64,000 nt of DNA from Xylophilus sp. GW821-FHT01B05 (lineage in GTDB: Bacteria; Pseudomonadota; Gammaproteobacteria; Burkholderiales; Burkholderiaceae_C): positions 4,774,001 through 4,838,000 of the forward strand of contig CP152408.1 of the NCBI GenBank assembly GCA_038961845.1. Reading direction: 5' to 3'. The first letter of the stretch is position 1; each line of letters begins with the position of its first letter. Positions 1-64,000 of this stretch are shown piece by piece. The notes beneath the pieces were generated by a model, which saw only the letters and a list, made by a program, of their open reading frames with translations, was not told where the DNA came from and did not search any database. The position numbers were made by a program, and so were the translations under genes.

Positions 1-129
1 GAGGCCGACACCGACCATGACGGCAAGGTGAGCTTCGAGGAAATCCGCGCCCTGGCCGTGCGCCAGCGCGCCGAACGCGCAGCGGCAGCAGCAGCCGCCG
101 CGCCCGCCGCCCCTGCGCCGGCCAAGTAA
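1..129 (+). CDS. EF-hand domain protein, C-terminal end (5' truncated by window)
   Basis: The reading frame enters from the left edge and stops at TAA 127-129, so only about 42 residues are visible. They begin with a calcium-binding EF-hand loop, DTDHDGKVSFEE, which has acidic residues at positions 1, 3 and 5, the central glycine and the terminal glutamate. An Ala/Pro-rich low-complexity tail follows. Proteins of this type are usually small exported calcium-binding proteins. The N-terminus, any signal peptide and the number of EF-hands lie outside the window. It converges with the next gene, with only 3 bp between the stops. Confidence 0.75.
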   Translation, partial: EADTDHDGKVSFEEIRALAVRQRAERAAAAAAAAPAAPAPAK

Positions 130-132
130 GCC

Positions 133-591
133 CTACAGCTCCGACGCCGGCAGCGTGCGCTTGACCTTGGTCGGGTCGGCGTAGACCACCGGCGCGGCAC
201 TGCCGTCGCCCGTGCCCAGTTGCACGTCCTGGTGCGCCTTGCGCTGCTGCTCTTCGGCGATCTCCACCATCAGCGTGCTGGCACGCCAGAGCGACTGGAT
301 GTGCTCGATCAGCTGCTTGCTGATCGGCTCCTTGGGCGGCTCCTCGGGCTCCTTGGCGGTTTCCTTCTGGCGCACCGCAGTCCAGTCGCGGTTGGGCGTC
401 TCGGTCGAGGACGAGGGGCTGTTGTCCGGGCTGCGCGCGCCCTGCGGCGCGCCGACGAAGTCCTGGCCCTTGGTGGAATCGGCCTGGGTGATGCCCGCGC
501 GAACCGCGGGCTCGGTGGCACCGGCCGCGGCAACGCCTACCGTCGGGCTCAGGGGACGGTAGGGGCTAAGGTCTGCGGGCGGTATTTGCAT
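133..591 (-). CDS. Hypothetical protein, 152 aa
   Basis: I do not recognise this gene. The start is supported by a Shine-Dalgarno-like CCGGAG upstream of the ATG. The first half is low-complexity and rich in Pro, Ser, Thr and Ala. Residues about 90-120 form a charged amphipathic helix (KQLIEHIQSLWRASTLMVEI), possibly a coiled coil or an interaction segment. No signal peptide or membrane segment is visible. Length and layout would fit an export-apparatus or needle-type subunit, but the sequence gives no direct support for that. It converges with the EF-hand gene. Confidence 0.55.
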   Translation of the reverse strand: MQIPPADLSPYRPLSPTVGVAAAGATEPAVRAGITQADSTKGQDFVGAPQGARSPDNSPSSSTETPNRDWTAVRQKETAKEPEEPPKEPISKQLIEHIQSLWRASTLMVEIAEEQQRKAHQDVQLGTGDGSAAPVVYADPTKVKRTLPASEL

Positions 592-699
592 GGCAGGTAC
601 TCCGGAGAGGGGTCGGGACGGCCGGGTTAGAACAGCCGTATCAGTGCTATCGGCCCATACCTGCCAATCTTTAGCGCTATTTCACGCGCCGGATACGTT

Positions 700-1395
700 T
701 TATCCCGCGCGGTACCCCCCCCAACCATTGGCCCGCAGCTCGCAGGCCGGGCACTTGCCGCAGCCGTAGCCCCAGGCGTGGCGCTGGCTGCGGTCGCCCA
801 GGTAGCAGGTGTGCGTGTGCTCGACCACCAGGTCCACCAGCCGCGTGCCGCCCAGGCGCTCGGCCATGCGCCAGGTCTCGGCCTTGTCTATCCACATCAG
901 CGGGGTCTCGACCAGCAGGCGCCGGTCCATGCCCAGCGACAGGGCGATCTGCATCGCCTTCATGGTGTCGTCGCGGCAGTCGGGGTAGCCGGAGTAGTCG
1001 GTTTCGCAGACGCCGGTGACCAGCACGTCCAGCCCGCGCCGGTAGCCCAGCGCGGCGGCCAGGGTGAGGAACAGCAGGTTGCGCCCGGGCACGAAGGTGT
1101 TGGGCAGGCCGCTGGCCTCCATCTGGAAGGCGGTGTCGCGGGTGAGCGAGGTGTCACTGATCTGGCCCAGGATGCCGACGTCCAGCACGTGGTCGTCGCC
1201 AAGCCGGGCGTGCCACTCGGGGAAGTCGTGGCGCAGCTCGCGCAGCACATTGAGCCGCGCATCCAGCTCGATGTGGTGGCGCTGGCCGTAGTCGAAGCCG
1301 ACGGTTTCGACCCGCTCGTAGCGGGTCAGCGCGTCGGCCAGGCAGGTGGTGGAATCCTGGCCGCCGGAGAACAGGACAAGGGCGGAACGGGGCAT
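700..1395 (-). CDS. queC: 7-cyano-7-deazaguanine synthase QueC
   Basis: QueC converts 7-carboxy-7-deazaguanine to preQ0 with ATP and ammonia, in the cytosolic queuosine pathway for modified tRNA. The 231-residue length is typical. Residues 8-16 carry the PP-loop ATP-binding motif LFSGGQDST. The C-terminus has the zinc-binding cysteine cluster (CYLGD, then [10 protein letters not shown]). Internal family motifs include VPGRNLLFL and [16 protein letters not shown]. No other queuosine gene is visible here. The gene follows the DUF1854/ABC pair on the same strand, but a 90-bp gap with palindromic repeats separates them, so it may be transcribed separately. I saw no preQ1 riboswitch. Confidence 0.95.
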
Positions 1396-1428
1396 GGCAG
1401 CGTCTTTCAGGTGCGAACAGTCAACAGG

Positions 1429-1472
1429 TAGCTACAAAATAAGTAGCGATAAGCCCAGGCCACACCTGGGCT
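1429..1472. repeat. Intergenic double palindrome (gctac-N7-gtagc plus agcccagg-N5-cctgggct)
   Basis: Two adjacent inverted repeats lie between the DUF1854 stop and queC. The first has arms GCTAC (1431-1435) and GTAGC (1443-1447) around an A-rich loop. The second has 8-bp arms AGCCCAGG (1452-1459) and CCTGGGCT (1465-1472). A T-rich stretch follows on the plus strand. The same architecture recurs at 11504-11543, and partial versions occur near 20610 and 20696, so this is a dispersed repeat family. It may form a transcription terminator or an RNA-stabilising hairpin. Confidence 0.6.
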
Positions 1473-1485
1473 AGAGCCACTTTTC

Positions 1486-1956
1486 TTATAAAAATCGATC
1501 CAGCATGCGGCGCGAGGCGCGGTCCAGCGCGAAGCGGTCGCGAATGCGAAAGTGCAGGCCTTCGCCGCTCAGCACCAGCAGGCCGTTGTCGGGCAGGCGG
1601 CGCAGGTCGTCTTCGGACTTGAGCACCAGGCGCGCCGGGCCGCGGTCGGTCTCGACCTCCCAGGTGCTGGGCGTGGCGTAGGTGGATACGGCCAGCAGGC
1701 GCTGGATCTCGGGCATGAATTCGCGGCCGGCCAGGTCTTCCTCGACCAGGGCGCGCGCCTCGGACGGCAGCACATCCAGCCGGGCTAGCCAGGCGCGCTC
1801 GCGGCCGTCCTCGGTGCCAACCAGGGACAGGCATTCGTCCGGCGCGCCCAGCGGGAAGGCCCGCACCGGCACGACGACGACGCTGCCGGCGGCATCGGTC
1901 AGCAGCAGGCGGCCGAAGGCGTCGCGGGCCAGGGTGAAGTCGATGGCAACGCTCAT
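1486..1956 (-). CDS. DUF1854 family protein, cyanophycin-locus partner
   Basis: A 156-residue cytosolic protein of the DUF1854 family, which from general knowledge is found beside a dedicated ABC transporter in cyanophycin loci of Burkholderiales. Its biochemical role is not established. I chose the ATG at 1954-1956 because a perfect Shine-Dalgarno AGGAGGTTCT sits just upstream, inside the last codons of the ABC gene; a longer frame to 2034 would add an implausible N-terminus. Recognisable family features include MPEIQRLLAVSTYATPSTWE near residue 75. The stop-to-start distance to the ABC gene is about 1 bp, so the two are translationally coupled. Confidence 0.85.
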   Translation of the reverse strand: MSVAIDFTLARDAFGRLLLTDAAGSVVVVPVRAFPLGAPDECLSLVGTEDGRERAWLARLDVLPSEARALVEEDLAGREFMPEIQRLLAVSTYATPSTWEVETDRGPARLVLKSEDDLRRLPDNGLLVLSGEGLHFRIRDRFALDRASRRMLDRFL

Positions 1957-1957
1957 T

Positions 1958-4213
1958 TCAAGAACCTCCTGCCGGGTGGCTGGAATGCAGATCAGCAGGC
2001 GGCAGCAGCTCGCGGTCTTCCAGATCATCGGCATCCACCCGCCGCACCTGCGCCTGGTAGAGCCGCCAATAGGCGCCCTGTTTGGCCATCAGCTCATCGT
2101 GCGGGCCGACCTCGACCACCTCGCCGCGGTCCATCACCACCAGGCGGTCGGCCTTGCGCAGGGTGGACAGGCGGTGGGCAATGGCGATGGTGGTGCGGCC
2201 CTGCACCAGGTTGTCGAGCGCGCGCTGGATTTCCTTCTCGGTCTCGGTATCCACGGCCGAGGTGGCCTCGTCCAGGATCAGGATGCGTGGATCGATCAGC
2301 AGCGCGCGCGCAATGCTGATGCGCTGGCGCTCGCCGCCCGACAGGCCCTGGCCGCGCTCACCCACCATCGAGTCATAGCCCAGCGGCAGCCGCAGGATGA
2401 AGTCGTGCGCATGGGCGGCGCGCGCGGCGGCGACGATCTCGGCGCGGCTGGCCTCGGGCCGGCCATAGGCGATGTTCTCGGCAATGGTGCCGAAGAACAG
2501 AAACGGCTCCTGCAGCACCAGGCCGATGTGGCGCCGGTAGTCGGCCAGGCGCAGGCGGCGGATGTCGACGCCGTCGACCTCGATCGCGCCGTCGCTCACG
2601 TCATAGAAGCGGCTGATCAGGTTCACCAGCGTGCTCTTGCCCGAGCCGCTGTGGCCGACCAGACCGATCATCTCGCCCGGGCGGATATCCAGGTCCAGCC
2701 CGCGAATGACGGCGCGGCTGCCGTAGCGAAAGCCCACGTTGCGCAGCCGGATCGCGCCCTGCGTGGTGGGCAGGGACACCGGGTTGGCGGGCTCCGGCAC
2801 GTTGGAGACATGGTCCAGGATGTCGAAGATGCGCTTGGCGCCGGCCGCCGCTTTTTGCGTGACCGAGACGATGCGGCTCATGGAATCCAGCCGCGTGTAG
2901 AAGCGCCCGATATAGGCCAGGAAGGCGGTCAGCACGCCGACCGTGATCTGCTGGTGCGCCACCAGCCAGATGCCAAAACCCCAGACCATCAGCAGGCCGA
3001 TTTCGGTCAGCAGCGATACCGTGGGCGTGAACAGCGACCAGGTGCGGTTGATGCGGTCGTTCACCTCCAGGTTGCGCTGGTTGGCCGCCCGAAAGCGCTG
3101 GCCCTCGCGCTTTTCCTGGGCAAAGGCCTTGACCACGCGAATGCCGGGAATGGTGTCGGCCAGCACGTTGGTGACTTCGGAGAAGGCACGGTCGACCTTC
3201 TCGAAGCCGGTGCGCAGGCGGTCGCGCACCAGGTGGATCATCCAGGCGATCAGCGGCAGCGGCAGCAGCGTGGCCAGCGCCAGCCAGGGGTTGATGGAGA
3301 ACAAGATGACCGCCGTCATCACCATCATCAGCACGTCGGTGGCGAAATCCAGCGCATGTAGCGACAGAAAGACGTTGATGCGGTCGGTTTCCGCGCCGAT
3401 GCGCGCCATCAGGTCGCCGGTGCGCTTGCTGCCAAAGTACTCCAGCGACAGTTGCAGCAGGTGCTCGAAGGTCGCCGTGCGCAGGTCGGCGCCGATACGC
3501 TCGGACACCAGCGCCAGCAGATAGGTGCGCGCCCAGCTCAAGCCCCAGCCCACCAGCGCCGAGGCCAGCAGCGCGCCCAGGTACAGCGCCACGCGGTGCG
3601 GCGCGATCTCCTGGCCGTTCTGGAACGGGATCAGCACATCGTCCATCAGCGGGATGGTCAGGTAGGGCGGCACCAGCGTGGCCGCGGTCGAGGCCAAGGT
3701 AAGCGAGAAGCCCGCCAGCAGCCGCCAGCGGTAGGGCCGGGCAAAGCGCCACAGGCGCAGCAGCACCCAGGTGGAGGGCGGCGTGGCCTCGACGTCGTCG
3801 TCTTCGTCGGCGGCATCGGCCACGACGGCAGCGGGCACGGCCCCGGCCTGCAGCGCTTCGAAGCGCTCGACCAGGTCCACCGCCTGCACGTGCAAGGCCA
3901 TGGTGAAGCGCCAGACGGCCAGCCGGCCCTGGTCATCGACCAGTTCCAGCGAGCCCACGCCGCCGTGGTCGGCCAGGCGCAGCGCCAGGCCCGGGCGCAG
4001 GGCCCATTCGCGCCAGCTTTGCTCGCCCGGCTCGGCCGCCAGCAGCCGCCGCGCGGTCAGCACCAGCCGGCCGCTGGCGAAACGAAGGGCGTTGTCGAGG
4101 TCAACCGGAACGCTGGCCAATACGTTCTCATCACTTGCGACCTTTTCCAGCGCACCGGCCCGGCGGTGGCCAGACCTTATTTCGGAAGCATCGACAGAAT
4201 CAGGATGTTGCAT
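1958..4213 (-). CDS. ABC transporter, fused permease/ATPase, of the cyanophycin locus
   Basis: A 751-residue half-transporter of the MsbA/exporter type. Residues 1 to about 145 form an extra N-terminal domain with a stretch ([15 protein letters not shown]) that resembles bacterial PH-like domains. A six-helix membrane domain follows at about 150-460. The ATPase has Walker [10 protein letters not shown] near 520, signature [15 protein letters not shown] near 625, and Walker [13 protein letters not shown] just after, so it looks catalytically intact. It is transcribed divergently from cphA' and coupled to the DUF1854 gene. The substrate is unknown. Position suggests a role in cyanophycin metabolism, perhaps moving a peptide or precursor, but that is inference. 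Confidence 0.88.
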
Positions 4214-4391
4214 TTTTCAAGTGGTCGCGTGCGGTCCGCCGCGGCGGCCGGCGCAACGCGCCGACAGGCGATTTTCACCCAATCCCCCGGGCCTTCTGTA
4301 CTGCCCTGACTCCTCCGGCCAACCGTGTTGCAACGCAGCACCCCAGAATGGCCCGGTTGACACCCCCGTCCAAGCTTCAGACCATAGTCAC

Positions 4392-6611
4392 ATGCAACCC
4401 AAGAACGACATCCGCATCCTGCGCGTCAACTACCTGCACGGCTCCAATATCTGGACCTACCGGGAAGTTCTGGAGGTCTGGCTCGACCTCGGCGAGCTGG
4501 AGCAGTTCCCCTCGCACATCCTGCCCGGCTTCAACCAGCGGCTCACCGCCTGGCTGCCGGCGCTGATCGAGCACACCTGCGGCGTTGGTGAGCGCGGCGG
4601 CTTCCTGCAGCGGCTGGAGGGCGGCACCTGGATGGGCCATGTGCTGGAGCACGTGATCATCGAGCTGCTGAACCTGGCCGGCATGCCCACCACCTTTGGC
4701 CAGACCCGCGAAACCACCACCAGCGGCATCTACCGCATGGTGTTCCGCGCGCAGGACGAGGCCACCGCCCGCGTCGCCCTGGCCGAAGGCCTGGCCCTGC
4801 TCATGGCGGCCATCAACGACCAGCCCTTTGACGTGCAAGCCGCCGTGGCGCGGGTGCGCACGCAGATCGACGAATCCTTTCTGGGCCCCAGCACCGACTG
4901 CATCGTCACCGCTGCGGCCGACCGCAAGATCCCGCATATCCGCCTGAATGGCGGCAACCTGGTGCAGCTCGGCTACGGCTGCCGCCAGCGCCGCATCTGG
5001 ACGGCCGAGACCGACCGCACCAGCGCCATTGGCGAAAGCATTGCCGCCGACAAGGACCTGACCAAGTCCATGCTGGCCTCCTGCGGCGTGCCGGTGCCCG
5101 AGGGCGCCCTGGTCGACAGCGCCGCGGCTGCCTGGGAGGCTGCAGTGGAAATCGGCCTGCCGGTGGTGGTGAAACCATCGGACGGCAACCACGCACGCGG
5201 CGTGACGCTGGACCTGCGCCTGCAGGCCGACGTCGAGGCCGCCTTCACCCTGGCTGAGCGCGAAGGCAGCGGCGTGATCGTCGAGCGCTATATCCAGGGC
5301 GCCGAGCACCGCCTGCTGGTAGTGGGCGGCAAGGTGGTGGCGGCCACGCGCGGCGAGCCGGTGCATGTGACCGGCGACGGCGTGTCCACCCTGGCCGCGC
5401 TAATCGACTCGCAAATGAACACCGACCCGCGCCGTGGCTGGGAGCACCAGTTCCCGCTCACCACCATCGACGTCAACGACGGCGCGGTGCAGCTCGAGCT
5501 GCGCCGCCAGGGCCTGACGCCCGACAGCATTGCCGAGGCCGGCCGCAAGGTGTCGGTGCAACGCACCGGCAACATGTCCATCGACTGCACCGAAGACGTG
5601 CACCCCGAGGTCGCGCACGCGGTCACCCTGGCCGCGCGCGTGGTGGGCCTGGACATTGCCGGCATCGACCTGGTGGCGCGCGACATCCGCCAGCCGCTGC
5701 AGGCACAGGCCGGCGCCATCGTCGAGGTCAATGCCGGCCCGGGCCTGCTGATGCACCTGAAGCCCACGCAAGGCCAGCCGCGACCGGTCGGCCGCGCCAT
5801 TTGCGACCACCTGTTTGCCGAAGGCGACAACGGCCGCATCCCGCTGGTGGGCATTGCCGGCACGCGCCACAACGCGGCCATCGGCCGGCTGGTGGCCTGG
5901 TTGTGCCACCTGGACGGCCGCCGCACCGGCCTGGCCTGCAAGGACGGCCTGTTCCTGGACCGGCGCCGCGTCGACACCGCCGACGGCACCCACTGGCAGG
6001 CCGGCGAGCGCCTGCTGATCAACAGCACGGTGCAGGTGGCGGTGCTGGAGAACCCCGCGTCTTCCATCCTGCGCGACGGCCTGGCCTATGACCGCTGCCA
6101 GGTCGGCGTGGTGACCGACTTCGACGGCATCGAGGCGCTGGCCTATTTCGACGTGCACACCCCCAAGCACATGCACAAGGTGCTGCGCACGCAAGTCGAC
6201 GTGGTGCTGGCCGATGGCGCGGCCGTGCTCAACGCCGAAGTGCCCGAGGTGGCAGAGCTGGCCCCGCTGTGCGACGGCGAGGTGGTCTTCTACGCCTGCG
6301 ACCCGGCCGCACCGGCCGTGGTGGCGCATTGCGCCAGCGGCGGCCGCGCCGTGGTGCTGCGCAATGGCCGCGTGGCCCTGGTGTCGGACAGCCAGGACGT
6401 GCCCCTGTCCGGCCTGGGCCCGCTGGACGCCTGGCGCACACGCCATGGTGCCCTGCCAGACGAGGCCCTGCTGGCCGCCGTGGCCACCGCCTGGGCACTG
6501 GGCATTGCGCCGCAACTCATCGGCGCCGGCCTGCAGGCCTTCGAGGGCGAAGCCGGCCTGCCGCTGCTGCCCACCGCCGCCCCTGTCACCACCACCGCAG
6601 CCCTGGCCTGA
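4392..6611 (+). CDS. cphA': Cyanophycin synthetase-like protein CphA' (degenerate Mur-ligase half)
   Basis: A 739-residue paralogue of the CphA encoded next to it. Residues 1-160 match the CphA N-terminal domain. An ATP-grasp domain follows (about 215-480; VVVKPSDGNHARGV, IVEVNAGPGLLMH). The Mur-ligase P-loop, which reads TGTNGKTTVT in CphA, is here AGTRHNAAIG near residue 485, so the lysine and threonines that bind ATP are gone. The protein also ends where CphA continues into its last ligase lobe. It can therefore at most use the ATP-grasp site. CphA' proteins accompany CphA in other Burkholderiales. The ATG at 4392 is the first plausible start; no strong ribosome site is seen. Confidence 0.9.
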   Translation: MQPKNDIRILRVNYLHGSNIWTYREVLEVWLDLGELEQFPSHILPGFNQRLTAWLPALIEHTCGVGERGGFLQRLEGGTWMGHVLEHVIIELLNLAGMPTTFGQTRETTTSGIYRMVFRAQDEATARVALAEGLALLMAAINDQPFDVQAAVARVRTQIDESFLGPSTDCIVTAAADRKIPHIRLNGGNLVQLGYGCRQRRIWTAETDRTSAIGESIAADKDLTKSMLASCGVPVPEGALVDSAAAAWEAAVEIGLPVVVKPSDGNHARGVTLDLRLQADVEAAFTLAEREGSGVIVERYIQGAEHRLLVVGGKVVAATRGEPVHVTGDGVSTLAALIDSQMNTDPRRGWEHQFPLTTIDVNDGAVQLELRRQGLTPDSIAEAGRKVSVQRTGNMSIDCTEDVHPEVAHAVTLAARVVGLDIAGIDLVARDIRQPLQAQAGAIVEVNAGPGLLMHLKPTQGQPRPVGRAICDHLFAEGDNGRIPLVGIAGTRHNAAIGRLVAWLCHLDGRRTGLACKDGLFLDRRRVDTADGTHWQAGERLLINSTVQVAVLENPASSILRDGLAYDRCQVGVVTDFDGIEALAYFDVHTPKHMHKVLRTQVDVVLADGAAVLNAEVPEVAELAPLCDGEVVFYACDPAAPAVVAHCASGGRAVVLRNGRVALVSDSQDVPLSGLGPLDAWRTRHGALPDEALLAAVATAWALGIAPQLIGAGLQAFEGEAGLPLLPTAAPVTTTAALA

Positions 6612-6648
6612 GCGCCCCGGCCAGACGCCAAGAGAAAGAGCCCCACGG

Positions 6649-9231
6649 ATGGACATCTCCCGCATTCGCGCCCTGCGCGGCCCCAACCTCTGGAGCCGCC
6701 ACACCTCGATCGAAGCCATCGTCAGCTGCCGCCCGGACGAATGCAACATCACGCAACTGCCCGGCTTTGAGCAGCGCGTGCGCGCACGCTTCCCCTCCAT
6801 CGGCGCGCTGCGCCATGCCGGCCAGGCCGGCGAGGTATCGCTGGCCGTGGTGCTGGGCATTGCCGCGCTCACGCTGCAAGCCCAGGCTGGCTGCCCGGTC
6901 ACCTTCATGCGCATTGCCGATACGCCTGATGCCGGCGTGCACCAGGTGATCGTGCAGTACAGCGAAGAGGCCGTGGGCCGCCGCGCCTTCGCGCTGGCGC
7001 ATGCGCTGATCGAGTCGGCCGTGGCCGACACCCCGTTTGACGTGCAGGCCGCCATTGCCGAGCTGCGCGAGCTGGACGAGTCCGAGCGCCTGGGCCCCAG
7101 CACCGGCTGCATCGTTGATGCCGCCGTGGCGCGCGGCATTCCCTACCGGCGCCTGACCCAGGGCAGCCTGGTGCAGTTTGGCTGGGGCTCGCGCCAGCGC
7201 CGCATCCAGGCAGCCGAGCTGGACAGCACCAGCGCCGTGTCCGAATCCATCGCGCAAGACAAGGACCTGACCAAGAAGCTGCTGCATGCCGCCGGCGTGC
7301 CCGTGCCGCTGGGCCGCCCCGCGCATTCGGCCGAGGACGGCTGGGCCGCCGCGCTGGAGATCGGCCTGCCGGTGGTCGTCAAGCCGCAGGACGGCAACCA
7401 GGGTAAGGGCGTGACCGTCAACCTGATGGACCGCGAGCACATGGACATCGCCTTCAAGGCGGCGGCCGAGTACGGTGACGTGATCGTCGAACGCTTTCTG
7501 CCGGGCTATGACTTTCGCCTGCTGGTGGTGGGCGACAAGATGGTCGCCGCCTCGCGCCGCGACCCGCCGCAGGTGATTGGCGACGGCGTGCACACGGTGC
7601 GCGAACTGGTCGATGCGGTCAACCGCGACCCGCGCCGCGGCGAGGGCCACAGCACGTCGCTGACCAAGATCCGCTTTGACGACATCGCCGTGCTGCGCCT
7701 GTCCACGCAGGGGCTGCAGCCTGAATCGGTGCCGGCCACCGGCCAGCGCGTGGTGCTGCGCAACAACGCCAACCTGTCCACCGGCGGCACCGCCACCGAC
7801 GTGACCGACGACGTGCACCCCGACGTGGCCGCGCGCGCCGTGGCTGCGGCGCAGATGGTGGGCCTGCATATCTGCGGCGTCGACGTGGTTTGCGAAACCG
7901 TGCTCAAGCCGCTCGAAGAGCAAAGCGGCGGCATCGTCGAGGTCAACGCCGCGCCCGGCCTGCGCATGCACACCTCGCCCTCCTACGGCAAGCCGCGCGC
8001 CGTGGGCGACGCCATGATCGAGCGCCTGTTCGCCCCGGGCGACGACGGCCGCATTCCGGTGGTGGCCGTCACCGGCACCAACGGCAAGACCACGGTCACG
8101 CGCCTGATCGCGCACATGGTGGCCGGCCGTGGCCTGCGCGTGGGCATGACCAATACCGACGGCGTCTACGTGGACGGCCGCCAAACCGACAGCGGCGACT
8201 GCAGCGGCCCCAAGAGCGCACGCAACGTGCTGCTGCACCCCGATGTAGACGCAGCCGTGTTCGAGGTGGCGCGCGGCGGCGTGCTGCGCGAAGGCCTGGG
8301 TTTTGACCACTGCCAGGTGGCGGTGGTCACCAACATCGGCGCGGGTGACCATCTGGGTTTGAACTACATCACCACGGTGGAAGACCTGGCGGTGTTGAAG
8401 CGCGTGATCGTGCAGAACGTGGCGCCCAAGGGCTATGCGGTGCTGAACGCGGCCGACCCCATCGTCGCTGCCATGGCCAACAGCTGCCCGGGCGACGTGA
8501 TCTTCTTTGCCGCCGACCGCTTCAACCCGGTGATGGCCACGCACCGCGCCCAGGGCCGGCGCACGCTCTACATCGACCAAGACCAGTTGGTGGCGGCCGA
8601 AGGCTCGTGGCGTGAGACCGTATCGCTGCGCGACATCCCGCTGACCCGCCACGGCGCCATCCGCTTCCAGGTGGAGAACGCCATGGCCGCCGTGGCTGCC
8701 GCCTGGGCGCTGGGCCTGGGCTGGGACGTGATCCGCAACGGGCTGGCCAGCTTCGTCAACGACAGCAGCAACGCCCCCGGCCGCTTCAACGTGATGGACT
8801 ACCGCGGCGCCACCGTGATCGCCGACTACGGCCACAACCCCGACGCCATGCGCGCCCTGGTGGCCGCCGTAGAGGCCATGCCGGCCAAGCGCCGCTCCGT
8901 CGTCATCAGCGGCGCCGGCGACCGGCGCGACGAAGACATCCGCGAGCAGACCGTGATCCTGGGCGAAGCCTTTGACGAGGTGATCCTGTACCAGGACGCG
9001 GCCCAGCGCGGCCGCGCCGACGGCGAGGTGACGGCCCTGCTGCGCCAAGGCCTGGTGGGCGCCAAGCGCACTACCCACGTCGAAGAGATCCGCGGCGAGT
9101 TCATCGCCATCGACAGCGCGCTGGCGCGGCTGGCGCCGGGCGACCTGTGCCTGGTGCTGGTAGACCAGGTGGAAGAGGCGCTGGCGCACCTGGCGTCGCG
9201 TATCGCCGAGGCTGCGGCGCAGGCGGCCTGA
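6649..9231 (+). CDS. cphA: Cyanophycin synthetase CphA
   Basis: An 860-residue cytosolic enzyme that builds the storage polymer cyanophycin (poly-Asp backbone with Arg side chains) from Asp and Arg with ATP. Domains in order: N-terminal domain (1-160), ATP-grasp (about 215-465; VVVKPQDGNQGKGV, IVEVNAAPGLRMH), and Mur-ligase-like domain with an intact P-loop VTGTNGKTTVT near 472. The C-terminal lobe contains IADYGHNPDAMRAL. The length is normal for the family. It starts 37 bp after cphA', with a purine-rich AGAGAAAGAG ahead of the ATG, so the two genes are surely one operon. No cyanophycinase gene is present in the window. Confidence 0.96.
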   Translation: MDISRIRALRGPNLWSRHTSIEAIVSCRPDECNITQLPGFEQRVRARFPSIGALRHAGQAGEVSLAVVLGIAALTLQAQAGCPVTFMRIADTPDAGVHQVIVQYSEEAVGRRAFALAHALIESAVADTPFDVQAAIAELRELDESERLGPSTGCIVDAAVARGIPYRRLTQGSLVQFGWGSRQRRIQAAELDSTSAVSESIAQDKDLTKKLLHAAGVPVPLGRPAHSAEDGWAAALEIGLPVVVKPQDGNQGKGVTVNLMDREHMDIAFKAAAEYGDVIVERFLPGYDFRLLVVGDKMVAASRRDPPQVIGDGVHTVRELVDAVNRDPRRGEGHSTSLTKIRFDDIAVLRLSTQGLQPESVPATGQRVVLRNNANLSTGGTATDVTDDVHPDVAARAVAAAQMVGLHICGVDVVCETVLKPLEEQSGGIVEVNAAPGLRMHTSPSYGKPRAVGDAMIERLFAPGDDGRIPVVAVTGTNGKTTVTRLIAHMVAGRGLRVGMTNTDGVYVDGRQTDSGDCSGPKSARNVLLHPDVDAAVFEVARGGVLREGLGFDHCQVAVVTNIGAGDHLGLNYITTVEDLAVLKRVIVQNVAPKGYAVLNAADPIVAAMANSCPGDVIFFAADRFNPVMATHRAQGRRTLYIDQDQLVAAEGSWRETVSLRDIPLTRHGAIRFQVENAMAAVAAAWALGLGWDVIRNGLASFVNDSSNAPGRFNVMDYRGATVIADYGHNPDAMRALVAAVEAMPAKRRSVVISGAGDRRDEDIREQTVILGEAFDEVILYQDAAQRGRADGEVTALLRQGLVGAKRTTHVEEIRGEFIAIDSALARLAPGDLCLVLVDQVEEALAHLASRIAEAAAQAA

Positions 9232-9242
9232 CGGAAGGGGGC

Positions 9243-10787
9243 TCAGCCCTCTTCCAATCCGTCCAGCTGGTACTCAATCACCTGGTAGCGCGACGACTGC
9301 AGCACCAGCCGCACCGCCCGCATGCGCTGCACCGCCTGCGCATCGCCCAACAGGAACTCGCGCAGGGGCTGGAAGTAGCGCCCGGCCACCACCACCATAT
9401 TGCGCCCCTTGAGCCGCAGCGCCTGCTGGTAGGCGCCTGCGGTCTGCGAGGTGACCGGGGTGAACATCACCGCCTCGGGGGCGCCGCCCACATATTCGAT
9501 GCCGCACAGCGTGACCAGCGACTCGACGCGGAAATCAACCCAGCGGATCAGGCCCAGCCGCCACGGCTTGTCGAGTTGCCGGTAGGCCACCAGCTCGCCG
9601 GACATCAAGGACTGGCTGTCGGACTCGCCCTGCAGCAGCAGGCCTGAATCACTGACGTTGGAGATCGCCAGCAGCGCGGGCACCGCCTCGTCCTCGGATG
9701 CGGGCGGCGGCATGTCCGGTGCGGTATCGGTGGCGCCTGAGAAGCGCTGCGCCCAGGCCGGGTCGGTGCACTGCCCGTAGTCGCGCTCTATGCGCTCCCA
9801 GCAACCGGGCATGGTGCTGATCAGCTCGACCCGGCTCTCGCCCGCATGGCGGCGGCGCGCGTGGCGGCGCTGGGCCGGCGCGGTCCACTCCTGCTGCACG
9901 CGCTGGTAGAGCTGCAGCCGGCGCGACGAAGGCACGGCCGCGTTCTGCTGCGCATCGATGCTGCGCTGCAGGGACTGCAGCACGCGCTCGAGCTGCAGCA
10001 CACGGCAGGGGCCGGCGGCGTCTGGCCCGGGCAGCTCCCGGCCGAACATCGGCGGGGCGTCGGCGGTCTCTTGCAGCACGAAGGCGCCCTGCTCCTGGGC
10101 CGCGCGCGGCAGCAAGGCGATGGACAGCTGCGGCGCCTGCTCTTCCACCAGCTCCAGCAGCATGGCGAGATGGTCGGCCTCGTAGCGGTTGCTGCCGGTC
10201 ACGCCCAGCAGCAGCAGGCGGCGGTAGCTTTCGCCCGGCGCGGGCAGCCCGGCAATCGGCGTCTTGTCGTCACAGCCCTGCGCCGCCGCATAGGCAAACA
10301 GGCGATGGCAGTCGGCCCAGAAACCGCGCGGCAGCGCGCTGTAGCTGCGCGCATGCAGGCTGGCGAGCTGCCAGCCGCTGTCCAGCGCCAGGGCCAGGGC
10401 CTCGACCGTGGGGCGCTGGCGCACGAACAGGCCACGGGCCTCGCTGCCATCCACCGCGGCGCGCTTGAAGCCGGCATGCACCGCCAGCTGCAGTTGCTGC
10501 GCCAGCCGCGCCACCCAGCGCGACTGCTCGGTCCCCGGCATGCCGCCGGCACGCACGCGCGCCCACAGGGCCGGCTGCAGTTCCTGCACCTGGGCCTGCT
10601 GTTGCCGCAACAGCGGCAGGCGCTCGGCCAAGGCGCCCTGGAACATCTCCGCGCGGGTAGCTGCCGCCAGCACGCGCAGCCCGCGGGCCAGCAGCGGGTC
10701 CTGCTGCACGGCGGCCGGATCGGGGCCGCCGGCCTCGGACAGCAGGCCGGTGGAGCGCGAGAACGTCGGGGTCGTCAAGGTCAGCAT
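9243..10787 (-). CDS. PilZ-like protein, candidate cyclic-di-GMP effector
   Basis: A protein of about 514 residues if started at ATG 10787; a GTG at 10832 would add 15 residues and neither has a clear ribosome site. The N-terminal two thirds is helical and Leu/Gln/Ala-rich (for example ALALDSGWQLASLHARSYSA). A central part (YRRLLLLGVTGSNRYEADHL) precedes a C-terminal beta-rich part with ISNVSDSGLLLQ, which fits the N-x-S-x-x-G motif of PilZ domains. The upstream RxxxR motif is not obvious. No signal peptide or membrane segment is seen. It converges with cphA, 11 bp apart. Function is inferred from fold-like features only. Confidence 0.6.
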   Translation of the reverse strand: MLTLTTPTFSRSTGLLSEAGGPDPAAVQQDPLLARGLRVLAAATRAEMFQGALAERLPLLRQQQAQVQELQPALWARVRAGGMPGTEQSRWVARLAQQLQLAVHAGFKRAAVDGSEARGLFVRQRPTVEALALALDSGWQLASLHARSYSALPRGFWADCHRLFAYAAAQGCDDKTPIAGLPAPGESYRRLLLLGVTGSNRYEADHLAMLLELVEEQAPQLSIALLPRAAQEQGAFVLQETADAPPMFGRELPGPDAAGPCRVLQLERVLQSLQRSIDAQQNAAVPSSRRLQLYQRVQQEWTAPAQRRHARRRHAGESRVELISTMPGCWERIERDYGQCTDPAWAQRFSGATDTAPDMPPPASEDEAVPALLAISNVSDSGLLLQGESDSQSLMSGELVAYRQLDKPWRLGLIRWVDFRVESLVTLCGIEYVGGAPEAVMFTPVTSQTAGAYQQALRLKGRNMVVVAGRYFQPLREFLLGDAQAVQRMRAVRLVLQSSRYQVIEYQLDGLEEG

Positions 10788-10949
10788 GGCGTGGCAATGG
10801 TGGTGGGTGGCGTGCGTGGTGGCAGCCCTCACGCAAGAAGTGTTCTCTGCCTGCGTGGAGGGACGGGCGTTTATAGCGCGGCATCCTGCGCGCCCACGGA
10901 TGGTGCGGCATCATCACGGGCTTTCTCCCTTGCCGAGCCACAGCGCACC

Positions 10950-11489
10950 ATGAGCTTCACCACCGAACACCACCCCGGCGTCGCCGCCGAGGCGCCGGCC
11001 GCCACACGCGGCTTTGTCTTCAACCACAGCATGCTGCGCGTCAAAGACCCAGCCGTGTCACTGGCCTTCTACACGCATGTGCTGGGCATGCGCGTGCTGC
11101 GCAAGCTGGACTTCCCCGAGATGCAGTTCTCGCTCTACTTCCTGGCGCGTCCCGATGAAGCGGACGCAGTGCCCGAGGACACCGGCGCGCGCACCGAATA
11201 CACCTTCTCGCAGCGCGGCGTGCTGGAGCTGACCCACAACTGGGGCACGGAGAACGACCCGGCCTTCAAGTACCACGACGGCAACGCGCAGCCGCAGGGC
11301 TTTGGCCATATCTGCTTCGCCGTGCCCGATCTGGCGGCCGCCGTGCAGTGGTTTGACGAGAACGCTGTTGTGGTCAAGAAGCGGCCCGAGCAGGGCAAGA
11401 TGAAGGATGTGGCCTTTATCCTGGACCCGGATGGGTACTGGATCGAGATCGTCCAACCATCCCTGAACCGGGCGCTGGGAAATTCTTAG
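10950..11489 (+). CDS. gloA: Lactoylglutathione lyase (glyoxalase I)
   Basis: Glyoxalase I isomerises the methylglyoxal-glutathione hemithioacetal to S-lactoylglutathione in the cytosol. The 179-residue protein is of the longer, eukaryote-like class, beginning FVFNHSMLRVKDPAVSLAFY. Predicted metal ligands are visible: His in FNHSML, Glu in VLELTHNWG, His in GFGHICFAV, and Glu in WIEIVQP. FYTHVLGMRVLRKLDFPEMQ is a family signature. The ATG at 10950 gives a protein of family length. The gene stands alone and converges with the ornithine cyclodeaminase gene over a palindromic spacer. Confidence 0.93.
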   Translation: MSFTTEHHPGVAAEAPAATRGFVFNHSMLRVKDPAVSLAFYTHVLGMRVLRKLDFPEMQFSLYFLARPDEADAVPEDTGARTEYTFSQRGVLELTHNWGTENDPAFKYHDGNAQPQGFGHICFAVPDLAAAVQWFDENAVVVKKRPEQGKMKDVAFILDPDGYWIEIVQPSLNRALGNS

Positions 11490-11502
11490 TGTTTTTGGCC
11501 TC

Positions 11503-11543
11503 TAGCCCAATAACCACCTGGGCTTATAGCTATTAATTAGCTA
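11503..11543. terminator. Palindromic spacer between convergent genes, probable bidirectional terminator
   Basis: Between gloA and the convergent cyclodeaminase gene lie AGCCCA (11504-11509) pairing with TGGGCT (11519-11524), then TAGCTA-TTAAT-TAGCTA (11527-11543). The same two-part architecture, in the opposite order, is seen at 1431-1472. The position between converging genes suggests termination in both directions. A T-rich run (gtgtttttgg) precedes it, which would suit the minus-strand transcript only poorly, so the classic U-tract is weak. Confidence 0.5.
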
Positions 11544-11550
11544 GCAACAC

Positions 11551-12600
11551 TCAGGCCACGCGCCGGATGGCAACGCGCGCTGCGCCCTTGCGGGTGTGGC
11601 GGAACAGGTCCTTCGGGTCGTCGGCCCAGGGCACCAGTTCCACCTCCACGCCCAGCTTGCGCGCCGTGGCCTGCTGGTGCACGTAGCGCAGCACCGAGTA
11701 GTCCTCCAGCGCAAAGCCGACCGAGTCGAACACGGTCACCTGCTCGGCACTCTGGCGGCCCGGCTCGGTGCCGGCCAGCACGCGCCACAGGTCAAGCACG
11801 GGGAAGTCGCGCGGCAGTTGCTGGATGTCGCCTTCGACGCGGGTCTGCGGCTCGTACTCGACAAACACGCGCGCGCCGCGCAGCACGTCGGCATGCAGCT
11901 CGGTCTTGCCGGGGCAGTCGCCGCCCACGGCATTGATGTGCACGCCGGGCTCGACCATGTCGGGCGTGAGGATGGTGGCGTAGGCCTTGTCGGCGGTGAC
12001 GGTGGTGACGATGTCGGCGCCGCGCACCGCCTCTGCGGTGGAGCCGGCGCGGATGATCTTCAGCGCCGGATAGGCCGCGAGGTTGCGCACCAGCTTGTCG
12101 GTGGCGTGGGGGTCCACGTCATAGGCGGCGACCTCTTCAATCCCCAGGTGGCTGTGAAAGGCCAGCGCCTGGAACTCGCTTTGCGCGCCGTTGCCGATCA
12201 GCGCCATGCGGCGCGCGCCCGGCCGCGCCAATGCACGCGCCGCCACCAGCGAGGTGGCGCAGGTGCGCAGCGCGGTGGCAATGGTCAGCTCAGACAGCAG
12301 CACCGGGTAGCCGGTGTCGACCTCGGCCAGCACGCCAAAGGCCATCACCGTGTACAGGCCGCGCGCGGTGTTGCTGGGGTGGCCGTTGACGTACTTGAAG
12401 GCATAGCGCTTGGCGTTGGACACCGGCATCAGCTCGATCACGCCGATGGCCGAGTGGTTGGCCACACGCACCGACTTGTCAAAGTCCGTCCAGTGCCGAA
12501 AGTCTTCCTGGATGGCGTCGGCCAGCTCGCCGATGAAGCGCGTCACGCCGATGTCCTGCACCAAGTGGGACATGGTGGGCACATCGACGAAGCGGGTCAT
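11551..12600 (-). CDS. Ornithine cyclodeaminase family protein
   Basis: A 349-residue enzyme of the ornithine cyclodeaminase/mu-crystallin family. These use NAD-type cofactors and convert ornithine to proline with loss of ammonia, or act on related imino acids. The cofactor-binding Rossmann motif MALIGNGAQSEFQALAF lies near residue 130, and the substrate region includes ELMPVSNAKRYAFKYVNGHP. VGGDCPGKTELHADVL near 220 is a family hallmark. The length matches the longer type of ornithine cyclodeaminase. It is 2 bp downstream of creA, likely in the same transcript. Ornithine as substrate is the usual assignment but is not proven by sequence. Confidence 0.88.
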   Translation of the reverse strand: MTRFVDVPTMSHLVQDIGVTRFIGELADAIQEDFRHWTDFDKSVRVANHSAIGVIELMPVSNAKRYAFKYVNGHPSNTARGLYTVMAFGVLAEVDTGYPVLLSELTIATALRTCATSLVAARALARPGARRMALIGNGAQSEFQALAFHSHLGIEEVAAYDVDPHATDKLVRNLAAYPALKIIRAGSTAEAVRGADIVTTVTADKAYATILTPDMVEPGVHINAVGGDCPGKTELHADVLRGARVFVEYEPQTRVEGDIQQLPRDFPVLDLWRVLAGTEPGRQSAEQVTVFDSVGFALEDYSVLRYVHQQATARKLGVEVELVPWADDPKDLFRHTRKGAARVAIRRVA

Positions 12601-12602
12601 GC

Positions 12603-13076
12603 TTACTTCACCGGTATCACCACGCCCGGGCCGACCTCGACCGCCGCCACCGCGTTCTGCGGCGAGCCCTCGACCACGCGGTCGGAGTAGGTCAGGTAGA
12701 CCAGGGTGTTGCGCTTTTTGTCGACCATGCGCACCACGCGCAGCCGCTTGAACAGCAGCGACATGCGCTCGGAGAACACCTCTTCCTGCACCGGCAGCGG
12801 CTTGCCGACAAAGCTGATCGGGCCCACCTGGCGGCAGGCAATGGCTGCCTCGGCTTTGTCCTCTGCCACGCCCAGCGCACCTTTTACGCCACCGGTCTTG
12901 GCGCGCGAGACATAGCAGGTCACGCCCTGCACCTTGGGGTCGTCATAGGCATCGACCACGATCTTGTGGTCCGGGCCGATCAGCTTGAAGACGGTGTCGA
13001 CCTCGCCAATGGTCTCGGCGCGCGCGGCGCCCAGACACAGCGGCAGAAGAAGAAAAGCCAATGCTCGGGTGTTCAT
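12603..13076 (-). CDS. creA: CreA family exported protein
   Basis: A 157-residue protein of the CreA family, periplasmic by its N-terminal signal peptide ([20 protein letters not shown], cleavage after ARA). The mature part carries family features: [37 protein letters not shown] and IACRQVGPI, with two cysteines that could form a disulphide. CreA is widespread in proteobacteria and its molecular function is unknown. Its ATG overlaps the stop of the upstream ferredoxin gene (ATGA), so the two are translationally coupled. Confidence 0.9.
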
Positions 13077-13405
13077 GCCATGCCTTTCAAAAGTGGGGGA
13101 ACAGCGGATTCGCCAGCCTGCACCGCGCCCGGTACCAGCAGCGTCACGTCGGCCGTGGCATGGGCCACGCAGGGCAGCACATAGCCTTCGCGTTTTTCGT
13201 CCACGCTCAGGCCGGGCCAGGGAATCTCGTAGCGCACGGCGCCGGCCTGCAGCAGGCAGATGCAGGCGCGGCAGGTGCCGTTGCGGCAGGAGCTGGGCAG
13301 CTCGATGCCAGCAAAGGCCGCGGCCTCCAGCAGGCTCAGCTCACCCGGCGCATCGGCGGTCCAGCCGTGCGGGGCAATGTGCAGTTGCAGGGTGTCGGAT
13401 GACAT
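13073..13405 (-). CDS. [2Fe-2S] ferredoxin
   Basis: A 110-residue plant-type ferredoxin, a cytosolic electron carrier. The cluster ligands are Cys40, Cys45, Cys48 and Cys79 ([14 protein letters not shown] and YVLPC), the canonical C-x4-C-x2-C-x(n)-C spacing. I start at the ATG at 13403-13405 (MSSDTLQL); an in-frame extension to 13450 would add residues without homology to the fold. The gene heads a coupled run ferredoxin-creA-ornithine cyclodeaminase. Its redox partner cannot be read from the sequence. Confidence 0.88.
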
Positions 13406-13477
13406 GGCGCCATCATGGCACGGGCCTGCGCCTTGCGGCACCTGCGCCACCGCTCGAATCCGTGCAGGACATGGCCT

Positions 13478-15589
13478 TCAATCCCACGCCGCGCGCGAAC
13501 GCTCGCGCACCCCGATCGGCAGGCTCGGCGCGGGCCGCGCAGCCGGCCCCGCGGCCTCGGGCGGTGGCCAGAACACCTGATCAAAATCCAGCACGTCGCG
13601 CTCGGTGATGAAGCGGGTGCGCGCCGCGTACATGTGCCGGTCGCCGCGCGCGGCCTGCTGGGTGACGTAGAAGCGGTGCGGCACCAGCAGGTGCAGGTGT
13701 TCGCGCGCGCGGGTCATGGCGACGTAGAGCAGGCGGCGCTCTTCCTCGATGTCGGCGCTGTTGCCGGTGGCCATGTCGGAGGGGATGCAGCCATCGACCA
13801 CGTTGAGCACCGAGACCGAGGCCCACTCCTGCCCCTTGGCCGAGTGGATGGTGGAGAGGATCAGGTAGTCCTCGTCCAATAGCGGCACGCCGGACTGGTC
13901 GCTGCTGGACTCGGGCGGGTCCAGCGTGAGTTCTGCCAGAAAGCGCTCGCGCGAGGCATAGCCGCCGCCCAGGCGCACCAACTGCTCCAGATCGGCACGG
14001 CGCGGAGCGGCGTCGTCGTGCAGGCGTTCCAGGTGCGGCAGGTACCAGGCCAGGGCCTGTTCCAGGTCGCCGGGCCAGGCCTGTTGCTGCGGATCGCGCA
14101 GTGCCGCGTACAGCGCGGCAAAGGCGGGCCAGTCGCCGGCCAGTGCGGCCTTGGGTTTGAAGGCAGCCACAGCGGCGGCCGGATCGGTGGCGGCCTCCAT
14201 CGCGTCGAGGATGCGCGTGGCGGTGGTCGGGCCCAGGCCGGGCATCAGCTGCAGCACGCGAAAGCCCGCCAGCCGGCTGCGCGGGTTTTGCACAAAGCGC
14301 AGCACGGCCAGCAGGTCTTTCACGTGTGCGGCCTCCAGAAACTTGAGGCCGCCAAATTTCACGAAGGGGATGTTGCGCCGCGCCAGTTCCAGCTCTACCG
14401 CCGCGCTGTGGTCCGACGCGCGGAACAGCACGGCTTGCGAGGTGAGCTTCAAGCCGCCTTCGCGCAGCGCCAGCGCGCGGTCGGCGACCCAGCGCGCCTG
14501 CTGTGCCTCGTCGGGCACGACCACCAGTTGACTGCGGCGCTTGCCGGGGCGATCCGTCCACAGCCGCTTGGGGTGGCCTTCGGCGGCGCGGCCGATGACG
14601 GCGTTGGACACATCAAGGATGGGCTGCAGCGAGCGGTAGTTGCGGTCCAGCGTGACGATGCGCGCGGGCGGCGTGAACTGCGCGGGGAAGTCCAGGATGT
14701 TGCGCACCGTGGCACCGCGAAAGGAGTAGATCGACTGCGCGTCGTCGCCCACCACGGTGAGGCCCCGGCCCTCGGGCTTGATGCCCAGCAGGATGGACGC
14801 CTGCAGCCGGTTGGTGTCCTGGTACTCGTCCACCAGGATGTGGTCGAAGCGCTCGGACAGCGCCTGCGCCAGCCCGGCATCGGCCGCCATGTCGGACCAG
14901 AACAGCAACAGATCGTCGTAGTCGACCACGTTCTGCTGCTGCTTGGCCTCTACATAGGCACCGAACATGCGCTTGAGCTCCACCTCCCATTCGGCGCACC
15001 AGGGGAAGGCGGTCTGCAGCACCTCGGCCAGCGGCGCGCAGGTGTTGACGCAGCGTGAGTAGATCGACAGGCAGGTGCCCTTCATGGGAAAGCGCTTGGT
15101 GCTGGACGACAGGCCTAGCCCGTGCCGCACGATGCCCATCAGGTCTTCTGCGTCGCCGCGGTCGTGGATGGTGAAGCTCTCGTCCAGGCCGATCTGCGCC
15201 GCGTATTCGCGCAGCAGCCGCGCGCCAATGCCATGGAAGGTGCCGGCCCAGGGCAGCGCAGGCGGCGCGGTGCTGTTGAGGTTCAACACCCGCGCCAGCA
15301 CCTGGCCGACGCGCCGCTCCATCTCGGCCGCCGCGCGGCGCGAGAAGGTCAGCAGCAGGATGCGCTGCGGATCGGCACCGTGCAATACCAGGTTGGCCAC
15401 CCGGTGCGCCAGCGCCATGGTCTTGCCCGAACCCGCACCGGCCAGCACCAGCAATGGCGCGGCCGGTGCAGCGCTGCCAGCCTCCAGGCCGTGCCAGACG
15501 GCCTCATGCTGGCGGTCATTGAGGGTGGCGAAGGCGGCCTGGGCGGCTTCGGAGAGGGGACGTTGCGTAGTCATGGGCGTGGAATGCAT
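13478..15589 (-). CDS. UvrD/Rep-family ATP-dependent DNA helicase
   Basis: A superfamily I 3'-5' helicase of about 703 residues. Visible motifs are Walker A/I LVLAGAGSGKTMALAHR, II ILVDEYQDTNRLQ, III VVGDDAQSIYSFRGA, IV VTLDRNYRS, V STIHSAKGQEWASVSVLNVV, and VI EERRLLYVAMTRARE, in the right order. Two in-frame ATGs, at 15589 and 15574, are possible starts; a longer frame to 15868 would run antisense into the DUF72 gene. The likely role is DNA repair or replication restart. It is divergent from the DUF72 gene by about 33 bp, so the two promoters must overlap. Confidence 0.93.
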   Translation of the reverse strand: MHSTPMTTQRPLSEAAQAAFATLNDRQHEAVWHGLEAGSAAPAAPLLVLAGAGSGKTMALAHRVANLVLHGADPQRILLLTFSRRAAAEMERRVGQVLARVLNLNSTAPPALPWAGTFHGIGARLLREYAAQIGLDESFTIHDRGDAEDLMGIVRHGLGLSSSTKRFPMKGTCLSIYSRCVNTCAPLAEVLQTAFPWCAEWEVELKRMFGAYVEAKQQQNVVDYDDLLLFWSDMAADAGLAQALSERFDHILVDEYQDTNRLQASILLGIKPEGRGLTVVGDDAQSIYSFRGATVRNILDFPAQFTPPARIVTLDRNYRSLQPILDVSNAVIGRAAEGHPKRLWTDRPGKRRSQLVVVPDEAQQARWVADRALALREGGLKLTSQAVLFRASDHSAAVELELARRNIPFVKFGGLKFLEAAHVKDLLAVLRFVQNPRSRLAGFRVLQLMPGLGPTTATRILDAMEAATDPAAAVAAFKPKAALAGDWPAFAALYAALRDPQQQAWPGDLEQALAWYLPHLERLHDDAAPRRADLEQLVRLGGGYASRERFLAELTLDPPESSSDQSGVPLLDEDYLILSTIHSAKGQEWASVSVLNVVDGCIPSDMATGNSADIEEERRLLYVAMTRAREHLHLLVPHRFYVTQQAARGDRHMYAARTRFITERDVLDFDQVFWPPPEAAGPAARPAPSLPIGVRERSRAAWD

Positions 15590-15622
15590 ACTGTATATCC
15601 ATCCAGACAACGCATCCAGCGC

Positions 15623-16525
15623 ATGCCCATTCTTGTCGGTACCGCCTCCTGGACCGATCCCACGCTGATCGCCTGCGGCCGCTTCTACCCGCCCACGGTG
15701 CGCACGCCGGAGGCGCGGCTGCGGCATTACGCCGGGCAGTTCTCCATGGTCGAGGTGGATTCCAGCTACTACGCCCTGCCCTCGGCCCGCAACGCGCGGC
15801 TGTGGGCCGAGCGCACGCCGCCGGGCTTTGTGTTTGATGTGAAGGCGTTTCGCCTCTTCACCGGCCATGGCGCCATGCCGGCCGCGCTGCCGGCGGATCT
15901 GCGTGCCGCCCTACCCGACCCGGCCGCGCCGCTCAGTTACGGCGCCCTGCCGGGCGAGGTGCGCGATGAGCTGTGGCACCGCTTTCGCCAGGCGCTGCTG
16001 CCGCTGCATGGGGCGGGCAAGCTGGGTGCGGTGCTGTTTCAGTTCCCGCCCTGGGTGCAGGCCGGGCGCCGGGGCGAGGCGCTAGTGGAAGAGCGTATCG
16101 ACCGCATGGCCGGCGCGCCGGTGGCGGTGGAGTTCCGCCACCGCAGCTGGTTTGAGGACGGCCAGCGCGCCCGCACGCTGGCGCTGCTGCGCGCGTTGGG
16201 CGCGGCCCACGTGGTGGTCGACAGCCCGCCGGGCTTTGCCAACAGCGTGCCCGCGGTGTGGGAAGCCACGCGCACAGACCTGGCCATGCTGCGCCTGCAC
16301 GGCCGCAATGCCGCAACCTGGAATGCGCCGGCGCACCGTGCCTCATCGGGGCGCTTTCAGTACGAGTATTCAGATGCCGAGCTGGCGGCGCTGCTGCCGC
16401 AGTTGCGCCGGCTGGAGGCCTCGGTGGCGCAAATGCATGTGGTGTTCAACACTAACCACGAGGATCAGGGGCAGAACAATGCGCGGCGCCTGCTGCGCTT
16501 GAGTGAGCTCAGTCCAACGCAATGA
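15623..16525 (+). CDS. DUF72 domain protein
   Basis: A 300-residue DUF72 (YecE-like) protein with a predicted TIM-barrel fold and no established activity. Family hallmarks are the N-terminus MPILVGTASWTDPTLIACGRFYPP, the stretch FSMVEVDSSYYALPS, LGAVLFQFPPWVQ, APVAVEFRHRSWF and the C-terminal VVFNTNHEDQGQNNA. The ATG at 15623 gives the conserved N-terminus directly. Its last 17 bp overlap the 3' end of the convergent DUF2145 gene, which is an unusual but real arrangement here. Confidence 0.9.
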   Translation: MPILVGTASWTDPTLIACGRFYPPTVRTPEARLRHYAGQFSMVEVDSSYYALPSARNARLWAERTPPGFVFDVKAFRLFTGHGAMPAALPADLRAALPDPAAPLSYGALPGEVRDELWHRFRQALLPLHGAGKLGAVLFQFPPWVQAGRRGEALVEERIDRMAGAPVAVEFRHRSWFEDGQRARTLALLRALGAAHVVVDSPPGFANSVPAVWEATRTDLAMLRLHGRNAATWNAPAHRASSGRFQYEYSDAELAALLPQLRRLEASVAQMHVVFNTNHEDQGQNNARRLLRLSELSPTQ

Positions 16526-17402
16526 CGCGGTCACCCGCGCCCGGTATGCAGCCGTCAGCAATCGAATCCCAGCCGCGGTGCACCACCACCTGCCGGCCGT
16601 TGTGGCAGATCTCGACGCGCTCGCTATCGGGCAGGCGCTGGCGCACAAAGGCTTCCACGGTCGAGGGCAGGCTGATCTTGAGCTTGAGCGCGTAGCGGTC
16701 GTCCTCCGGGTGGTCGTCCAGGTGCAGCAGCGGCACGAAGACCGACGCCAGCATCAGCGCATGCGAGCCGACATCCACCGGCTCGGGCGCGTAGTGCGCG
16801 GCCTGCAGCCATTGCTGGGCGCGGGCGCGCAGGTCGTCGCCGCCGGGCAGGCCGCCCCAGGCCACGGCCAGCATCTCCACCACCCACTGGTTGCAGTTCT
16901 GGTAGCGCAGGCTGAACGGATAGGCGTTGGCGCTGTAGTGCGCGGCCAGCAATTGCAGCGCCTGCGCCTTGTCGAGCGCGGCCTGGCGCAATGCCTCTGC
17001 CGCGCCGGATGGCAGCCGCACGATGGAGATATAGCCCAGCGCGCTGTCGTCTATACCCATCGTGAAGCCAGCCAGGCCCTGGTCGTAGATGCGCGGGCGG
17101 CTTTCATCGCAGGCGTAGTAAAGCTGGCGCGCCGACCATGCGCCGCCCTCGGCCTGCCAGGCAATGGCGGTGTGCGAATAGCGGATGTGAAAGCGCGACA
17201 GATCCAGCCCCGAGCGGCTGATGAGCGCCGCCTCGCTGCCAGAGGCGCCAAGCTCTTCGCGCACGATGGCCGCAAAGCGCAGCGCCCGGCCTTGCTGGCC
17301 CGCCGTCAGCGGATGGCTGCGCTCGCAAAAGAAGGCGGACTGCGCATGCGCGGCGCCCGCAGCCATGCCAAGCGCCAGCACCAGGGCATGAGCAATCCTC
17401 AA
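16509..17402 (-). CDS. DUF2145 family exported protein
   Basis: A 297-residue secreted or periplasmic protein with signal peptide MRIAHALVLALGMAAGAAHA. It belongs to DUF2145, a family of unknown function. His77 lies in RYSHTAIAW and Cys170 in YQNCNQWVVEML. The order His then Cys, in this local setting, recalls permuted NlpC/P60 (papain-like) hydrolases, so a cysteine-hydrolase activity is possible; this is inference. Its ATG overlaps the stop of the upstream gene (ATGA), and its 3' end overlaps the DUF72 gene. Confidence 0.85.
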   Translation of the reverse strand: MRIAHALVLALGMAAGAAHAQSAFFCERSHPLTAGQQGRALRFAAIVREELGASGSEAALISRSGLDLSRFHIRYSHTAIAWQAEGGAWSARQLYYACDESRPRIYDQGLAGFTMGIDDSALGYISIVRLPSGAAEALRQAALDKAQALQLLAAHYSANAYPFSLRYQNCNQWVVEMLAVAWGGLPGGDDLRARAQQWLQAAHYAPEPVDVGSHALMLASVFVPLLHLDDHPEDDRYALKLKISLPSTVEAFVRQRLPDSERVEICHNGRQVVVHRGWDSIADGCIPGAGDRVIALD

Positions 17403-17854
17403 AGGCTCACCGGGCGTGCCGCGAGTTCTTCGTACCAGTCGTCGGCCAGCACCAGGTAGAAGGCCTCGCGCGTGTCGCCGCGTGCGAACTCGAAGCCGTA
17501 CGCGCGCCGCTGTGCATGCACCAGGTCGCCGCGGGCAATGCCCTGCTTCTCGACGATGGCGTGCGGCAGATCCAGCACGATGCGCTGCTCTGGATCGGCC
17601 GCCTGCATGGTGACGCGCGCGATGCCGGCACGGTCGGGGGCTTGCGCGACATCGGTGACGCGGTAGTCGCCCTCGGCGGTCCTGGCGCCCCCGGTCGAGC
17701 TGTCGCTGGAACCACGCAGGGAGTCAGACACGCTGCCACTGGACGCAGAACCGGCGCTGGAGGCCGACGACGTGAAAAGAGCCGCCTGCGCCTGGGCCGC
17801 AACGCCCATGATGGCGGCGACGCACGCAAGGCGACAAGTGCTGAGCAAAGTCAT
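17399..17854 (-). CDS. Hypothetical exported protein, partner of DUF2145
   Basis: A 151-residue protein with a signal peptide (about MTLLSTCRLACVAAIMGVAA, cleavage near AQAQA). A Ser/Gly-rich low-complexity linker follows (residues 28-55), then a small beta-rich domain (RIVLDLPHAIVEKQGIARGD, AFYLVLADDWYEEL). I do not recognise the family. The ribosome site AGGAG is clear before the ATG. It overlaps the DUF2145 gene by 4 bp, so both are made together and presumably act together outside the cytoplasm. A perfect palindrome 19 bp upstream of its start codon suggests a repressor controls the pair. Confidence 0.75.
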   Translation of the reverse strand: MTLLSTCRLACVAAIMGVAAQAQAALFTSSASSAGSASSGSVSDSLRGSSDSSTGGARTAEGDYRVTDVAQAPDRAGIARVTMQAADPEQRIVLDLPHAIVEKQGIARGDLVHAQRRAYGFEFARGDTREAFYLVLADDWYEELAARPVSL

Positions 17855-17872
17855 TGAATACTCCTGGCAAAA

Positions 17873-17899
17873 ATTTAAACCGTACTGTACGGTTTAAAT
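17873..17899. promoter_or_regulatory. Perfect 27-bp palindrome, probable repressor operator
   Basis: The left arm ATTTAAACCGTAC (17873-17885) and right arm GTACGGTTTAAAT (17887-17899) are exact reverse complements around one central T. AT-rich outer parts around a CCGTACNGTACGG core are typical of TetR-family operators. It sits just upstream of the exported gene pair and about 140 bp ahead of the hybrid kinase gene. No TetR gene lies in this window, so the regulator would act from elsewhere. Confidence 0.7.
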
Positions 17900-18041
17900 A
17901 TCGAATGAAGATCGGAACCGGCGGGAAATATGTAATCAAGCGTCTCGCCCCGTGCCCGGCGAGCTGCGGCGCCATCCCCGAAGTGTGTGCCTGCAATAAT
18001 TCCCGCACACTTCCGACTCCACCACTGCCCTCTGCCCTGCT

Positions 18042-20624
18042 TTGGAAGACAAGTCCCCGCCCTCCTCTGCCCCGGCCAGTACCGACGCCCCGCCAGCGGC
18101 CGCAGCGTCACTGCATTTCCTGCGTGACGGCGGCGACCTGGGGAAGTTGATGCGCAGCCACGGCTGGGCCAGCACACCGCTGGGCGAGCCGGCGCAGTGG
18201 CCCGATGCCCTGCGTGCCACGGTGGAGACGATGCTGGCCGCGCGCGAGCCGCGCTTCATCGTCTGGGGCCCTGAGCGCACCCTGCTCTACAACGACGGCT
18301 ACGCACCGCTGTGCGGCAGTAAGCACCCGTGGGCGCTGGGCAAGCCGTATGCGCTGGTATGGGCAGACACGCTGGACGATGTGGGCCCGGTGATGGACCG
18401 CAGCCATGCCGGCGAGACGGTGCATATGGACGATGTCCGCTTCACCATGCCCGACCGCCACGGCTACCCGGAAGAGACGCATTTCTCGTTCTCCTACGTA
18501 CCTATCCACGACCGAGCAGGCCGCGTGGCCGGCGTGGTCTGCAACTGCACGGAGACCACCGGCAAGATCTTCACCGAGCGCCTGCTGGCCTTCCAGCTGC
18601 AGCTGGGCGACCGGCTGCGCCTGCTGGCCGACCCGGACGTGGTCAAGCGCCTGGCATCCGAGCTGCTGGGCGCGCAGTTGCAGATCGCGCAGGTCGGCTA
18701 TGCCGAGCTGGACCGCAGCAGCGGCCCGGCCCGCATTACCGCAGCCTTCACCGATGGCCGCAGCCCGGACCTGGAAGGCCGGCGCGAGACCCTGGCCAGC
18801 TCGCCGCGCATGCTGGCCGAGCTGAGCGCCGGGCGCGCCGTGGTGATCCACGACGTGCAGCAGCCGGGCCACCCGTTCAACGGCGAGGTCACCGCCTTCT
18901 GCACAGAGCAGCGCATCCGCTCCCTGGCGCTGGTGCCGCTGGTCAAGCACGACAGCCTGGTGGCCTACCTGTTCCTGGCGCACACCGAGCCGCGCCGCTG
19001 GGCGCTGCAAGAGGTCGAGCTGGCACAGGACGTGGCCGAGCGCATCTGGGCCTCGGTGGAGCGCACCTCGGCCGAGCGGCAGTTGCGCCAGACGCGCGAG
19101 CGCCTGGCCTCCACGCTGGAGGCGGCCAACATCGCCACCTGGGACTACGACATCGCCAACGACCTGGTGCTGCCCGACCTGAACATGGCCGCGCTGTTTG
19201 GCGTGCCCGACGAAGAGGTCAACACCGGCACGCCGCTGGAGAAATTCATCCTCGGCAGCCACCCGGACGACCAGGACCGGGTGCGCGCCTCGTTCCGCGC
19301 GGCCTGCGCCACCGGCAGCGACTGGCAGGCCGAGTACCGCATCGCCCAGCCCGACGGCAGCTACCGCTGGATCATCGCGCGCGCCCGCATCGAGCGCGAC
19401 AGCGCCGGCCGCGCCGTGCACATGCCCGGCGTGCTGGTGGACATCACCGACCGCAAGAGCGCCGAAGAAGCCCTGCGCGAGGCCGACCGCCGCAAGGACG
19501 AATTTCTGGCCACGCTGGCGCACGAGCTGCGCAACCCGCTGGCGCCGATCCGCAGCGCCGCGCGCATCTCCAGCGACCCGGCCGCCACGATGCAGCAATT
19601 GCGCTGGAGCCACGAGGTGATAGAGCGCCAGGTGCGCAACATGGCACTGTTGCTGGACGACCTGCTGGACGTCTCGCGCATCACGCGCGGCATGCTGGAG
19701 GTGCGGCGCGAATGGATCGGCCTGCCGATGATCGTCGAGGCCGCACTGGAGACCGCGCGCCCGCTGATGGAGGCGCGCCGCCACACGCTGGACGTGGACC
19801 TGGGCGACACCCAGATCTGCGTGCTGGCCGACCCGCTGCGCATGGCGCAGGCGCTGTCCAACCTGCTGACCAACGCCGCCAAATACACCGACCCGCACGG
19901 GCGCATCCTGCTCATCGCGCGCCTGTCCAACGGCATGCTGGAGCTGCGCGTGCGCGACAACGGCATCGGCCTGCCGCGCGACGCGCTGCAGCGCATCTTC
20001 GCCATGTTCTCGCAGGTGGAGTCGGTGCTGGACCGCTCCGAGGGCGGGCTGGGCATAGGCCTGGCGCTGGTCAAGGGCCTGGTCGAGCTGCACGGCGGCA
20101 CGGTCGACGCCAGCAGCCCCGGGCCGGGCCAGGGCAGCGAATTTGTGCTGCGCATCCCGGACGCGCAGCGCGTGGAGCCCACCGCCGCCCCCCCGGCCGA
20201 TGCCGTGGCCGCGCCAGAGCACGCCACCGCGCGCCGCATCGTGCTGGCCGACGACAACGAGGACGGCGCCGCCACCCTGGCCGCGCTGCTGGAGCTGGAC
20301 GGCCACGAGGTGCGCACCACCTACGACGGCCTGGGCGCGCTGGAGCTGGTGCAGCAGTACGCGCCCGACGTCGCCTTCCTGGACATCGGCATGCCCGGCC
20401 TCAACGGCTACGAAGTGGCGCGCCGCCTGCGCGAAGACGCCGGCGACGGCCCGCGCCCGGTGCTGGTGGCGCTCACCGGCTGGGGCGGCGCGGAAGACCG
20501 CAAGCGCGCACTCGACGCCGGCTTCGACCACCACCTGACCAAGCCGGTAGACCCGGATGCGATCACCGACATCCTGCTGAGCGTGCCGCCGCGCGGCCCG
20601 TCGGCACAACTATCAAATAAATAG
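18042..20624 (+). CDS. Hybrid sensor histidine kinase (PAS-GAF-PAS-HisKA-HATPase-REC)
   Basis: An 860-residue soluble hybrid kinase with no membrane segments. Order: N-terminal PAS-like domain (about 25-170; GWASTPLGEPAQWPDAL), GAF-like domain (185-345), PAS (350-480), HisKA with phospho-acceptor His near 494 (LATLAHELRNPLAPI), ATPase with N box LTNAAKY and G boxes DNGIGLP and GGLGIGLAL, and a receiver domain at 735-855 with phospho-Asp near 782 (FLDIGMPG). Phosphate probably passes to the attached receiver. The start is TTG 18042, because homology begins before the first ATG (18150); this start is uncertain. The stop codon lies within a small palindrome. Confidence 0.9.
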   Translation: MEDKSPPSSAPASTDAPPAAAASLHFLRDGGDLGKLMRSHGWASTPLGEPAQWPDALRATVETMLAAREPRFIVWGPERTLLYNDGYAPLCGSKHPWALGKPYALVWADTLDDVGPVMDRSHAGETVHMDDVRFTMPDRHGYPEETHFSFSYVPIHDRAGRVAGVVCNCTETTGKIFTERLLAFQLQLGDRLRLLADPDVVKRLASELLGAQLQIAQVGYAELDRSSGPARITAAFTDGRSPDLEGRRETLASSPRMLAELSAGRAVVIHDVQQPGHPFNGEVTAFCTEQRIRSLALVPLVKHDSLVAYLFLAHTEPRRWALQEVELAQDVAERIWASVERTSAERQLRQTRERLASTLEAANIATWDYDIANDLVLPDLNMAALFGVPDEEVNTGTPLEKFILGSHPDDQDRVRASFRAACATGSDWQAEYRIAQPDGSYRWIIARARIERDSAGRAVHMPGVLVDITDRKSAEEALREADRRKDEFLATLAHELRNPLAPIRSAARISSDPAATMQQLRWSHEVIERQVRNMALLLDDLLDVSRITRGMLEVRREWIGLPMIVEAALETARPLMEARRHTLDVDLGDTQICVLADPLRMAQALSNLLTNAAKYTDPHGRILLIARLSNGMLELRVRDNGIGLPRDALQRIFAMFSQVESVLDRSEGGLGIGLALVKGLVELHGGTVDASSPGPGQGSEFVLRIPDAQRVEPTAAPPADAVAAPEHATARRIVLADDNEDGAATLAALLELDGHEVRTTYDGLGALELVQQYAPDVAFLDIGMPGLNGYEVARRLREDAGDGPRPVLVALTGWGGAEDRKRALDAGFDHHLTKPVDPDAITDILLSVPPRGPSAQLSNK

Positions 20625-20712
20625 CAGCATGCCGGCGTGCAATCTGCACTTCAGTTACAAAACAACCTGAATCTCAGGATATACGCGGGCATACAGCTAT
20701 AAATTAAATAGC
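20610..20712. repeat. Two gctat/atagc-type palindromes in a convergent spacer
   Basis: CTAT-N7-ATAG (20610-20624) overlaps the last codons and stop of the hybrid kinase gene. A second copy, GCTAT (20696-20700) and ATAGC (20708-20712) around AAATTAA, precedes the end of dgkA. Both resemble the palindromes at 1431-1447 and 11527-11543. The spacer separates two convergent genes, so the hairpins may terminate transcription from both sides. Nothing else is visible in the 103-bp gap. Confidence 0.5.
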
Positions 20713-20727
20713 ATCCATTCCAGCGCT

Positions 20728-21132
20728 TCAGCCCAGCCGCGTGACCAGCGCCGCGACCCACACCGCGCCGCAGAACAGCACGCTCAGCAGCACCGCAGCG
20801 CTGCCGATGTCCTTGGCCTTCTTGGCCAGCAAATGCCACTCGGGGCCCACGCGGTCCACCACGGCCTCGACCGCGGTGTTGAGCAGCTCCACCACCAGCA
20901 CCGCCAGCACACTGCCCGCCAGCAGCGCCACCTCGACCCAGCCGTGGCCCAGCACGCAGGCGGCCGGCAGCAGCACGACGGCAAACGCCACCTCCAGGCG
21001 AAAGGCCTTTTCCTCCCAGGCCGCAGCCAGGCCCTGCAGGGAATAGCCGGTGGCATGCAGCAAGCGCTGCAGCCCGCGGCGCGTCTTGTGCTCGGCAGCA
21101 GCGTCGGTGGAAGAGGATTCGGGTGGCGTCAT
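20728..21132 (-). CDS. dgkA: Diacylglycerol kinase
   Basis: A 134-residue inner-membrane enzyme that phosphorylates diacylglycerol to phosphatidic acid. It has a cytosolic N-terminal extension, the conserved YSLQGLAAAWEEKAFRLEV, three membrane segments (about 48-66, 68-85 and 112-130), and the active-site motif VELLNTAVEAVVDR followed by KKAKDIGSAAVLLS. E. coli DgkA is 122 residues, so the length fits. Its ATG overlaps the stop of the sensor kinase gene, making it the third member of the operon. The neighbouring eptA reaction releases diacylglycerol, which this enzyme can recycle. Confidence 0.93.
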   Translation of the reverse strand: MTPPESSSTDAAAEHKTRRGLQRLLHATGYSLQGLAAAWEEKAFRLEVAFAVVLLPAACVLGHGWVEVALLAGSVLAVLVVELLNTAVEAVVDRVGPEWHLLAKKAKDIGSAAVLLSVLFCGAVWVAALVTRLG

Positions 21133-22550
21133 GGCTCGGAAACAGAAAGCGGGGCAGCCGTCCAGGGAACGGACTGCAGATGAATGCGCGACTCAAAGCC
21201 CTGCTCGCCGCCGGGCAGGGGCGAGAGCAGCTCCAGCCGCCCATGGAGCCCCTCCACGATGGAAGAGACGATGGACAGCCCCAGACCATAACCTGTCTGC
21301 GTGGCGGAATCGCGAACATGGCGATGGCGCAGCGCCTCCAGCCGGCCAGGCGGCACGCCCGGGCCGTGGTCGCGCACGGCCAGTGTGCAAGGCAGTTGCA
21401 CCAGCAGCTCGACCCGGCCCCCGCCGCCATAGCGCAGCGCGTTTTCCACCAGGTTGCGCAAGGCGATGGCCAGCCCATCCAGATCGCCCAGCGCCAGTGG
21501 CACCGGCTCGTCGGGCACACGCAGCACCAGGCGTTGCAGCAGCCCGGGCGCCTGCCAGAACTCCTGCGCCACGGTGGCCGCCAGCTGTGCCAGGTCCACC
21601 GGCGCCTGCACCCGCGTGGCGGCCGACTCGGCGCGCGAGAGCTGCAGCAATTTTTCGGTGCGGTGGCTCAGCACATCCAGCGCCTGCACGGCGGCCTGCA
21701 CGTCGGCGGGCGCGATCGGGCCTTCGAGCGCGGTCTGCAGCCGCAGGCGCACCGCCGCCAGCGGCGTGCGCAGCTCATGCGCGGCATTGGCCGCCAGGGC
21801 ACGCTCCACGTCCAGCGCCTGGGCCAGGCGCTCCAGCAGGCGGTTGACGTGCTCGCCCACCGAGCGCAGTTCCTGCGGCATGCCGGCCAGCTCCACCGGG
21901 CGCAGGTCGTCGCCGTCGCGCTGGGCGATCTCTTGCTCCAGCCGGTGCAGCACGTGCAGTTCGCGGCGCGCCACCGCGCCCAGCAGCACGGCCAGCACCG
22001 CCAGCACCGCCAGCATGGGCGCGGCCAGGCCCAGCAGCACCTGGCGCACCGCGCGCCGCCGCTCGGGCCGCGGGTCGGCCATCTGCAGGAACAGCGGGCG
22101 CGTGGGGTGGCGCGCGGTAAAAACGCGCCAGCCATCCTTGTTGAAGAAGCCCTGGTGCAGCGGGATCTTCAGGAAGAACTGCGCGCCTATGGCGGCGCGC
22201 GGCAGCAGCAGCACACGACCGTTGTCGTCCACCAGGCGGTAGATCATGTCGTCAGCGCCGGCCGGCGGCTGCGGCTCTATCACCGGCGGCGCCCCGGGCG
22301 GCGGCATGCCGGCCACGTCGAGGTTGTGCACCGCCACATCGAGTATGCGCAGCGTGCTTTCTTCCAGCTCGTTGTCGAAGTTGCGGTTGATCTCGCGGTG
22401 CATGAACACCACCACGCCCGCCACGCACAGGATCCACACCGCCATCACCCACAGCAGCAGCATGCGCGTCAGGCGCCGCGCCAGGGTATCGGCCTGCTGG
22501 CCGTGCAGGTGCAGGGTTTCCGCCGTACGGATCGCGGCAGCAGGCTTCAC
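21129..22550 (-). CDS. Sensor histidine kinase, PmrB/QseC-like
   Basis: A 473-residue inner-membrane sensor kinase. I start at GTG 22550, whose first bases overlap the TGA of the response regulator gene (GTGA) and which has GGAGG upstream. Two membrane segments flank a periplasmic domain of about 130 residues (first near 30-50, second near 190-210). A HAMP-like linker, HisKA with His258 in AANAAHELRTPLAAV, and an ATPase with NLVENALRYGGGG and GYGLGLSIV follow. Gene order with eptA and dgkA suggests it controls lipid A modification, probably responding to cationic peptides or metal ions. The signal is inference. Confidence 0.88.
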   Translation of the reverse strand: MKPAAAIRTAETLHLHGQQADTLARRLTRMLLLWVMAVWILCVAGVVVFMHREINRNFDNELEESTLRILDVAVHNLDVAGMPPPGAPPVIEPQPPAGADDMIYRLVDDNGRVLLLPRAAIGAQFFLKIPLHQGFFNKDGWRVFTARHPTRPLFLQMADPRPERRRAVRQVLLGLAAPMLAVLAVLAVLLGAVARRELHVLHRLEQEIAQRDGDDLRPVELAGMPQELRSVGEHVNRLLERLAQALDVERALAANAAHELRTPLAAVRLRLQTALEGPIAPADVQAAVQALDVLSHRTEKLLQLSRAESAATRVQAPVDLAQLAATVAQEFWQAPGLLQRLVLRVPDEPVPLALGDLDGLAIALRNLVENALRYGGGGRVELLVQLPCTLAVRDHGPGVPPGRLEALRHRHVRDSATQTGYGLGLSIVSSIVEGLHGRLELLSPLPGGEQGFESRIHLQSVPWTAAPLSVSEP

Positions 22551-23221
22551 CCTGCGTCCTCCGGCGTGTAGGACAGGCGGTAGCCCAGGCCGCGCAGGGT
22601 CTGGATGTATTCGCGCCCGAGCTTGCGGCGCAAACGGCTGATGAAGACCTCCAGCGTGTTGCTGTCGGTTTCGCTGTCGAAACCATAGAGCGCGTCCTGC
22701 AAGGCCTCGCGCGTGTGGATGCGATCCGGCCGCGAGGCCATCACGCGCAGCAGCGCCCATTCCTTGGCCGTGAGCAGTACCGGCGCGCCGTCCTTGCGCA
22801 CCATGTCGCGCGCCAGGTCGATCTCCAGCAAGCCCAGGCGCAGCACCGGGGTGTCGCCGCCGCCACGGCGGCGCTCGATGGCGCGCAGGCGCGCCAGCAG
22901 TTCGCCCGGGTCATAAGGCTTCACCAAATAGTCGTCTGCGCCGGCATCCAGGCCACGGATGCGGTCGCTGACCTGGTCACGCGCGGTCAGCACGATGATC
23001 AGGGGCCGCTCGGCCTGCGCCCGCAGGGTGGGCATCAGCGACAGGCCGTCGCCGTCGCCCAGGTGCAGATCCAGCAGCACCGCCGCGTAGTGCGCCACGG
23101 CCAGTGCCGCCCGGGCCGAGGCCAGGCCATCGGCCGCATCGACCACGAAGGACTTGGCACGCAGGTAGCTGCACACGGCGTCGGACAGGGATGCATCGTC
23201 TTCGACGAGCAGGATTCGCAT
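22547..23221 (-). CDS. OmpR-family response regulator, PmrA-like
   Basis: A 224-residue two-domain regulator. The receiver domain has phospho-acceptor Asp51 (AVLLDLHLGDGDG), acidic pocket EDD at 7-9 and Lys in DDYLVKPYDPGEL. The C-terminal winged helix contains LLTAKEWALLRVMAS and VFISRLRRKLG. It is coupled to the sensor kinase and divergent from eptA, the arrangement of PmrAB (BasRS) systems. A direct repeat in the shared intergenic region is a candidate binding site. Confidence 0.92.
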   Translation of the reverse strand: MRILLVEDDASLSDAVCSYLRAKSFVVDAADGLASARAALAVAHYAAVLLDLHLGDGDGLSLMPTLRAQAERPLIIVLTARDQVSDRIRGLDAGADDYLVKPYDPGELLARLRAIERRRGGGDTPVLRLGLLEIDLARDMVRKDGAPVLLTAKEWALLRVMASRPDRIHTREALQDALYGFDSETDSNTLEVFISRLRRKLGREYIQTLRGLGYRLSYTPEDAG

Positions 23222-23301
23222 GCGAACGACCTCGCAGAACTTTCAAGCGGGCCAGTGTAGTGCGCAGAAGCCCCGATTCTGAACGGAAGCTGACGCACCC
23301 G

Positions 23302-23317
23302 TTCAGGTTGTCTTCAG
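23302..23317 (+). promoter_or_regulatory. TTCAG-N6-TTCAG direct repeat, candidate response-regulator box
   Basis: Two TTCAG half-sites start at 23302 and 23313, 11 bp apart, 23 bp ahead of the eptA ATG. OmpR/PmrA-type regulators bind such half-sites spaced about one helical turn. The close distance to the start codon would place the site at or downstream of a promoter, so it may instead be coincidental. Confidence 0.35.
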
Positions 23318-23339
23318 CCTCGCTGGTTACCTTCTTCAC

Positions 23340-25097
23340 ATGTCAGATACCTTGTTGTCCACGCCTCCGCCATCGAGGGCCGCATCGCCGTGGGCATCCG
23401 TTTTTCCGCAAGGCCTGCGCAACGCCTTCGCGCGCCCGCGCTCACCGCGCGCAGTCGCCCTCCTCCTGGCCCTGTGGCTCACCACGGTCGGCAATCTGAC
23501 CCTTTGGCGTGAGCTCTACCGCCTGGCCCAGGGCGGTGAACTGGGGCCGCGGCCGTTGTGGTTGCCGCTGGGTGGCTCCACGATCGTGCTGGGCGCTACC
23601 GCCGCGCTGCTGGTGCTGCTGGCCTGGCCACGCGTCTTCAAGATCGGTGCGCTGCTGCTATTGGTGGTGGCGGCCGGAGCGCAGCACTACATGCTGACCT
23701 ACGGCATCGTGGTCGACCCATCCATGGTCGGCAACGTGCTGCAGACCAATGCCACCGAGGCGCGCGACCTGCTGGGCTGGGGCCTGCTCGGGCAACTGCT
23801 GCTGGTGGCCGGCCTGCCCGCCATCTGGCTCGCCCAGCTGCGCCTGCGGCCCGCCGGCGCCTGGGGCCATCTGTGGCGCAACGCGGTGCTCTTCGTGGCG
23901 CTGCTGGCTGCCACCGCCGGCGCGACCTTCGGCATGTACCGGGAGCTGGCGCCGCTGATGCGCAACCACACCCAGCTGCGCTACATGATCAACCCGCTGG
24001 CCAGCGTGACCTCGACCATCGTCGCCACCACAAAACCCTTGCGCCAGCGCGGCGCGGGGCCGCTCACGCGCATCACCGCCGGTACCCAGTTGGGCCCCAG
24101 CTATGCCGCAGCCGGTGCGGCCACGCGCCCGCCGCTGTTCGTGCTGGTGGTGGGCGAAACCGCCCGCGCCGACCACTTCGGCCTGAACGGCTACGAGCGC
24201 GACACCACGCCCGAGCTGGCGCAGCGCGGCGTCACCAGCTTTACCGACGTGCACTCCTGCGGCACCAACACGCTGGCCTCGGTGCCCTGCATGTTCTCGC
24301 CGCTCGGCAAGCGCGACTACGAACAGCGCAAGACCGAATCCGAGACCCTGATGGACGTGCTGCAGGCCGCGGGCCTGGCCGTGCTGTGGCTGGACAACCA
24401 GGCCGGCTGCAAGGGCGTGTGCGAGCGCGTGCCCAACGCCTCCACCGGCGATGCCTACCCGCCCGCAGCCGAAGCCGCCGCCCGCCTGTGCCGCGACGGC
24501 GAATGCCTGGACGAGGTCATGCTTGCCGGCCTGGACCAGCGCATCGCCGCCCTGCCAGCCGAGCGCCGCGCGCGCGGCGTAGTGCTGGTCATCCACCAGA
24601 TGGGCAGCCACGGCCCGGCCTACTCCCGCCGCTCCTCCCCCGCCGCCAAGCGCTTCATGCCCGAATGCACCAACCACGCACTGGACCAGTGCGAGCACAA
24701 CGCGCTGATCAACGCCTACGACAACTCCATCGCCGAAACCGACCGCTTCCTGGCCCACACCATCGACTGGCTGCAAGCCCAGCGCGACCACTACGCCACC
24801 GGCATGCTCTACCTGTCGGACCACGGCGAATCATTGGGCGAATACGGCCTCTACCTGCACGGCGTGCCCTACGCCTTCGCCCCAGAAGTGCAAAAGCACG
24901 TCCCCATGGTGCTATGGATGGCCGACGCCTTCGCCCAGCGCAACAACACCAATCGCGCCTGCCTGGCCGCCGAACGCAGCAGCGCGCTGACCCACGACAA
25001 CCTCTACCACTCCGTCCTGGGCATGATGGACGTGCAAACGCCCACCTACCAGGCGGGGTTGGATGCGTTTGCGAAGTGCAGGGCAGTGGCGGGTTGA
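23340..25097 (+). CDS. eptA: Lipid A phosphoethanolamine transferase, EptA family
   Basis: A 585-residue inner-membrane enzyme that moves phosphoethanolamine from phosphatidylethanolamine to lipid A in the periplasm. This lowers surface charge and gives resistance to cationic peptides. Five N-terminal membrane helices (about 38-220) precede a periplasmic sulfatase-like domain (about 250-585). Catalytic elements are VVGETARADHFGLNGY, the nucleophilic Thr in SCGTNTLASVPCMFS, QMGSHGPAY and LSDHGESLGE. Paired cysteines fit the family's disulphides. Divergent transcription from the PmrAB-like operon supports control by that system. Confidence 0.95.
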   Translation: MSDTLLSTPPPSRAASPWASVFPQGLRNAFARPRSPRAVALLLALWLTTVGNLTLWRELYRLAQGGELGPRPLWLPLGGSTIVLGATAALLVLLAWPRVFKIGALLLLVVAAGAQHYMLTYGIVVDPSMVGNVLQTNATEARDLLGWGLLGQLLLVAGLPAIWLAQLRLRPAGAWGHLWRNAVLFVALLAATAGATFGMYRELAPLMRNHTQLRYMINPLASVTSTIVATTKPLRQRGAGPLTRITAGTQLGPSYAAAGAATRPPLFVLVVGETARADHFGLNGYERDTTPELAQRGVTSFTDVHSCGTNTLASVPCMFSPLGKRDYEQRKTESETLMDVLQAAGLAVLWLDNQAGCKGVCERVPNASTGDAYPPAAEAAARLCRDGECLDEVMLAGLDQRIAALPAERRARGVVLVIHQMGSHGPAYSRRSSPAAKRFMPECTNHALDQCEHNALINAYDNSIAETDRFLAHTIDWLQAQRDHYATGMLYLSDHGESLGEYGLYLHGVPYAFAPEVQKHVPMVLWMADAFAQRNNTNRACLAAERSSALTHDNLYHSVLGMMDVQTPTYQAGLDAFAKCRAVAG

Positions 25098-25118
25098 AGC
25101 AGACGCCACAGGAGAGCG

Positions 25119-25406
25119 TCAGTCCTCGCCCAGCACCTCACGAATCGCCTCTGCCGTATTCACCGCGTGCTCGGCCACCTGCTCCAGGTTGGTGGCAATG
25201 ACGGGCAAGGGGTAGGTGCCCGAGACGATGCCCCGGTACCAGATCTCGGCCGCCAGCACGTCGGGCGACATGCCCTCTACCGCACCGACCAGGCAGTCAA
25301 CCACAGAGCCCAGGCCGGCGTCGGCGTACAGCTCTTCCGACTCATAGCTGACACGGTACTCATAGAAGCCGGCCCGGCCGCCTTCGATTTCGATGCGCAC
25401 AATCAT
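25119..25406 (-). CDS. Hypothetical protein, 95 aa
   Basis: I do not recognise this small cytosolic protein. It is supported by a strong ribosome site (AAGGGAG, 8 bp ahead of the ATG) and by normal codon use. It begins with a beta strand (MIVRIEIEGGRAGFYEYRVSY) and ends with helical, acidic segments (NTAEAIREVLGED). It converges with eptA; the 21-bp gap holds a short GACGC/GCGTC inverted repeat that may end both transcripts. Confidence 0.6.
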   Translation of the reverse strand: MIVRIEIEGGRAGFYEYRVSYESEELYADAGLGSVVDCLVGAVEGMSPDVLAAEIWYRGIVSGTYPLPVIATNLEQVAEHAVNTAEAIREVLGED

Positions 25407-25490
25407 TCAATCACTCCCTTGGTAAAAGTTACGGGGGTGATTGTCGATGCACGCCAAGCCATCGGCGCGCAATCCAGCTGGTTGCGGTCG

Positions 25491-26258
25491 CTAGCTGGGA
25501 CGCTTCTCGAACACGCCTTTGGCGACAGGTACCGCGGAGAACACGTTGGGCCAGCCAACGTAAAAGGCCAGGTGTGTGAGCGCCTCCGAGGCCTCGGCCT
25601 TTGTCAGCCCGTTGTCCATGGCACGGTTCAAGTGATAGGGGATCTGCGCGACCTGGCCATTGGCGATCAGAGCGCTGACCGTGATCAAGCTGCGGTCGCG
25701 CGGGACCAATGCCGGACGCAGCCAGAGGTCATGAAACAAAACCTCGCCCGTGTACTTGACGAGCCCGCGCGAGACCGGCCCCACGTTTTCCTCGACAGAG
25801 GCCGCACGCTGCGCCTCGGTGGCTTGGTCGATGGGGAGCAGCTCCCCTGCGGCCGGTGGAAGCTGGCCGGCGCCAATCCCGCGCTTGGCATAGACATCTT
25901 TGGCGACAACGACGGCCGACATCGCGTTGGACATGCCAGCGTAGAAAGCCAGGTGCGTGATGATCTCGGACAGTTCGCTCGGCTTCACTCCGCTGTCCAG
26001 CGCCCGGTTGAAATAGGCAGGCATGTCGATCGCCTGGTTGCGCGCGATGAGCGCAGCCACCGTGACGATGCTCCGGTCCCTGGCGGACAGGTCCGGCCGC
26101 TTCCAGACGTCGCCAAAGAGCGTGACCTGCATGTAGCGATCCAGCGCGGGGGCCACGCTGCGAACATCGGCCGATGTTGGCGACGGCACGTTGTTGGCAT
26201 GGGTCAAGGTCGACGCCACCATCGAAAGCGATGCCATGGCAGTGGGCAGGATTTTCAT
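25491..26258 (-). CDS. Exported carboxymuconolactone decarboxylase-like protein, two CMD domains
   Basis: A 255-residue protein with an N-terminal signal peptide (MKILPTAMASLSMVASTLTHA), so it should act outside the cytoplasm. Two homologous CMD repeats are visible: NRALDSGVKPSELSEIITHL near 95 and NRAMDNGLTKAEASEALTHL near 210. Neither has the CxxC pair of AhpD peroxidases, so a thiol peroxidase role is unlikely. An ATG at 26291 would add 11 residues before the signal peptide and is less likely. It lies 44 bp downstream of the cupin gene on the same strand, a pairing often seen for these two families. Confidence 0.85.
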   Translation of the reverse strand: MKILPTAMASLSMVASTLTHANNVPSPTSADVRSVAPALDRYMQVTLFGDVWKRPDLSARDRSIVTVAALIARNQAIDMPAYFNRALDSGVKPSELSEIITHLAFYAGMSNAMSAVVVAKDVYAKRGIGAGQLPPAAGELLPIDQATEAQRAASVEENVGPVSRGLVKYTGEVLFHDLWLRPALVPRDRSLITVSALIANGQVAQIPYHLNRAMDNGLTKAEASEALTHLAFYVGWPNVFSAVPVAKGVFEKRPS

Positions 26259-26302
26259 GTGCTTGAATCTTTCGGTGAAAGTGCGGGCCATCGGGAACGT
26301 CG

Positions 26303-26767
26303 TCACTTGCCGTATTGCTCGTCGGTGACCTTGTCCATCCATTCGACGTTTTTGCCGCCGAGCGACTCCTGAATGGCAATGTGGGTCATGCTGTTGGAGG
26401 CGGTCGCGCCATGCCAATGCTTCACGCCAGGCGGGGTCCAGACCACATCGCCGGGCTTGATCTGCTGCTTTTCCCCACCCTCCTGCTGGACCCAGCCGGC
26501 GCCGGCGGTGACGATCAGTGTCTGCCCCAGCGGATGTGTATGCCAGGCAGAGCGGGCGCCAGGCTCAAACGTGACGGCACCAGCGGAGGTGCGCGAGGGC
26601 TCTTTCGGCTGGAACAACGGATCGACGCGAACCGCGCCCGTGAAGTTCTGCGCCGGCCCCTTGAATGAGGGTTGTGAACCGCTGCGCGTCAGCACCATGT
26701 CATTGGCATGGGCAGCCAGGGACAGAAGCAGTAGAACCGACGTGGCGGTAGCTGCGAGTAGTTTCAT
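26303..26767 (-). CDS. Exported cupin protein, hydroxynitrile-lyase-like
   Basis: A 154-residue single-domain cupin with a signal peptide ([21 protein letters not shown]). The metal site is complete: His76, His78 and Gln82 in WHTHPLGQT, and His117 in VKHWHG. The sequence around it ([41 protein letters not shown]) closely resembles, from memory, the small manganese cupins for which (R)-hydroxynitrile lyase activity was shown. That activity may be incidental; the natural substrate is unknown. It leads the CMD gene in a likely two-gene operon divergent from a LysR gene. Confidence 0.85.
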
Positions 26768-26947
26768 GAGGATCACACTTCAAGTCGGGCCGCAATGGCC
26801 GGGCACAGCGCACCCGTTGGATACAGTGGGCTGCATGGGTGCAGGCGGGCCGCGCTGTCTTGGCGTTGTACTTTGGGGACCGACCAGTACCTGCCAATTT
26901 ATCGAGGAAGCCTGGCGAGGACTAGGTGCTTGAATCCGCAAGAAGCT

Positions 26948-26958
26948 ATGAACTTCAT
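26948..26958. promoter_or_regulatory. ATGAA-C-TTCAT dyad in the cupin/LysR divergent region
   Basis: A perfect 11-bp dyad lies in the 264-bp gap between the divergent cupin and first LysR genes, 74 bp upstream of the LysR start. LysR regulators usually bind dyads in the region they share with their target gene. The rest of the gap shows no ORF of note and no clear sigma-70 promoter to my eye. Confidence 0.35.
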
Positions 26959-27031
26959 TCATGAGTTATTCGGCCACTTCCACGTCGGGTGGCAGAATCG
27001 ATGCGTATCTATGAGCACCGCGCATTGATCG

Positions 27032-27925
27032 ATGGCACGCGACAGCATCAGTAATCTTCTCGCCTTCGTCGCCGTGGCGCGGGAGCGGAGCTTCACGCGG
27101 GCTGCCGCCGAGCTGGGCGTATCGCAGTCCGCGCTGAGCCACACCATCAGCGGGCTCGAGGCGAAGATGGGGGTGCGCCTCCTCACCCGCACCACGCGCA
27201 GCGTGACGCCCACCGAAGCCGGCAAACGCCTGCTGCAAACAGTGGTGCCCAACTTTGAAGAGATTGAGGCGGAGCTTGCAGCCATCAGCGCGCTGCGCGA
27301 CAAGCCCATGGGCACCATCCGCATCACGACGACGGATTTCCTGACGGACGTCATCCTCTGGCCCCGACTATCGCCATTGCTGAAGCAGTATCCAGACATC
27401 AGAATAGAGATCACCAACAGCTACAGGCTGACCGACATCGTGGCAGAGCGCTACGACTTTGGCGTGCGCTCGGGCTCCGACGTAGCCAAGGACATGGTGG
27501 CCGTGCGGATCTATCCAGACTACCGCCGGGTCATCGTCGGCTCGCCCTCGTACTTCAAGACTCACGCCTCGCCCGAGACACCCGAGGATCTGATGGGCCA
27601 CAACTGCATCACGATGCGCCTCGCATCCAGCGGTGGCTTGTACGCGTGGGAATTGAAGAAGGGCCGGCGCGCACTGCAGGTGCGCGTGGGCGGCCAGTTG
27701 ACGTTCAACAACAGCTACCAGATCCTCCATGCGGCCCTGTCAGGCGGCGGGCTAGCCTTCACGCCCGAGCCCCTGGCGCAAGAACATGTGTCCGCCGGGC
27801 GCCTGCACATGGTGCTGGAGGATTGGTACCCCACGTCGCCGGGCTTCTATCTTTACTATCCGAGCCGCCGCCAGCCATCACGCGCGCAGACACTCGTCGT
27901 GGACGCACTCCGGCACCGGGCCTGA
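27032..27925 (+). CDS. LysR-family regulator (tandem copy 1)
   Basis: A 297-residue DNA-binding regulator. Helix-turn-helix at residues 18-45 (RSFTRAAAELGVSQSALSHT), then the effector-binding domain from about 90. It is divergent from the cupin/CMD operon, its likely target. Long stretches are identical with the next gene (ARERSFTRAAA, LGVSQSALSHTI, RLLTRTTRSV, AWELK), showing a tandem duplication. These proteins are of the type that begins MARD...NLLAFVAVARE. Confidence 0.92.
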   Translation: MARDSISNLLAFVAVARERSFTRAAAELGVSQSALSHTISGLEAKMGVRLLTRTTRSVTPTEAGKRLLQTVVPNFEEIEAELAAISALRDKPMGTIRITTTDFLTDVILWPRLSPLLKQYPDIRIEITNSYRLTDIVAERYDFGVRSGSDVAKDMVAVRIYPDYRRVIVGSPSYFKTHASPETPEDLMGHNCITMRLASSGGLYAWELKKGRRALQVRVGGQLTFNNSYQILHAALSGGGLAFTPEPLAQEHVSAGRLHMVLEDWYPTSPGFYLYYPSRRQPSRAQTLVVDALRHRA

Positions 27926-27955
27926 GACGCCGGCGCTCCTGCACATATCTCGTAC

Positions 27956-28849
27956 ATGGCCCGCGACAACATCGGGAATCTTCTCTCCTTCCTCGCGGTG
28001 GCGCGGGAGCGAAGCTTCACGCGGGCTGCGGCCAAGCTCGGCGTCTCGCAGTCTGCGCTGAGCCACACCATCCGCAGGCTTGAGACGGAGATGGGGGTTC
28101 GCCTCCTCACACGCACAACGCGCAGCGTATCGCCCACAGAAGCCGGCGATCGGCTGCTGCAAACGGTGGCGCCGCGACTCGAGGAGATCGACGCCGCGCT
28201 GGCTGCGGTCAGCGAGCTTGGCAATAAGGCGGCAGGCACGATCCGAATCACCACCACCGACTACGCAGCCAACACGGTCCTGTGGCCGCGACTGGCAAAG
28301 CTCATGCCGGACTATCCGGGTCTGAAAGTCGAGATAAATATCGACTACGGCATGACCGACATCGTCGCGGAGCACTACGACATCGGGGTGCGTTGGGGGG
28401 ACCAGGTGGCCAAGGACATGATCGCCGTACGCATCGCCCCGGACCGTCGCATGGTGATCGTTGGGTCGCCTTCGTACGTCTCATCGCGCCCACTTCCCAA
28501 GGTGCCGCAAGACCTGCTACTTCACAACTGCATCACCCTGCGGCTGGCAAGCAGCGGCGCTCTTTACGCATGGGAGCTGAAGAGGGGGCGCCGCGCGCTG
28601 CAGGTTCGCGTGGAAGGGCAGTCCACGTTCAATGGTGTCTACCAGATGCTCAACGCAGCGCTGGCAGGGGACGGCCTTGCCTTCATGCCCGAGGATCTGG
28701 CCGAGCCCCACGTTGCCTCGGGGCACTTGCAGTATGTACTCGAGAGCTGGTTCCCGACCTTCCCTGGGCTGCATGTTTACTACTCCCATCGACGGCAGTC
28801 TTCCCGTGCGCTCGCCCTTGTGATTGACGCGCTGCGGCATCCCCACTGA
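27956..28849 (+). CDS. LysR-family regulator (tandem copy 2)
   Basis: A 297-residue paralogue of the preceding gene, same length and same domain layout. The helix-turn-helix (RSFTRAAAKLGVSQSALSHT) is nearly unchanged, whereas the effector-binding part has diverged more (for example DYAANTVLWPRLAKLMPDYP against DFLTDVILWPRLSPLLKQYP). The two may therefore bind similar operators but answer to different ligands. It starts 30 bp after copy 1, probably in the same transcript, and converges with the PQQ dehydrogenase gene. Confidence 0.92.
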   Translation: MARDNIGNLLSFLAVARERSFTRAAAKLGVSQSALSHTIRRLETEMGVRLLTRTTRSVSPTEAGDRLLQTVAPRLEEIDAALAAVSELGNKAAGTIRITTTDYAANTVLWPRLAKLMPDYPGLKVEINIDYGMTDIVAEHYDIGVRWGDQVAKDMIAVRIAPDRRMVIVGSPSYVSSRPLPKVPQDLLLHNCITLRLASSGALYAWELKRGRRALQVRVEGQSTFNGVYQMLNAALAGDGLAFMPEDLAEPHVASGHLQYVLESWFPTFPGLHVYYSHRRQSSRALALVIDALRHPH

Positions 28850-28865
28850 GGCGAAATCCGGCGCC

Positions 28866-31274
28866 TCAGCGTGGCAACGCGTAGGCCACGATCTTGGTGC
28901 TCAGCCGCGTATTCATACCCGGTCTGCCGCCGGCGGCAATGACCACGAACTGCCGCCCGCTGCCTGAGGACTGGTAGCTCATGGGCGTAGCCATTCCGGC
29001 ACCTGGCAGGCTGGCCTGCCACAGTTGCTCACCCGTCGCGGTGTCGAAGGCCCGGAACATGCTGTCCACGGTGGCGCCGATGAAGACCAGACCGCCCCGC
29101 GTCGTCACCGAGCCGCCACTGCCCGGCACGCCCATCGTGATGGGCAAGCGTGAGCGCAAGCCAAACGGCCCGCTTTGGCGCCCGTCGCCCAGGGGCTTGC
29201 TCCAGATCACCTGCCCCTTCACAAGATCGACTGCCGTCACCAGCCCCCAAGGTGGCGCGCTGCAGGGCATGCCGAGCGGCGACAGGAACGGACCGGCTTG
29301 GGCCGCATACGGCGTGTTCTGCTGCGGATGCTGGCCACTGCCCTGCCCCTTGCTGCCATCGAAGAGGCGAAAGCCCCGCTCGCGCGCCTGTGCGCGTGTG
29401 ATGAGTTCGACACGGCTGGGCAGGCGCATCCAGTTGACCATCATGATGCCGCGGTCAACATCGACGGAGACACTGCCCCAATTGATACCACCGGAATAGC
29501 CAGGATCGAGAATGGTGGGGCGCCCGAGCGTCGCGGGTGTCAGGGTGCCCTCGTAGCGCGACCTCTTGAAGAGGATACGGCACACCATCTGGTCGAGCGG
29601 TGTCAGGCCCCACATGTCGGACTCGCGCAGCATGGGCCCGCGAAACGACGGTAGCTCGACCGAAAACGGTTGCGTCGGCGACAAGCGTTCGCCCTCCGCG
29701 ATCCCGCCCTGGGGAACAGGGAGCTCGCTCACCGCCTTGATCGGTTCACCCGTTACGCGGTCGAGCGCAAACACCTCGCCGCGCTTGGTCGGCTGGATCA
29801 AGGCCGGCCGCACGCCGGTGGGCGTCGGCAGGTCGATCAGGGTCGGCTGCGCGGGCACGTCGTAGTCCCAGATATCGTGGTGCACCGTCTGGAAGCGCCA
29901 GCGCAGTTGCCCAGTCTCGGCGTCCAGGGCGATCACCGAACTGGAGATGTCTTCATCGAACGGCCGGCGCTGTGCACCATAGAAGTCGGGCGTGGCATTG
30001 CCCATGGGCAGGTAGACCAGGCCCAGAGCCTCGTCCGCGCTGATCGGCGCCCAGCTGTTTGGCGTCGCGGGCGTGTAGGTCTGGCCGCTGGGCGATTCGC
30101 CATGGTTTTGCAGGCGGCCAGAGTCGAAGGCCCAGGCCAATCGGCCTGTGACCGCGTCATAGGCGCGGATGACACCGGGCGGCTCGCCCCAGTACTGCCC
30201 GTCCATGATGGCGCCACCAAAGACCACCTTGCCCCGCACGATCTGCGGCGCCGAGCTGACGTAGTGGTAGCCGGACGGCACCTCGCCCAGACCATCGAGC
30301 AGGCGCACGCGGCCGTTGACGCCAAAGCCAGGGCAGGCTTGCCCGGTGGCAGCATCCAGCGCAAACAGCTCGGGCGTCTGGCTGGTGGCGAGGATGCGCT
30401 CGGCGCACATGCCGGTTGCCTCCGGCACGTGGTAGTAGGAAACGCCTCGGCACGGCTTGCCCGAAGGGGGTATCGCCCCCGTCATGCCATAGCGCCAGCG
30501 CTCCCGCCCGGTCTCGGCGTCCAGTGAGATGACGGCGTTGTGCCCATTGCAGACATAGAGGGAATCGCCGACTTTGATCGGCGTCACCTGCAGGCTGTTC
30601 CTGGGTCCGGGCGCCGCTGGGCCCACGTCCGCCTCCCATGCGACTTCGAGTTTCTCGACATTCCCTGGCGTGATCTGGCTCAGCGGGCTGAAGCGTGTGC
30701 CGCCTTGATCGTTGCCGTAGTGAAGCCAATCGCCGCGGGTGACCTCTGACAAGGGCTGTGCAAGCCGCTGCGGAGCGCCGCCCGCTGTGCCGCGCTGCCA
30801 CAACGGATCGACAGGCTGCGCCGACCTGACTGCATGAAGCCCCGCCCCCGCGAACAGCGCGATCAAGAGCCCGCGCCCCAAGGCCGGCCACCCCGCAAGC
30901 CATTGCGGTACGACCACATGGCTGCCGACAACACCCGTCCAGCGGAGCAACAAGGGAAGGCCGAACACGAAAGGCGCCGCAAGGCGAACCACAAGCCCCC
31001 ACACGTCGGAGCCAACCTCGTAGATGCTCCACCCAAGCGTGGCCACCAGCATCGCACCATAGAGCCATGCGCCACGCCGGTCCCCGCGCCAGCCCAGAAT
31101 GCCACTGGCGCTTACCACCAGGCCGGCAATCAGGTAGTAGATCGATCCGCCATAGCCCGTGAGCGCGATACCGCCGAACAGCATGGCGGCACCGACCAGG
31201 ACCAGCAGCAGCGCATGGCATTTCCGCGCCCAACGGATTGATATGCTTTCGCTGACGTTACTTGCTGTGGCCAT
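28866..31274 (-). CDS. Membrane-bound PQQ-dependent dehydrogenase (glucose/quinate/shikimate family)
   Basis: An 802-residue quinoprotein anchored in the inner membrane, oxidising a sugar or polyol in the periplasm and passing electrons to ubiquinone. Five membrane helices (about 15-140) precede an eight-bladed propeller with tryptophan-docking stretches (WLHYGNDQGGTRFSPLSQIT, NGHNAVISLDAETGRERWRY, GLVFIGATVDSMFRAFDTAT). The ATG at 31274 follows GGAGCAAC at good distance. Whether the substrate is glucose, quinate or another polyol cannot be told by eye. No PQQ synthesis genes are present here. Confidence 0.9.
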   Translation of the reverse strand: MATASNVSESISIRWARKCHALLLVLVGAAMLFGGIALTGYGGSIYYLIAGLVVSASGILGWRGDRRGAWLYGAMLVATLGWSIYEVGSDVWGLVVRLAAPFVFGLPLLLRWTGVVGSHVVVPQWLAGWPALGRGLLIALFAGAGLHAVRSAQPVDPLWQRGTAGGAPQRLAQPLSEVTRGDWLHYGNDQGGTRFSPLSQITPGNVEKLEVAWEADVGPAAPGPRNSLQVTPIKVGDSLYVCNGHNAVISLDAETGRERWRYGMTGAIPPSGKPCRGVSYYHVPEATGMCAERILATSQTPELFALDAATGQACPGFGVNGRVRLLDGLGEVPSGYHYVSSAPQIVRGKVVFGGAIMDGQYWGEPPGVIRAYDAVTGRLAWAFDSGRLQNHGESPSGQTYTPATPNSWAPISADEALGLVYLPMGNATPDFYGAQRRPFDEDISSSVIALDAETGQLRWRFQTVHHDIWDYDVPAQPTLIDLPTPTGVRPALIQPTKRGEVFALDRVTGEPIKAVSELPVPQGGIAEGERLSPTQPFSVELPSFRGPMLRESDMWGLTPLDQMVCRILFKRSRYEGTLTPATLGRPTILDPGYSGGINWGSVSVDVDRGIMMVNWMRLPSRVELITRAQARERGFRLFDGSKGQGSGQHPQQNTPYAAQAGPFLSPLGMPCSAPPWGLVTAVDLVKGQVIWSKPLGDGRQSGPFGLRSRLPITMGVPGSGGSVTTRGGLVFIGATVDSMFRAFDTATGEQLWQASLPGAGMATPMSYQSSGSGRQFVVIAAGGRPGMNTRLSTKIVAYALPR

Positions 31275-31509
31275 CAAAAAGTTGCTCCTGCGTTTGCTAT
31301 GCACGCGCAAACTGTAGGTTTAGACCTAGCTGATAACTAGCGGGCTGAATCGGCATAGTGCTATCAATCCCCCTCATGAATTCAGCGCGAGGCGAAGTAG
31401 CCATTCAATGAGCCAGATTCATAGGCCCATGCGATCTATTGGTATTTATCGATAGCTGAAACCGCACTCCAATAGGCAGTGAGAACTAGCTTATGAAGTG
31501 AGTACGTCG

Positions 31510-32271
31510 ATGAATACATCTTTCCATGGCCAGGTTGCATTGGTGACCGGTGCCGGCTCCGGCATGGGCCTGAGCACCGCACAGGCCTTTGCCCAAGCCG
31601 GGGCCGCAGTGGTGCTCGCGGATATCAACGAGGCCGGCGTAATGGCGGCGGCGCAGCAACTGATTGCAGCGGGCCATCAGGCCATTGGCATCCGTTGTGA
31701 TGTGTCGGATGAGGCACAGGCCAAGGCCATGGTCGAGCAAGCCGTTTCCACCTTCGGGCGCCTGGATGCGGCGTTCAACAATGCCGGCATCCAAAGCCCC
31801 GTTGCGGATACCGCCGACGCCAGCGGCGAGGATTTCGATAGGGTGATCGGCGTCAACCTCCGCGGCGTCTGGAACTGCATGAAGTACGAGCTGCTCCAGA
31901 TGCGCAAGCAAGAAGGCGGCGCAATCGTCAATTGCTCTTCGCTTGGCGGGCTCGTGGGCCTGCCCAGCCGCGGGATTTACCACGCATCCAAGCACGGCGT
32001 GATCGGGCTGACCAGGAGCGCCGCTCTCGAATGCGCCGCCAAGGGCATTCGCATCAACGCCATCTGCCCCGGGATCATCGCGACGCCGATGGTCACCAGC
32101 ATGCTGGAGACGCAACCTGAAGCCATGGCAGAGCTCATGAAGGAGCAGCCCATCGGGCGACTCGGGCGGCCCGAAGAGATCGCCTCGGCAGTTCTCTGGC
32201 TCTGCAGCCCCGGTGCAAGTTTCGTGATCGGCCACGCACTCGCCGTCGATGGTGGCTATACCGCACGTTGA
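31510..32271 (+). CDS. Short-chain dehydrogenase/reductase
   Basis: A 253-residue cytosolic SDR oxidoreductase. The cofactor motif TGAGSGMG begins near residue 14, and an Asp-Ile-Asn after the second strand (VVLADINE) suggests NAD(H) preference. NNAG near 90, Ser in NCSSLGG and the catalytic YHASK are present, and the C-terminus has [17 protein letters not shown] at 31498 is an alternative start. It is 26 bp upstream of the efflux gene on the same strand, so probably co-transcribed. The substrate is not evident. Confidence 0.92.
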
Positions 32272-32297
32272 TAGGGGCAGGGACCTTTCCTGTAGTC

Positions 32298-33545
32298 ATG
32301 CCACACGCCACTCGCAGCCCGGACCGTCACGGGCAGGTCAACGATCTGCGCATGCTGATTGTCCTGAGCGCCCTGCTGGCATCGGCGTCCGTCGCAACGG
32401 ACATCTATCTGCCCGCGTTGCCCCTGCTCAGCACGGCGTTCCACGCCGACCCCGCCCACATTCAATGGACGATCTCGGGCTTCCTGCTCGGCTTCAGCCT
32501 CGGTCAGTTGCTCTGGGGTCCTATAGGCGACCGCTTCGGTCGCCGACGGCCCGTTGTGATCGGACTGCTCCTTTTCATCGTGGGCTCCGGCGGATGTGCG
32601 CTTTCTGGTGCGGCCTGGCAACTGACAGGATGGCGCGTGGTGCAAGCCGTTGGAGCATGTGCCGGCCCCGTCCTGGCCCGCGCGATGGTCCACGATGTTC
32701 ACGGCAGAGAGCATTCGGCCCGGGTGCTCTCGACGCTGATGCTTGTCATGGGGATCGCGCCGCTCGTGGGACCCATCCTCGGCGGGCAGATCCTCGTGGT
32801 GGCGTCCTGGCGAGCCATCTTCTGGGTGGTTGCCGGATTCGGCGCCCTAGCCCTTGTCGGTGTGCTCTCGCTGCCGGAGACCATGCCGCCATCGCAACGC
32901 TCTTCACAACGCATTGCCGATGCCATTCGGGGCTACATGCAGCTCGTGCGCAATCCGAGAATCGTCGGCTACGCCCTCTCGGGAGGGCTCTTCTATGGGG
33001 GCATCTTTGCCTACATTGCCGGCACGCCCTTCGCCTATATCGACTACTACCACGTGCCGCCACAGGCCTATGGACTGCTGTTCGGCATCAACATCATCGG
33101 CTTGTCGGCAGCCAACCTGTTGAACGCCCGCATGGTGCAGCGACTCGGCGCCAACCGTCTCCTCAGGGCCGGCACCGGGATGGCTGCCCTGTCCGGCGCA
33201 GCGTTGGGTCTTGACACCAGGTTTGGCTGGATGGGCTTGGTGGGCCTGGCGGTGCCACTACTTCTCTACACGTCCTCGCTTGGCTTCATTGTTGCGAACT
33301 CAGTCGCGGGCGCGCTGGCAGTCTTCCCCACAAGAGCAGGTGCCGCCTCAGCACTGGTGGGCGCCATGCAGTACGGCACAGGCGTGCTTGGTTCGGCCAT
33401 GGTTGGCTGGTTTGCCGACGGTACGCCTGCGACGATGGGCTGGATCGTTGGCGCAGCGGGCGTGGGCAGTTTTCTGATCTCGGTGCTGCTGGTGAAAATC
33501 CCCGCGTCGGGGCTTCAGGGCGAGGGACATGCCCCCGCCACCTAG
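32298..33545 (+). CDS. Bcr/CflA-type multidrug efflux MFS transporter
   Basis: A 415-residue inner-membrane proton-drug antiporter of the 12-helix major facilitator superfamily. Drug/H+ antiporter signatures are [12 protein letters not shown] in helix 1, [17 protein letters not shown] in loop 2-3, and [10 protein letters not shown] with the GPILGG motif near helix 5. The ATG at 32298 is preferred over a TTG at 32268 that overlaps the SDR stop. The last base pairs overlap sdaA: both genes end in a shared CTAG. Confidence 0.9.
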
Positions 33546-34930
33546 CATTCCACGATATTGACCGCCAGCCCGCCGCGTGATGTTTCCTTGTACTTGGTCA
33601 TCATGTCGGCGCCGGTCTCACGCATGGTCTTGATGACTTTGTCGAGGCTGACATGGTGGGTGCCATCGCCATGCAGCGCCATGCGGGCGGCGTTGATGGC
33701 CTTGACGGAGGCCACGGCATTGCGTTCTATGCATGGGATCTGCACCAGCCCGCCCACAGGATCACAGGTCAAGCCCAGGTGGTGTTCCATGCCGATCTCG
33801 GCGGCGTTCTCCACCTGTTGCGGCGTGCCACCCATGACGGCACACAGCGCCCCCGCCGCCATGGAGCAGGCAACGCCGACCTCGCCTTGGCAGCCCACTT
33901 CGGCGCCGGAGATGGAGGCGTTCTCCTTGTAGAGCATGCCAATGGCCGCAGCGGTCAGAAGGAAGTCGACGATGCCGTCTTCCGAGGCGCCTTCGACAAA
34001 CCGCTCGTAGTAGTGCAACACGGCGGGGATGATGCCTGCGGCGCCGTTGGTGGGCGCGGTCACCACGCGGCCACCGGCTGCGTTTTCTTCGTTGACAGCC
34101 AGCGCGTAGAGGTTGACCCAATCCATCACGATCAATGGGTCCTTGAGCTTGGCACCGGGGTCGTTCAGACTGCGCGCCAGTGCGGCGGCGCGGCGCCTGA
34201 CCTTGAAGCCACCTGGCAGCACACCTTCGGTGCGGCATCCCCTGTCCACGCAAGCCTGCATGACCTGCCAGATGTGCAAGAGCCCGGAGCGGGTCTCTTC
34301 GTCCGGGCGCCAGTGGCGCTCGTTGCGGCGCATGATCTCGGCAATGCTGCAGCCGTGCGCGCTGGTCAGCACCAGCAGGTCTGCGCCGCTGTGAAACGGG
34401 TGCTCCAGCACCCTGCTGTCGGGCGCGATGATCTTCTGCCTCGATCCGTCGTGGGCGACCTCCTCGCTCACGACAAAGCCGCCGCCCACGGAGTAGTAGG
34501 TCTTCTCGCCCACCTGCCTACCCTGCATATCGAAGGCGGAAAAGCGCATGGCATTGGAATGGAAAGGCAAGGCCTGCTTGCGGTGAAAGACCAGGTCCTC
34601 CTGCTCGGTGATGCGCACGCCGTGAACGCCTCCCAGCAGCACACGCTGATGCGTGCGGATGTCCTCAAGAATGCGCGGAATGGCCTCGACATCCACCTTG
34701 TCGGGCTCGTACCCGGCCATGCCGAGCAGCACCGCCTTGTCCGTGCCATGGCCCTTGCCAGTAGCCCCCAGCGAGCCAAACAGCTCGGCGCGCACACGGC
34801 TGGTTCGATGCAGCTCACCGCTCTCGGCAAGCGCGTGCGTGAACATCCGCGCCGCGCGCATGGGGCCGACGGTGTGCGAGCTTGAAGGCCCGATGCCCAC
34901 CTTGAAAAGATCGAAGACGCTGACTGCCAC
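33542..34930 (-). CDS. sdaA: L-serine ammonia-lyase, iron-sulfur type
   Basis: A 462-residue single-chain enzyme that converts L-serine to pyruvate and ammonia using a [4Fe-4S] cluster. The N-terminal domain begins [20 protein letters not shown], and the C-terminal domain has cluster-region cysteines in [18 protein letters not shown] and [14 protein letters not shown]. The start is GTG 34930, preceded by AAGGAAG; no ATG is available. It is divergent from a LysR gene that is its likely regulator. Confidence 0.95.
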
Positions 34931-34974
34931 TGGCTTCCTTGCTTTGAATTGCGCGAATGGTAGGAAGCGAATCT

Positions 34975-35035
34975 CATCAGGTCTACTGATGTTTTTTAAA
35001 GATATACATTAGAAATACCACCGAATCAGATCTGA
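34975..35035. promoter_or_regulatory. Two palindromes in the sdaA/LysR divergent region
   Basis: CATCAG-N5-CTGATG lies at 34975-34991 and the perfect TCAGATCTGA at 35026-35035, both in the 114-bp space shared by sdaA and the LysR gene. Both contain the TCAG/CTGA half-site, so they may be two sites for the same regulator. An AT-rich stretch (34992-35015) between them would suit promoter elements. Confidence 0.5.
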
Positions 35036-35044
35036 CAGATTTCC

Positions 35045-35953
35045 ATGGATCTCACGCGACTGCGCGCCTTGCGCGAACTCTCCAGCCGGCACACCATGGC
35101 CGCCGTGGCCGACGCCATGTCGCTGACGCCCTCGGCCGTCTCGCAACAGATCGCCCAACTGGCCGAGGAAATGGGCGTAGCGCTCACCGAGCGCCACGGG
35201 CGTGGCGTGCGCCTTACGCGTGCAGGGGAAGTGCTGGTGGCACATGTCGAACGCATGCTGGTGGTGCTGGACGAAGCCCGCTCCGACCTTGCGCAGATCA
35301 AGAAGGAAGTTGCCGGGAGGATTCGTGTGGCGGCCTTTCCGTCCGTCGCGGCCGCACTGCTGCCCAAGGCGATTCAGCAGTTGGCCAAAGACTACCCCTT
35401 CCTCGAAGTGGTGCTGGAAGAAATGGAGCCTGCCGACGGCCTGGCAGCGCTGGGCTCATGGCACGCCGATATGGCCTTTGTCGATGACCTGACGATCAGC
35501 CAGGCCGGCAAGGAGAAGACGGTTGAGCAGATCCCCTTGCTGGAAGACGATCTCTACGTGCTGGTCCCGCACAAGCACCGCCTGGCCGACAGGCCATCAG
35601 TAGCTATGGCCGATCTGAAGGACGAGCATTGGGCACTGGATTCGGCATCGAGCTTTTATGCCGAATTTGTCCTGAGCCTGTGCCGCCGCGCCGGTTATGA
35701 GCCCAGCGTGAACGCGGAGTGCCGTGGCTTCGAGATCATCAATGCGATGGTGGCAGCAGGCTGCTCCATCTCCGTCATCCCCGGGCTCAGGCGCTCGCAC
35801 ACGGTGGCCGGCGTGCGCGCCATCAAGCTGCGCCCGGCTGTGCACCGCAGCATCTCGGCGGCCTACCGCCGCGGGGAACGCAATCACCCTGCGATCAAGG
35901 CCTTTGTGGCGCAGTTGCTGGTGACTGCGCGGGAGCTCAAGTGGCGACCCTGA
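35045..35953 (+). CDS. LysR-family regulator, likely of sdaA
   Basis: A 302-residue regulator with helix-turn-helix MAAVADAMSLTPSAVSQQIA near residues 18-38 and a periplasmic-binding-like effector domain. Its divergent position and the two shared-half-site palindromes in the 114-bp gap suggest that it controls sdaA and itself. The effector may be serine or a related amino acid, which is inference. A hairpin follows the gene about 55 bp past the stop. Confidence 0.9.
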   Translation: MDLTRLRALRELSSRHTMAAVADAMSLTPSAVSQQIAQLAEEMGVALTERHGRGVRLTRAGEVLVAHVERMLVVLDEARSDLAQIKKEVAGRIRVAAFPSVAAALLPKAIQQLAKDYPFLEVVLEEMEPADGLAALGSWHADMAFVDDLTISQAGKEKTVEQIPLLEDDLYVLVPHKHRLADRPSVAMADLKDEHWALDSASSFYAEFVLSLCRRAGYEPSVNAECRGFEIINAMVAAGCSISVIPGLRRSHTVAGVRAIKLRPAVHRSISAAYRRGERNHPAIKAFVAQLLVTARELKWRP

Positions 35954-36008
35954 GCCCAACCTCGAATCCGTTCCGGTCTCGCTTCAGATTGGCGATTGCA
36001 GTTCCAGA

Positions 36009-36025
36009 GCTCCGCAAAGCGGAGC
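36009..36025 (+). terminator. Hairpin after LysR gene
   Basis: GCTCCGC-AAA-GCGGAGC is a perfect 7-bp stem with a 3-base loop, located 55 bp downstream of the LysR stop. No T-run follows, so it is at best an unusual intrinsic terminator or an RNA end-stabilising hairpin. The remaining gap (35954-36167) holds nothing else I can identify. Confidence 0.4.
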
Positions 36026-36167
36026 GGCTACGCAGACACGTCAGTGCCGCACCAGATACACGCCAGACAGCAGTTGACGTTCCTGAAGAGACCGCAAAGA
36101 ATGGCGCCCGGCCTCGCCAGACGGCGTAGTGCCGACAATCAATGTTGACATGCAAGAGGAGAACCCC

Positions 36168-36662
36168 ATGAATGTGCGTCGTATGCTTCCTGGCTCGGCA
36201 ACGGCGGTGGTTGTCCTCGCCATCTCGACATCGGCATTTGCGCAAGCGCCCGCAGCGGGTACAGCGGGTACTTGCGTGCCAGCCACCGAACCGCAGATCG
36301 CGGCGCTGTTCGACCGCTGGAACGACTCGCTGCGCACGCTGGATGCAGACAAGGTCGCAGCCAACTACGCGGTCGACGGCGTTCTTCTGCCGACCGTTTC
36401 GAATGCTCCACGCACTACCCCCGCGGAGATCCACGACTACTTCGTCAGGTTCCTGAAGAGCAAGCCGCAAGGCACCATCAACCAGCGCATCATCAAGGTC
36501 GGCTGCAACGTGGCGCAGGACGTCGGCATCTATACCTTCAGGTTCAAGGACGGCAAGAAGGTGAAAGCCCGCTACACCTACGTCTATGAGTGGGTGAACG
36601 GCCAATGGCTGATCGCCCACCACCACTCGTCTGCCATGCCCGAGGTCGTTGCGCGCAAGTAG
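36168..36662 (+). CDS. Exported SgcJ/EcaC-family (NTF2-like) protein
   Basis: A 164-residue secreted protein with a signal peptide (MNVRRMLPGSATAVVVLAIS, cleavage after AFAQA). The mature part has the NTF2-like fold of the SgcJ/EcaC or CaMKII-association-domain family: QIAALFDRWNDSLRTLDADK, VAANYAVDGVLLPTVS, YTYVYEWVNGQWLIAHHHSS. Two cysteines (in GTCVPA and VGCNVA) could pair. Function is unknown. The start follows AGAGGAG at ideal spacing. It lies upstream of terC on the same strand, 89 bp apart. Confidence 0.82.
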   Translation: MNVRRMLPGSATAVVVLAISTSAFAQAPAAGTAGTCVPATEPQIAALFDRWNDSLRTLDADKVAANYAVDGVLLPTVSNAPRTTPAEIHDYFVRFLKSKPQGTINQRIIKVGCNVAQDVGIYTFRFKDGKKVKARYTYVYEWVNGQWLIAHHHSSAMPEVVARK

Positions 36663-36751
36663 GCCGGCGCTTCATGATCCCGCTCATCTGCGGGACCTGC
36701 CTGCACCTTGCCGTCCAAACCGGGGCCTGCTCGGCTCACAGAAAGAATCTC

Positions 36752-37501
36752 ATGCTTGAACTCCTGACGGATCCCCAGGTCTGGATCGCCTTTGCGACCC
36801 TGACCGCGCTTGAGCTGGTGCTGGGCATCGACAACATCATCTTCATCTCCATCCTGGTAGACAAGCTGCCGCTCGCCAAACGCGAATTCGCGCGGCGGAT
36901 CGGGCTGTTCATGGCCATGTTCATGCGCATAGGGCTGCTGCTGGTCCTCGCCTGGATCGTGGGCCTGGTTACCCCGCTTTTCTCGATGTTTGGCCAGGAG
37001 ATCTCGGGGCGGGACCTGATCCTGATCCTGGGTGGGCTGTTCCTGATATGGAAGAGCACGACCGAGGTTCACCAATCACTGGAAGGCGCGCACGGGCAAA
37101 AATCCAGCGCAGCCAAGGCGACCTTTGCCTCGGTCATCCTGCAGATCATGGTGATCGACCTCGTGTTCTCGTTGGACTCGATCATCACGGCGGTCGGCAT
37201 GGTGGATGACGTCCGGGTCATGATTGCCGCGGTGATCGCATCCGTGCTTTTGATGATGCTGTTCGCCGGCCCGATCGGCCGCTTTGTCTCGAACCATCCC
37301 ACCATCAAAATGCTGGCGCTGGCCTTCCTGGTGGTGGTCGGTGTGGTCCTGGTCGCGGAAGGCTTCGAGCACCATGTGCCCAAGGGCTACGTGTACTTTG
37401 CGATGGCCTTCTCCCTGGCCGTGGAAATGCTCAACATCAGGATGCGCAAGAAGTCCGCCAAGGCCGTGGAGTTGAACCCACCCCGCATGCCGGGAGATTG
37501 A
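36752..37501 (+). CDS. TerC family integral membrane protein
   Basis: A 249-residue inner-membrane protein with about seven helices. TerC-family proteins are linked to manganese export and metal loading of secreted proteins. Acidic residues in helices expected to bind the metal are present in LTALELVLGIDNIIFISILV and VIDLVFSLDSIITAVGM. ATG 36752 begins the conserved N-terminus MLELLTDPQVWIAF; a longer frame upstream lacks homology. Metal specificity cannot be decided from sequence. Confidence 0.88.
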   Translation: MLELLTDPQVWIAFATLTALELVLGIDNIIFISILVDKLPLAKREFARRIGLFMAMFMRIGLLLVLAWIVGLVTPLFSMFGQEISGRDLILILGGLFLIWKSTTEVHQSLEGAHGQKSSAAKATFASVILQIMVIDLVFSLDSIITAVGMVDDVRVMIAAVIASVLLMMLFAGPIGRFVSNHPTIKMLALAFLVVVGVVLVAEGFEHHVPKGYVYFAMAFSLAVEMLNIRMRKKSAKAVELNPPRMPGD

Positions 37502-37578
37502 AAAACGTGCTGCCTTCCGAAGGTTCGCCCTGAGCCAATGCAGCAGCGCTTGGAGAGCGCTCTCGAGGCCCGCCGCCC

Positions 37579-38025
37579 TTATGAGGTTGAGGCCACCATT
37601 GGCGCACTGACTTGAACGGTGCCCGCTGCAGCCACGCACTCTGCACCCGTTTCATCGCGCATCGATCCCCGGAGAGCCAACCGCTGCGAACAGCAACCGC
37701 CCGGCGTGGCGGCCATGACCTCCCACTCCATCCAGACCGTTGCATCGACGTAGACCGGCCGACACAGCTCGACAGAGAACGAGAGGCCCACGATGGAATG
37801 TGTTTGGGAGAAATGCGAGGCCGTCAACCCCAGCAGCAATGCCGTTGTATGCGTTCCGCTGGCGATCAACCGGCCGTACCGAGAGGCCTCGGCAAATGCG
37901 GCGTCGTGATGCAAGGGGTTGGTGTCCCCCGCGGCGTTCGCAAATGCACGGACCTGCGCCTCATCGAAGGTATGAGCACCGCCGAACCGGCGCCCCACCT
38001 CGACCGGTCCGAACTCGCCGCTCAT
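37579..38025 (-). CDS. MaoC-like dehydratase (hot-dog fold)
   Basis: A 148-residue hot-dog protein of the MaoC type, which hydrates enoyl-CoA or acts as a related thioester dehydratase. The catalytic signature is FANAAGDTNPLHHDAAFAEA, with Asp and His in the D-x-N-P-x-H motif. It starts at ATG 38025, overlapping the stop of the acyl-CoA synthetase remnant (ATGA), so it was the second gene of that operon. Because the upstream gene has lost its promoter end, expression of this gene may now be impaired. Confidence 0.85.
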   Translation of the reverse strand: MSGEFGPVEVGRRFGGAHTFDEAQVRAFANAAGDTNPLHHDAAFAEASRYGRLIASGTHTTALLLGLTASHFSQTHSIVGLSFSVELCRPVYVDATVWMEWEVMAATPGGCCSQRLALRGSMRDETGAECVAAAGTVQVSAPMVASTS

Positions 38026-39300
38026 TCGCGCCCTGCAGGATGGGCAAGGCGCGTGATGGCCGACTGACTGCCCGCCAGTTCACGGAGCCTGAACTTCTGG
38101 ATCTTTCCCGTTGCCGTCTTTGGCAGCGCGGTGAATACCACCTTGCGCGGACACTTGAAGTGCGCCAGGCGCTCCCGGCAGAAGGCGATGACCTCGGATT
38201 CCTGCAGGCCCGGAGACTCCGGCTTGAGTTCGATAAAAGCGCATGGCACCTCCCCCCACTTCTCGTCGGGCTGCGCCACCACGGCTGCATAGAGGATGGA
38301 AGGATGGCGATGCAGAATGTCCTCGACCTCGACGGATGAGATGTTCTCCCCACCCGAGATGATCACGTCCTTCGACCGATCGGTGATCTGCACGTAGCCA
38401 TCGGCGTGAACCACTGCGATGTCGCCGGTGTGGAACCAGCCGCCTTCAAAGGCCTTCTGCGTCGACGCCGGATTCTTCAGATAGCCCTTCATGACAGTGT
38501 TCCCACGGATCACCAGCTCTCCTGCCGTGGTTCCGTCAGGGGGTACCGGGCGCATCGTCTCAGGGTCGACAACCTGCAGACCTTCCAGCGCCGCGGCGCG
38601 AACGCCCTGGCGCGCCTGGAGTCGCCCACGCTCGGCCGGACTCAGCCCATCCCACGCCGGTTGCCAAGCACAACTGACCGGCGTCCCGCTCACCTCGGTG
38701 ATGCCATAGACGTGATCGACGTCAAAACCCATCGCCTCGGCGGCTTCCAGCACGGCTGCGGGCGGGGGTGACCCCGCGGTGAGAACACGCACACGGCCGG
38801 GAAGAGGCTGTCGCTCTTCATCGCGCGCATTCACGAGCAGGCCCATGACGGTGGGTGCCGCGCAGAAGTGATTCGCCTTGTGGTTGGCGAGCGCCTGGTA
38901 GATGCTGGCCGCCGTGACCTTGCGCAGGCACACATGCGTGCCTGCAGCCGCGGTGATGGCCCATGTGAAGCACCAGCCGTTCGCGTGAAACATCGGCAGC
39001 GTCCACAGGTAGACAGGCGCCTTGGGAACAGCCCAGTCGGTCAACTGCAGCAGACTCATGAGGTAGGTGCCGCGATGGCTCGGCACCACCCCTTTCGGGT
39101 CGCCTGTGGTGCCCGATGTGTAGTTCAGCGCGATAGGCTCGCATTCGTCAACGGGCCAGACGCCATCGAAGTCGGGATCTCCTTCGGACAGGAGCGTCTC
39201 GTAGTCCAGAGCGCCCACAGCCTCGCCATCCGGAGCTTCATGGTCATTGATGTCCACCAGGAATGGCGGGCTTTCCAGAAGCGCAAGCGCCAGCATCGCC
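38022..39300 (-). pseudogene. Acyl-CoA synthetase, N-terminally truncated
   Basis: The open frame encodes about 425 residues of an AMP-forming acyl-CoA ligase. The phosphate-binding motif NYTSGTTGDPKGVVPSHRGT lies near residue 60, whereas in full-length relatives it is near residue 180. About 120 N-terminal residues are therefore missing. Downstream motifs are intact: YGITEVSGTPVS, GWFHTGDIAVVHADGYVQITD, SKDVIISGGENISSVEVE, and the catalytic lysine in LPKTATGKIQK. The 5' end abuts a truncated tannase gene on the other strand, which points to a deletion or inversion. The ATG at 39302 is accidental. Confidence 0.85.
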
Positions 39301-39903
39301 AATGGCCGCTATACCTGGCCCGGCTTTCTTCCTGGTGGCGAGACCGCAGCCACGTGGGCCGCATCCAGCGGCATTCTTGGGAGTGACTTCATCAAGTACA
39401 TGGTCGCCCAGGATGGCTCAGTGGACCCGCTCAAGGTGGACGCCACGCAGTACATCGCGCGCCTTGACCAGCTCAGCTCGATGATCGATGCCGTCGACCC
39501 TGACCTGAGCCGATTCAAGGCAAAGGGCGGGAAGTTGGTTCTCTGGACAGGGCAAACCGACTGGCTGATCACCGCCAACAACGCCACGGAGTACTACCAG
39601 AACGTCGTCGAGCAAAGTGGAGGGCAATCCACCGCAGACGAGTTCGTGGAGTACTACACCGCCCCCGGCGTGGACCACTGCGCAGGGGGCACGGGAGCAG
39701 ACAAGGTAGACCTCGTCGGGCCCATGTTTGAATGGATTGAGAACGGGGTCAAGCCTTCGTCCTCCATCATCGTCGCAACACAGCGCACCGCTGCCACGGG
39801 GGCTACACCGATCAGCAGGCCACTGTGCAGGTACCCGCAGTACCCCAAGTACGTGGGGGGCGATCCGAATGCCGCTGCCAGTTTTGTATGTACGGCGCCT
39901 TAG
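39300..39903 (+). pseudogene. Tannase/feruloyl esterase family, C-terminal fragment
   Basis: About 200 residues matching the C-terminal third of a tannase-type secreted esterase. Recognisable parts are YTWPGFLPGGE, the stretch with the active-site aspartate region GGKLVLWTGQTDWLITANNA, the His in APGVDHCAGG, and the C-terminal SRPLCRYPQYPKYVGGDPNAAASF. The N-terminal two thirds, including signal peptide and nucleophile serine, are absent. The gene abuts the truncated synthetase head to head. The following 189 bp contain nothing I can assign. Confidence 0.82.
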
Positions 39904-40092
39904 CGATTACACGCCTGGGCCACAACATCAGCACCCGCTGAAGGCTGCAGGCCCGGTCCGTCCAGAAACGCTGACACCGTATGACCTGCAGAGGAAGGTG
40001 GTCTTGCGCTCGCCCTGGATAGTGCCGCCAGGCACGGTAGCGCAGCATGCGCCCCGATTGCACTCCAACGCGATCCCCGTACAGATCGCAAT

Positions 40093-40974
40093 CTAAGCTG
40101 GCGAGTCTGCGCTGCGAAGCGAAAGCGCCACGTCGAAGAACGAGTTCAGAACCCGGCTATCCCGCCGTTCTGCGAGGCAATAGAGATAGGTCTCGGTGAA
40201 CACTTGGCGCCCCTCGATTCGGACCGGAACCAAGCGTGGGTCGGGAATGAACTCAGCCTCTGACACCGCGCCGATGCCAATGCCCCGCGCGGCCGCCTCG
40301 CGCAAAGCCTCCCGGCTTCCGATTTCCATGACGATCTTCGGCTTGACGCCCGCCTCACGCAGCGCGTCGTCCATCGCACGGCGTGTGCTGGAGCCGCTCT
40401 CTCGCTGCAGCATGGCCTGGCCATGAAGCTCTTCCAGCCGCACGCTGCCTCGTGCAGCGAAAGCGTGGCTCTTTTCCACGAAAAGCAGAAGGTCATGCCG
40501 TGCATAGGGAATCGCGGCGAAGCCCGGCGCTTCGTGGAAACGTGCCAGCACGCCAATGTCCACGACATAGTCCTCCAGGTCCTTGAAAACCGCCGATGAA
40601 TTGCCCATGCGGATGGAGACGTCAATGCGCGGATAGCGGCGACGGTAGGCGTCCACCATTTCGATGACGTGAAAGGGCCCGACCGCGCCCAGGCGCAGGT
40701 CACCCGCCTGCAATTCGCCGCTGTCATGCAGCAGGTTGTATGCATCCAACTCGAGTGCACTCAGCTGGCGTGCAATGGGCAGCAGCCGCTGCCCGACCGC
40801 GCTCAGCTCAACGCCATGGCCCCTGCGATGAAACAGCTCGACCTTGTGCGTTTTCTCCAGCGCCTGGACCTGCATCGTCAGCGTGGGCTGGGTCAGGCCC
40901 ATCGCGCGCGCCGCACCGCTGAAGCTCCCGTGCTGGGCGACGAAGAAGAAAGCTCGAAGCTGGGCAACAGACAT
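40093..40974 (-). CDS. LysR-family regulator of the phosphonate cluster
   Basis: A 293-residue regulator with an N-terminal helix-turn-helix (GSFSGAARAMGLTQPTLTMQ, residues 16-35) and an effector domain from about 90. It is divergent from phnD with a 118-bp shared region containing an imperfect dyad, so it most likely controls phnDCE and the downstream genes. The effector may be a phosphonate such as 2-aminoethylphosphonate or phosphonoacetaldehyde; this is inference from context. Confidence 0.9.
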   Translation of the reverse strand: MSVAQLRAFFFVAQHGSFSGAARAMGLTQPTLTMQVQALEKTHKVELFHRRGHGVELSAVGQRLLPIARQLSALELDAYNLLHDSGELQAGDLRLGAVGPFHVIEMVDAYRRRYPRIDVSIRMGNSSAVFKDLEDYVVDIGVLARFHEAPGFAAIPYARHDLLLFVEKSHAFAARGSVRLEELHGQAMLQRESGSSTRRAMDDALREAGVKPKIVMEIGSREALREAAARGIGIGAVSEAEFIPDPRLVPVRIEGRQVFTETYLYCLAERRDSRVLNSFFDVALSLRSADSPA

Positions 40975-40980
40975 CCATAG

Positions 40981-40999
40981 ATTATTTCAATGGAATGAT
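40981..40999. promoter_or_regulatory. Imperfect 19-bp dyad, candidate LysR site
   Basis: ATTATTTCAATGGAATGAT has matching bases at seven of nine symmetric positions around the central A (40990). It lies 7 bp outside the LysR start codon and about 94 bp before phnD, a usual place for a LysR recognition site. No clear promoter boxes for phnD were seen. Confidence 0.4.
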
Positions 41000-41092
41000 G
41001 ACGAATTCGTGATGGAGATGATATGAGGCAGTCACAAAGGATTCTTAGTCTTGGCGCTGACCTTTCCACCTCCCTTCATTCCGGGAAACGCC

Positions 41093-41965
41093 ATGTCCAC
41101 CTACTTCTCCCGCCACCGCCGCCAGTTGCTCGCTGCCGCACTGCCGCTCGCACTGGCAACGCCGGCCTTTGCCGAACGGCCTCTCACCATCGGCCTGATC
41201 CCCGCCGAGGACTCCCAGGCCATGATCGCGAGCAGCCGCCAGGTGCTCGATAGCCTGCAGCAACAGCTGGGAATGCCGGTCAAACCATTCGTGGCAACCG
41301 ACTACAACGGCATCATCGAAGCGCTGCGCGCCAAGAAGCTGGACATTGCCTACCTCGGCCCGTTCTCGTACGTGCTGGCGGCGAGCGTGGCCGACGTCGA
41401 AGCCTTCGCTGTGGCGGTGACCAAGAAAACCGGCACCAGCTCCTACAAGAGCGTCATCATCGCCCGCAAGGACAGCGGGATATCGTCCTTGGCCGACCTG
41501 AAGGGCCGCACTTTCGCCTTCGTCGACCCGACCTCTGCATCGGGCCATCTGTTCCCCAAGGCCGGCATGCTGCAGGCCGGCTATGACCCGGATACCTACT
41601 TCCGCCGCGTGATCTTCTCCGGCTCGCATGACGCCAGCATCCTGGCAGTGGCCAACAAGAAGGTAGATGCCGCGCCGGTGGCCGACCGCATTCTGGCGAG
41701 CGCCATCGCCCAAGGGCAGGTGCGCCAGGATGATCTCCAGGTCATCTGGTCTTCGAACCCCATTCCCGAATCCCCGATGGTCTGGCGCAAGGATCTGGAC
41801 CCTGCCCTGAAGGAAAAGATCGCCACGGCCATGGCCAACATCAAGGACCTGCCCTGGGGCGACCAGGGTGTCCTGAACGGCTTCCAGCCCACCAACGATG
41901 CGGCATACAACGTGGTGCGCGATACGGCCAAGGTGCTGAAGCTCGACCTGCGGGCGATGAAATGA
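41093..41965 (+). CDS. phnD: Phosphonate ABC transporter, substrate-binding protein PhnD
   Basis: A 290-residue periplasmic binding protein for phosphonates. The signal peptide (MSTYFSRHRRQLLAAALPLA) has a twin-arginine-like RR-QLL, with cleavage after AFA. Family features are LTIGLIPAEDSQAMI, LDIAYLGPFSYVLA, and the phosphonate-contacting TSASGHLFPKAGML. ATG 41093 gives the signal peptide directly. Its stop overlaps the phnC start (ATGA). Confidence 0.93.
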   Translation: MSTYFSRHRRQLLAAALPLALATPAFAERPLTIGLIPAEDSQAMIASSRQVLDSLQQQLGMPVKPFVATDYNGIIEALRAKKLDIAYLGPFSYVLAASVADVEAFAVAVTKKTGTSSYKSVIIARKDSGISSLADLKGRTFAFVDPTSASGHLFPKAGMLQAGYDPDTYFRRVIFSGSHDASILAVANKKVDAAPVADRILASAIAQGQVRQDDLQVIWSSNPIPESPMVWRKDLDPALKEKIATAMANIKDLPWGDQGVLNGFQPTNDAAYNVVRDTAKVLKLDLRAMK

Positions 41966-42753
41966 TCCGCGTCCGCCATCTGACCAAGCGCTACGGCAGC
42001 AACGACGTGCTGCGTGGTGTTGACCTGGACGCCGCCGCTGGCGAGTTTCTGGTGATCCTGGGCGAATCCGGGGCCGGCAAATCCACGCTGCTGCGTTGCA
42101 TGAACCGTCTGGCGGTGGCAGATGGCGGCGAGTTGACGATTGCCGGCATGGATGCCGTCCGCTGCCCGGATGAACGCTCCTTGCGCCGCGCCGTCGCCAT
42201 GATCTTCCAACACCACAACGTGGTGCCGCGCCTGTCGACGTTGAAGAACGTTTTGAGCGGGCGGCTTGGCGCCTTGCCCACCTGGACTTCGGTGCTGCAC
42301 CTCTTCCGCGCAGGCGACATTGCGCTGGCGCATGAATGCCTTGCCCGCGTCGGGCTCGCCCACAAGGCGCACGAGCGCACCGACTCGCTCTCGGGCGGCC
42401 AGATGCAGCGGGTGGGCATTGCCCGCGCGCTGGCGCAGCAGCCCCGGGTCATCCTGGCGGACGAGCCGGTCGCCAGCCTCGACCCGCTGACCGCGCGCAA
42501 GGTCATGCAATACCTGCTCGACGCCTCGCGCGACCTGGGCATTACCGTGGTGTGCAACCTGCACCAGGTGGAGCTGGCGCGCGAGTTCGCCGACCGGGTG
42601 GTGGGCCTGGCCCAGGGCCGGGTCGTGTTCGACGGTGTTCCGCAGGATCTCGGACAGCCCGAACTCGACCGCATCTACCTGGCACCAACGCCCCCGGACG
42701 ACCGTGAAATCGCGCTGGCCTCTTCGACCTCGTGGCGCATTGCTGGAGCGTGA
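41962..42753 (+). CDS. phnC: Phosphonate ABC transporter, ATPase PhnC
   Basis: A 263-residue ATPase at the cytosolic face of the phosphonate importer. Walker A is GESGAGKSTLLRCMNRL (near residue 34), the signature is LSGGQMQRVGIARAL, and Walker B VILADEPVASLDP is followed by the switch His in VVCNLHQVELAREFADR. These carry PhnC-specific features such as NHHNVVPR-like QHHNVVPRLSTLKNVL. It is coupled with phnD and 2 bp ahead of phnE. Confidence 0.94.
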   Translation: MIRVRHLTKRYGSNDVLRGVDLDAAAGEFLVILGESGAGKSTLLRCMNRLAVADGGELTIAGMDAVRCPDERSLRRAVAMIFQHHNVVPRLSTLKNVLSGRLGALPTWTSVLHLFRAGDIALAHECLARVGLAHKAHERTDSLSGGQMQRVGIARALAQQPRVILADEPVASLDPLTARKVMQYLLDASRDLGITVVCNLHQVELAREFADRVVGLAQGRVVFDGVPQDLGQPELDRIYLAPTPPDDREIALASSTSWRIAGA

Positions 42754-42755
42754 AC

Positions 42756-43580
42756 ATGCAGAACGAACACATGAAATACCGCTGGACCGGACCTCTGCCG
42801 CAGCAATGGCAGGGCTGGTCCACGCTGGTGATCGGCGCCCTAGTCGCGGCCTGGACGCTGGGCTGGAGCGCCGACGGCGCCCAATTGAGCTGGAGCGAGC
42901 TGGCAAGCGGCCTGCCGCAGATAGCCGACTTCGCCGGGCGTATGTTCCCCCCGGACCTGGATATCCTGGCCCGCCTGTGGGGACCGGCGCTGGAGACCAT
43001 CCAGATCGCAGTCTGGGGAACCCTCCTGGCCATCATTCCCGCCGTGCCGCTCTCGCTGCTGGCAGCGCGCAACCTGCAGTCCAGGCGCTGGGTGTTCCTG
43101 GCCACGCGGCAGTTCATGAACGTCGTGCGCAGCATCAACGAACTGATCCTGGCGCTGGTCTTCGTCTCGGCGGTCGGCCTGGGACCTTTCCCGGGTGTGC
43201 TGGCGCTGGCGCTCCATGGCGCTGCCATGCTTGGCAAGTTCTTTGCCGAAGCCATCGAGGAAATCGACCAGGGGCCGCTGGAAGCCCTGCGCGCCACGGG
43301 TGCCAGGCCGCTGCAGGTCATCGTTTTCGGCGTGCTGCCGCAGGTGATCACCGCCTGGATCGCCGTGGTGCTCTATCGCTTCGAGGTGAACCTCCGCTCG
43401 GCCACGGTACTGGGCATGGTGGGCGCCGGTGGTCTTGGATTCGAGTTGATCGGCAGCTTGAAGCTGTTCCGCTACAACGAGACCGCCACCTGCATCCTCG
43501 TCATCACCGCCATGGTGATCGTCGCTGACGCCATCTCCGGCCACCTCCGCCACCGCATCCAGAGCAGCGGCCGGGCCTGA
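42756..43580 (+). CDS. phnE: Phosphonate ABC transporter, permease PhnE
   Basis: A 274-residue inner-membrane permease with about six helices and the EAA-type coupling loop EAIEEIDQGPLEALRATGAR near residue 170. LAARNLQSRRWVFLATRQFM and RSINELILALVFVSAVGLGP are family hallmarks. ATG 42756 follows GGAG; an ATG five codons later is an alternative. A hairpin with a short T-run follows the gene, which may reduce read-through into the two catabolic genes downstream. Confidence 0.93.
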   Translation: MQNEHMKYRWTGPLPQQWQGWSTLVIGALVAAWTLGWSADGAQLSWSELASGLPQIADFAGRMFPPDLDILARLWGPALETIQIAVWGTLLAIIPAVPLSLLAARNLQSRRWVFLATRQFMNVVRSINELILALVFVSAVGLGPFPGVLALALHGAAMLGKFFAEAIEEIDQGPLEALRATGARPLQVIVFGVLPQVITAWIAVVLYRFEVNLRSATVLGMVGAGGLGFELIGSLKLFRYNETATCILVITAMVIVADAISGHLRHRIQSSGRA

Positions 43581-43588
43581 GCCCCTCC

Positions 43589-43613
43589 GGTCCGGCACCG
43601 GCCGGGCCCTTTT
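43589..43613 (+). terminator. Hairpin with T-run after phnE
   Basis: GGTCCGGC (43589-43596) pairs with GCCGGGCC (43601-43608), with one G-T pair, around a 4-base loop, followed by CTTTTC. This is the shape of an intrinsic terminator. It lies between the transporter genes and the alcohol dehydrogenase/phnX pair, so it may be a partial terminator adjusting their ratio. Confidence 0.5.
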
Positions 43614-43680
43614 CACCTGTCTTGTTCACCCACTTCACGCGCCGTGCGCGTGGCGGGCATTCCTGCGCCTTACTGAAACC

Positions 43681-44769
43681 ATGTGGAACTACTACAACCC
43701 TGTCGCGGTGCATGCGGGCCTCGGCTCGCTGGCCGAACTGCCGCGCCTGCTCGGCCAGCGCCGAGCCATCCTGATTGCCTTTCCCGAGGCTGAATCGCTG
43801 GGCCTGCTGGCACGCCTGCGCACCATGCTCGGCGACAGGCTCCTGGCCATCGAGACCGATGTGCGGCCCAATCCCGATGTGGCATGGCTGGCCCCGATGT
43901 ACGAGCGCCTGTGGCGCGATCGCCCGGACGCGGAATGCGTGATCGCCGTCGGCGGCGGCAGTACCCTCGACTGCGCCAAGGCCATGCTGACACACACGCC
44001 GGGCGGCCGCTTCGATGATCTGATGTCGGCACTCGAATCCGGCGGGGTGCCGCAGGCCGGCGGCGCGCATCGGCGCCTGCTGGCGGTGCCCACGACGGCC
44101 GGCACCGGCAGCGAGGTCACGCCGTGGGCGACCGTGTGGGACCACGCCCGGTCGCGCAAGCTGTCCCTGCACCTCCCCTGGACCTGGCCAGAGGCGGCCA
44201 TCGTCGATGCCGAACTGATGCTCAGCCTTCCCCATGCCACCACGCTGGCCGCGGGCCTGGATGCGCTCTCGCACGCCCTGGAGTCGCTCTGGAACGTGCA
44301 TCGCAACCCGGTGTCGAGCTGCCTGGCCGTACAGGCGGCGCGCAACATCATCGACACCCTGCCGGCCCTCCTGGGCAACCTGGAACGAGCGGACCTGCGC
44401 CATTCATTGGCCATTGCAGCCTTGCAGGCCGGACTGGCCTTCTCCAACACCCGCACGGCGCTGGCGCACTCGCTGTCCTACGACGTCACGCTGAGCCACG
44501 GTACGGTGCACGGCATCGCCTGCTCGTTCAGCTTGCCACGCATCATGGCGCTGGCCGCCGGGCGAGACGCCCAGCTCGACCGCCAGCTGATGTCGGTCTT
44601 CGGCGTCCCGGACATGCCGGCCGCCATCACCGCGATGGCCGCGTTCCTGCAGCGCTTGAGCGTCAGCACCGACCCGACGCACTACGGCATCCCGGAGCCC
44701 GAGTGGGACAAGCGTATCGACGCGGCGCTCCAAGGGCCGCGCGGTCGCAACTTCATCGCGACCGCATGA
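43681..44769 (+). CDS. Iron-type alcohol dehydrogenase, likely phosphonoacetaldehyde reductase or hydroxyethylphosphonate dehydrogenase
   Basis: A 362-residue group III (iron-activated) alcohol dehydrogenase. The NAD(P)-binding stretch is CVIAVGGGSTLDCAK, TTAGTGSEVTPWATVWD follows, and metal ligands are in EAAIVDAELML (Asp), GLDALSHALES (His) and RTALAHSLSYD (His). It lies 36 bp ahead of phnX, so its substrate is probably phosphonoacetaldehyde or its alcohol, 2-hydroxyethylphosphonate. The family enzyme known from phosphonate antibiotic synthesis works in the reducing direction; in a catabolic cluster oxidation is just as reasonable. Direction is inference. Confidence 0.82.
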   Translation: MWNYYNPVAVHAGLGSLAELPRLLGQRRAILIAFPEAESLGLLARLRTMLGDRLLAIETDVRPNPDVAWLAPMYERLWRDRPDAECVIAVGGGSTLDCAKAMLTHTPGGRFDDLMSALESGGVPQAGGAHRRLLAVPTTAGTGSEVTPWATVWDHARSRKLSLHLPWTWPEAAIVDAELMLSLPHATTLAAGLDALSHALESLWNVHRNPVSSCLAVQAARNIIDTLPALLGNLERADLRHSLAIAALQAGLAFSNTRTALAHSLSYDVTLSHGTVHGIACSFSLPRIMALAAGRDAQLDRQLMSVFGVPDMPAAITAMAAFLQRLSVSTDPTHYGIPEPEWDKRIDAALQGPRGRNFIATA

Positions 44770-44805
44770 ACCATGCACTCAGCATCAACGAAAGAACATA
44801 GCTTC

Positions 44806-45672
44806 ATGACCTCCATTGCACCCATCGACGGCACATCGCACGGCCTGCAAGCCGTCATCTTCGACTGGGCCGGCACCCTGGTCGACTTCGGCTCCCTGGC
44901 GCCCACCCAGATCTTCGTCGAGGCCTTTGCCAGCTTCGGCATTCAGGTCGACCTGCAGCAGGCCCGGGGGCCCATGGGCCTTTCGAAACGGGACCATATC
45001 CGCACGTTGCTGGCCGAGCCGGCCATTGCGGCACAGTGGTTGCAGCGCTTCGAGCGACCTCCCGCGGCATCCGACATCGACGCCATCTACGAGCGCTTCA
45101 TGCCGATGCAGATCGCCAAGGTGGGCGAATACTCTGCGCCGATCCCGGGCGCGCTGGAGTCACTGGCCTGGCTGCGACAGCAGGGGCTCAAGGTCGGCTC
45201 TTGCTCGGGTTATCCGCGCCAGGTACTGGACGTGCTGCTGCCCCTGGCAAGGAGCGCCGGCGTCGTGGTGGACCACGTCGTCGCGGGTGACGAAATGCCG
45301 GCCGGCGGCCGCCCCGGTCCCTACATGGCACTGGCCAACGTGCTAGAGCTCGGCATCAGTGACGTGCGAGCCTGCATCAAGGTGGACGACACCGCGCCTG
45401 GCATCGAGGAAGGCCGCAACGCCGGCATGTGGTGCATCGGGCTTTCCATGTCGGGCAATGAGGTCGGGCTGACCCGCGAGGCGCTGGAGGCGCTCCCCCC
45501 GGAACGGATCCAGGCCTTGCGGGAGCGGGCACAGCAGCGGCTCCTCAACGCTGGCGCGCACCTGGTGATCGACTCGATCGCTGATCTTCCAGCAGCAGTC
45601 CAGCGCATCGCCGCAATGCGCGGCGCTTTGCGGGCAATGGATGGCGGCGCGCCCCAGGAAAGTTCTGCATAA
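44806..45672 (+). CDS. phnX: Phosphonoacetaldehyde hydrolase PhnX
   Basis: A 288-residue HAD-superfamily enzyme that splits phosphonoacetaldehyde to acetaldehyde and phosphate. The nucleophile Asp20 lies in VIFDWAGTLVDFG, and Lys61 in GPMGLSKRDHIRT is the expected Schiff-base lysine. The later HAD motifs are GSCSGYPRQVLD and IKVDDTAPGIEEGRNAGMW. ATG 44806 is chosen; ATG 44773 would add 11 residues. It closes the phosphonate cluster, and IS remnants start about 50 bp downstream. Confidence 0.94.
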   Translation: MTSIAPIDGTSHGLQAVIFDWAGTLVDFGSLAPTQIFVEAFASFGIQVDLQQARGPMGLSKRDHIRTLLAEPAIAAQWLQRFERPPAASDIDAIYERFMPMQIAKVGEYSAPIPGALESLAWLRQQGLKVGSCSGYPRQVLDVLLPLARSAGVVVDHVVAGDEMPAGGRPGPYMALANVLELGISDVRACIKVDDTAPGIEEGRNAGMWCIGLSMSGNEVGLTREALEALPPERIQALRERAQQRLLNAGAHLVIDSIADLPAAVQRIAAMRGALRAMDGGAPQESSA

Positions 45673-45724
45673 ATCCGCCCTACATATGCTTGGGCGCAGG
45701 GCGATGGCCTGAGACGATAGCGGC

Positions 45725-46137
45725 ATGAAGCAAACAAGCCTGGAGCTGGGCCACTCGACCAAGCGCACGCGCAAGCGAGAGTTCCTGGGAGAAATGGAGC
45801 GCGTAGTGCCTTGGGGTGATCTGGTGGCCTTGATCACCCCGTACGCACCTGAGGGACGCCGGGGTCGCCCGCCGTCCTCCGTAGAAGCCATGCTGCGCAT
45901 CCACTTCATGCAACAGTGGTTCACCCTGAGCGACCCGGCCATGGACGAAGCCCTGCACGACATGCCGCTGTTCCGGGACTTCGCAGGGCTCGGCGGCTGG
46001 GACGACCGATTGCCTGACGAGAGCACCATTCTTCGCTTCCGCCGCCTGCTCGAAGAACACAAGCTCGCACCCCAGATCCTCCAAACCATCAATGCGCTGC
46101 TGAGCCACAAAGGCCTGCTGCTACGCGCCGGCACCGA
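45725..46137 (+). pseudogene. IS5-family transposase, N-terminal fragment
   Basis: About 137 residues match the N-terminal DNA-binding part of an IS5-family transposase: MKQTSLELGHSTKRTRKREF, GRRGRPPSSVEAMLRIHFMQ, LPDESTILRFRRLLEEHKL, up to LLLRAGT. The catalytic DDE domain is missing, because the homology breaks at about 46137, where sequence of an IS66-type gene begins on the other strand. The element is therefore dead. It starts 53 bp past the phnX stop; the short gap probably contains the left IS end. Confidence 0.88.
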
Positions 46138-46320
46138 GTTGATCAAGCACTGCCCAAGGTAGCAGTTCATCAATCCGATTGATCGTGTGGTCGGCGATGC
46201 GCTCCAGCACATAGCGCAGATACGCCTGTGGATCTACACCGTTGAGCTTGGCCGAGCCGATCACGTGTACAGCACTGACGCACTGTTGCCGCTGGCATCG
46301 GAGCCGAGATGCAAGTGCCT
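46138..46320 (-). mobile_element. IS66-family transposase remnant (C-terminal)
   Basis: Read on the minus strand, this stretch encodes [20 protein letters not shown], then [16 protein letters not shown], the hallmark C-terminus of IS66 TnpC transposases. Just upstream in another frame lies [12 protein letters not shown], which aligns with the segment that should precede it. A one-base deletion near 46266 has thus broken the frame. Only about 60 residues of the gene remain. From 46321 to 46452 I see nothing I can assign. Confidence 0.8.
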
Positions 46321-46452
46321 ACCACTACGCGGGAGCAATCCAACGCTGCACGGGCGCCGCAAACCCGTGACGGTGCTGGCGATGCAATCTACGAGTCGTA
46401 GGTCGCGCCGCGTCTGAACCAATCCAATTGAAGACCCGATGGAGACATTTAT

Positions 46453-47436
<984 letters not shown>

Positions 47437-48189
47437 CTATTCCCAAAGCCCCTGTGGCATGGGCAAGCCCTGCAAGACTTCCTTGGTCAGTTGCTGCTCG
47501 ACAGGAATGCCTTTTTCGTTGCACCACCAGAGGAGCTGACGCGTGTGCTGGGCGCTGTGCCAAACCGAGCGCTCCAGAAAGGAATGCATGGAATGCACGC
47601 CATAGAACATCTTCAGCGGTTGCCTGCAGCTTCGGTCTTCGAGGGTGTCCCACCACTGGGCCACCCGCTTCTTCTTGTCGTCCGCATAGGCGAGGATGCC
47701 GGGGAGGTCGATGTCTGGCGGTGCGTCCACGTTGGCGACGATCGTCCAGTCTTCCAGGCCATTGATCACGACCTGCAAATAGGCGTCCGGCACTTGGAAG
47801 ATGTGATACGCCACATCGCGAACCGTGCGCGCACGCGGTGGTGCCGGCCGTTCGTCCAGCATCGCGGCAGGAATCTTCGAGATCGCATGCGTGGCGATCT
47901 CCATGATCTTCTTCCAGCGCTCCACGAGCACTTCGGGAGGCAGGACGTCCACGATATTGTCGACACCCACGAACTTGGCAACATCGTCCAGCGACTGCGC
48001 GAAGGTGTACTCCCGGTCACGCACCACCACCGGAATGGATCGGATCCCCAATGACGCCAGAAATTTCATGGCGCCAGGGTCGGTGGCGACGTTGACCGAC
48101 TCAAAGGGAACGCCCTTGCTGGTCAGAAACTCCTTGACCCTGACGCAACTGGAGCATCCGGTGGTCCAGTAGACGGTAATTGCTTCCAT
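47437..48189 (-). CDS. Glutaredoxin-DinB domain fusion protein
   Basis: A 250-residue cytosolic protein with two domains. Residues 1-80 are glutaredoxin-like: ITVYWTTGCSSCVRVKEFL with Cys12 and Cys15, and the cis-proline motif SIPVVV at 51-56. Residues about 88-250 resemble the DinB/YfiT four-helix fold, with His129 in RDVAYHIFQVPDAYL and the H-x3-H pair His211/His215 in VWHSAQHTRQLL, the expected metal triad. DinB relatives include thiol-dependent transferases and isomerases, so this could be a thiol-linked enzyme carrying its own redox arm. Activity is inference. Likely reduced by the thioredoxin reductase next door. Confidence 0.8.
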   Translation of the reverse strand: MEAITVYWTTGCSSCVRVKEFLTSKGVPFESVNVATDPGAMKFLASLGIRSIPVVVRDREYTFAQSLDDVAKFVGVDNIVDVLPPEVLVERWKKIMEIATHAISKIPAAMLDERPAPPRARTVRDVAYHIFQVPDAYLQVVINGLEDWTIVANVDAPPDIDLPGILAYADDKKKRVAQWWDTLEDRSCRQPLKMFYGVHSMHSFLERSVWHSAQHTRQLLWWCNEKGIPVEQQLTKEVLQGLPMPQGLWE

Positions 48190-48272
48190 GGCAGGCCTGC
48201 TTGAGTGATGAAGGCTTCACTCTATGGGTCGCATGGCCGCGGCGCTATTCAATGTGCAGACAGGGCCTTCGT

Positions 48273-49220
48273 TCAAGTCGATGGCGTGTCCGGAACGGGA
48301 CGGATGCCGATCCACCTTCGGTCCTCCAATGCCTGGCGGATCAAGTTGTCCAGCACGTCGTAGACGGCGGTCGCCGTCGATCCGAGCGGCAGGTGCTCGG
48401 AAGTGCACAGCACCACGTTCCTGGAAATGTCCAGAGCGTTGATGACCAGCGGCCGATTAGTCAGGCGCTTGAGCTGCCTCTGCAGGGCGGATGCGGGCAG
48501 GATCGTGTGGGCGTTGCCGGTTTCCACTGCATCGACCAAGGTCCGAAGAGAGTCGACCTCCGCAAGCGGCTCGACGGTGAGGCCATGCGTTGCCAGTCCG
48601 GTTTGCACGATCCGTCTCATGCCCGTCTGGCTGCTCGAAAGAAACAGCGGCAACTTCGCCACCTCGGCGATTGACATGCCTTGGCCGCGTGGCTTGATTC
48701 CCGAACCGGCGGGGGACACGAGATAGATCATCTCGTTGAACAAAGGCTGTTCCACGATGCCGGGCGATGGCTCGAATTGGTAGGTGACGGTCATGTCGAG
48801 CCGCCCCTGCAGGACCATCTCTTTCAATAGGTAGCTCATGCCCTCGGCCAGGTGGAGCCTGACCTGCGGCAGTCGTGTTCGCGCAGCCACCAGGAGGTCG
48901 ATTGCAAGGAGGTCCTGCACTACCACCGGCAAGCCCAGCGAAGCGGGTCCGCTCACCTCGGCAGCGGAGCGTTCGACGTCCTGCGCGGCGCGTTCCACCT
49001 GCCGCAGGATGGCGACCGCGTGCTTGTAGAGCGTCTTGCCGGCCTCCGTGGGAGTCACTCCCGTCGAGCGACGGACCAACAGCTTCTGATGAAGGCGCGT
49101 TTCCAGGCCCGAGATCTGCAGGCTCAAGGCCGACTGGGCAACATTGAGTTCCACCGACGCCCGCGACATGCTGCGCTGCTCGACGATCTTGACGAAATAC
49201 TTCAGCTGGCGTAGGTCCAT
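48273..49220 (-). CDS. LysR-family regulator
   Basis: A 315-residue regulator with helix-turn-helix RSMSRASVELNVAQSALSLQ near residues 16-36. ATG 49220 (MDLRQLKYFVKIVEQ) gives the usual N-terminus; an earlier start at 49256 is unlikely. It is 83 bp upstream of the glutaredoxin-DinB gene on the same strand and 130 bp divergent from a Bug-type binding protein. It could regulate either side. Such LysR-Bug pairs are common in Burkholderiales. Confidence 0.88.
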   Translation of the reverse strand: MDLRQLKYFVKIVEQRSMSRASVELNVAQSALSLQISGLETRLHQKLLVRRSTGVTPTEAGKTLYKHAVAILRQVERAAQDVERSAAEVSGPASLGLPVVVQDLLAIDLLVAARTRLPQVRLHLAEGMSYLLKEMVLQGRLDMTVTYQFEPSPGIVEQPLFNEMIYLVSPAGSGIKPRGQGMSIAEVAKLPLFLSSSQTGMRRIVQTGLATHGLTVEPLAEVDSLRTLVDAVETGNAHTILPASALQRQLKRLTNRPLVINALDISRNVVLCTSEHLPLGSTATAVYDVLDNLIRQALEDRRWIGIRPVPDTPST

Positions 49221-49350
49221 ATAGCGCTCATTGGCTCGACAAAGCTGGCATGCCATCTTCGGTTGCGATGCCCGGATCTTCCGATTGAATAGCAGGCCTC
49301 CTGGCGATCCGGATACTTCCCTCGATACCCATCACTACAAGGCTCCTGCC

Positions 49351-50331
49351 ATGAGACAAACTCCCGTGATTCGTCGACGCATGCTCCTGGGTGCTGCAAC
49401 TGCAGCCGTCGGATTGTGCGTGCTGCCCGCCTTCTCGCAAAGCTCGAAGCCTCTGCGCCTCGTGGTCCCGTATCCACCCGGTGGCGCCGTCGATGCCACC
49501 GCCAGGCTGCTGTCCGAGAAGTTGCCCGCAACGCTGCAAGGCAGGGCGGTGATCGTGGACAACCGTCCAGGCGCCGGAGGCAACATCGCGGCCGCCTTGG
49601 TTGCGCGCTCGGATGCAGACGGCAGCACCGTGCTGGTCACCTCGAACAACCACACCATCAACCTGGCCCTATACCAAAAACCGGGATATGCCCTTGATGA
49701 GTTCGCGCCGATCGCGCAGTTCGGTGTGACGGGGTTCGTGATCGTTGCGCATCCTTCGACAAATTTCAAAACTTTGCGGGATCTGCTGGACGCGGCGCGT
49801 GCCAAGCCGAACTCAATCTCGTTCGGCACGGGCGGCAGCGGCCATCCCGCGCATCTCGCGACCGAACTGCTGAAAGAACGCGCCAAGATTTCCATGCAGC
49901 ACGTTCCGTACAAGGGCTCGGGGCCACTCTCGGCCGATCTGCTGGGTGGCCAACTGCCGGTGGGCGTCATTTCCGTGGTGGCGGCCCAAGCTTTCGTCGC
50001 CTCGGGCCAACTCATCGGCCTGGGGGTGACAACCAGGGAACGTTGGCCCGATCTGCCGAAGGTCCCGACCATAGAAGAATCGGGATTTCCGGGCTACGAG
50101 TACAGCGGCTGGATCGGGATGCTTGGTAGAGCGGGAATGCCGGAAGCCGACATCGCGGCGCTCGAAAAGCAACTGCTCGCGATCGTTGCGACCGAAGAGA
50201 TGCGCTCACGGCTGTACAAGCAGGGGATCGTCGTTGTACCAAAGGGAAGGGCGGAGTTCAAAGCGGCGGTTGCCCATGACGCCATCGTGAACCGCGAACT
50301 CATCAAAACCGCCGGCGTGCAGGTGGATTGA
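49351..50331 (+). CDS. Bug-family (TTT) periplasmic substrate-binding protein
   Basis: A 326-residue periplasmic binding protein of the tripartite tricarboxylate (Bug/TctC) family. The signal peptide MRQTPVIRRRMLLGAATAAV has a twin-arginine-like RRRMLLG. Family motifs are LRLVVPYPPGGAVDATARLL, VDNRPGAGGNIAAALVARS, SISFGTGGSGHPAHLATELL and MQHVPYKGSGPLSADLLGGQ. No TctA/TctB membrane partners are in the window, as is usual for expanded Bug families. The ligand is probably a carboxylate, perhaps that degraded by the genes downstream. Confidence 0.9.
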   Translation: MRQTPVIRRRMLLGAATAAVGLCVLPAFSQSSKPLRLVVPYPPGGAVDATARLLSEKLPATLQGRAVIVDNRPGAGGNIAAALVARSDADGSTVLVTSNNHTINLALYQKPGYALDEFAPIAQFGVTGFVIVAHPSTNFKTLRDLLDAARAKPNSISFGTGGSGHPAHLATELLKERAKISMQHVPYKGSGPLSADLLGGQLPVGVISVVAAQAFVASGQLIGLGVTTRERWPDLPKVPTIEESGFPGYEYSGWIGMLGRAGMPEADIAALEKQLLAIVATEEMRSRLYKQGIVVVPKGRAEFKAAVAHDAIVNRELIKTAGVQVD

Positions 50332-50413
50332 CTGGGGTGGATACCTCTTGATCGGCGGGCAGCTCTTTGCGCGATGACGGTTCGAAGCCAGGCCGCACCG
50401 CCGGTATTCCCTT

Positions 50414-51118
50414 CTACGAAGCAGGCGCGGTAAACAGCGCCTCGATCTCCCGGGTCGCCGCGACCACGGCGGCCTGCAAGCTCGTCAGGTGACTGGGAGA
50501 CGAGTACCGCGTGCATGTGCCCGACAACGAGAGTGCACCCAGCAACTTGTTGCGCATGTCGAACACCGGTGAGGCCACCGCTGCGAGTTCCGGATCGCGC
50601 TCGCCCAAACTGGTCTGCAGCAGGTCCGAAGAGTCGGCGGGTCTGCCGGCTTCGAACTGGCGCATGACGCGGCCGCTCGCGCCTCGTTCTGTAGAGAGGG
50701 TGTCGCCGACCTTCAGCACGTGGCTGACGGCCTGATTTCCTGAGGCGACCGCCACACACAAACGCAGGTCGCCGTGAGGCACGAAAAAACTTGCGGTCTC
50801 ACCGGTGTCTTCTGCCAAGCGATTCAAGGTCGGCTGGACCACGGCCGCGATGCCCTGCGTCGCGTTGCCCGTGCGCTCGAGCACCGCGATGGCCGGCCCG
50901 AGCCGATAGCGCTCGTTGCCGTCTTTCAACGCGAAAGAGTACCGCGCCAGCGAGCGCAACAGGCGGGATGCGGTGGCTTTGTCCAGGCCCGTCGCACGGG
51001 CCAACTCGCTGAGCTTCTGGCCCTCGTCATATCGCAATGCCATCAGCAGGCGAAGCCCTCGCTCCAGCGCGTTGACGCGGAGCGCGGATGTCCCTGCCGC
51101 AGTGTCTTCTTTTGACAT
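50414..51118 (-). CDS. IclR-family regulator
   Basis: A 234-residue regulator, slightly short for the family. N-terminal winged helix: KLSELARATGLDKATASRLL near residues 35-55. C-terminal effector domain: LAEDTGETASFFVPHG, then AASPVFDMRNKLLGALSLSG. It is divergent from the CoA-transferase gene with only 54 bp between the starts, so it very probably controls the CaiB-Bug-LeuCD-lyase operon. Confidence 0.9.
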   Translation of the reverse strand: MSKEDTAAGTSALRVNALERGLRLLMALRYDEGQKLSELARATGLDKATASRLLRSLARYSFALKDGNERYRLGPAIAVLERTGNATQGIAAVVQPTLNRLAEDTGETASFFVPHGDLRLCVAVASGNQAVSHVLKVGDTLSTERGASGRVMRQFEAGRPADSSDLLQTSLGERDPELAAVASPVFDMRNKLLGALSLSGTCTRYSSPSHLTSLQAAVVAATREIEALFTAPAS

Positions 51119-51172
51119 ACAGCCCTTCCAGCGCTAAAGTTGTTTCACTCATCGATCATAAAGGATCACCCG

Positions 51173-52375
51173 ATGAAACACAATGTCAAAAACGATCACA
51201 CCCAACTGCCACTCACGGGGGTGAAAGTACTGGACTTCGGCCACACGGTCATGGCGCCCACCTGCGGCCTGATCCTGGCGGATCTCGGCGCGGAGGTCGT
51301 GCGCATCGAGCGCGTGGAAGGCGATCCGACGCGTAACCTCAAGGGCTTTGGGTCGGGGTTTTTCGGCTACCTCAACCGCAACAAGGAAAGCGTTGCGATT
51401 GATCTCAAGAATTCGCTCTCGCGGCCCGCGCTCGAGCACGCCTTGCAGTGGGCAGATGTCGTCATCGAGAACTTCGGACCCGAGGTGATGGACCGCCTGG
51501 GCTACGGCTATGCGCAGGCGAGCCACATCAATCCGCGGCTTGTCTACTGCTCGCTCAAGGGCTTTCTTCTCGGGCCGTACCAGGGAAGACCTGCGCTGGA
51601 TGAAGTGGTGCAGATGATGGGCGGGCTGGCCTACATGACCGGCCCGGCCGGCCAGCCGATCCGCGCTGGTGCCTCCATCGTGGACATGACCGGAGGCATG
51701 TTCGGAGTCATCGGCATCATGGCGGCCCTGCGTGCCCGCGAAACCACCGGCCGGGGCGCGTTCGTCACGAGCGCCCTGTACGAGACCACCGCGTTCCTAG
51801 TGGGCCAGCACATGGCCATGGCGCAGTTCGGCGACACGCCGGTCGTACCGATGCCCGAGAGGACCCAGGCCTGGTGCCTCTACGACCTCTGCCACTGCGC
51901 CGACGGCCAGATGTTCATCGGCATCACCAGCGATGCACAGTGGAAGCGGTTCTGCATCACGTTCGGGCTCGAGGAACTTCTGGACGACCCACGCTTGGCG
52001 GACAACACGAGCAGGACCCGCGAGCGGCCCTGGCTGATTCCTCGCCTGAACGAAACCTTCGCAAAGCTCCCGATGACACGCCTCGAGGCTCTTTGCAAGA
52101 AGGCCGAGATTCCATTCGGGCCGGTCCGGACTCCCCTGGACCTGCTCGAAGACGAGCATCTGCGCGCCAACGGCTCGCTGCTGGAGGTCACGGTCGGCGA
52201 CCACAGCGCCCGCGTACCGGCCATGCCCTTCCGCATCGATGACCAACGGCCGGCGGTTCGCCTGCAGCCGCAGGGCGTGGGTGCGCAGACCGCCAAATAC
52301 CTTCGCACCTGGGGCCTCTCGGATGCGCAGGCGAATGACCTGTTCAGCCAGAACGCCGTGGCTGGACCTCATTAG
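51173..52375 (+). CDS. CaiB/BaiF family CoA-transferase
   Basis: A 400-residue class III CoA-transferase that moves CoA between carboxylates. N-terminus GVKVLDFGHTVMAPTCGLIL and the expected nucleophile Asp143 in GRPALDEVVQMMGGLAYMTG are present, as are GYLNRNKESVAIDLK and a C-terminal PVRTPLDLLEDEHLRA. ATG 51173 follows AAAGGAT at good distance. It leads an operon with a Bug protein, LeuCD-like hydratase and an HMG-CoA-lyase-like enzyme. The likely role is to activate a hydroxy diacid such as citramalate with CoA from succinyl-CoA; the substrate is inference. Confidence 0.88.
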   Translation: MKHNVKNDHTQLPLTGVKVLDFGHTVMAPTCGLILADLGAEVVRIERVEGDPTRNLKGFGSGFFGYLNRNKESVAIDLKNSLSRPALEHALQWADVVIENFGPEVMDRLGYGYAQASHINPRLVYCSLKGFLLGPYQGRPALDEVVQMMGGLAYMTGPAGQPIRAGASIVDMTGGMFGVIGIMAALRARETTGRGAFVTSALYETTAFLVGQHMAMAQFGDTPVVPMPERTQAWCLYDLCHCADGQMFIGITSDAQWKRFCITFGLEELLDDPRLADNTSRTRERPWLIPRLNETFAKLPMTRLEALCKKAEIPFGPVRTPLDLLEDEHLRANGSLLEVTVGDHSARVPAMPFRIDDQRPAVRLQPQGVGAQTAKYLRTWGLSDAQANDLFSQNAVAGPH

Positions 52376-52424
52376 CCAAAAAGGTCGATTCAGTTCCCCC
52401 TACAGCAAAAAAGGAGACAACCCC

Positions 52425-53396
52425 ATGAGCCCACTGAACCGCCGCAGCTTTCTTGCAGCTTCCGCACTCCTGTGCGCCCCGCCGCTAGTTTTCGCGAACG
52501 AAGCCTTCCCGAGCAAACCAATTCGCTTGACCACGCCGAACTCCGCGGGCTCGGGAGCGGACGGCATGGCGCGGCGACTCGCGGATCACATGGGCAGAGC
52601 GCTGAAGCAATCCGTGTTCGTCGAAAATCTTCCGGGCGCCGGCGGCTTGATGGGCTCCGAGAACCTGCTGCGCTCGGCGCCCGACGGCAGCACCATCGGC
52701 CTGATCAGCTCCAACTACGTGGTGTTTCCTCATCTGTACAGGAAGTTCGCTTTCGACGTAGTGAAGGACATGACTCCCGTCGCGGGTGTAGCCTCCTCAC
52801 CTATGGTGCTGGTCGCGCGCGCGGACCTCCCGGTGAACAACGTGAGCGAACTCAAGGCGCTGGCCCTGAAAAGCCCGGGCAAGTTGACCATGGGTTCTTC
52901 GGGCAACGGCACGATCCTGCACCTCATGGGCATGTACATGCAGGAGAAGGGGCAGTTCACGCTCACCCACGTGCCATACAAGGGCGTGGCTCCGGTCGTG
53001 CCCGATCTGGTCAGCGGCACCATCGACGTTGCGTTCTTCTCCTATGCGAGTGTCGAAGGCCTCGTGAAACAGGGCAGGCTCAAGCTCCTTGCGGTCTCGA
53101 GCGCAAAACGCTCGCCCGCCATGCCCGAGGTGAAGACCCTGGATGAAGTCTTTCCGGGCTGCGTTCTCGAAGCCTGGTACGCCGTCATCGGCCCCCAGGG
53201 CATACCGCCTGAAATCGCGCACAAGCTCAACGAAAGCATCACCGCCATCGTGCAGTCCGAGTCCTTCAAGGGCCAGATCGCCGCGGAAGGTGCGGTGCCC
53301 ATGCCCATGGCGCCCGACGCGCTGCTGGCTTTCATGAAGGCCGAGTTCATCAAGCACGGCGCACTGGTGTCGCGCTCCGGTGCGGTCATCCAGTGA
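52425..53396 (+). CDS. Bug-family (TTT) periplasmic substrate-binding protein, second copy
   Basis: A 323-residue periplasmic binding protein with a twin-arginine signal peptide (MSPLNRRSFLAASALLCAPP; cleavage after FAN or VFA). Family motifs are IRLTTPNSAGSGADGMARRL, VFVENLPGAGGLMGSENLL, LTMGSSGNGTILHLMGMYMQ and LTHVPYKGVAPVVPDLVSG. The ribosome site AAGGAG is strong. Because it sits inside the catabolic operon, its ligand is probably the substrate of that pathway. Confidence 0.9.
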   Translation: MSPLNRRSFLAASALLCAPPLVFANEAFPSKPIRLTTPNSAGSGADGMARRLADHMGRALKQSVFVENLPGAGGLMGSENLLRSAPDGSTIGLISSNYVVFPHLYRKFAFDVVKDMTPVAGVASSPMVLVARADLPVNNVSELKALALKSPGKLTMGSSGNGTILHLMGMYMQEKGQFTLTHVPYKGVAPVVPDLVSGTIDVAFFSYASVEGLVKQGRLKLLAVSSAKRSPAMPEVKTLDEVFPGCVLEAWYAVIGPQGIPPEIAHKLNESITAIVQSESFKGQIAAEGAVPMPMAPDALLAFMKAEFIKHGALVSRSGAVIQ

Positions 53397-53407
53397 AGGG
53401 GCCAGCC

Positions 53408-54820
53408 ATGACCGCCCGCACCCTCTTTGAGAAGCTGTGGGATCAGCATCACATCGTCGACCTGCCGGGCGGCGAAACGCTGGTCCACATCGACCGCCAT
53501 TTACTGTACGAGATCACGAGCCCTCAAGCGTTCGACGGCTTGCAGCAGGCGGGCAGACGCGTGCGCAACCCGGAACTGACTTTTGGCACCACCGACCACC
53601 TAGTCTCGACGCAGCCCCATCGCGGCGACGAGACGGTGGAAGGCGGGGCCTTGCTGATCCGCGCGTTCCGCGCCAGCACGCTCGCCCACGGAATCCGGCA
53701 CTTCGATGTGCAGGACGCCCAGCAAGGGATTGCCCACGTCATCGCGCCGGAGCTCGGCATCGTCTTGCCCGGCATGACGGTGGTCTGCGGCGACAGCCAC
53801 ACCGGTACCGTCGGTGCGCTGGGCGCCTGGGCCTGGGGCATCGGTACATCGGCCGTGGAACAGGTGCTCGCGACCCAGACGCTCGCGGTACGCAAGCCGA
53901 AGACGATGCGCATCGTGATCGACGGCGAACTGGCGGCGGGCGTGACGCCAAAGGACCTCATCCTTTACCTGATCGGAGAAATCGGAACCGCAGGCGCGAC
54001 CGGCTATGCCCTCGAACTCGCGGGGCGCGCGATCTCCAGCATGCACATGGAGGGGCGCTTTACCCTCTGCAACATGGGCGTGGAGGCTGGTGCGCGCACG
54101 ACATTCATCGCGCCCGACGACATCGCCTTCGACTACATCCGTGGACGCGAGTACGCCCCCAAGGGCGAAGATTTCGATCGCGCGGTGTCGGCCTGGCGAA
54201 GCTTGGTCACCGACGACGGCGCGGTGTTCGACAGGGAGATCCGGCTCGATGCGGCCGCTGCCGCTCCTCAGATCACCTGGGGCACCAGTCCGGAGCAGGT
54301 CATGCCCATCGACGCGGCCGTGCCCGACCCTTCGCTGCTCTCGCAGGTCGAGCAGCGCGGAGCCGCCGAGCGTGCACTCTCCTACATGGGACTGGAAGCC
54401 GGAGCCTCCTTGCTCGGGCTGAAAGTCGATGCCGTCTTCATCGGCTCTTGCACAAACAGCCGGCTGTCGGACCTGGCGGCGGCGGCGGAAGTCGTGCGCG
54501 GGCACAAGGTGGCAGGTCATGTCAGGGCATTGGTGGTGCCGGGCTCCATGACGGTCAAGCGTGAAGCGGAAGCGCAGGGCCTGCACCACGTCTTCCTGGA
54601 CGCCGGCTTCGAGTGGCGAGAGCCGGGATGCTCGATGTGCGCCGCCGTCAACGACGACTTCGTTCTGCCCGGTGCACGTTGCGTCTCCACCTCGAACCGG
54701 AACTTCGAAGGGCGGCAGGGACCGCGTGCGCGCACCCACCTGGGAAGCCCGGCGACCGCAGCCGCCGCAGCGATCGCCGGCGTGATCACTGACGCTCGAC
54801 GGATTGGAGACAGGCCATGA
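53408..54820 (+). CDS. LeuC-like large subunit of an aconitase-type hydratase
   Basis: A 470-residue iron-sulfur hydrolyase subunit of the 3-isopropylmalate dehydratase type. Cluster cysteines are Cys348 region (FIGSCTNSRLSD) and the pair in REPGCSMCAAVNDD near 408-411. Substrate-region motifs are VVCGDSHTGTVGALGAWAWG and STSNRNFEGRQGPRARTHLG. ATG 53408 follows AAGGGG; a GTG at 53393 overlapping the previous stop is less likely. Coupled with leuD. In this operon it more probably hydrates a substituted maleate (such as citraconate) than serving leucine synthesis, because no leuB or leuA is present. Confidence 0.85.
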   Translation: MTARTLFEKLWDQHHIVDLPGGETLVHIDRHLLYEITSPQAFDGLQQAGRRVRNPELTFGTTDHLVSTQPHRGDETVEGGALLIRAFRASTLAHGIRHFDVQDAQQGIAHVIAPELGIVLPGMTVVCGDSHTGTVGALGAWAWGIGTSAVEQVLATQTLAVRKPKTMRIVIDGELAAGVTPKDLILYLIGEIGTAGATGYALELAGRAISSMHMEGRFTLCNMGVEAGARTTFIAPDDIAFDYIRGREYAPKGEDFDRAVSAWRSLVTDDGAVFDREIRLDAAAAAPQITWGTSPEQVMPIDAAVPDPSLLSQVEQRGAAERALSYMGLEAGASLLGLKVDAVFIGSCTNSRLSDLAAAAEVVRGHKVAGHVRALVVPGSMTVKREAEAQGLHHVFLDAGFEWREPGCSMCAAVNDDFVLPGARCVSTSNRNFEGRQGPRARTHLGSPATAAAAAIAGVITDARRIGDRP

Positions 54821-55437
54821 ACCCTTTCACCCAATGGCGAGGCATAGCCGCGCCCATGCCAAAGGCCAACGTGGACACCGACGCGATCATCGCCGTCCAG
54901 CATGTCTACACGCTGAAGAAGTCGGGCTTGGGCGCCTACCTGTTTCATCGGTGGCGATTTGCGCCGGATGGATCGGAGATAGCAGACTTCGTGCTGAATC
55001 GCGCACCGTTTCGAACGGCTTCGATCCTTGTCGCCCGATCGAATTTTGGGTGCGGCAGCTCACGCGAACATGCGGTCTGGGCGCTGGCCGACTTCGGCAT
55101 TCGCTGCATCGTCGCGCCGAGCTTCGCCTCCATCTTTCATGAGAACTGCATTCGAAACGGCATCCTTCCCGTGAGATTGGACGAGGAGATCGTCGACCGT
55201 CTTCTGAACATGCTCGAGCGCAATGAATGCAAGGAAGTGGCAGTGGATCTCAGGGCATCCCGGATCACCCTGCCCGACGGATCCATGAACGCTTTCGCGC
55301 TTGACGAAGCTCAACGCGAGATCCTGCTCCAGGGGCTGGACTCCATCACCGCCGCGGAGCGGCACAAGAGCGACATCACGGCCTTCCAGCAGCGGGACCG
55401 TCAGGTGCGTCCGTGGATCTGGCGTTCAAACAGCTGA
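54817..55437 (+). CDS. LeuD-like small subunit of an aconitase-type hydratase
   Basis: A 206-residue small (swivelling) subunit. Family motifs are MPKANVDTDAIIAVQHVY at residues 14-31, RSNFGCGSSREHAVWAL near 74, and SIFHENCIRNGILPV. The length is like LeuD of leucine biosynthesis. Its ATG overlaps the stop of the large subunit (ATGA), so the two are made in equal amounts. Substrate as for the large subunit: inferred to be a methyl-substituted unsaturated diacid. Confidence 0.87.
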   Translation: MNPFTQWRGIAAPMPKANVDTDAIIAVQHVYTLKKSGLGAYLFHRWRFAPDGSEIADFVLNRAPFRTASILVARSNFGCGSSREHAVWALADFGIRCIVAPSFASIFHENCIRNGILPVRLDEEIVDRLLNMLERNECKEVAVDLRASRITLPDGSMNAFALDEAQREILLQGLDSITAAERHKSDITAFQQRDRQVRPWIWRSNS

Positions 55438-55453
55438 CTCGTCGAAAGAACCC

Positions 55454-56383
55454 ATGCATATCACCATCACCGAAGTCGGCCCCCGCGACGGCCTGCAAAG
55501 CGAGAAGACCTTCATTCCTACCGCCAGGAAAGTGCAGATCATCGATGCGATCTTTGCATCAGGCATACGCTCCGTTGAAGCAACCTCGTTCGTCTCACCT
55601 TCCGCAGTTCCGCAGATGTCGGATGCCGCGGAAGTATTGAGGCAGATCCAGAGGCCGGAGCATTCAGTGGTGAGCGTGCTCGCACCCAACGTCAGGGGCG
55701 CACATAGCGCCATCCGCGCTGGCGCCGACGAACTGGTCGCGTTCGTATCGGCCAGCGAGACACACAATAGAAAGAACCTCAATCGCAGCGTTGCCGAGTC
55801 CCTTGCAAACATTGAAGAGGTCGCTGAACTGGCATCGCAGGAAGGCGTCAGGTTGCGCGCCGCCATAGCCACTGCTTTCGGCTGCCCATTTGAAGGGAAT
55901 ATCGCCGTCGATTCTGTCGTTCGCGTCGCTCGGGCATTCGCTCGCGCGGGGGTAGGGCATTTGACCTTGGCAGACACCACGGGAATGGCCACCCCCAGCA
56001 TTGTCAGGGCTGTATGCGCAAGCGTGCGTGATGCGGTCCCTGACACGAGAATCTCCCTCCACTTCCACAACACGAGGGGTCTTGGCCTCCTCAACGTTGC
56101 CGCCGGCATCGAGCTGCAGATCGATGCCTACGAGTCTTCGATCGCAGGGGTCGGAGGGTGTCCGTTTGCGCCAGGTGCCACAGGGAACGTTTGCACGGAA
56201 GACCTTGTGCATTACTTGCATGAGGAAGGCCACAGTACAGGCATCGACCTCGAAACCCTCGTGCAGGCGGCATGGCTGATGGAAGAGACCCTGGGCCGTG
56301 CCTTGCCAGGCCAGGTAATGCGCGCGGGCAAGCGGCTGCGGCTTTACGACGCCGGTCAATCACCTGATGCCAAAGCTCGATGA
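55454..56383 (+). CDS. HMG-CoA lyase-like enzyme, candidate citramalyl-CoA lyase
   Basis: A 309-residue TIM-barrel lyase of the HMGL family, which cleaves 3-hydroxy-3-methylacyl-CoA thioesters by retro-Claisen reaction. All catalytic elements are visible: VGPRDGLQSEKTF at 9-20, the metal-binding His pair in SLHFHNTRGLG near 200, and the catalytic Cys in GGCPFAPGATGNVCTEDLV near 235. ATG 55454 is 16 bp after the leuD stop. With the CoA-transferase in the operon, citramalyl-CoA to pyruvate and acetyl-CoA is a chemically apt reaction; this is inference. Confidence 0.88.
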   Translation: MHITITEVGPRDGLQSEKTFIPTARKVQIIDAIFASGIRSVEATSFVSPSAVPQMSDAAEVLRQIQRPEHSVVSVLAPNVRGAHSAIRAGADELVAFVSASETHNRKNLNRSVAESLANIEEVAELASQEGVRLRAAIATAFGCPFEGNIAVDSVVRVARAFARAGVGHLTLADTTGMATPSIVRAVCASVRDAVPDTRISLHFHNTRGLGLLNVAAGIELQIDAYESSIAGVGGCPFAPGATGNVCTEDLVHYLHEEGHSTGIDLETLVQAAWLMEETLGRALPGQVMRAGKRLRLYDAGQSPDAKAR

Positions 56384-56543
56384 TTTTCATTGCCGAGCCT
56401 CGACATGGTCAGCGATGGTCCACCGTTGTCTCTACCGCGTTCAAATCCTGAACGCCTGAGCTCGGCCGGATCAGTGATCCGCGACACGGTTCTCTTCTTT
56501 CATCATGATCGCCAAGGCCGCGCAATCTCCGCAGGACAGCGAA

Positions 56544-56760
56544 ATGAACATCAATGGCAAGGTTTTCATCGTGACCGGTGGCGCTTCGGGCCCCGGCGAA
56601 GACACGGCGCGCATGCTGGCCGCCAACGGCGGCAAGGTAGTGATCGCCGGCATGCAGGCGGAAAGGGCGAAGCCCTTGCCAAGGAAATCGGCGGCGTGTT
56701 CCTCAAGTGCGACGTGAGCCAGGAAGTCGATGGCCAGGCTGCCGTGGCCGCTGCGCTCAA
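56544..56760 (+). pseudogene. Short-chain dehydrogenase fragment, frameshifted
   Basis: The N-terminal part of an SDR of the 3-hydroxy-2-methylbutyryl-CoA dehydrogenase type: MNINGKVFIVTGGASGPGED, then MLAANGGKVVIAGMQAE in one frame. The frame shifts by one base near 56664 and continues as KGEALAKEIGGVFLKCDVSQ and EVDGQAAVAAA. Nothing beyond the first 70 or so residues remains. It is joined at about 56752-56768 to the end of an acyl-CoA dehydrogenase gene. Confidence 0.85.
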
Positions 56761-56893
56761 GCTCGGCGGCTACGGCTACGTGAACGACTTTCCGCTTGAG
56801 CGCATCTACAGCGGCGTGCGCGTGTGCCAGATCTATGAAGGCACTTCGGACATCCAGAAGCTGCTGATCCAACGCGCGTTGGCACAGGGCTAG
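56761..56893 (+). pseudogene. Acyl-CoA dehydrogenase C-terminal fragment
   Basis: The last 43 residues of an acyl-CoA dehydrogenase: LGGYGYVNDFPLERIYSGVR, then VCQIYEGTSDIQKLLIQRAL, the classic C-terminal flavin-contact region, ending at TAG 56891. It is fused in frame to the shifted SDR fragment. SDR and acyl-CoA dehydrogenase genes are often neighbours in branched-chain amino-acid operons, so an internal deletion between two such genes explains the chimera. The stop codon is part of the inverted repeat that begins the next element. Confidence 0.85.
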
Positions 56894-57054
56894 TGTCGCG
56901 TCAAGCGTGAGGTGAAGGATGGGTGCGAAGGCATCGGCGTGCAGCGCAAGGCGCGGGCCGCCGCCCAGGCTTTACGCCTGGGCAAGGGCTGCAACGCGGC
57001 GATGCGCGGCGAGGGCAAGCGCACACCGGCAGATCATGCTTGACGCGACACTAG
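56890..57054. mobile_element. 165-bp MITE-like element with 17-bp terminal inverted repeats
   Basis: CTAGTGTCGCGTCAAGC (56890-56906) is exactly repeated in inverted orientation at 57038-57054. The 131-bp interior is GC-rich, has no gene, and contains a perfect hairpin: 8-bp arms GCCCAGGC (56963-56970) and GCCTGGGC (56976-56983). The outer CTAG or TA may be a target duplication. Size, inverted ends and lack of a transposase gene fit a miniature element mobilised in trans. It sits exactly at the stop codon of the dehydrogenase fragment. Confidence 0.65.
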
Positions 57055-57168
57055 GGCCGGTTGAGATGCTGAGCGCGCTTTGCAATCAAACTTGACTGCT
57101 CGGGAGCGCTCAGTCGTACCTGCGATTGCTTCAGCGAATCTTCCATGCGCGAGTTTGGAGAAAGCAAG

Positions 57169-57549
57169 ATGTTAGAAATCCCGAGGACCATGAAACCCAG
57201 TGACGATGCTACGAACCTGGCCAAACTTCTGAGAGCCTCACTAGTTGAAGCTCTCCCCCCAGCAAATGTTGGCGAAGGGTGCCCGATAGAGGTATCACCA
57301 AGGTCGATTCATCAGCTCGAATCCGTCATACGTGTTTGCTGCTTCAACAGGGTTGCATGGACGCTTGAGAGCGACTTGAAGATCATCGACCATAGAAGGT
57401 CGCTCGACGTTGACGTCATTGTCTCTCTAGCCTTCCTAGTCCACAGCCATGAGTTTGGCGAGGAGCCTGCTAGTGCTGACGACTGCCATCCAGGCGCGGC
57501 GTCACTGGGACAAGACAGAACAAACCAGTTGTGCTGGAGCAGGCTTTAG
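57169..57549 (+). CDS. Hypothetical protein, 126 aa, atypical composition
   Basis: I do not recognise this gene. The ATG at 57169 has a good ribosome site (GGAGAAAG) and is preferred to ATG 57145. Codon use is visibly less GC-biased than the neighbours (ctagttgaagctctc, ttgcttcaacagg), which suggests foreign origin. The protein shows helical and beta stretches (LESVIRVCCFNRVAWTLESD, DVDVIVSLAFLVHS) with no known motif. Its last 30 or so codons may run into IS-derived sequence, so the natural C-terminus may be lost. Confidence 0.45.
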   Translation: MLEIPRTMKPSDDATNLAKLLRASLVEALPPANVGEGCPIEVSPRSIHQLESVIRVCCFNRVAWTLESDLKIIDHRRSLDVDVIVSLAFLVHSHEFGEEPASADDCHPGAASLGQDRTNQLCWSRL

Positions 57550-57609
57550 AAAAATCAGATTGGCGCGGCCCGTATGAAACTGGGGCGCAACGCTTGCAGC
57601 GCGTTCTAG

Positions 57610-57803
57610 ATCGTGGACGCGCAGGGATTTCTCCATGCTGTGGCGGTGACGACAGCCGAGGTGACAGACCGCAAGGGCGCGCTGCAGGCATTCAAACGCT
57701 GCAAGTCCTCTCTCACGCAAGTCCACAGCCTGCTGGCAGACGCCGGCTACGCGGGAGAACTCTTCGCGCAGGGCGTGCGCGACATCCTGGCGCTACTGCT
57801 CAG
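57610..57803 (+). pseudogene. IS5-like transposase fragment
   Basis: The frame beginning GTG 57613 reads MDAQGFLHAVAVTTAEVTDR, then KGALQAF, later LADAGYAGELFAQGVRDIL. This is the region around the second catalytic aspartate (DAGY) of IS5/IS427-type transposases. Both ends are lost, upstream frames are broken by a stop, and the downstream part (from about 57803) no longer matches. It differs from the IS5 fragment at 45725, so it comes from another element. From 57804 to 57932 I see no gene. Confidence 0.75.
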
Positions 57804-57932
57804 GAGAGCGCGAACACGTTCTAAGCCTTTCACCTTCCGTAATTCGGGCCCGGGATTTGCTTATTACAAAACAGACGATCGATTGTCAGACAATCCATCC
57901 ACAATCCGAGCTCCTTACCTTGAGGCCCCTGC

Positions 57933-58721
57933 ATGAGCGATCCGATCATTCGAATCACAGGCTTGAACAAGCACTTCGGTGATAACCACGTCCTGCGCGG
58001 CATCGACCTTGATGTCCAGAAGGGGGAAAAGATTGCAATCCTGGGCGCCAGCGGCTCCGGCAAGAGCACGCTGCTGCGCTGCCTGAACTTCATGGAGATG
58101 CCCAGCGCCGGCCGCATCGAGCTGGATGGCCAGGTGATCGGCAAGCCCGCCCGCTCGTCGAGTCCCACTGATCTGCAGATGAGCTACACCACAGGCGAAC
58201 TCTCCGAAGTCCGCAGGCGCGTCGGCATGGTGTTCCAGCAGTTCAACCTGTTCCCGCACATGAGCGTGCTGGCAAATGTCATGGAGGGCCTGGTGACGGT
58301 CCTTCGGCTGTCGGTGGGCGAGGCCAGGGCCCGCTCCATGGCTCAGCTCGAAAAGGTTGGCATGGCGCACAAGGCCGATGCCTATCCCGGCCGGCTATCG
58401 GGCGGCCAGCAACAGCGCGTAGCCATCGCCCGTGCCCTGGCGATGGACCCTGAGGTTCTGCTTTTCGACGAACCCACTTCGTCGCTGGACCCTGAACTTG
58501 TGGGCGAAGTGCTGAACGTCATCCGCGACCTGGCGCAAGAGGGCCGGACCATGCTGCTCGTCACCCACGAAGTCGGGTTCGCCTACCACTACGCCGACCG
58601 CGTTCTGTTCCTGGCCGACGGCCAGTTCTACGAAACCGGCACCCCTGACCAGGTACTGAAGCATCCGCAGCGGGAACGCACACAGCGTTTTCTGGAGCGC
58701 TTCACCGCTTTCAATTTCTGA
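57933..58721 (+). CDS. Polar amino-acid ABC transporter, ATPase
   Basis: A 262-residue ATPase of the GlnQ/HisP type. Walker [19 protein letters not shown] near residue 34, Q-loop VFQQFNLFPHMSV, signature LSGGQQQRVAIARALAMDP, Walker B VLLFDEPTSSLDPELV, and switch His in VTHEVGFAYHYADRV. A stretch of about 20 extra residues (RSSSPTDLQMSYTTGELSEV) before the Q-loop is typical of the HisP subgroup. It is the first gene of an operon with an aminotransferase homologue, binding protein and two permeases. Confidence 0.93.
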   Translation: MSDPIIRITGLNKHFGDNHVLRGIDLDVQKGEKIAILGASGSGKSTLLRCLNFMEMPSAGRIELDGQVIGKPARSSSPTDLQMSYTTGELSEVRRRVGMVFQQFNLFPHMSVLANVMEGLVTVLRLSVGEARARSMAQLEKVGMAHKADAYPGRLSGGQQQRVAIARALAMDPEVLLFDEPTSSLDPELVGEVLNVIRDLAQEGRTMLLVTHEVGFAYHYADRVLFLADGQFYETGTPDQVLKHPQRERTQRFLERFTAFNF

Positions 58722-58747
58722 GCACCCCATTCAAACCGAGCCGCCCC

Positions 58748-59668
58748 ATGCAAGCATCCCCTCAAGCCTCGACGACGAGTTCACAGTCCTACCTGCCCGA
58801 TGAGCGAAATGCGCAGGTCCTGGTCTACGTCAACGGCGAATTCGTTCCCCGCGCCGAAGCGTGCATCTCTGTCTTCGATGCCGGCTACGTGTGCGGCGAC
58901 GGCGTCTGGGAGGGCGTGCGCCTGGTCAAGGGCAAAGTCGTCTCCTTCGATGCGCACGTGGATCGCCTGCTGGAAGGCGCACGCACGATCCAGATGGACA
59001 TTGGCCTGTCCAAAGAGCAGATCAAGGCGGTCATCACCTCGACCTTCGAGAAGAACGGCATGAGCGATGGCGCCCATGCACGGCTGATGGTCACACGCGG
59101 CATCAAGAAAACGCCCAACCAGGACCCGCGCTTCATCATCGGCGGCCCCACCCTCGTCTGCGTGGCAGAACACAAGGTCGTCACGGCCGAAGCCAAGAAG
59201 CGCGGCTTGAATCTGTTCACCTCCACCGTGCGCTGCAGCGCGCCGGACGTGTTCGACCTGCGGCTGAACTCGCACAGCCGGCTCAACCTCATCCAGGCCC
59301 TGATCCAGGCCATCAACGCCGGTGCGGATGAGGCCATCATGCTCGACCCCATGGGCTTCGTTTCGAGCTGCAACTCGACAAACTTCTTCATCGTGCGCAA
59401 GGGCGCGCTGTGGACGTCCTCCGGCAAGTACTGCTTCAACGGCATCACCCGGGCCACGGTGCTGCGTCTTGCGCGCGAGGCCGGCATACCGGTTTTCGAG
59501 GGCGACTTCACGCTGGCCGACATGTACAACGCCGAAGAAGCCTTTGTCACCGGCACGCTCGGTGGCATCACTCCGGTCTCACGGATCGACGGACGCACCA
59601 TCGTCGGCGGCGCAGTCACCGCGCGCCTGGACACGCTCTACCGCCAGTACATCGGGCAGATCGAGTGA
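58748..59668 (+). CDS. Class IV aminotransferase homologue, apparently without the PLP lysine
   Basis: A 306-residue protein of the branched-chain/D-amino-acid aminotransferase (fold-type IV) family. N-terminal domain: VYVNGEFVPRAEACISVFDA, then GYVCGDGVWEGVRL. Phosphate-contact regions: GFVSSCNSTNFFIVRKG and NGITRATVLRLAREAGIPVF. At the place where the PLP-binding lysine should start the interdomain helix, the sequence is LNSHSRLNLIQALIQ, with Arg178, and no lysine occurs between residues 152 and 217. It may be inactive, use another residue, or have a new role. Within a transporter operon it could act on the imported amino acid. Confidence 0.8.
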   Translation: MQASPQASTTSSQSYLPDERNAQVLVYVNGEFVPRAEACISVFDAGYVCGDGVWEGVRLVKGKVVSFDAHVDRLLEGARTIQMDIGLSKEQIKAVITSTFEKNGMSDGAHARLMVTRGIKKTPNQDPRFIIGGPTLVCVAEHKVVTAEAKKRGLNLFTSTVRCSAPDVFDLRLNSHSRLNLIQALIQAINAGADEAIMLDPMGFVSSCNSTNFFIVRKGALWTSSGKYCFNGITRATVLRLAREAGIPVFEGDFTLADMYNAEEAFVTGTLGGITPVSRIDGRTIVGGAVTARLDTLYRQYIGQIE

Positions 59669-59717
59669 TCGATCACCCCAACAACTCCGCTTCGCACCTA
59701 CTTCTCAAGGAACAGCA

Positions 59718-60569
59718 ATGAACCTCTCCCTTCACCGCTCGGGCATGCGCAGACTCTTCGCCATCGCCATGTCCGTTCTTCTCTCATTCGCGGCAACAAC
59801 GGGCTGGGCGCAAACCAACACCCTGCAAAAGATCAAGCAGGCCGGCGAGCTCAAGATTGGCGTGGCGCAGGGCGATCCCTGGTACTACCGCGATCCTGCT
59901 ACGGGCACCTGGACCGGCCTGGGCGTCATGATCGGCCAGACCATCGCCAAGGACCTGGGCGTCAAGCTCGTGCCGGTCGAGACGACCTACGGCAACAGCG
60001 TGGCCGCACTGCAGGCCGGCCAGATCGACGTGATGTTTGTGCTCGACGCCACCGATGAGCGCAAGAAGGCGGTCGACTTCCCGACCAAACCGCTGCTCTG
60101 GTACGCGCAAGGCGTGCTGACCAAGGACAGCCTGGTGGCCAAGAACTGGAGCGATCTGGACAAGCCCGAGATCAAGCTGGGAGTGGCGCTCGGCACCGCC
60201 ACCGACCGCGACCTGACCAAGCGCATCCCGCAGGCCAAGCTCGAGCGCTTCACCAACACCGACGAGACAATTGCCGCATTCATGTCCGGCCGCGTTGACG
60301 GCATCGCCTTCTACCACCCCGCGCTCGTCATCGCGTACTCGAAGATCCACAAGGGCAAGGTGCAGATTCCCCAGCCCGTCGTTGCGCTGCCCACCAGCGC
60401 CGGCATTCGCCGCGAGCCGGACACGGCCTTCCGCGACTTCCTCGACGACGAGTTCTCCAAGCTCTACACCTCGGGCCAGACCCAGGCCTTGTACGCCCAG
60501 TACTTGAAAACCAAGGGACTGGACGCAGCCACCCTGCCTGGCGTGACCAAGGAAGCACTGGAAAGATAA
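59718..60569 (+). CDS. Polar amino-acid ABC transporter, substrate-binding protein
   Basis: A 283-residue periplasmic binding protein of family 3. Signal peptide MNLSLHRSGMRRLFAIAMSV to about residue 32 (GWA-Q). Mature motifs are LQKIKQAGELKIGVAQGDPW, VPVETTYGNSVAALQAGQID and VMFVLDATDERKKAVDFPTK. The arginine usually contacting the ligand carboxylate in this region is replaced by a DATDER sequence that still contains Arg. ATG 59718 follows AAGGAAC. The ligand cannot be determined; polar or aromatic amino acids are possible. Confidence 0.92.
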   Translation: MNLSLHRSGMRRLFAIAMSVLLSFAATTGWAQTNTLQKIKQAGELKIGVAQGDPWYYRDPATGTWTGLGVMIGQTIAKDLGVKLVPVETTYGNSVAALQAGQIDVMFVLDATDERKKAVDFPTKPLLWYAQGVLTKDSLVAKNWSDLDKPEIKLGVALGTATDRDLTKRIPQAKLERFTNTDETIAAFMSGRVDGIAFYHPALVIAYSKIHKGKVQIPQPVVALPTSAGIRREPDTAFRDFLDDEFSKLYTSGQTQALYAQYLKTKGLDAATLPGVTKEALER

Positions 60570-60593
60570 GCGTGGCCCGAGAGGAGCTCTGAG

Positions 60594-61274
60594 ATGAACT
60601 ACGAGTGGGACTTCGGCGCCGTCTGGGCACACCGCGACATGCTGCTGGCCGGCGCCTTCGGCACCTTGAAGATTGCGGCGGTGGCGATCCTGATCGGCGT
60701 CGCCATCGGCGCGGTGCTGGCAAGCATGCGCTTGTCCAAACGCCGCTGGCTCGAACTCCCCGCCATCTGGTTCACCGAGTTCTATCGCAACACGCCGCCG
60801 CTGATTCACTTCTTCTGGGCCTTCTATGGCCTGCCGGTGTTGATCGGCGTGAGCCTCGACCCTTACGTGGCGGCCATCATCGCGCTCTCGACGCAATCCG
60901 GTGCGTTCTACGCCGAGGTGATCCGCGGCGGCGTGGTCTCGGTCGAGCGCGGCCAGTGGGAGGGCGCCCGCGCGATCGGCATGAAGCCGGCGCAAGTCGT
61001 GCGCCGCGTGATCCTGCCGCAGGCGGCGCAGCGAATGCTCCCGCCATTCCTTGAGCGCTCCTTCGAGCTGATCAAGACCACGGCGCTGGCCTCTACGCTG
61101 GCGTATTCCGACCTGATGTACCAGGCGATGCAGGTCAACTCGATCACCTTCCGGCCGCTGGAGGTCTACACCTTCGTGGCGGGCACCTTCTTTGTGTCGC
61201 TGCTGTGCCTGAGCTTCCTCGCGCACCTGCTTGAGCGGCGCCTGTCCCGCTTCACCCTCCTTCCCGCGAGCTGA
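60594..61274 (+). CDS. Polar amino-acid ABC transporter, permease 1
   Basis: A 226-residue inner-membrane permease of the HisMQ/GlnP family with about five helices. FYRNTPPLIHFFWAFYGLPV is a family signature, and the coupling loop EVIRGGVVSVERGQWEGARAIGM lies near residue 110. It is followed 6 bp later by the second permease, the two forming the heterodimeric channel. Confidence 0.93.
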   Translation: MNYEWDFGAVWAHRDMLLAGAFGTLKIAAVAILIGVAIGAVLASMRLSKRRWLELPAIWFTEFYRNTPPLIHFFWAFYGLPVLIGVSLDPYVAAIIALSTQSGAFYAEVIRGGVVSVERGQWEGARAIGMKPAQVVRRVILPQAAQRMLPPFLERSFELIKTTALASTLAYSDLMYQAMQVNSITFRPLEVYTFVAGTFFVSLLCLSFLAHLLERRLSRFTLLPAS

Positions 61275-61280
61275 TCGGCC

Positions 61281-61946
61281 ATGGACTTCACCTGGGATTT
61301 CTCGTCGGTCGTCCAGAACTATCCGGTGCTGCTGAAGGGCGTGGGCATGACTGCGCTGCTCTGGATCATTGCCTTTCCGCTGTCGATGCTGATCGGCTTT
61401 GTCCTATCGCTGGGTGCGCGCTCGCGCTTGCGCGCGTTGCGCGCACTCACGCGGGTGTACGTCGAAGTGTTTCGCAACACGCCTGTGATCATCCAGTTGA
61501 TCTGGTTCTTCTACGCATTCCCGATCCTGACAGGCTACCAGCTCAGCCCCATCACCGCGGCCTTGTGCGGCCTGATCCTCAATGCCTCGGCCTACTGCTC
61601 GGAGATCTTCCGTGGCGGGATGGCCTCGATTCCCAAAGGCCAGTGGGAAGGTGCGCACGCCGTCGGCATGAGCCACGCACAGGCGCTGCGGCGCATCATC
61701 GTGCCGCAAGTGCTGGTGCGCATGCTGCCGGCCTTCACCAACCGCGGCATCGAGCTGGCGAAGAACACCTCCATCGCCTCGGTCATCGCCGTGCAGGAGC
61801 TGATGTACCAGGGCCGTGCGCTCAGCTCGGTCTACTACCACCCGCTGGAGGCGCTGACGACGGTCGCCGTGATCTACTTCGTGCTGATCTATCCGGGCGC
61901 GTTCTGGGCCTCTCGCTTCGAGAAGCGCTTCGCGCTGCGCGCCTGA
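61281..61946 (+). CDS. Polar amino-acid ABC transporter, permease 2
   Basis: A 221-residue permease homologous to permease 1. Signature FRNTPVIIQLIWFFYAFPIL near residue 63 and coupling loop EIFRGGMASIPKGQWEGAHAV near 110. About five helices. It ends 42 bp before the GntR gene on the same strand, and the whole run from the ATPase to GntR is probably one transcript. Confidence 0.93.
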   Translation: MDFTWDFSSVVQNYPVLLKGVGMTALLWIIAFPLSMLIGFVLSLGARSRLRALRALTRVYVEVFRNTPVIIQLIWFFYAFPILTGYQLSPITAALCGLILNASAYCSEIFRGGMASIPKGQWEGAHAVGMSHAQALRRIIVPQVLVRMLPAFTNRGIELAKNTSIASVIAVQELMYQGRALSSVYYHPLEALTTVAVIYFVLIYPGAFWASRFEKRFALRA

Positions 61947-61988
61947 TGCCGAGCACGCCCCACGCGGCCCACCAGCCTCACTGAAGAC

Positions 61989-62675
61989 ATGTCCACCCTC
62001 CCCACCTTCCAGCCCATTCCATCGGTCACCAGACGAGACCACGTGGCGGCAGCGCTGAAGAAGTCCATCCTGGCCGGGCAGATCCCGCCCGGCACGCAAC
62101 TGGTCGAAAGCGGCCTTGCCACCCAGTTCGGCGTCAGCCGCGGCCTGCTGCGCGAAGCCATCCGCGAGCTGATCGAGTCCGGCCTCGTGGTCAACCGGCC
62201 CTACGCCGGGACTTTCGTGACAGACATCAACGAGCAGATCCTGCGCGACGCCTACGAGGTCCGCCGCGTCCTCGAACGGCAGGCCTACATCAGCCTCTGG
62301 CCACGCCGCGATCAGGCGTTTCGAGACGAACTGCAATCACGCTTCGAGCTGATGATGCAAGCCGTGGCGAGCGATGACCTCACCGAAGAAATCAGGGCAG
62401 AGGCGCACTTCCACGGCCTGGTCTATGAGCGATGCGGCAACCATCTCATGCCAGCGCTGTGGCAGCAGATGACGCAGAAGATCCAACTCGGCTTCGCCAT
62501 CTGCCAGATTTCGCATGCCCCCAAGCTCGACTTCGAGGAAAACCATCGGAGGCTGCTCGAGCTGACGCTAGGAGACGATCTCCACGCGCTATTGGAAGAA
62601 CTCGACATTCACCTCAATCGTGGTCTTGCCACCATTGAATTCACGTCTCGCTCTGCCAGCAAGCCGTCTGTCTAG
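61989..62675 (+). CDS. GntR-family regulator (FadR/FCD subfamily)
   Basis: A 228-residue repressor-type regulator. Winged helix (residues 15-80) with LVESGLATQFGVSRGLLREA as recognition region, and an all-helical FCD effector domain. The metal-binding residues of FCD domains are suggested by AEAHFHGLVYERCGN and FEENHRRLLE. It is the last gene of the transporter operon and probably controls it. A GCGCCC/GGGCGC inverted repeat (62675-62695) follows the stop, between this gene and the convergent one. Confidence 0.9.
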   Translation: MSTLPTFQPIPSVTRRDHVAAALKKSILAGQIPPGTQLVESGLATQFGVSRGLLREAIRELIESGLVVNRPYAGTFVTDINEQILRDAYEVRRVLERQAYISLWPRRDQAFRDELQSRFELMMQAVASDDLTEEIRAEAHFHGLVYERCGNHLMPALWQQMTQKIQLGFAICQISHAPKLDFEENHRRLLELTLGDDLHALLEELDIHLNRGLATIEFTSRSASKPSV

Positions 62676-62761
62676 CGCCCGGCATGAGAGGGCGCCCCAT
62701 CGCGATTCAGCTCTTGGCCGAGTTCAGCGGCCGAGATGCCGGTGCACGATACAGGCTGCGC

Positions 62762-63373
62762 TCACCGTAGAAAGGTGAACATGCTTCGAACCGGACTCAT
62801 GAAATGAGGCCGCACGCGCTCGCTCCAGGCCGTCCCGCGGACGGTCAACCACTCGAAGGATGCCGTGGTCTGTTCCGCAATGAGGTCGTAGCAAGCCAGT
62901 GATTGCAGCTCGTCATCGTTGTTCCAGAAACGTTGAGCGCGCACGCAGCCCGGAACACCGGCAAGTCCAGGAAGGTGCTCGTTGTCGTACCAACACTGCA
63001 GTTCGATCTCCCAATCGGGCTCAGGCGTCATTTCCACAACGTAGTGAAAGAGCGCGAGCTCATGCGAGCTGGCGCCGGCAAGGTCCTGCATCAGCGTCAG
63101 GCGCGAGGCCGTCACCGAGGCGCCGTTGCATGCCGCCCTTGCGTCCTCCGCCAGCGCATCCAGCGAGCGCCGCGAGAACGCTGTCCGGTTCGGCAATTGC
63201 AAGTACACGTACGCAATGCCAGCGTGCGCCGACCAGGCACGCCGGGCCACGGTGCAATTGAGCTTTTCATGGATGCGCGTTCCGGCCCATCGCTCATCGA
63301 ATGGTTCAACTGGATCCGATCGCCCGCCAAAGCGCAGAAGCACGACGTCGGTTGGTACTTGATCAAGTGACAT
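62762..63373 (-). CDS. Hypothetical DUF4286/EthD-like protein
   Basis: A 203-residue protein starting at ATG 63373 (MSLDQVPTDVVLLRF); a longer frame upstream runs antisense and into the amidohydrolase gene. The C-terminal half has ELQCWYDNEHLPGLAGVPGC and VRAQRFWN, the type of motif found in dimeric alpha-beta barrel proteins such as DUF4286 and EthD. Those often assist oxidation or rearrangement of aromatic compounds. It is 13 bp downstream of the amidohydrolase gene, so the two likely work in one pathway. Function unproven. Confidence 0.72.
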   Translation of the reverse strand: MSLDQVPTDVVLLRFGGRSDPVEPFDERWAGTRIHEKLNCTVARRAWSAHAGIAYVYLQLPNRTAFSRRSLDALAEDARAACNGASVTASRLTLMQDLAGASSHELALFHYVVEMTPEPDWEIELQCWYDNEHLPGLAGVPGCVRAQRFWNNDDELQSLACYDLIAEQTTASFEWLTVRGTAWSERVRPHFMSPVRSMFTFLR

Positions 63374-63386
63374 AGGCAGACCCCGG

Positions 63387-64000
63387 TCAACCAGGGAATC
63401 GATACAGGGCCTGGGGGTTACGCACCAGCAATTGCTCCAGATATCGCGCATCCGGAGCAATGCGGTCCAGCGCATCCACCAGCCCGCCGTCATCCGGAAT
63501 ATGGGTGTGGTTGGGATGCGGCCAGTCGGTGCCCCAGATGCTGCGTTCCGGAAAGCGCTCAACCAGGATGCGCGCCAGCGCTTCTCCCCGCGTGTACCGC
63601 TCGGCCGGGGACGCATGTGCATCGATACGGTCGATGCCGCTGACCTTCACATGAAAGCGCGGATTCTCCAGAAGCCGCAGCAGCGCCTGGAAGTCAACGC
63701 TCTCCGGTCCGCGCGCAGCATCGACCCGACCCATGTGGTCGATCACCACAGGCACCTGGCTGCGTTGGAGTGGCGCAGCCAGCTCATGCACCAGTTCACT
63801 TTCGAAATGCACCTGCAAATGCATTCCCACAGCGGCCAGACGCGGCGTCAGTGCCAGCACCGCGTCCACGCTTGCACCGTTTGCGATATGCCGCATGAAG
63901 TTGAAGCGCACGCCACGGAACCCTGCCAGAGCCAGGCGCTGCAGTTCGGCATCGGACACATCGGGCTCGACCAGTGCGATGCCGAGATAGCTGCCTTTTC
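63387..64000 (-). CDS. Amidohydrolase family (LigI-like), 5' end beyond window
   Basis: The gene runs off the right edge; about 204 C-terminal residues are visible. It is a TIM-barrel metal-dependent hydrolase of the type that includes 2-pyrone-4,6-dicarboxylate lactonase (LigI). Motifs are GFRGVRFNFMRHIANGAS, LQVHFESELVHELA, VPVVIDHMGRVD, FHVKVSGIDR and IWGTDWPHPNHTHIPDDG, the last with the expected catalytic Asp. The frame is open to base 64000 (reading ...YLGIALVEPDVSDAEL). The substrate is probably a lactone or cyclic acid. Confidence 0.85.
   Translation of the reverse strand, partial: KGSYLGIALVEPDVSDAELQRLALAGFRGVRFNFMRHIANGASVDAVLALTPRLAAVGMHLQVHFESELVHELAAPLQRSQVPVVIDHMGRVDAARGPESVDFQALLRLLENPRFHVKVSGIDRIDAHASPAERYTRGEALARILVERFPERSIWGTDWPHPNHTHIPDDGGLVDALDRIAPDARYLEQLLVRNPQALYRFPG

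Follow-up and report, generated by a model that had tools for sequence, protein, structure and literature searches.

PLP enzymes are usually recognised by their Schiff-base lysine, and the locus studied here raises the question of what a fold-type IV aminotransferase homologue does without it among the genes of an amino-acid importer. The window, i.e., the whole stretch of DNA analysed, comprises 64,000 nucleotides of Xylophilus sp. GW821-FHT01B05 (contig CP152408.1, positions 4,774,001 to 4,838,000), whose assembly is one contig of 5.83 Mb. A preliminary description of the gene had suggested either a pseudoenzyme that regulates transport or a PLP enzyme with unusual chemistry.

The aminotransferase-like ORF matched PF01063 over the full profile (positions 1-223 of 223) with 153.3 bits against a gathering score of 28.5. 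Eighteen class IV NCBIfam models matched the protein as well, each below its cut-off, with PRK08320 (237.7 vs 363) and ilvE_I (186.3 vs 245.55) scoring best. The gene lies in a same-strand run of an ABC ATPase gene, the aminotransferase-like gene, a family 3 binding-protein gene, two permease genes, and a GntR/FCD regulator gene (Table 1), and its placement directly between ATPase and binding protein is as first described. The same gene set and order are found in loci L048-L051. The best NCBIfam models for the ATPase were TcyN, EhuA, and HisP, each below its cut-off, and the nearest solved sequences to the binding protein were ancestral cyclohexadienyl-dehydratase/amino-acid-binding constructs (E = 2.1e-27). 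Among the matches listed, no curated NCBIfam transporter equivalog that would name the cargo reached its cut-off. The aminotransferase-like gene is under purifying selection, with a dN/dS of 0.06-0.29 against six relatives in a simple Nei-Gojobori count in which dS is high.

Table 1. Operon genes and active-site codons, in window positions
Feature	Position	Strand	Basis or remark
ABC importer ATPase, polar amino acid type	57933..58721	+	PF00005
Class IV aminotransferase-like protein without Schiff-base lysine	58748..59668	+	306 aa
Codon AAC, Asn174, column of the Schiff-base lysine	59267..59269	+	Alignments
Codon of His176, invariant in 353/353 distinct rows	59273..59275	+	Family alignment
Codon CGG, Arg178, four residues past the lysine column	59279..59281	+	Arg in 188, Lys in 165 distinct rows
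Codon of Ser207, canonical Glu column	59366..59368	+	Alignment; pairs with residue 178
Family 3 solute-binding protein	59718..60569	+	PF00497, E = 1.8e-18
ABC importer permease A	60594..61274	+	PF00528; TIGR01726 above cut-off
ABC importer permease B	61281..61946	+	PF00528; TIGR01726 above cut-off
GntR/FCD transcriptional regulator, last gene of the run	61989..62675	+	PF00392 and PF07729

Upstream of the importer genes, window positions 53393-56383 hold an isopropylmalate-dehydratase-type set, in which genes for LeuC-like and LeuD-like subunits precede an HMGL-like gene. The end of the next ORF (56390-56893) matches only the last third of the acyl-CoA dehydrogenase C-terminal domain (PF00441, profile 103-149 of 150), and this ORF looks like a gene remnant. 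A short DDE transposase piece (57613-57936; PF01609, profile 43-96 of 200) directly precedes the ABC ATPase gene and is probably the remnant of an insertion sequence.

The translation contains no lysine within residues 152-217, in agreement with the preliminary description. That description had put the lysine column at Arg178, which is four residues off. The archaeal branched-chain aminotransferase 5cm0 aligns without a gap through the motif (NIKSLNYLN vs RLNSHSRLN), which places the lysine column at Asn174. The same column is obtained with L002, the one further homologue found in the host genome with the window protein as query (31% identical, with the canonical lysine), and with the canonical relatives L138 and L139 (both RIKSLNYLN). 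Placing the column at Arg178 would need a four-residue gap that none of these alignments uses. An alignment check had been proposed at the outset; its outcome is that the column indeed holds no lysine, and that the residue replacing it is Asn174 and not Arg178. Since the codon concerned is AAC, one change away from a lysine codon, the earlier argument that a CGG codon makes a sequencing error unlikely falls away, and changing Arg178 to Lys, as suggested, would still leave the lysine column without its lysine.

Other positions of the site are changed too. Column 178 holds a Tyr in 5cm0, L138, and L139, which we take to be the residue that lies close to the PLP 3'-oxygen in branched-chain enzymes. 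Ser207 aligns with the Glu of GYISEGSGDN in 5cm0; in canonical enzymes, this Glu presumably contacts the pyridine nitrogen. Two residues expected of an active class IV transaminase (BCAT, DAAT) are therefore absent, as the Schiff-base lysine is Asn174 and the pyridine-nitrogen Glu is Ser207. Arg73, Thr234, and Thr270, which we assume to hold the cofactor phosphate as in canonical enzymes, are retained, and Arg73 and Thr234 are invariant in the family except for one fragment gap.

A PDB sequence search identified 7z79 (E = 1.1e-157) and 9j32 (E = 7.2e-157) as the best solved matches. The former is titled “Crystal structure of aminotransferase-like protein from Variovorax paradoxus”, and the title of the latter adds “mutant N174K”. 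The 7z79 protein is a different copy of the family (317 residues vs 306 for the window protein), 74% identical, with the same LNSHSRLN motif and no motif difference found. Within the motif, the sole difference between the 7z79 and 9j32 chains is the Lys at 174 in 9j32. The window protein has the same fold as 7z79 and the residue set of its family, the canonical residues being replaced by Asn174, His176, Ser177, Arg/Lys178, and Ser/Thr207. It almost certainly belongs to this lysine-less family, with Asn174 as the lysine column. As an N174K mutant was deposited, the missing lysine and its position were already known to the depositors. A lysine-less aminotransferase-like protein is thus already in the PDB, and what is new here is the scale of the family. 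No paper on 7z79, 9j32, or the Asn174 family was found in the literature covered, which leaves out most subscription journals, and a publication may well exist.

Within the family-level survey, 16 of 299 genomes, including the host genome, had a match at 1e-60, all 16 with Asn174. Across the phylum, 43 of 398 genomes matched at 1e-50; the motif was read in every one of them, and 41 have Asn174 while two, L138 and L139, are canonical (39-40% identical to the window protein). A family alignment of 366 rows was composed of the window protein, 240 proteins (two sets of 120 listed, each out of 8000 scored), 45 loci (L003-L047), and 80 named loci (L048-L127), the latter being the best 80 of at least 585 confirmed from at least 593 stretches. 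One of the two patterns behind the 80 loci contains Asn174, which makes them uninformative on the frequency of Asn vs Lys. Leaving out the engineered record P0089, the fragment L017, and duplicates gave 353 distinct natural rows, window protein included, and both Asn174 and His176 are present in all of them. Residues 178 and 207 occur as Arg178 with Ser207 (n = 188), Lys178 with Thr207 (n = 164), or Lys178 with Ala207 (n = 1). The pairing of Arg178 with Ser207 and Lys178 with Thr207 accordingly holds in 352 of the 353 rows, and may be functional or may reflect one split between two clades.

A lysine form was also looked for. The only one among 120 listed of 8000 scored proteins was P0089, which reads KSHSR; it has a UniRef source and no contig, and was therefore taken as the engineered 9j32 chain and dropped. 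A degenerate DNA pattern for the lysine form matched 19 places in 18 of 398 genomes, of which only G365 is among the 43 genomes with a homologue, and its match lies on another contig than the homologue. When ten of the 19 places (L128-L137) were searched with a narrower motif in open stretches longer than 60 aa, the one match was L134, an unrelated-looking protein. L130-L132 were rejected since their frames are interrupted by stops. The corresponding Asn pattern matched 50 places in 48 of the 398 genomes, several of them outside the family and hence chance matches.

In a maximum-likelihood tree of 73 rows (43 Arg178, 27 Lys178, and 3 canonical; midpoint root), the Asn174 family was split from the canonical rows with a support of 100/100, and the Arg178 rows formed one group (100/97). 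The best tree requires two changes for the Lys178 rows, but a single change suffices in 30% of the bootstrap trees, and Lys178 likely preceded Arg178. A single loss of the lysine is a provisional reading of this tree, as the outgroup consists of three rows, one of them on a very long branch (length 5.27).

Gene neighbourhoods differ between the two types. Importer adjacency was defined by chosen thresholds, namely an ATPase with at least 55% identity within 1.6 kb (5 kb was allowed for L065), and was assessed in the 80 named loci, which represent the best 80 of at least 585 confirmed and include 58 of the Arg178 type and 22 of the Lys178 type. Within this set, the importer ATPase is adjacent in 33/58 Arg178-type and 0/22 Lys178-type loci, and a GntR homologue is found no more than 5.5 kb away in 27/58 and 0/22, respectively. 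The importer went unseen at these thresholds in 25 of the 58 Arg178-type loci, partly since loci are short; 3.5 kb on both sides are present in 52 of the 80 loci and in 11 of the 22 Lys178-type loci. The importer-linked loci span alpha-, beta-, and gammaproteobacteria, and the link is frequent in the Arg178 type, not universal. Some loci have the order ATPase, gene, binding protein, permeases, and others binding protein, permeases, ATPase, gene; such variable order speaks for selection on the link. The survey of operon context proposed in the preliminary description thus confirms an importer association for part of one type, and regulation of the importer, which it had suggested, does not hold as a role for the whole family in view of the 0/22 Lys178-type loci, of which 11 have 3.5 kb on both sides.

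Neighbouring genes were clustered with a crude ORF and Louvain procedure. In the same best 80 of at least 585 confirmed loci, a gene of a Sulfotransfer_5 cluster occurs in 14/22 Lys178-type and 4/58 Arg178-type loci, and the four of its 18 members that were examined against Pfam were all positive for Sulfotransfer_5 (PF19798). In 15 of the 18 loci, the cluster gene follows immediately downstream in the same orientation. These loci (L097, L099, L102-L105, L107, L108, L110, L113, L115, L116, L119-L121, L123, L126, and L127) come from Proteobacteria, Rubrobacter, Chloroflexota, and Balneolaceae bins, making this a conserved pair. As the two types keep different neighbours, the role of the family is not tied to this importer. 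Three Arg178-type loci (L057, L067, and L072) have large opposite-strand downstream genes that cluster with hydantoinase B/oxoprolinase (Pfam check on L057 only), a possible hint at the imported compound.

Taken with the altered site, these patterns make it fairly probable that the protein is a conserved non-transaminase in which the phosphate cup is retained, PLP or PMP is bound with no aldimine to a lysine at 174, and the imported compound is either acted upon or sensed. With no Lys174 to form the internal aldimine, the usual ping-pong transamination would be impossible. PLP, PMP, or a ready-made aldimine would be bound without covalent attachment, and we regard such non-covalent binding as the better bet. 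The rebuilt pocket of Asn174, His176, Arg178, and Ser207 would then support a lysine-independent catalytic step on the imported compound, or its sensing. Catalysis appears somewhat favoured over sensing alone, since relatives without an adjacent importer also keep the pocket unchanged; as the main role of the protein, it is nonetheless put forward tentatively. Loss of the Glu column along with the lysine also fits a protein without any PLP chemistry. A bolder and more doubtful proposal is that the branch constitutes a distinct lysine-independent class of fold-type IV enzymes, in which the phosphate cup alone would hold PLP, PMP, or an aldimine for a reaction other than transamination, His176 and Arg/Lys178 would do the acid-base work, and Ser/Thr207 would replace the Glu. 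The Arg178 type would serve an imported compound and the Lys178 type would work beside Sulfotransfer_5 proteins.

The original choice between pseudoenzyme and unusual chemistry remains well framed, and the strict conservation of the changed site tips the balance somewhat towards a site that functions in ligand binding or catalysis. A pure pseudoenzyme, binding cofactor or amino acid and regulating the adjacent importer, e.g., by touching the ATPase or permeases, would explain why the gene adjoins the importer ATPase in many Arg178-type loci in more than one gene order and why the Lys and Glu columns are both altered. We consider it unlikely, given that Asn174 and His176 persist in Lys178-type relatives, for which no adjacent importer was seen in the loci sampled, and that the number of invariant pocket residues exceeds what docking would demand. 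Less likely still is a conventional PLP enzyme with a relocated Schiff-base lysine, for instance at Lys120, in a turn that we assume faces the pocket as in canonical enzymes, or at Lys178 in the sister type. Lys120 and Lys143 are each invariant in the 188 Arg178-type rows, and Lys178 is present in all 165 rows of its type, which would suit such a move. However, Lys120 is kept in 158 of the 165 Lys178-type rows and is Arg in six, so it is dispensable there, Lys178 cannot serve the window protein, which has Arg, and the solving of an N174K mutant suggests that no alternative Schiff-base lysine was apparent to the depositors. It is very improbable that the gene is a transaminase in decay or wrongly annotated, or that the lysine codon was misread in sequencing: AAC is a single change from lysine, but every distinct natural row and the solved 7z79 share Asn174, and the dN/dS values argue against decay.

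Of the 398 genomes sampled across the phylum, 41 carry the family, which lacks the lysine and has since kept its altered pocket almost unchanged. Its members are often named branched-chain aminotransferases in the sources, which misleads metabolic reconstruction. Either B6 chemistry has gone unrecognised here or a pseudoenzyme is widespread, and both readings can be tested directly through the importer link and the almost exceptionless pairing of residue 178 with residue 207.

Among the closest known systems are the archaeal branched-chain aminotransferases from Geoglobus acetivorans (5cm0/5e25) and Archaeoglobus fulgidus (5mqz), from which the window protein differs in having Asn174, Arg178, and Ser207 where 5cm0 has Lys, Tyr, and Glu. 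The Arabidopsis branched-chain-aminotransferase-like proteins are, we presume, candidate fused relatives; a search under these names in the literature covered yielded nothing useful. The E177S mutant of D-amino acid aminotransferase, as 1g2w is titled, is a fold-type IV protein with Ser at the pyridine-nitrogen Glu, in a column that we take to be that of Ser207, although there it is an engineered single change. A precedent for lysine-free B6 chemistry is given by the PMP-dependent dehydratases of the ColD type, in which a His replaces the catalytic lysine. These enzymes are of fold type I with the His at the lysine position itself, whereas the window protein has Asn at that position and His176 two residues further on.
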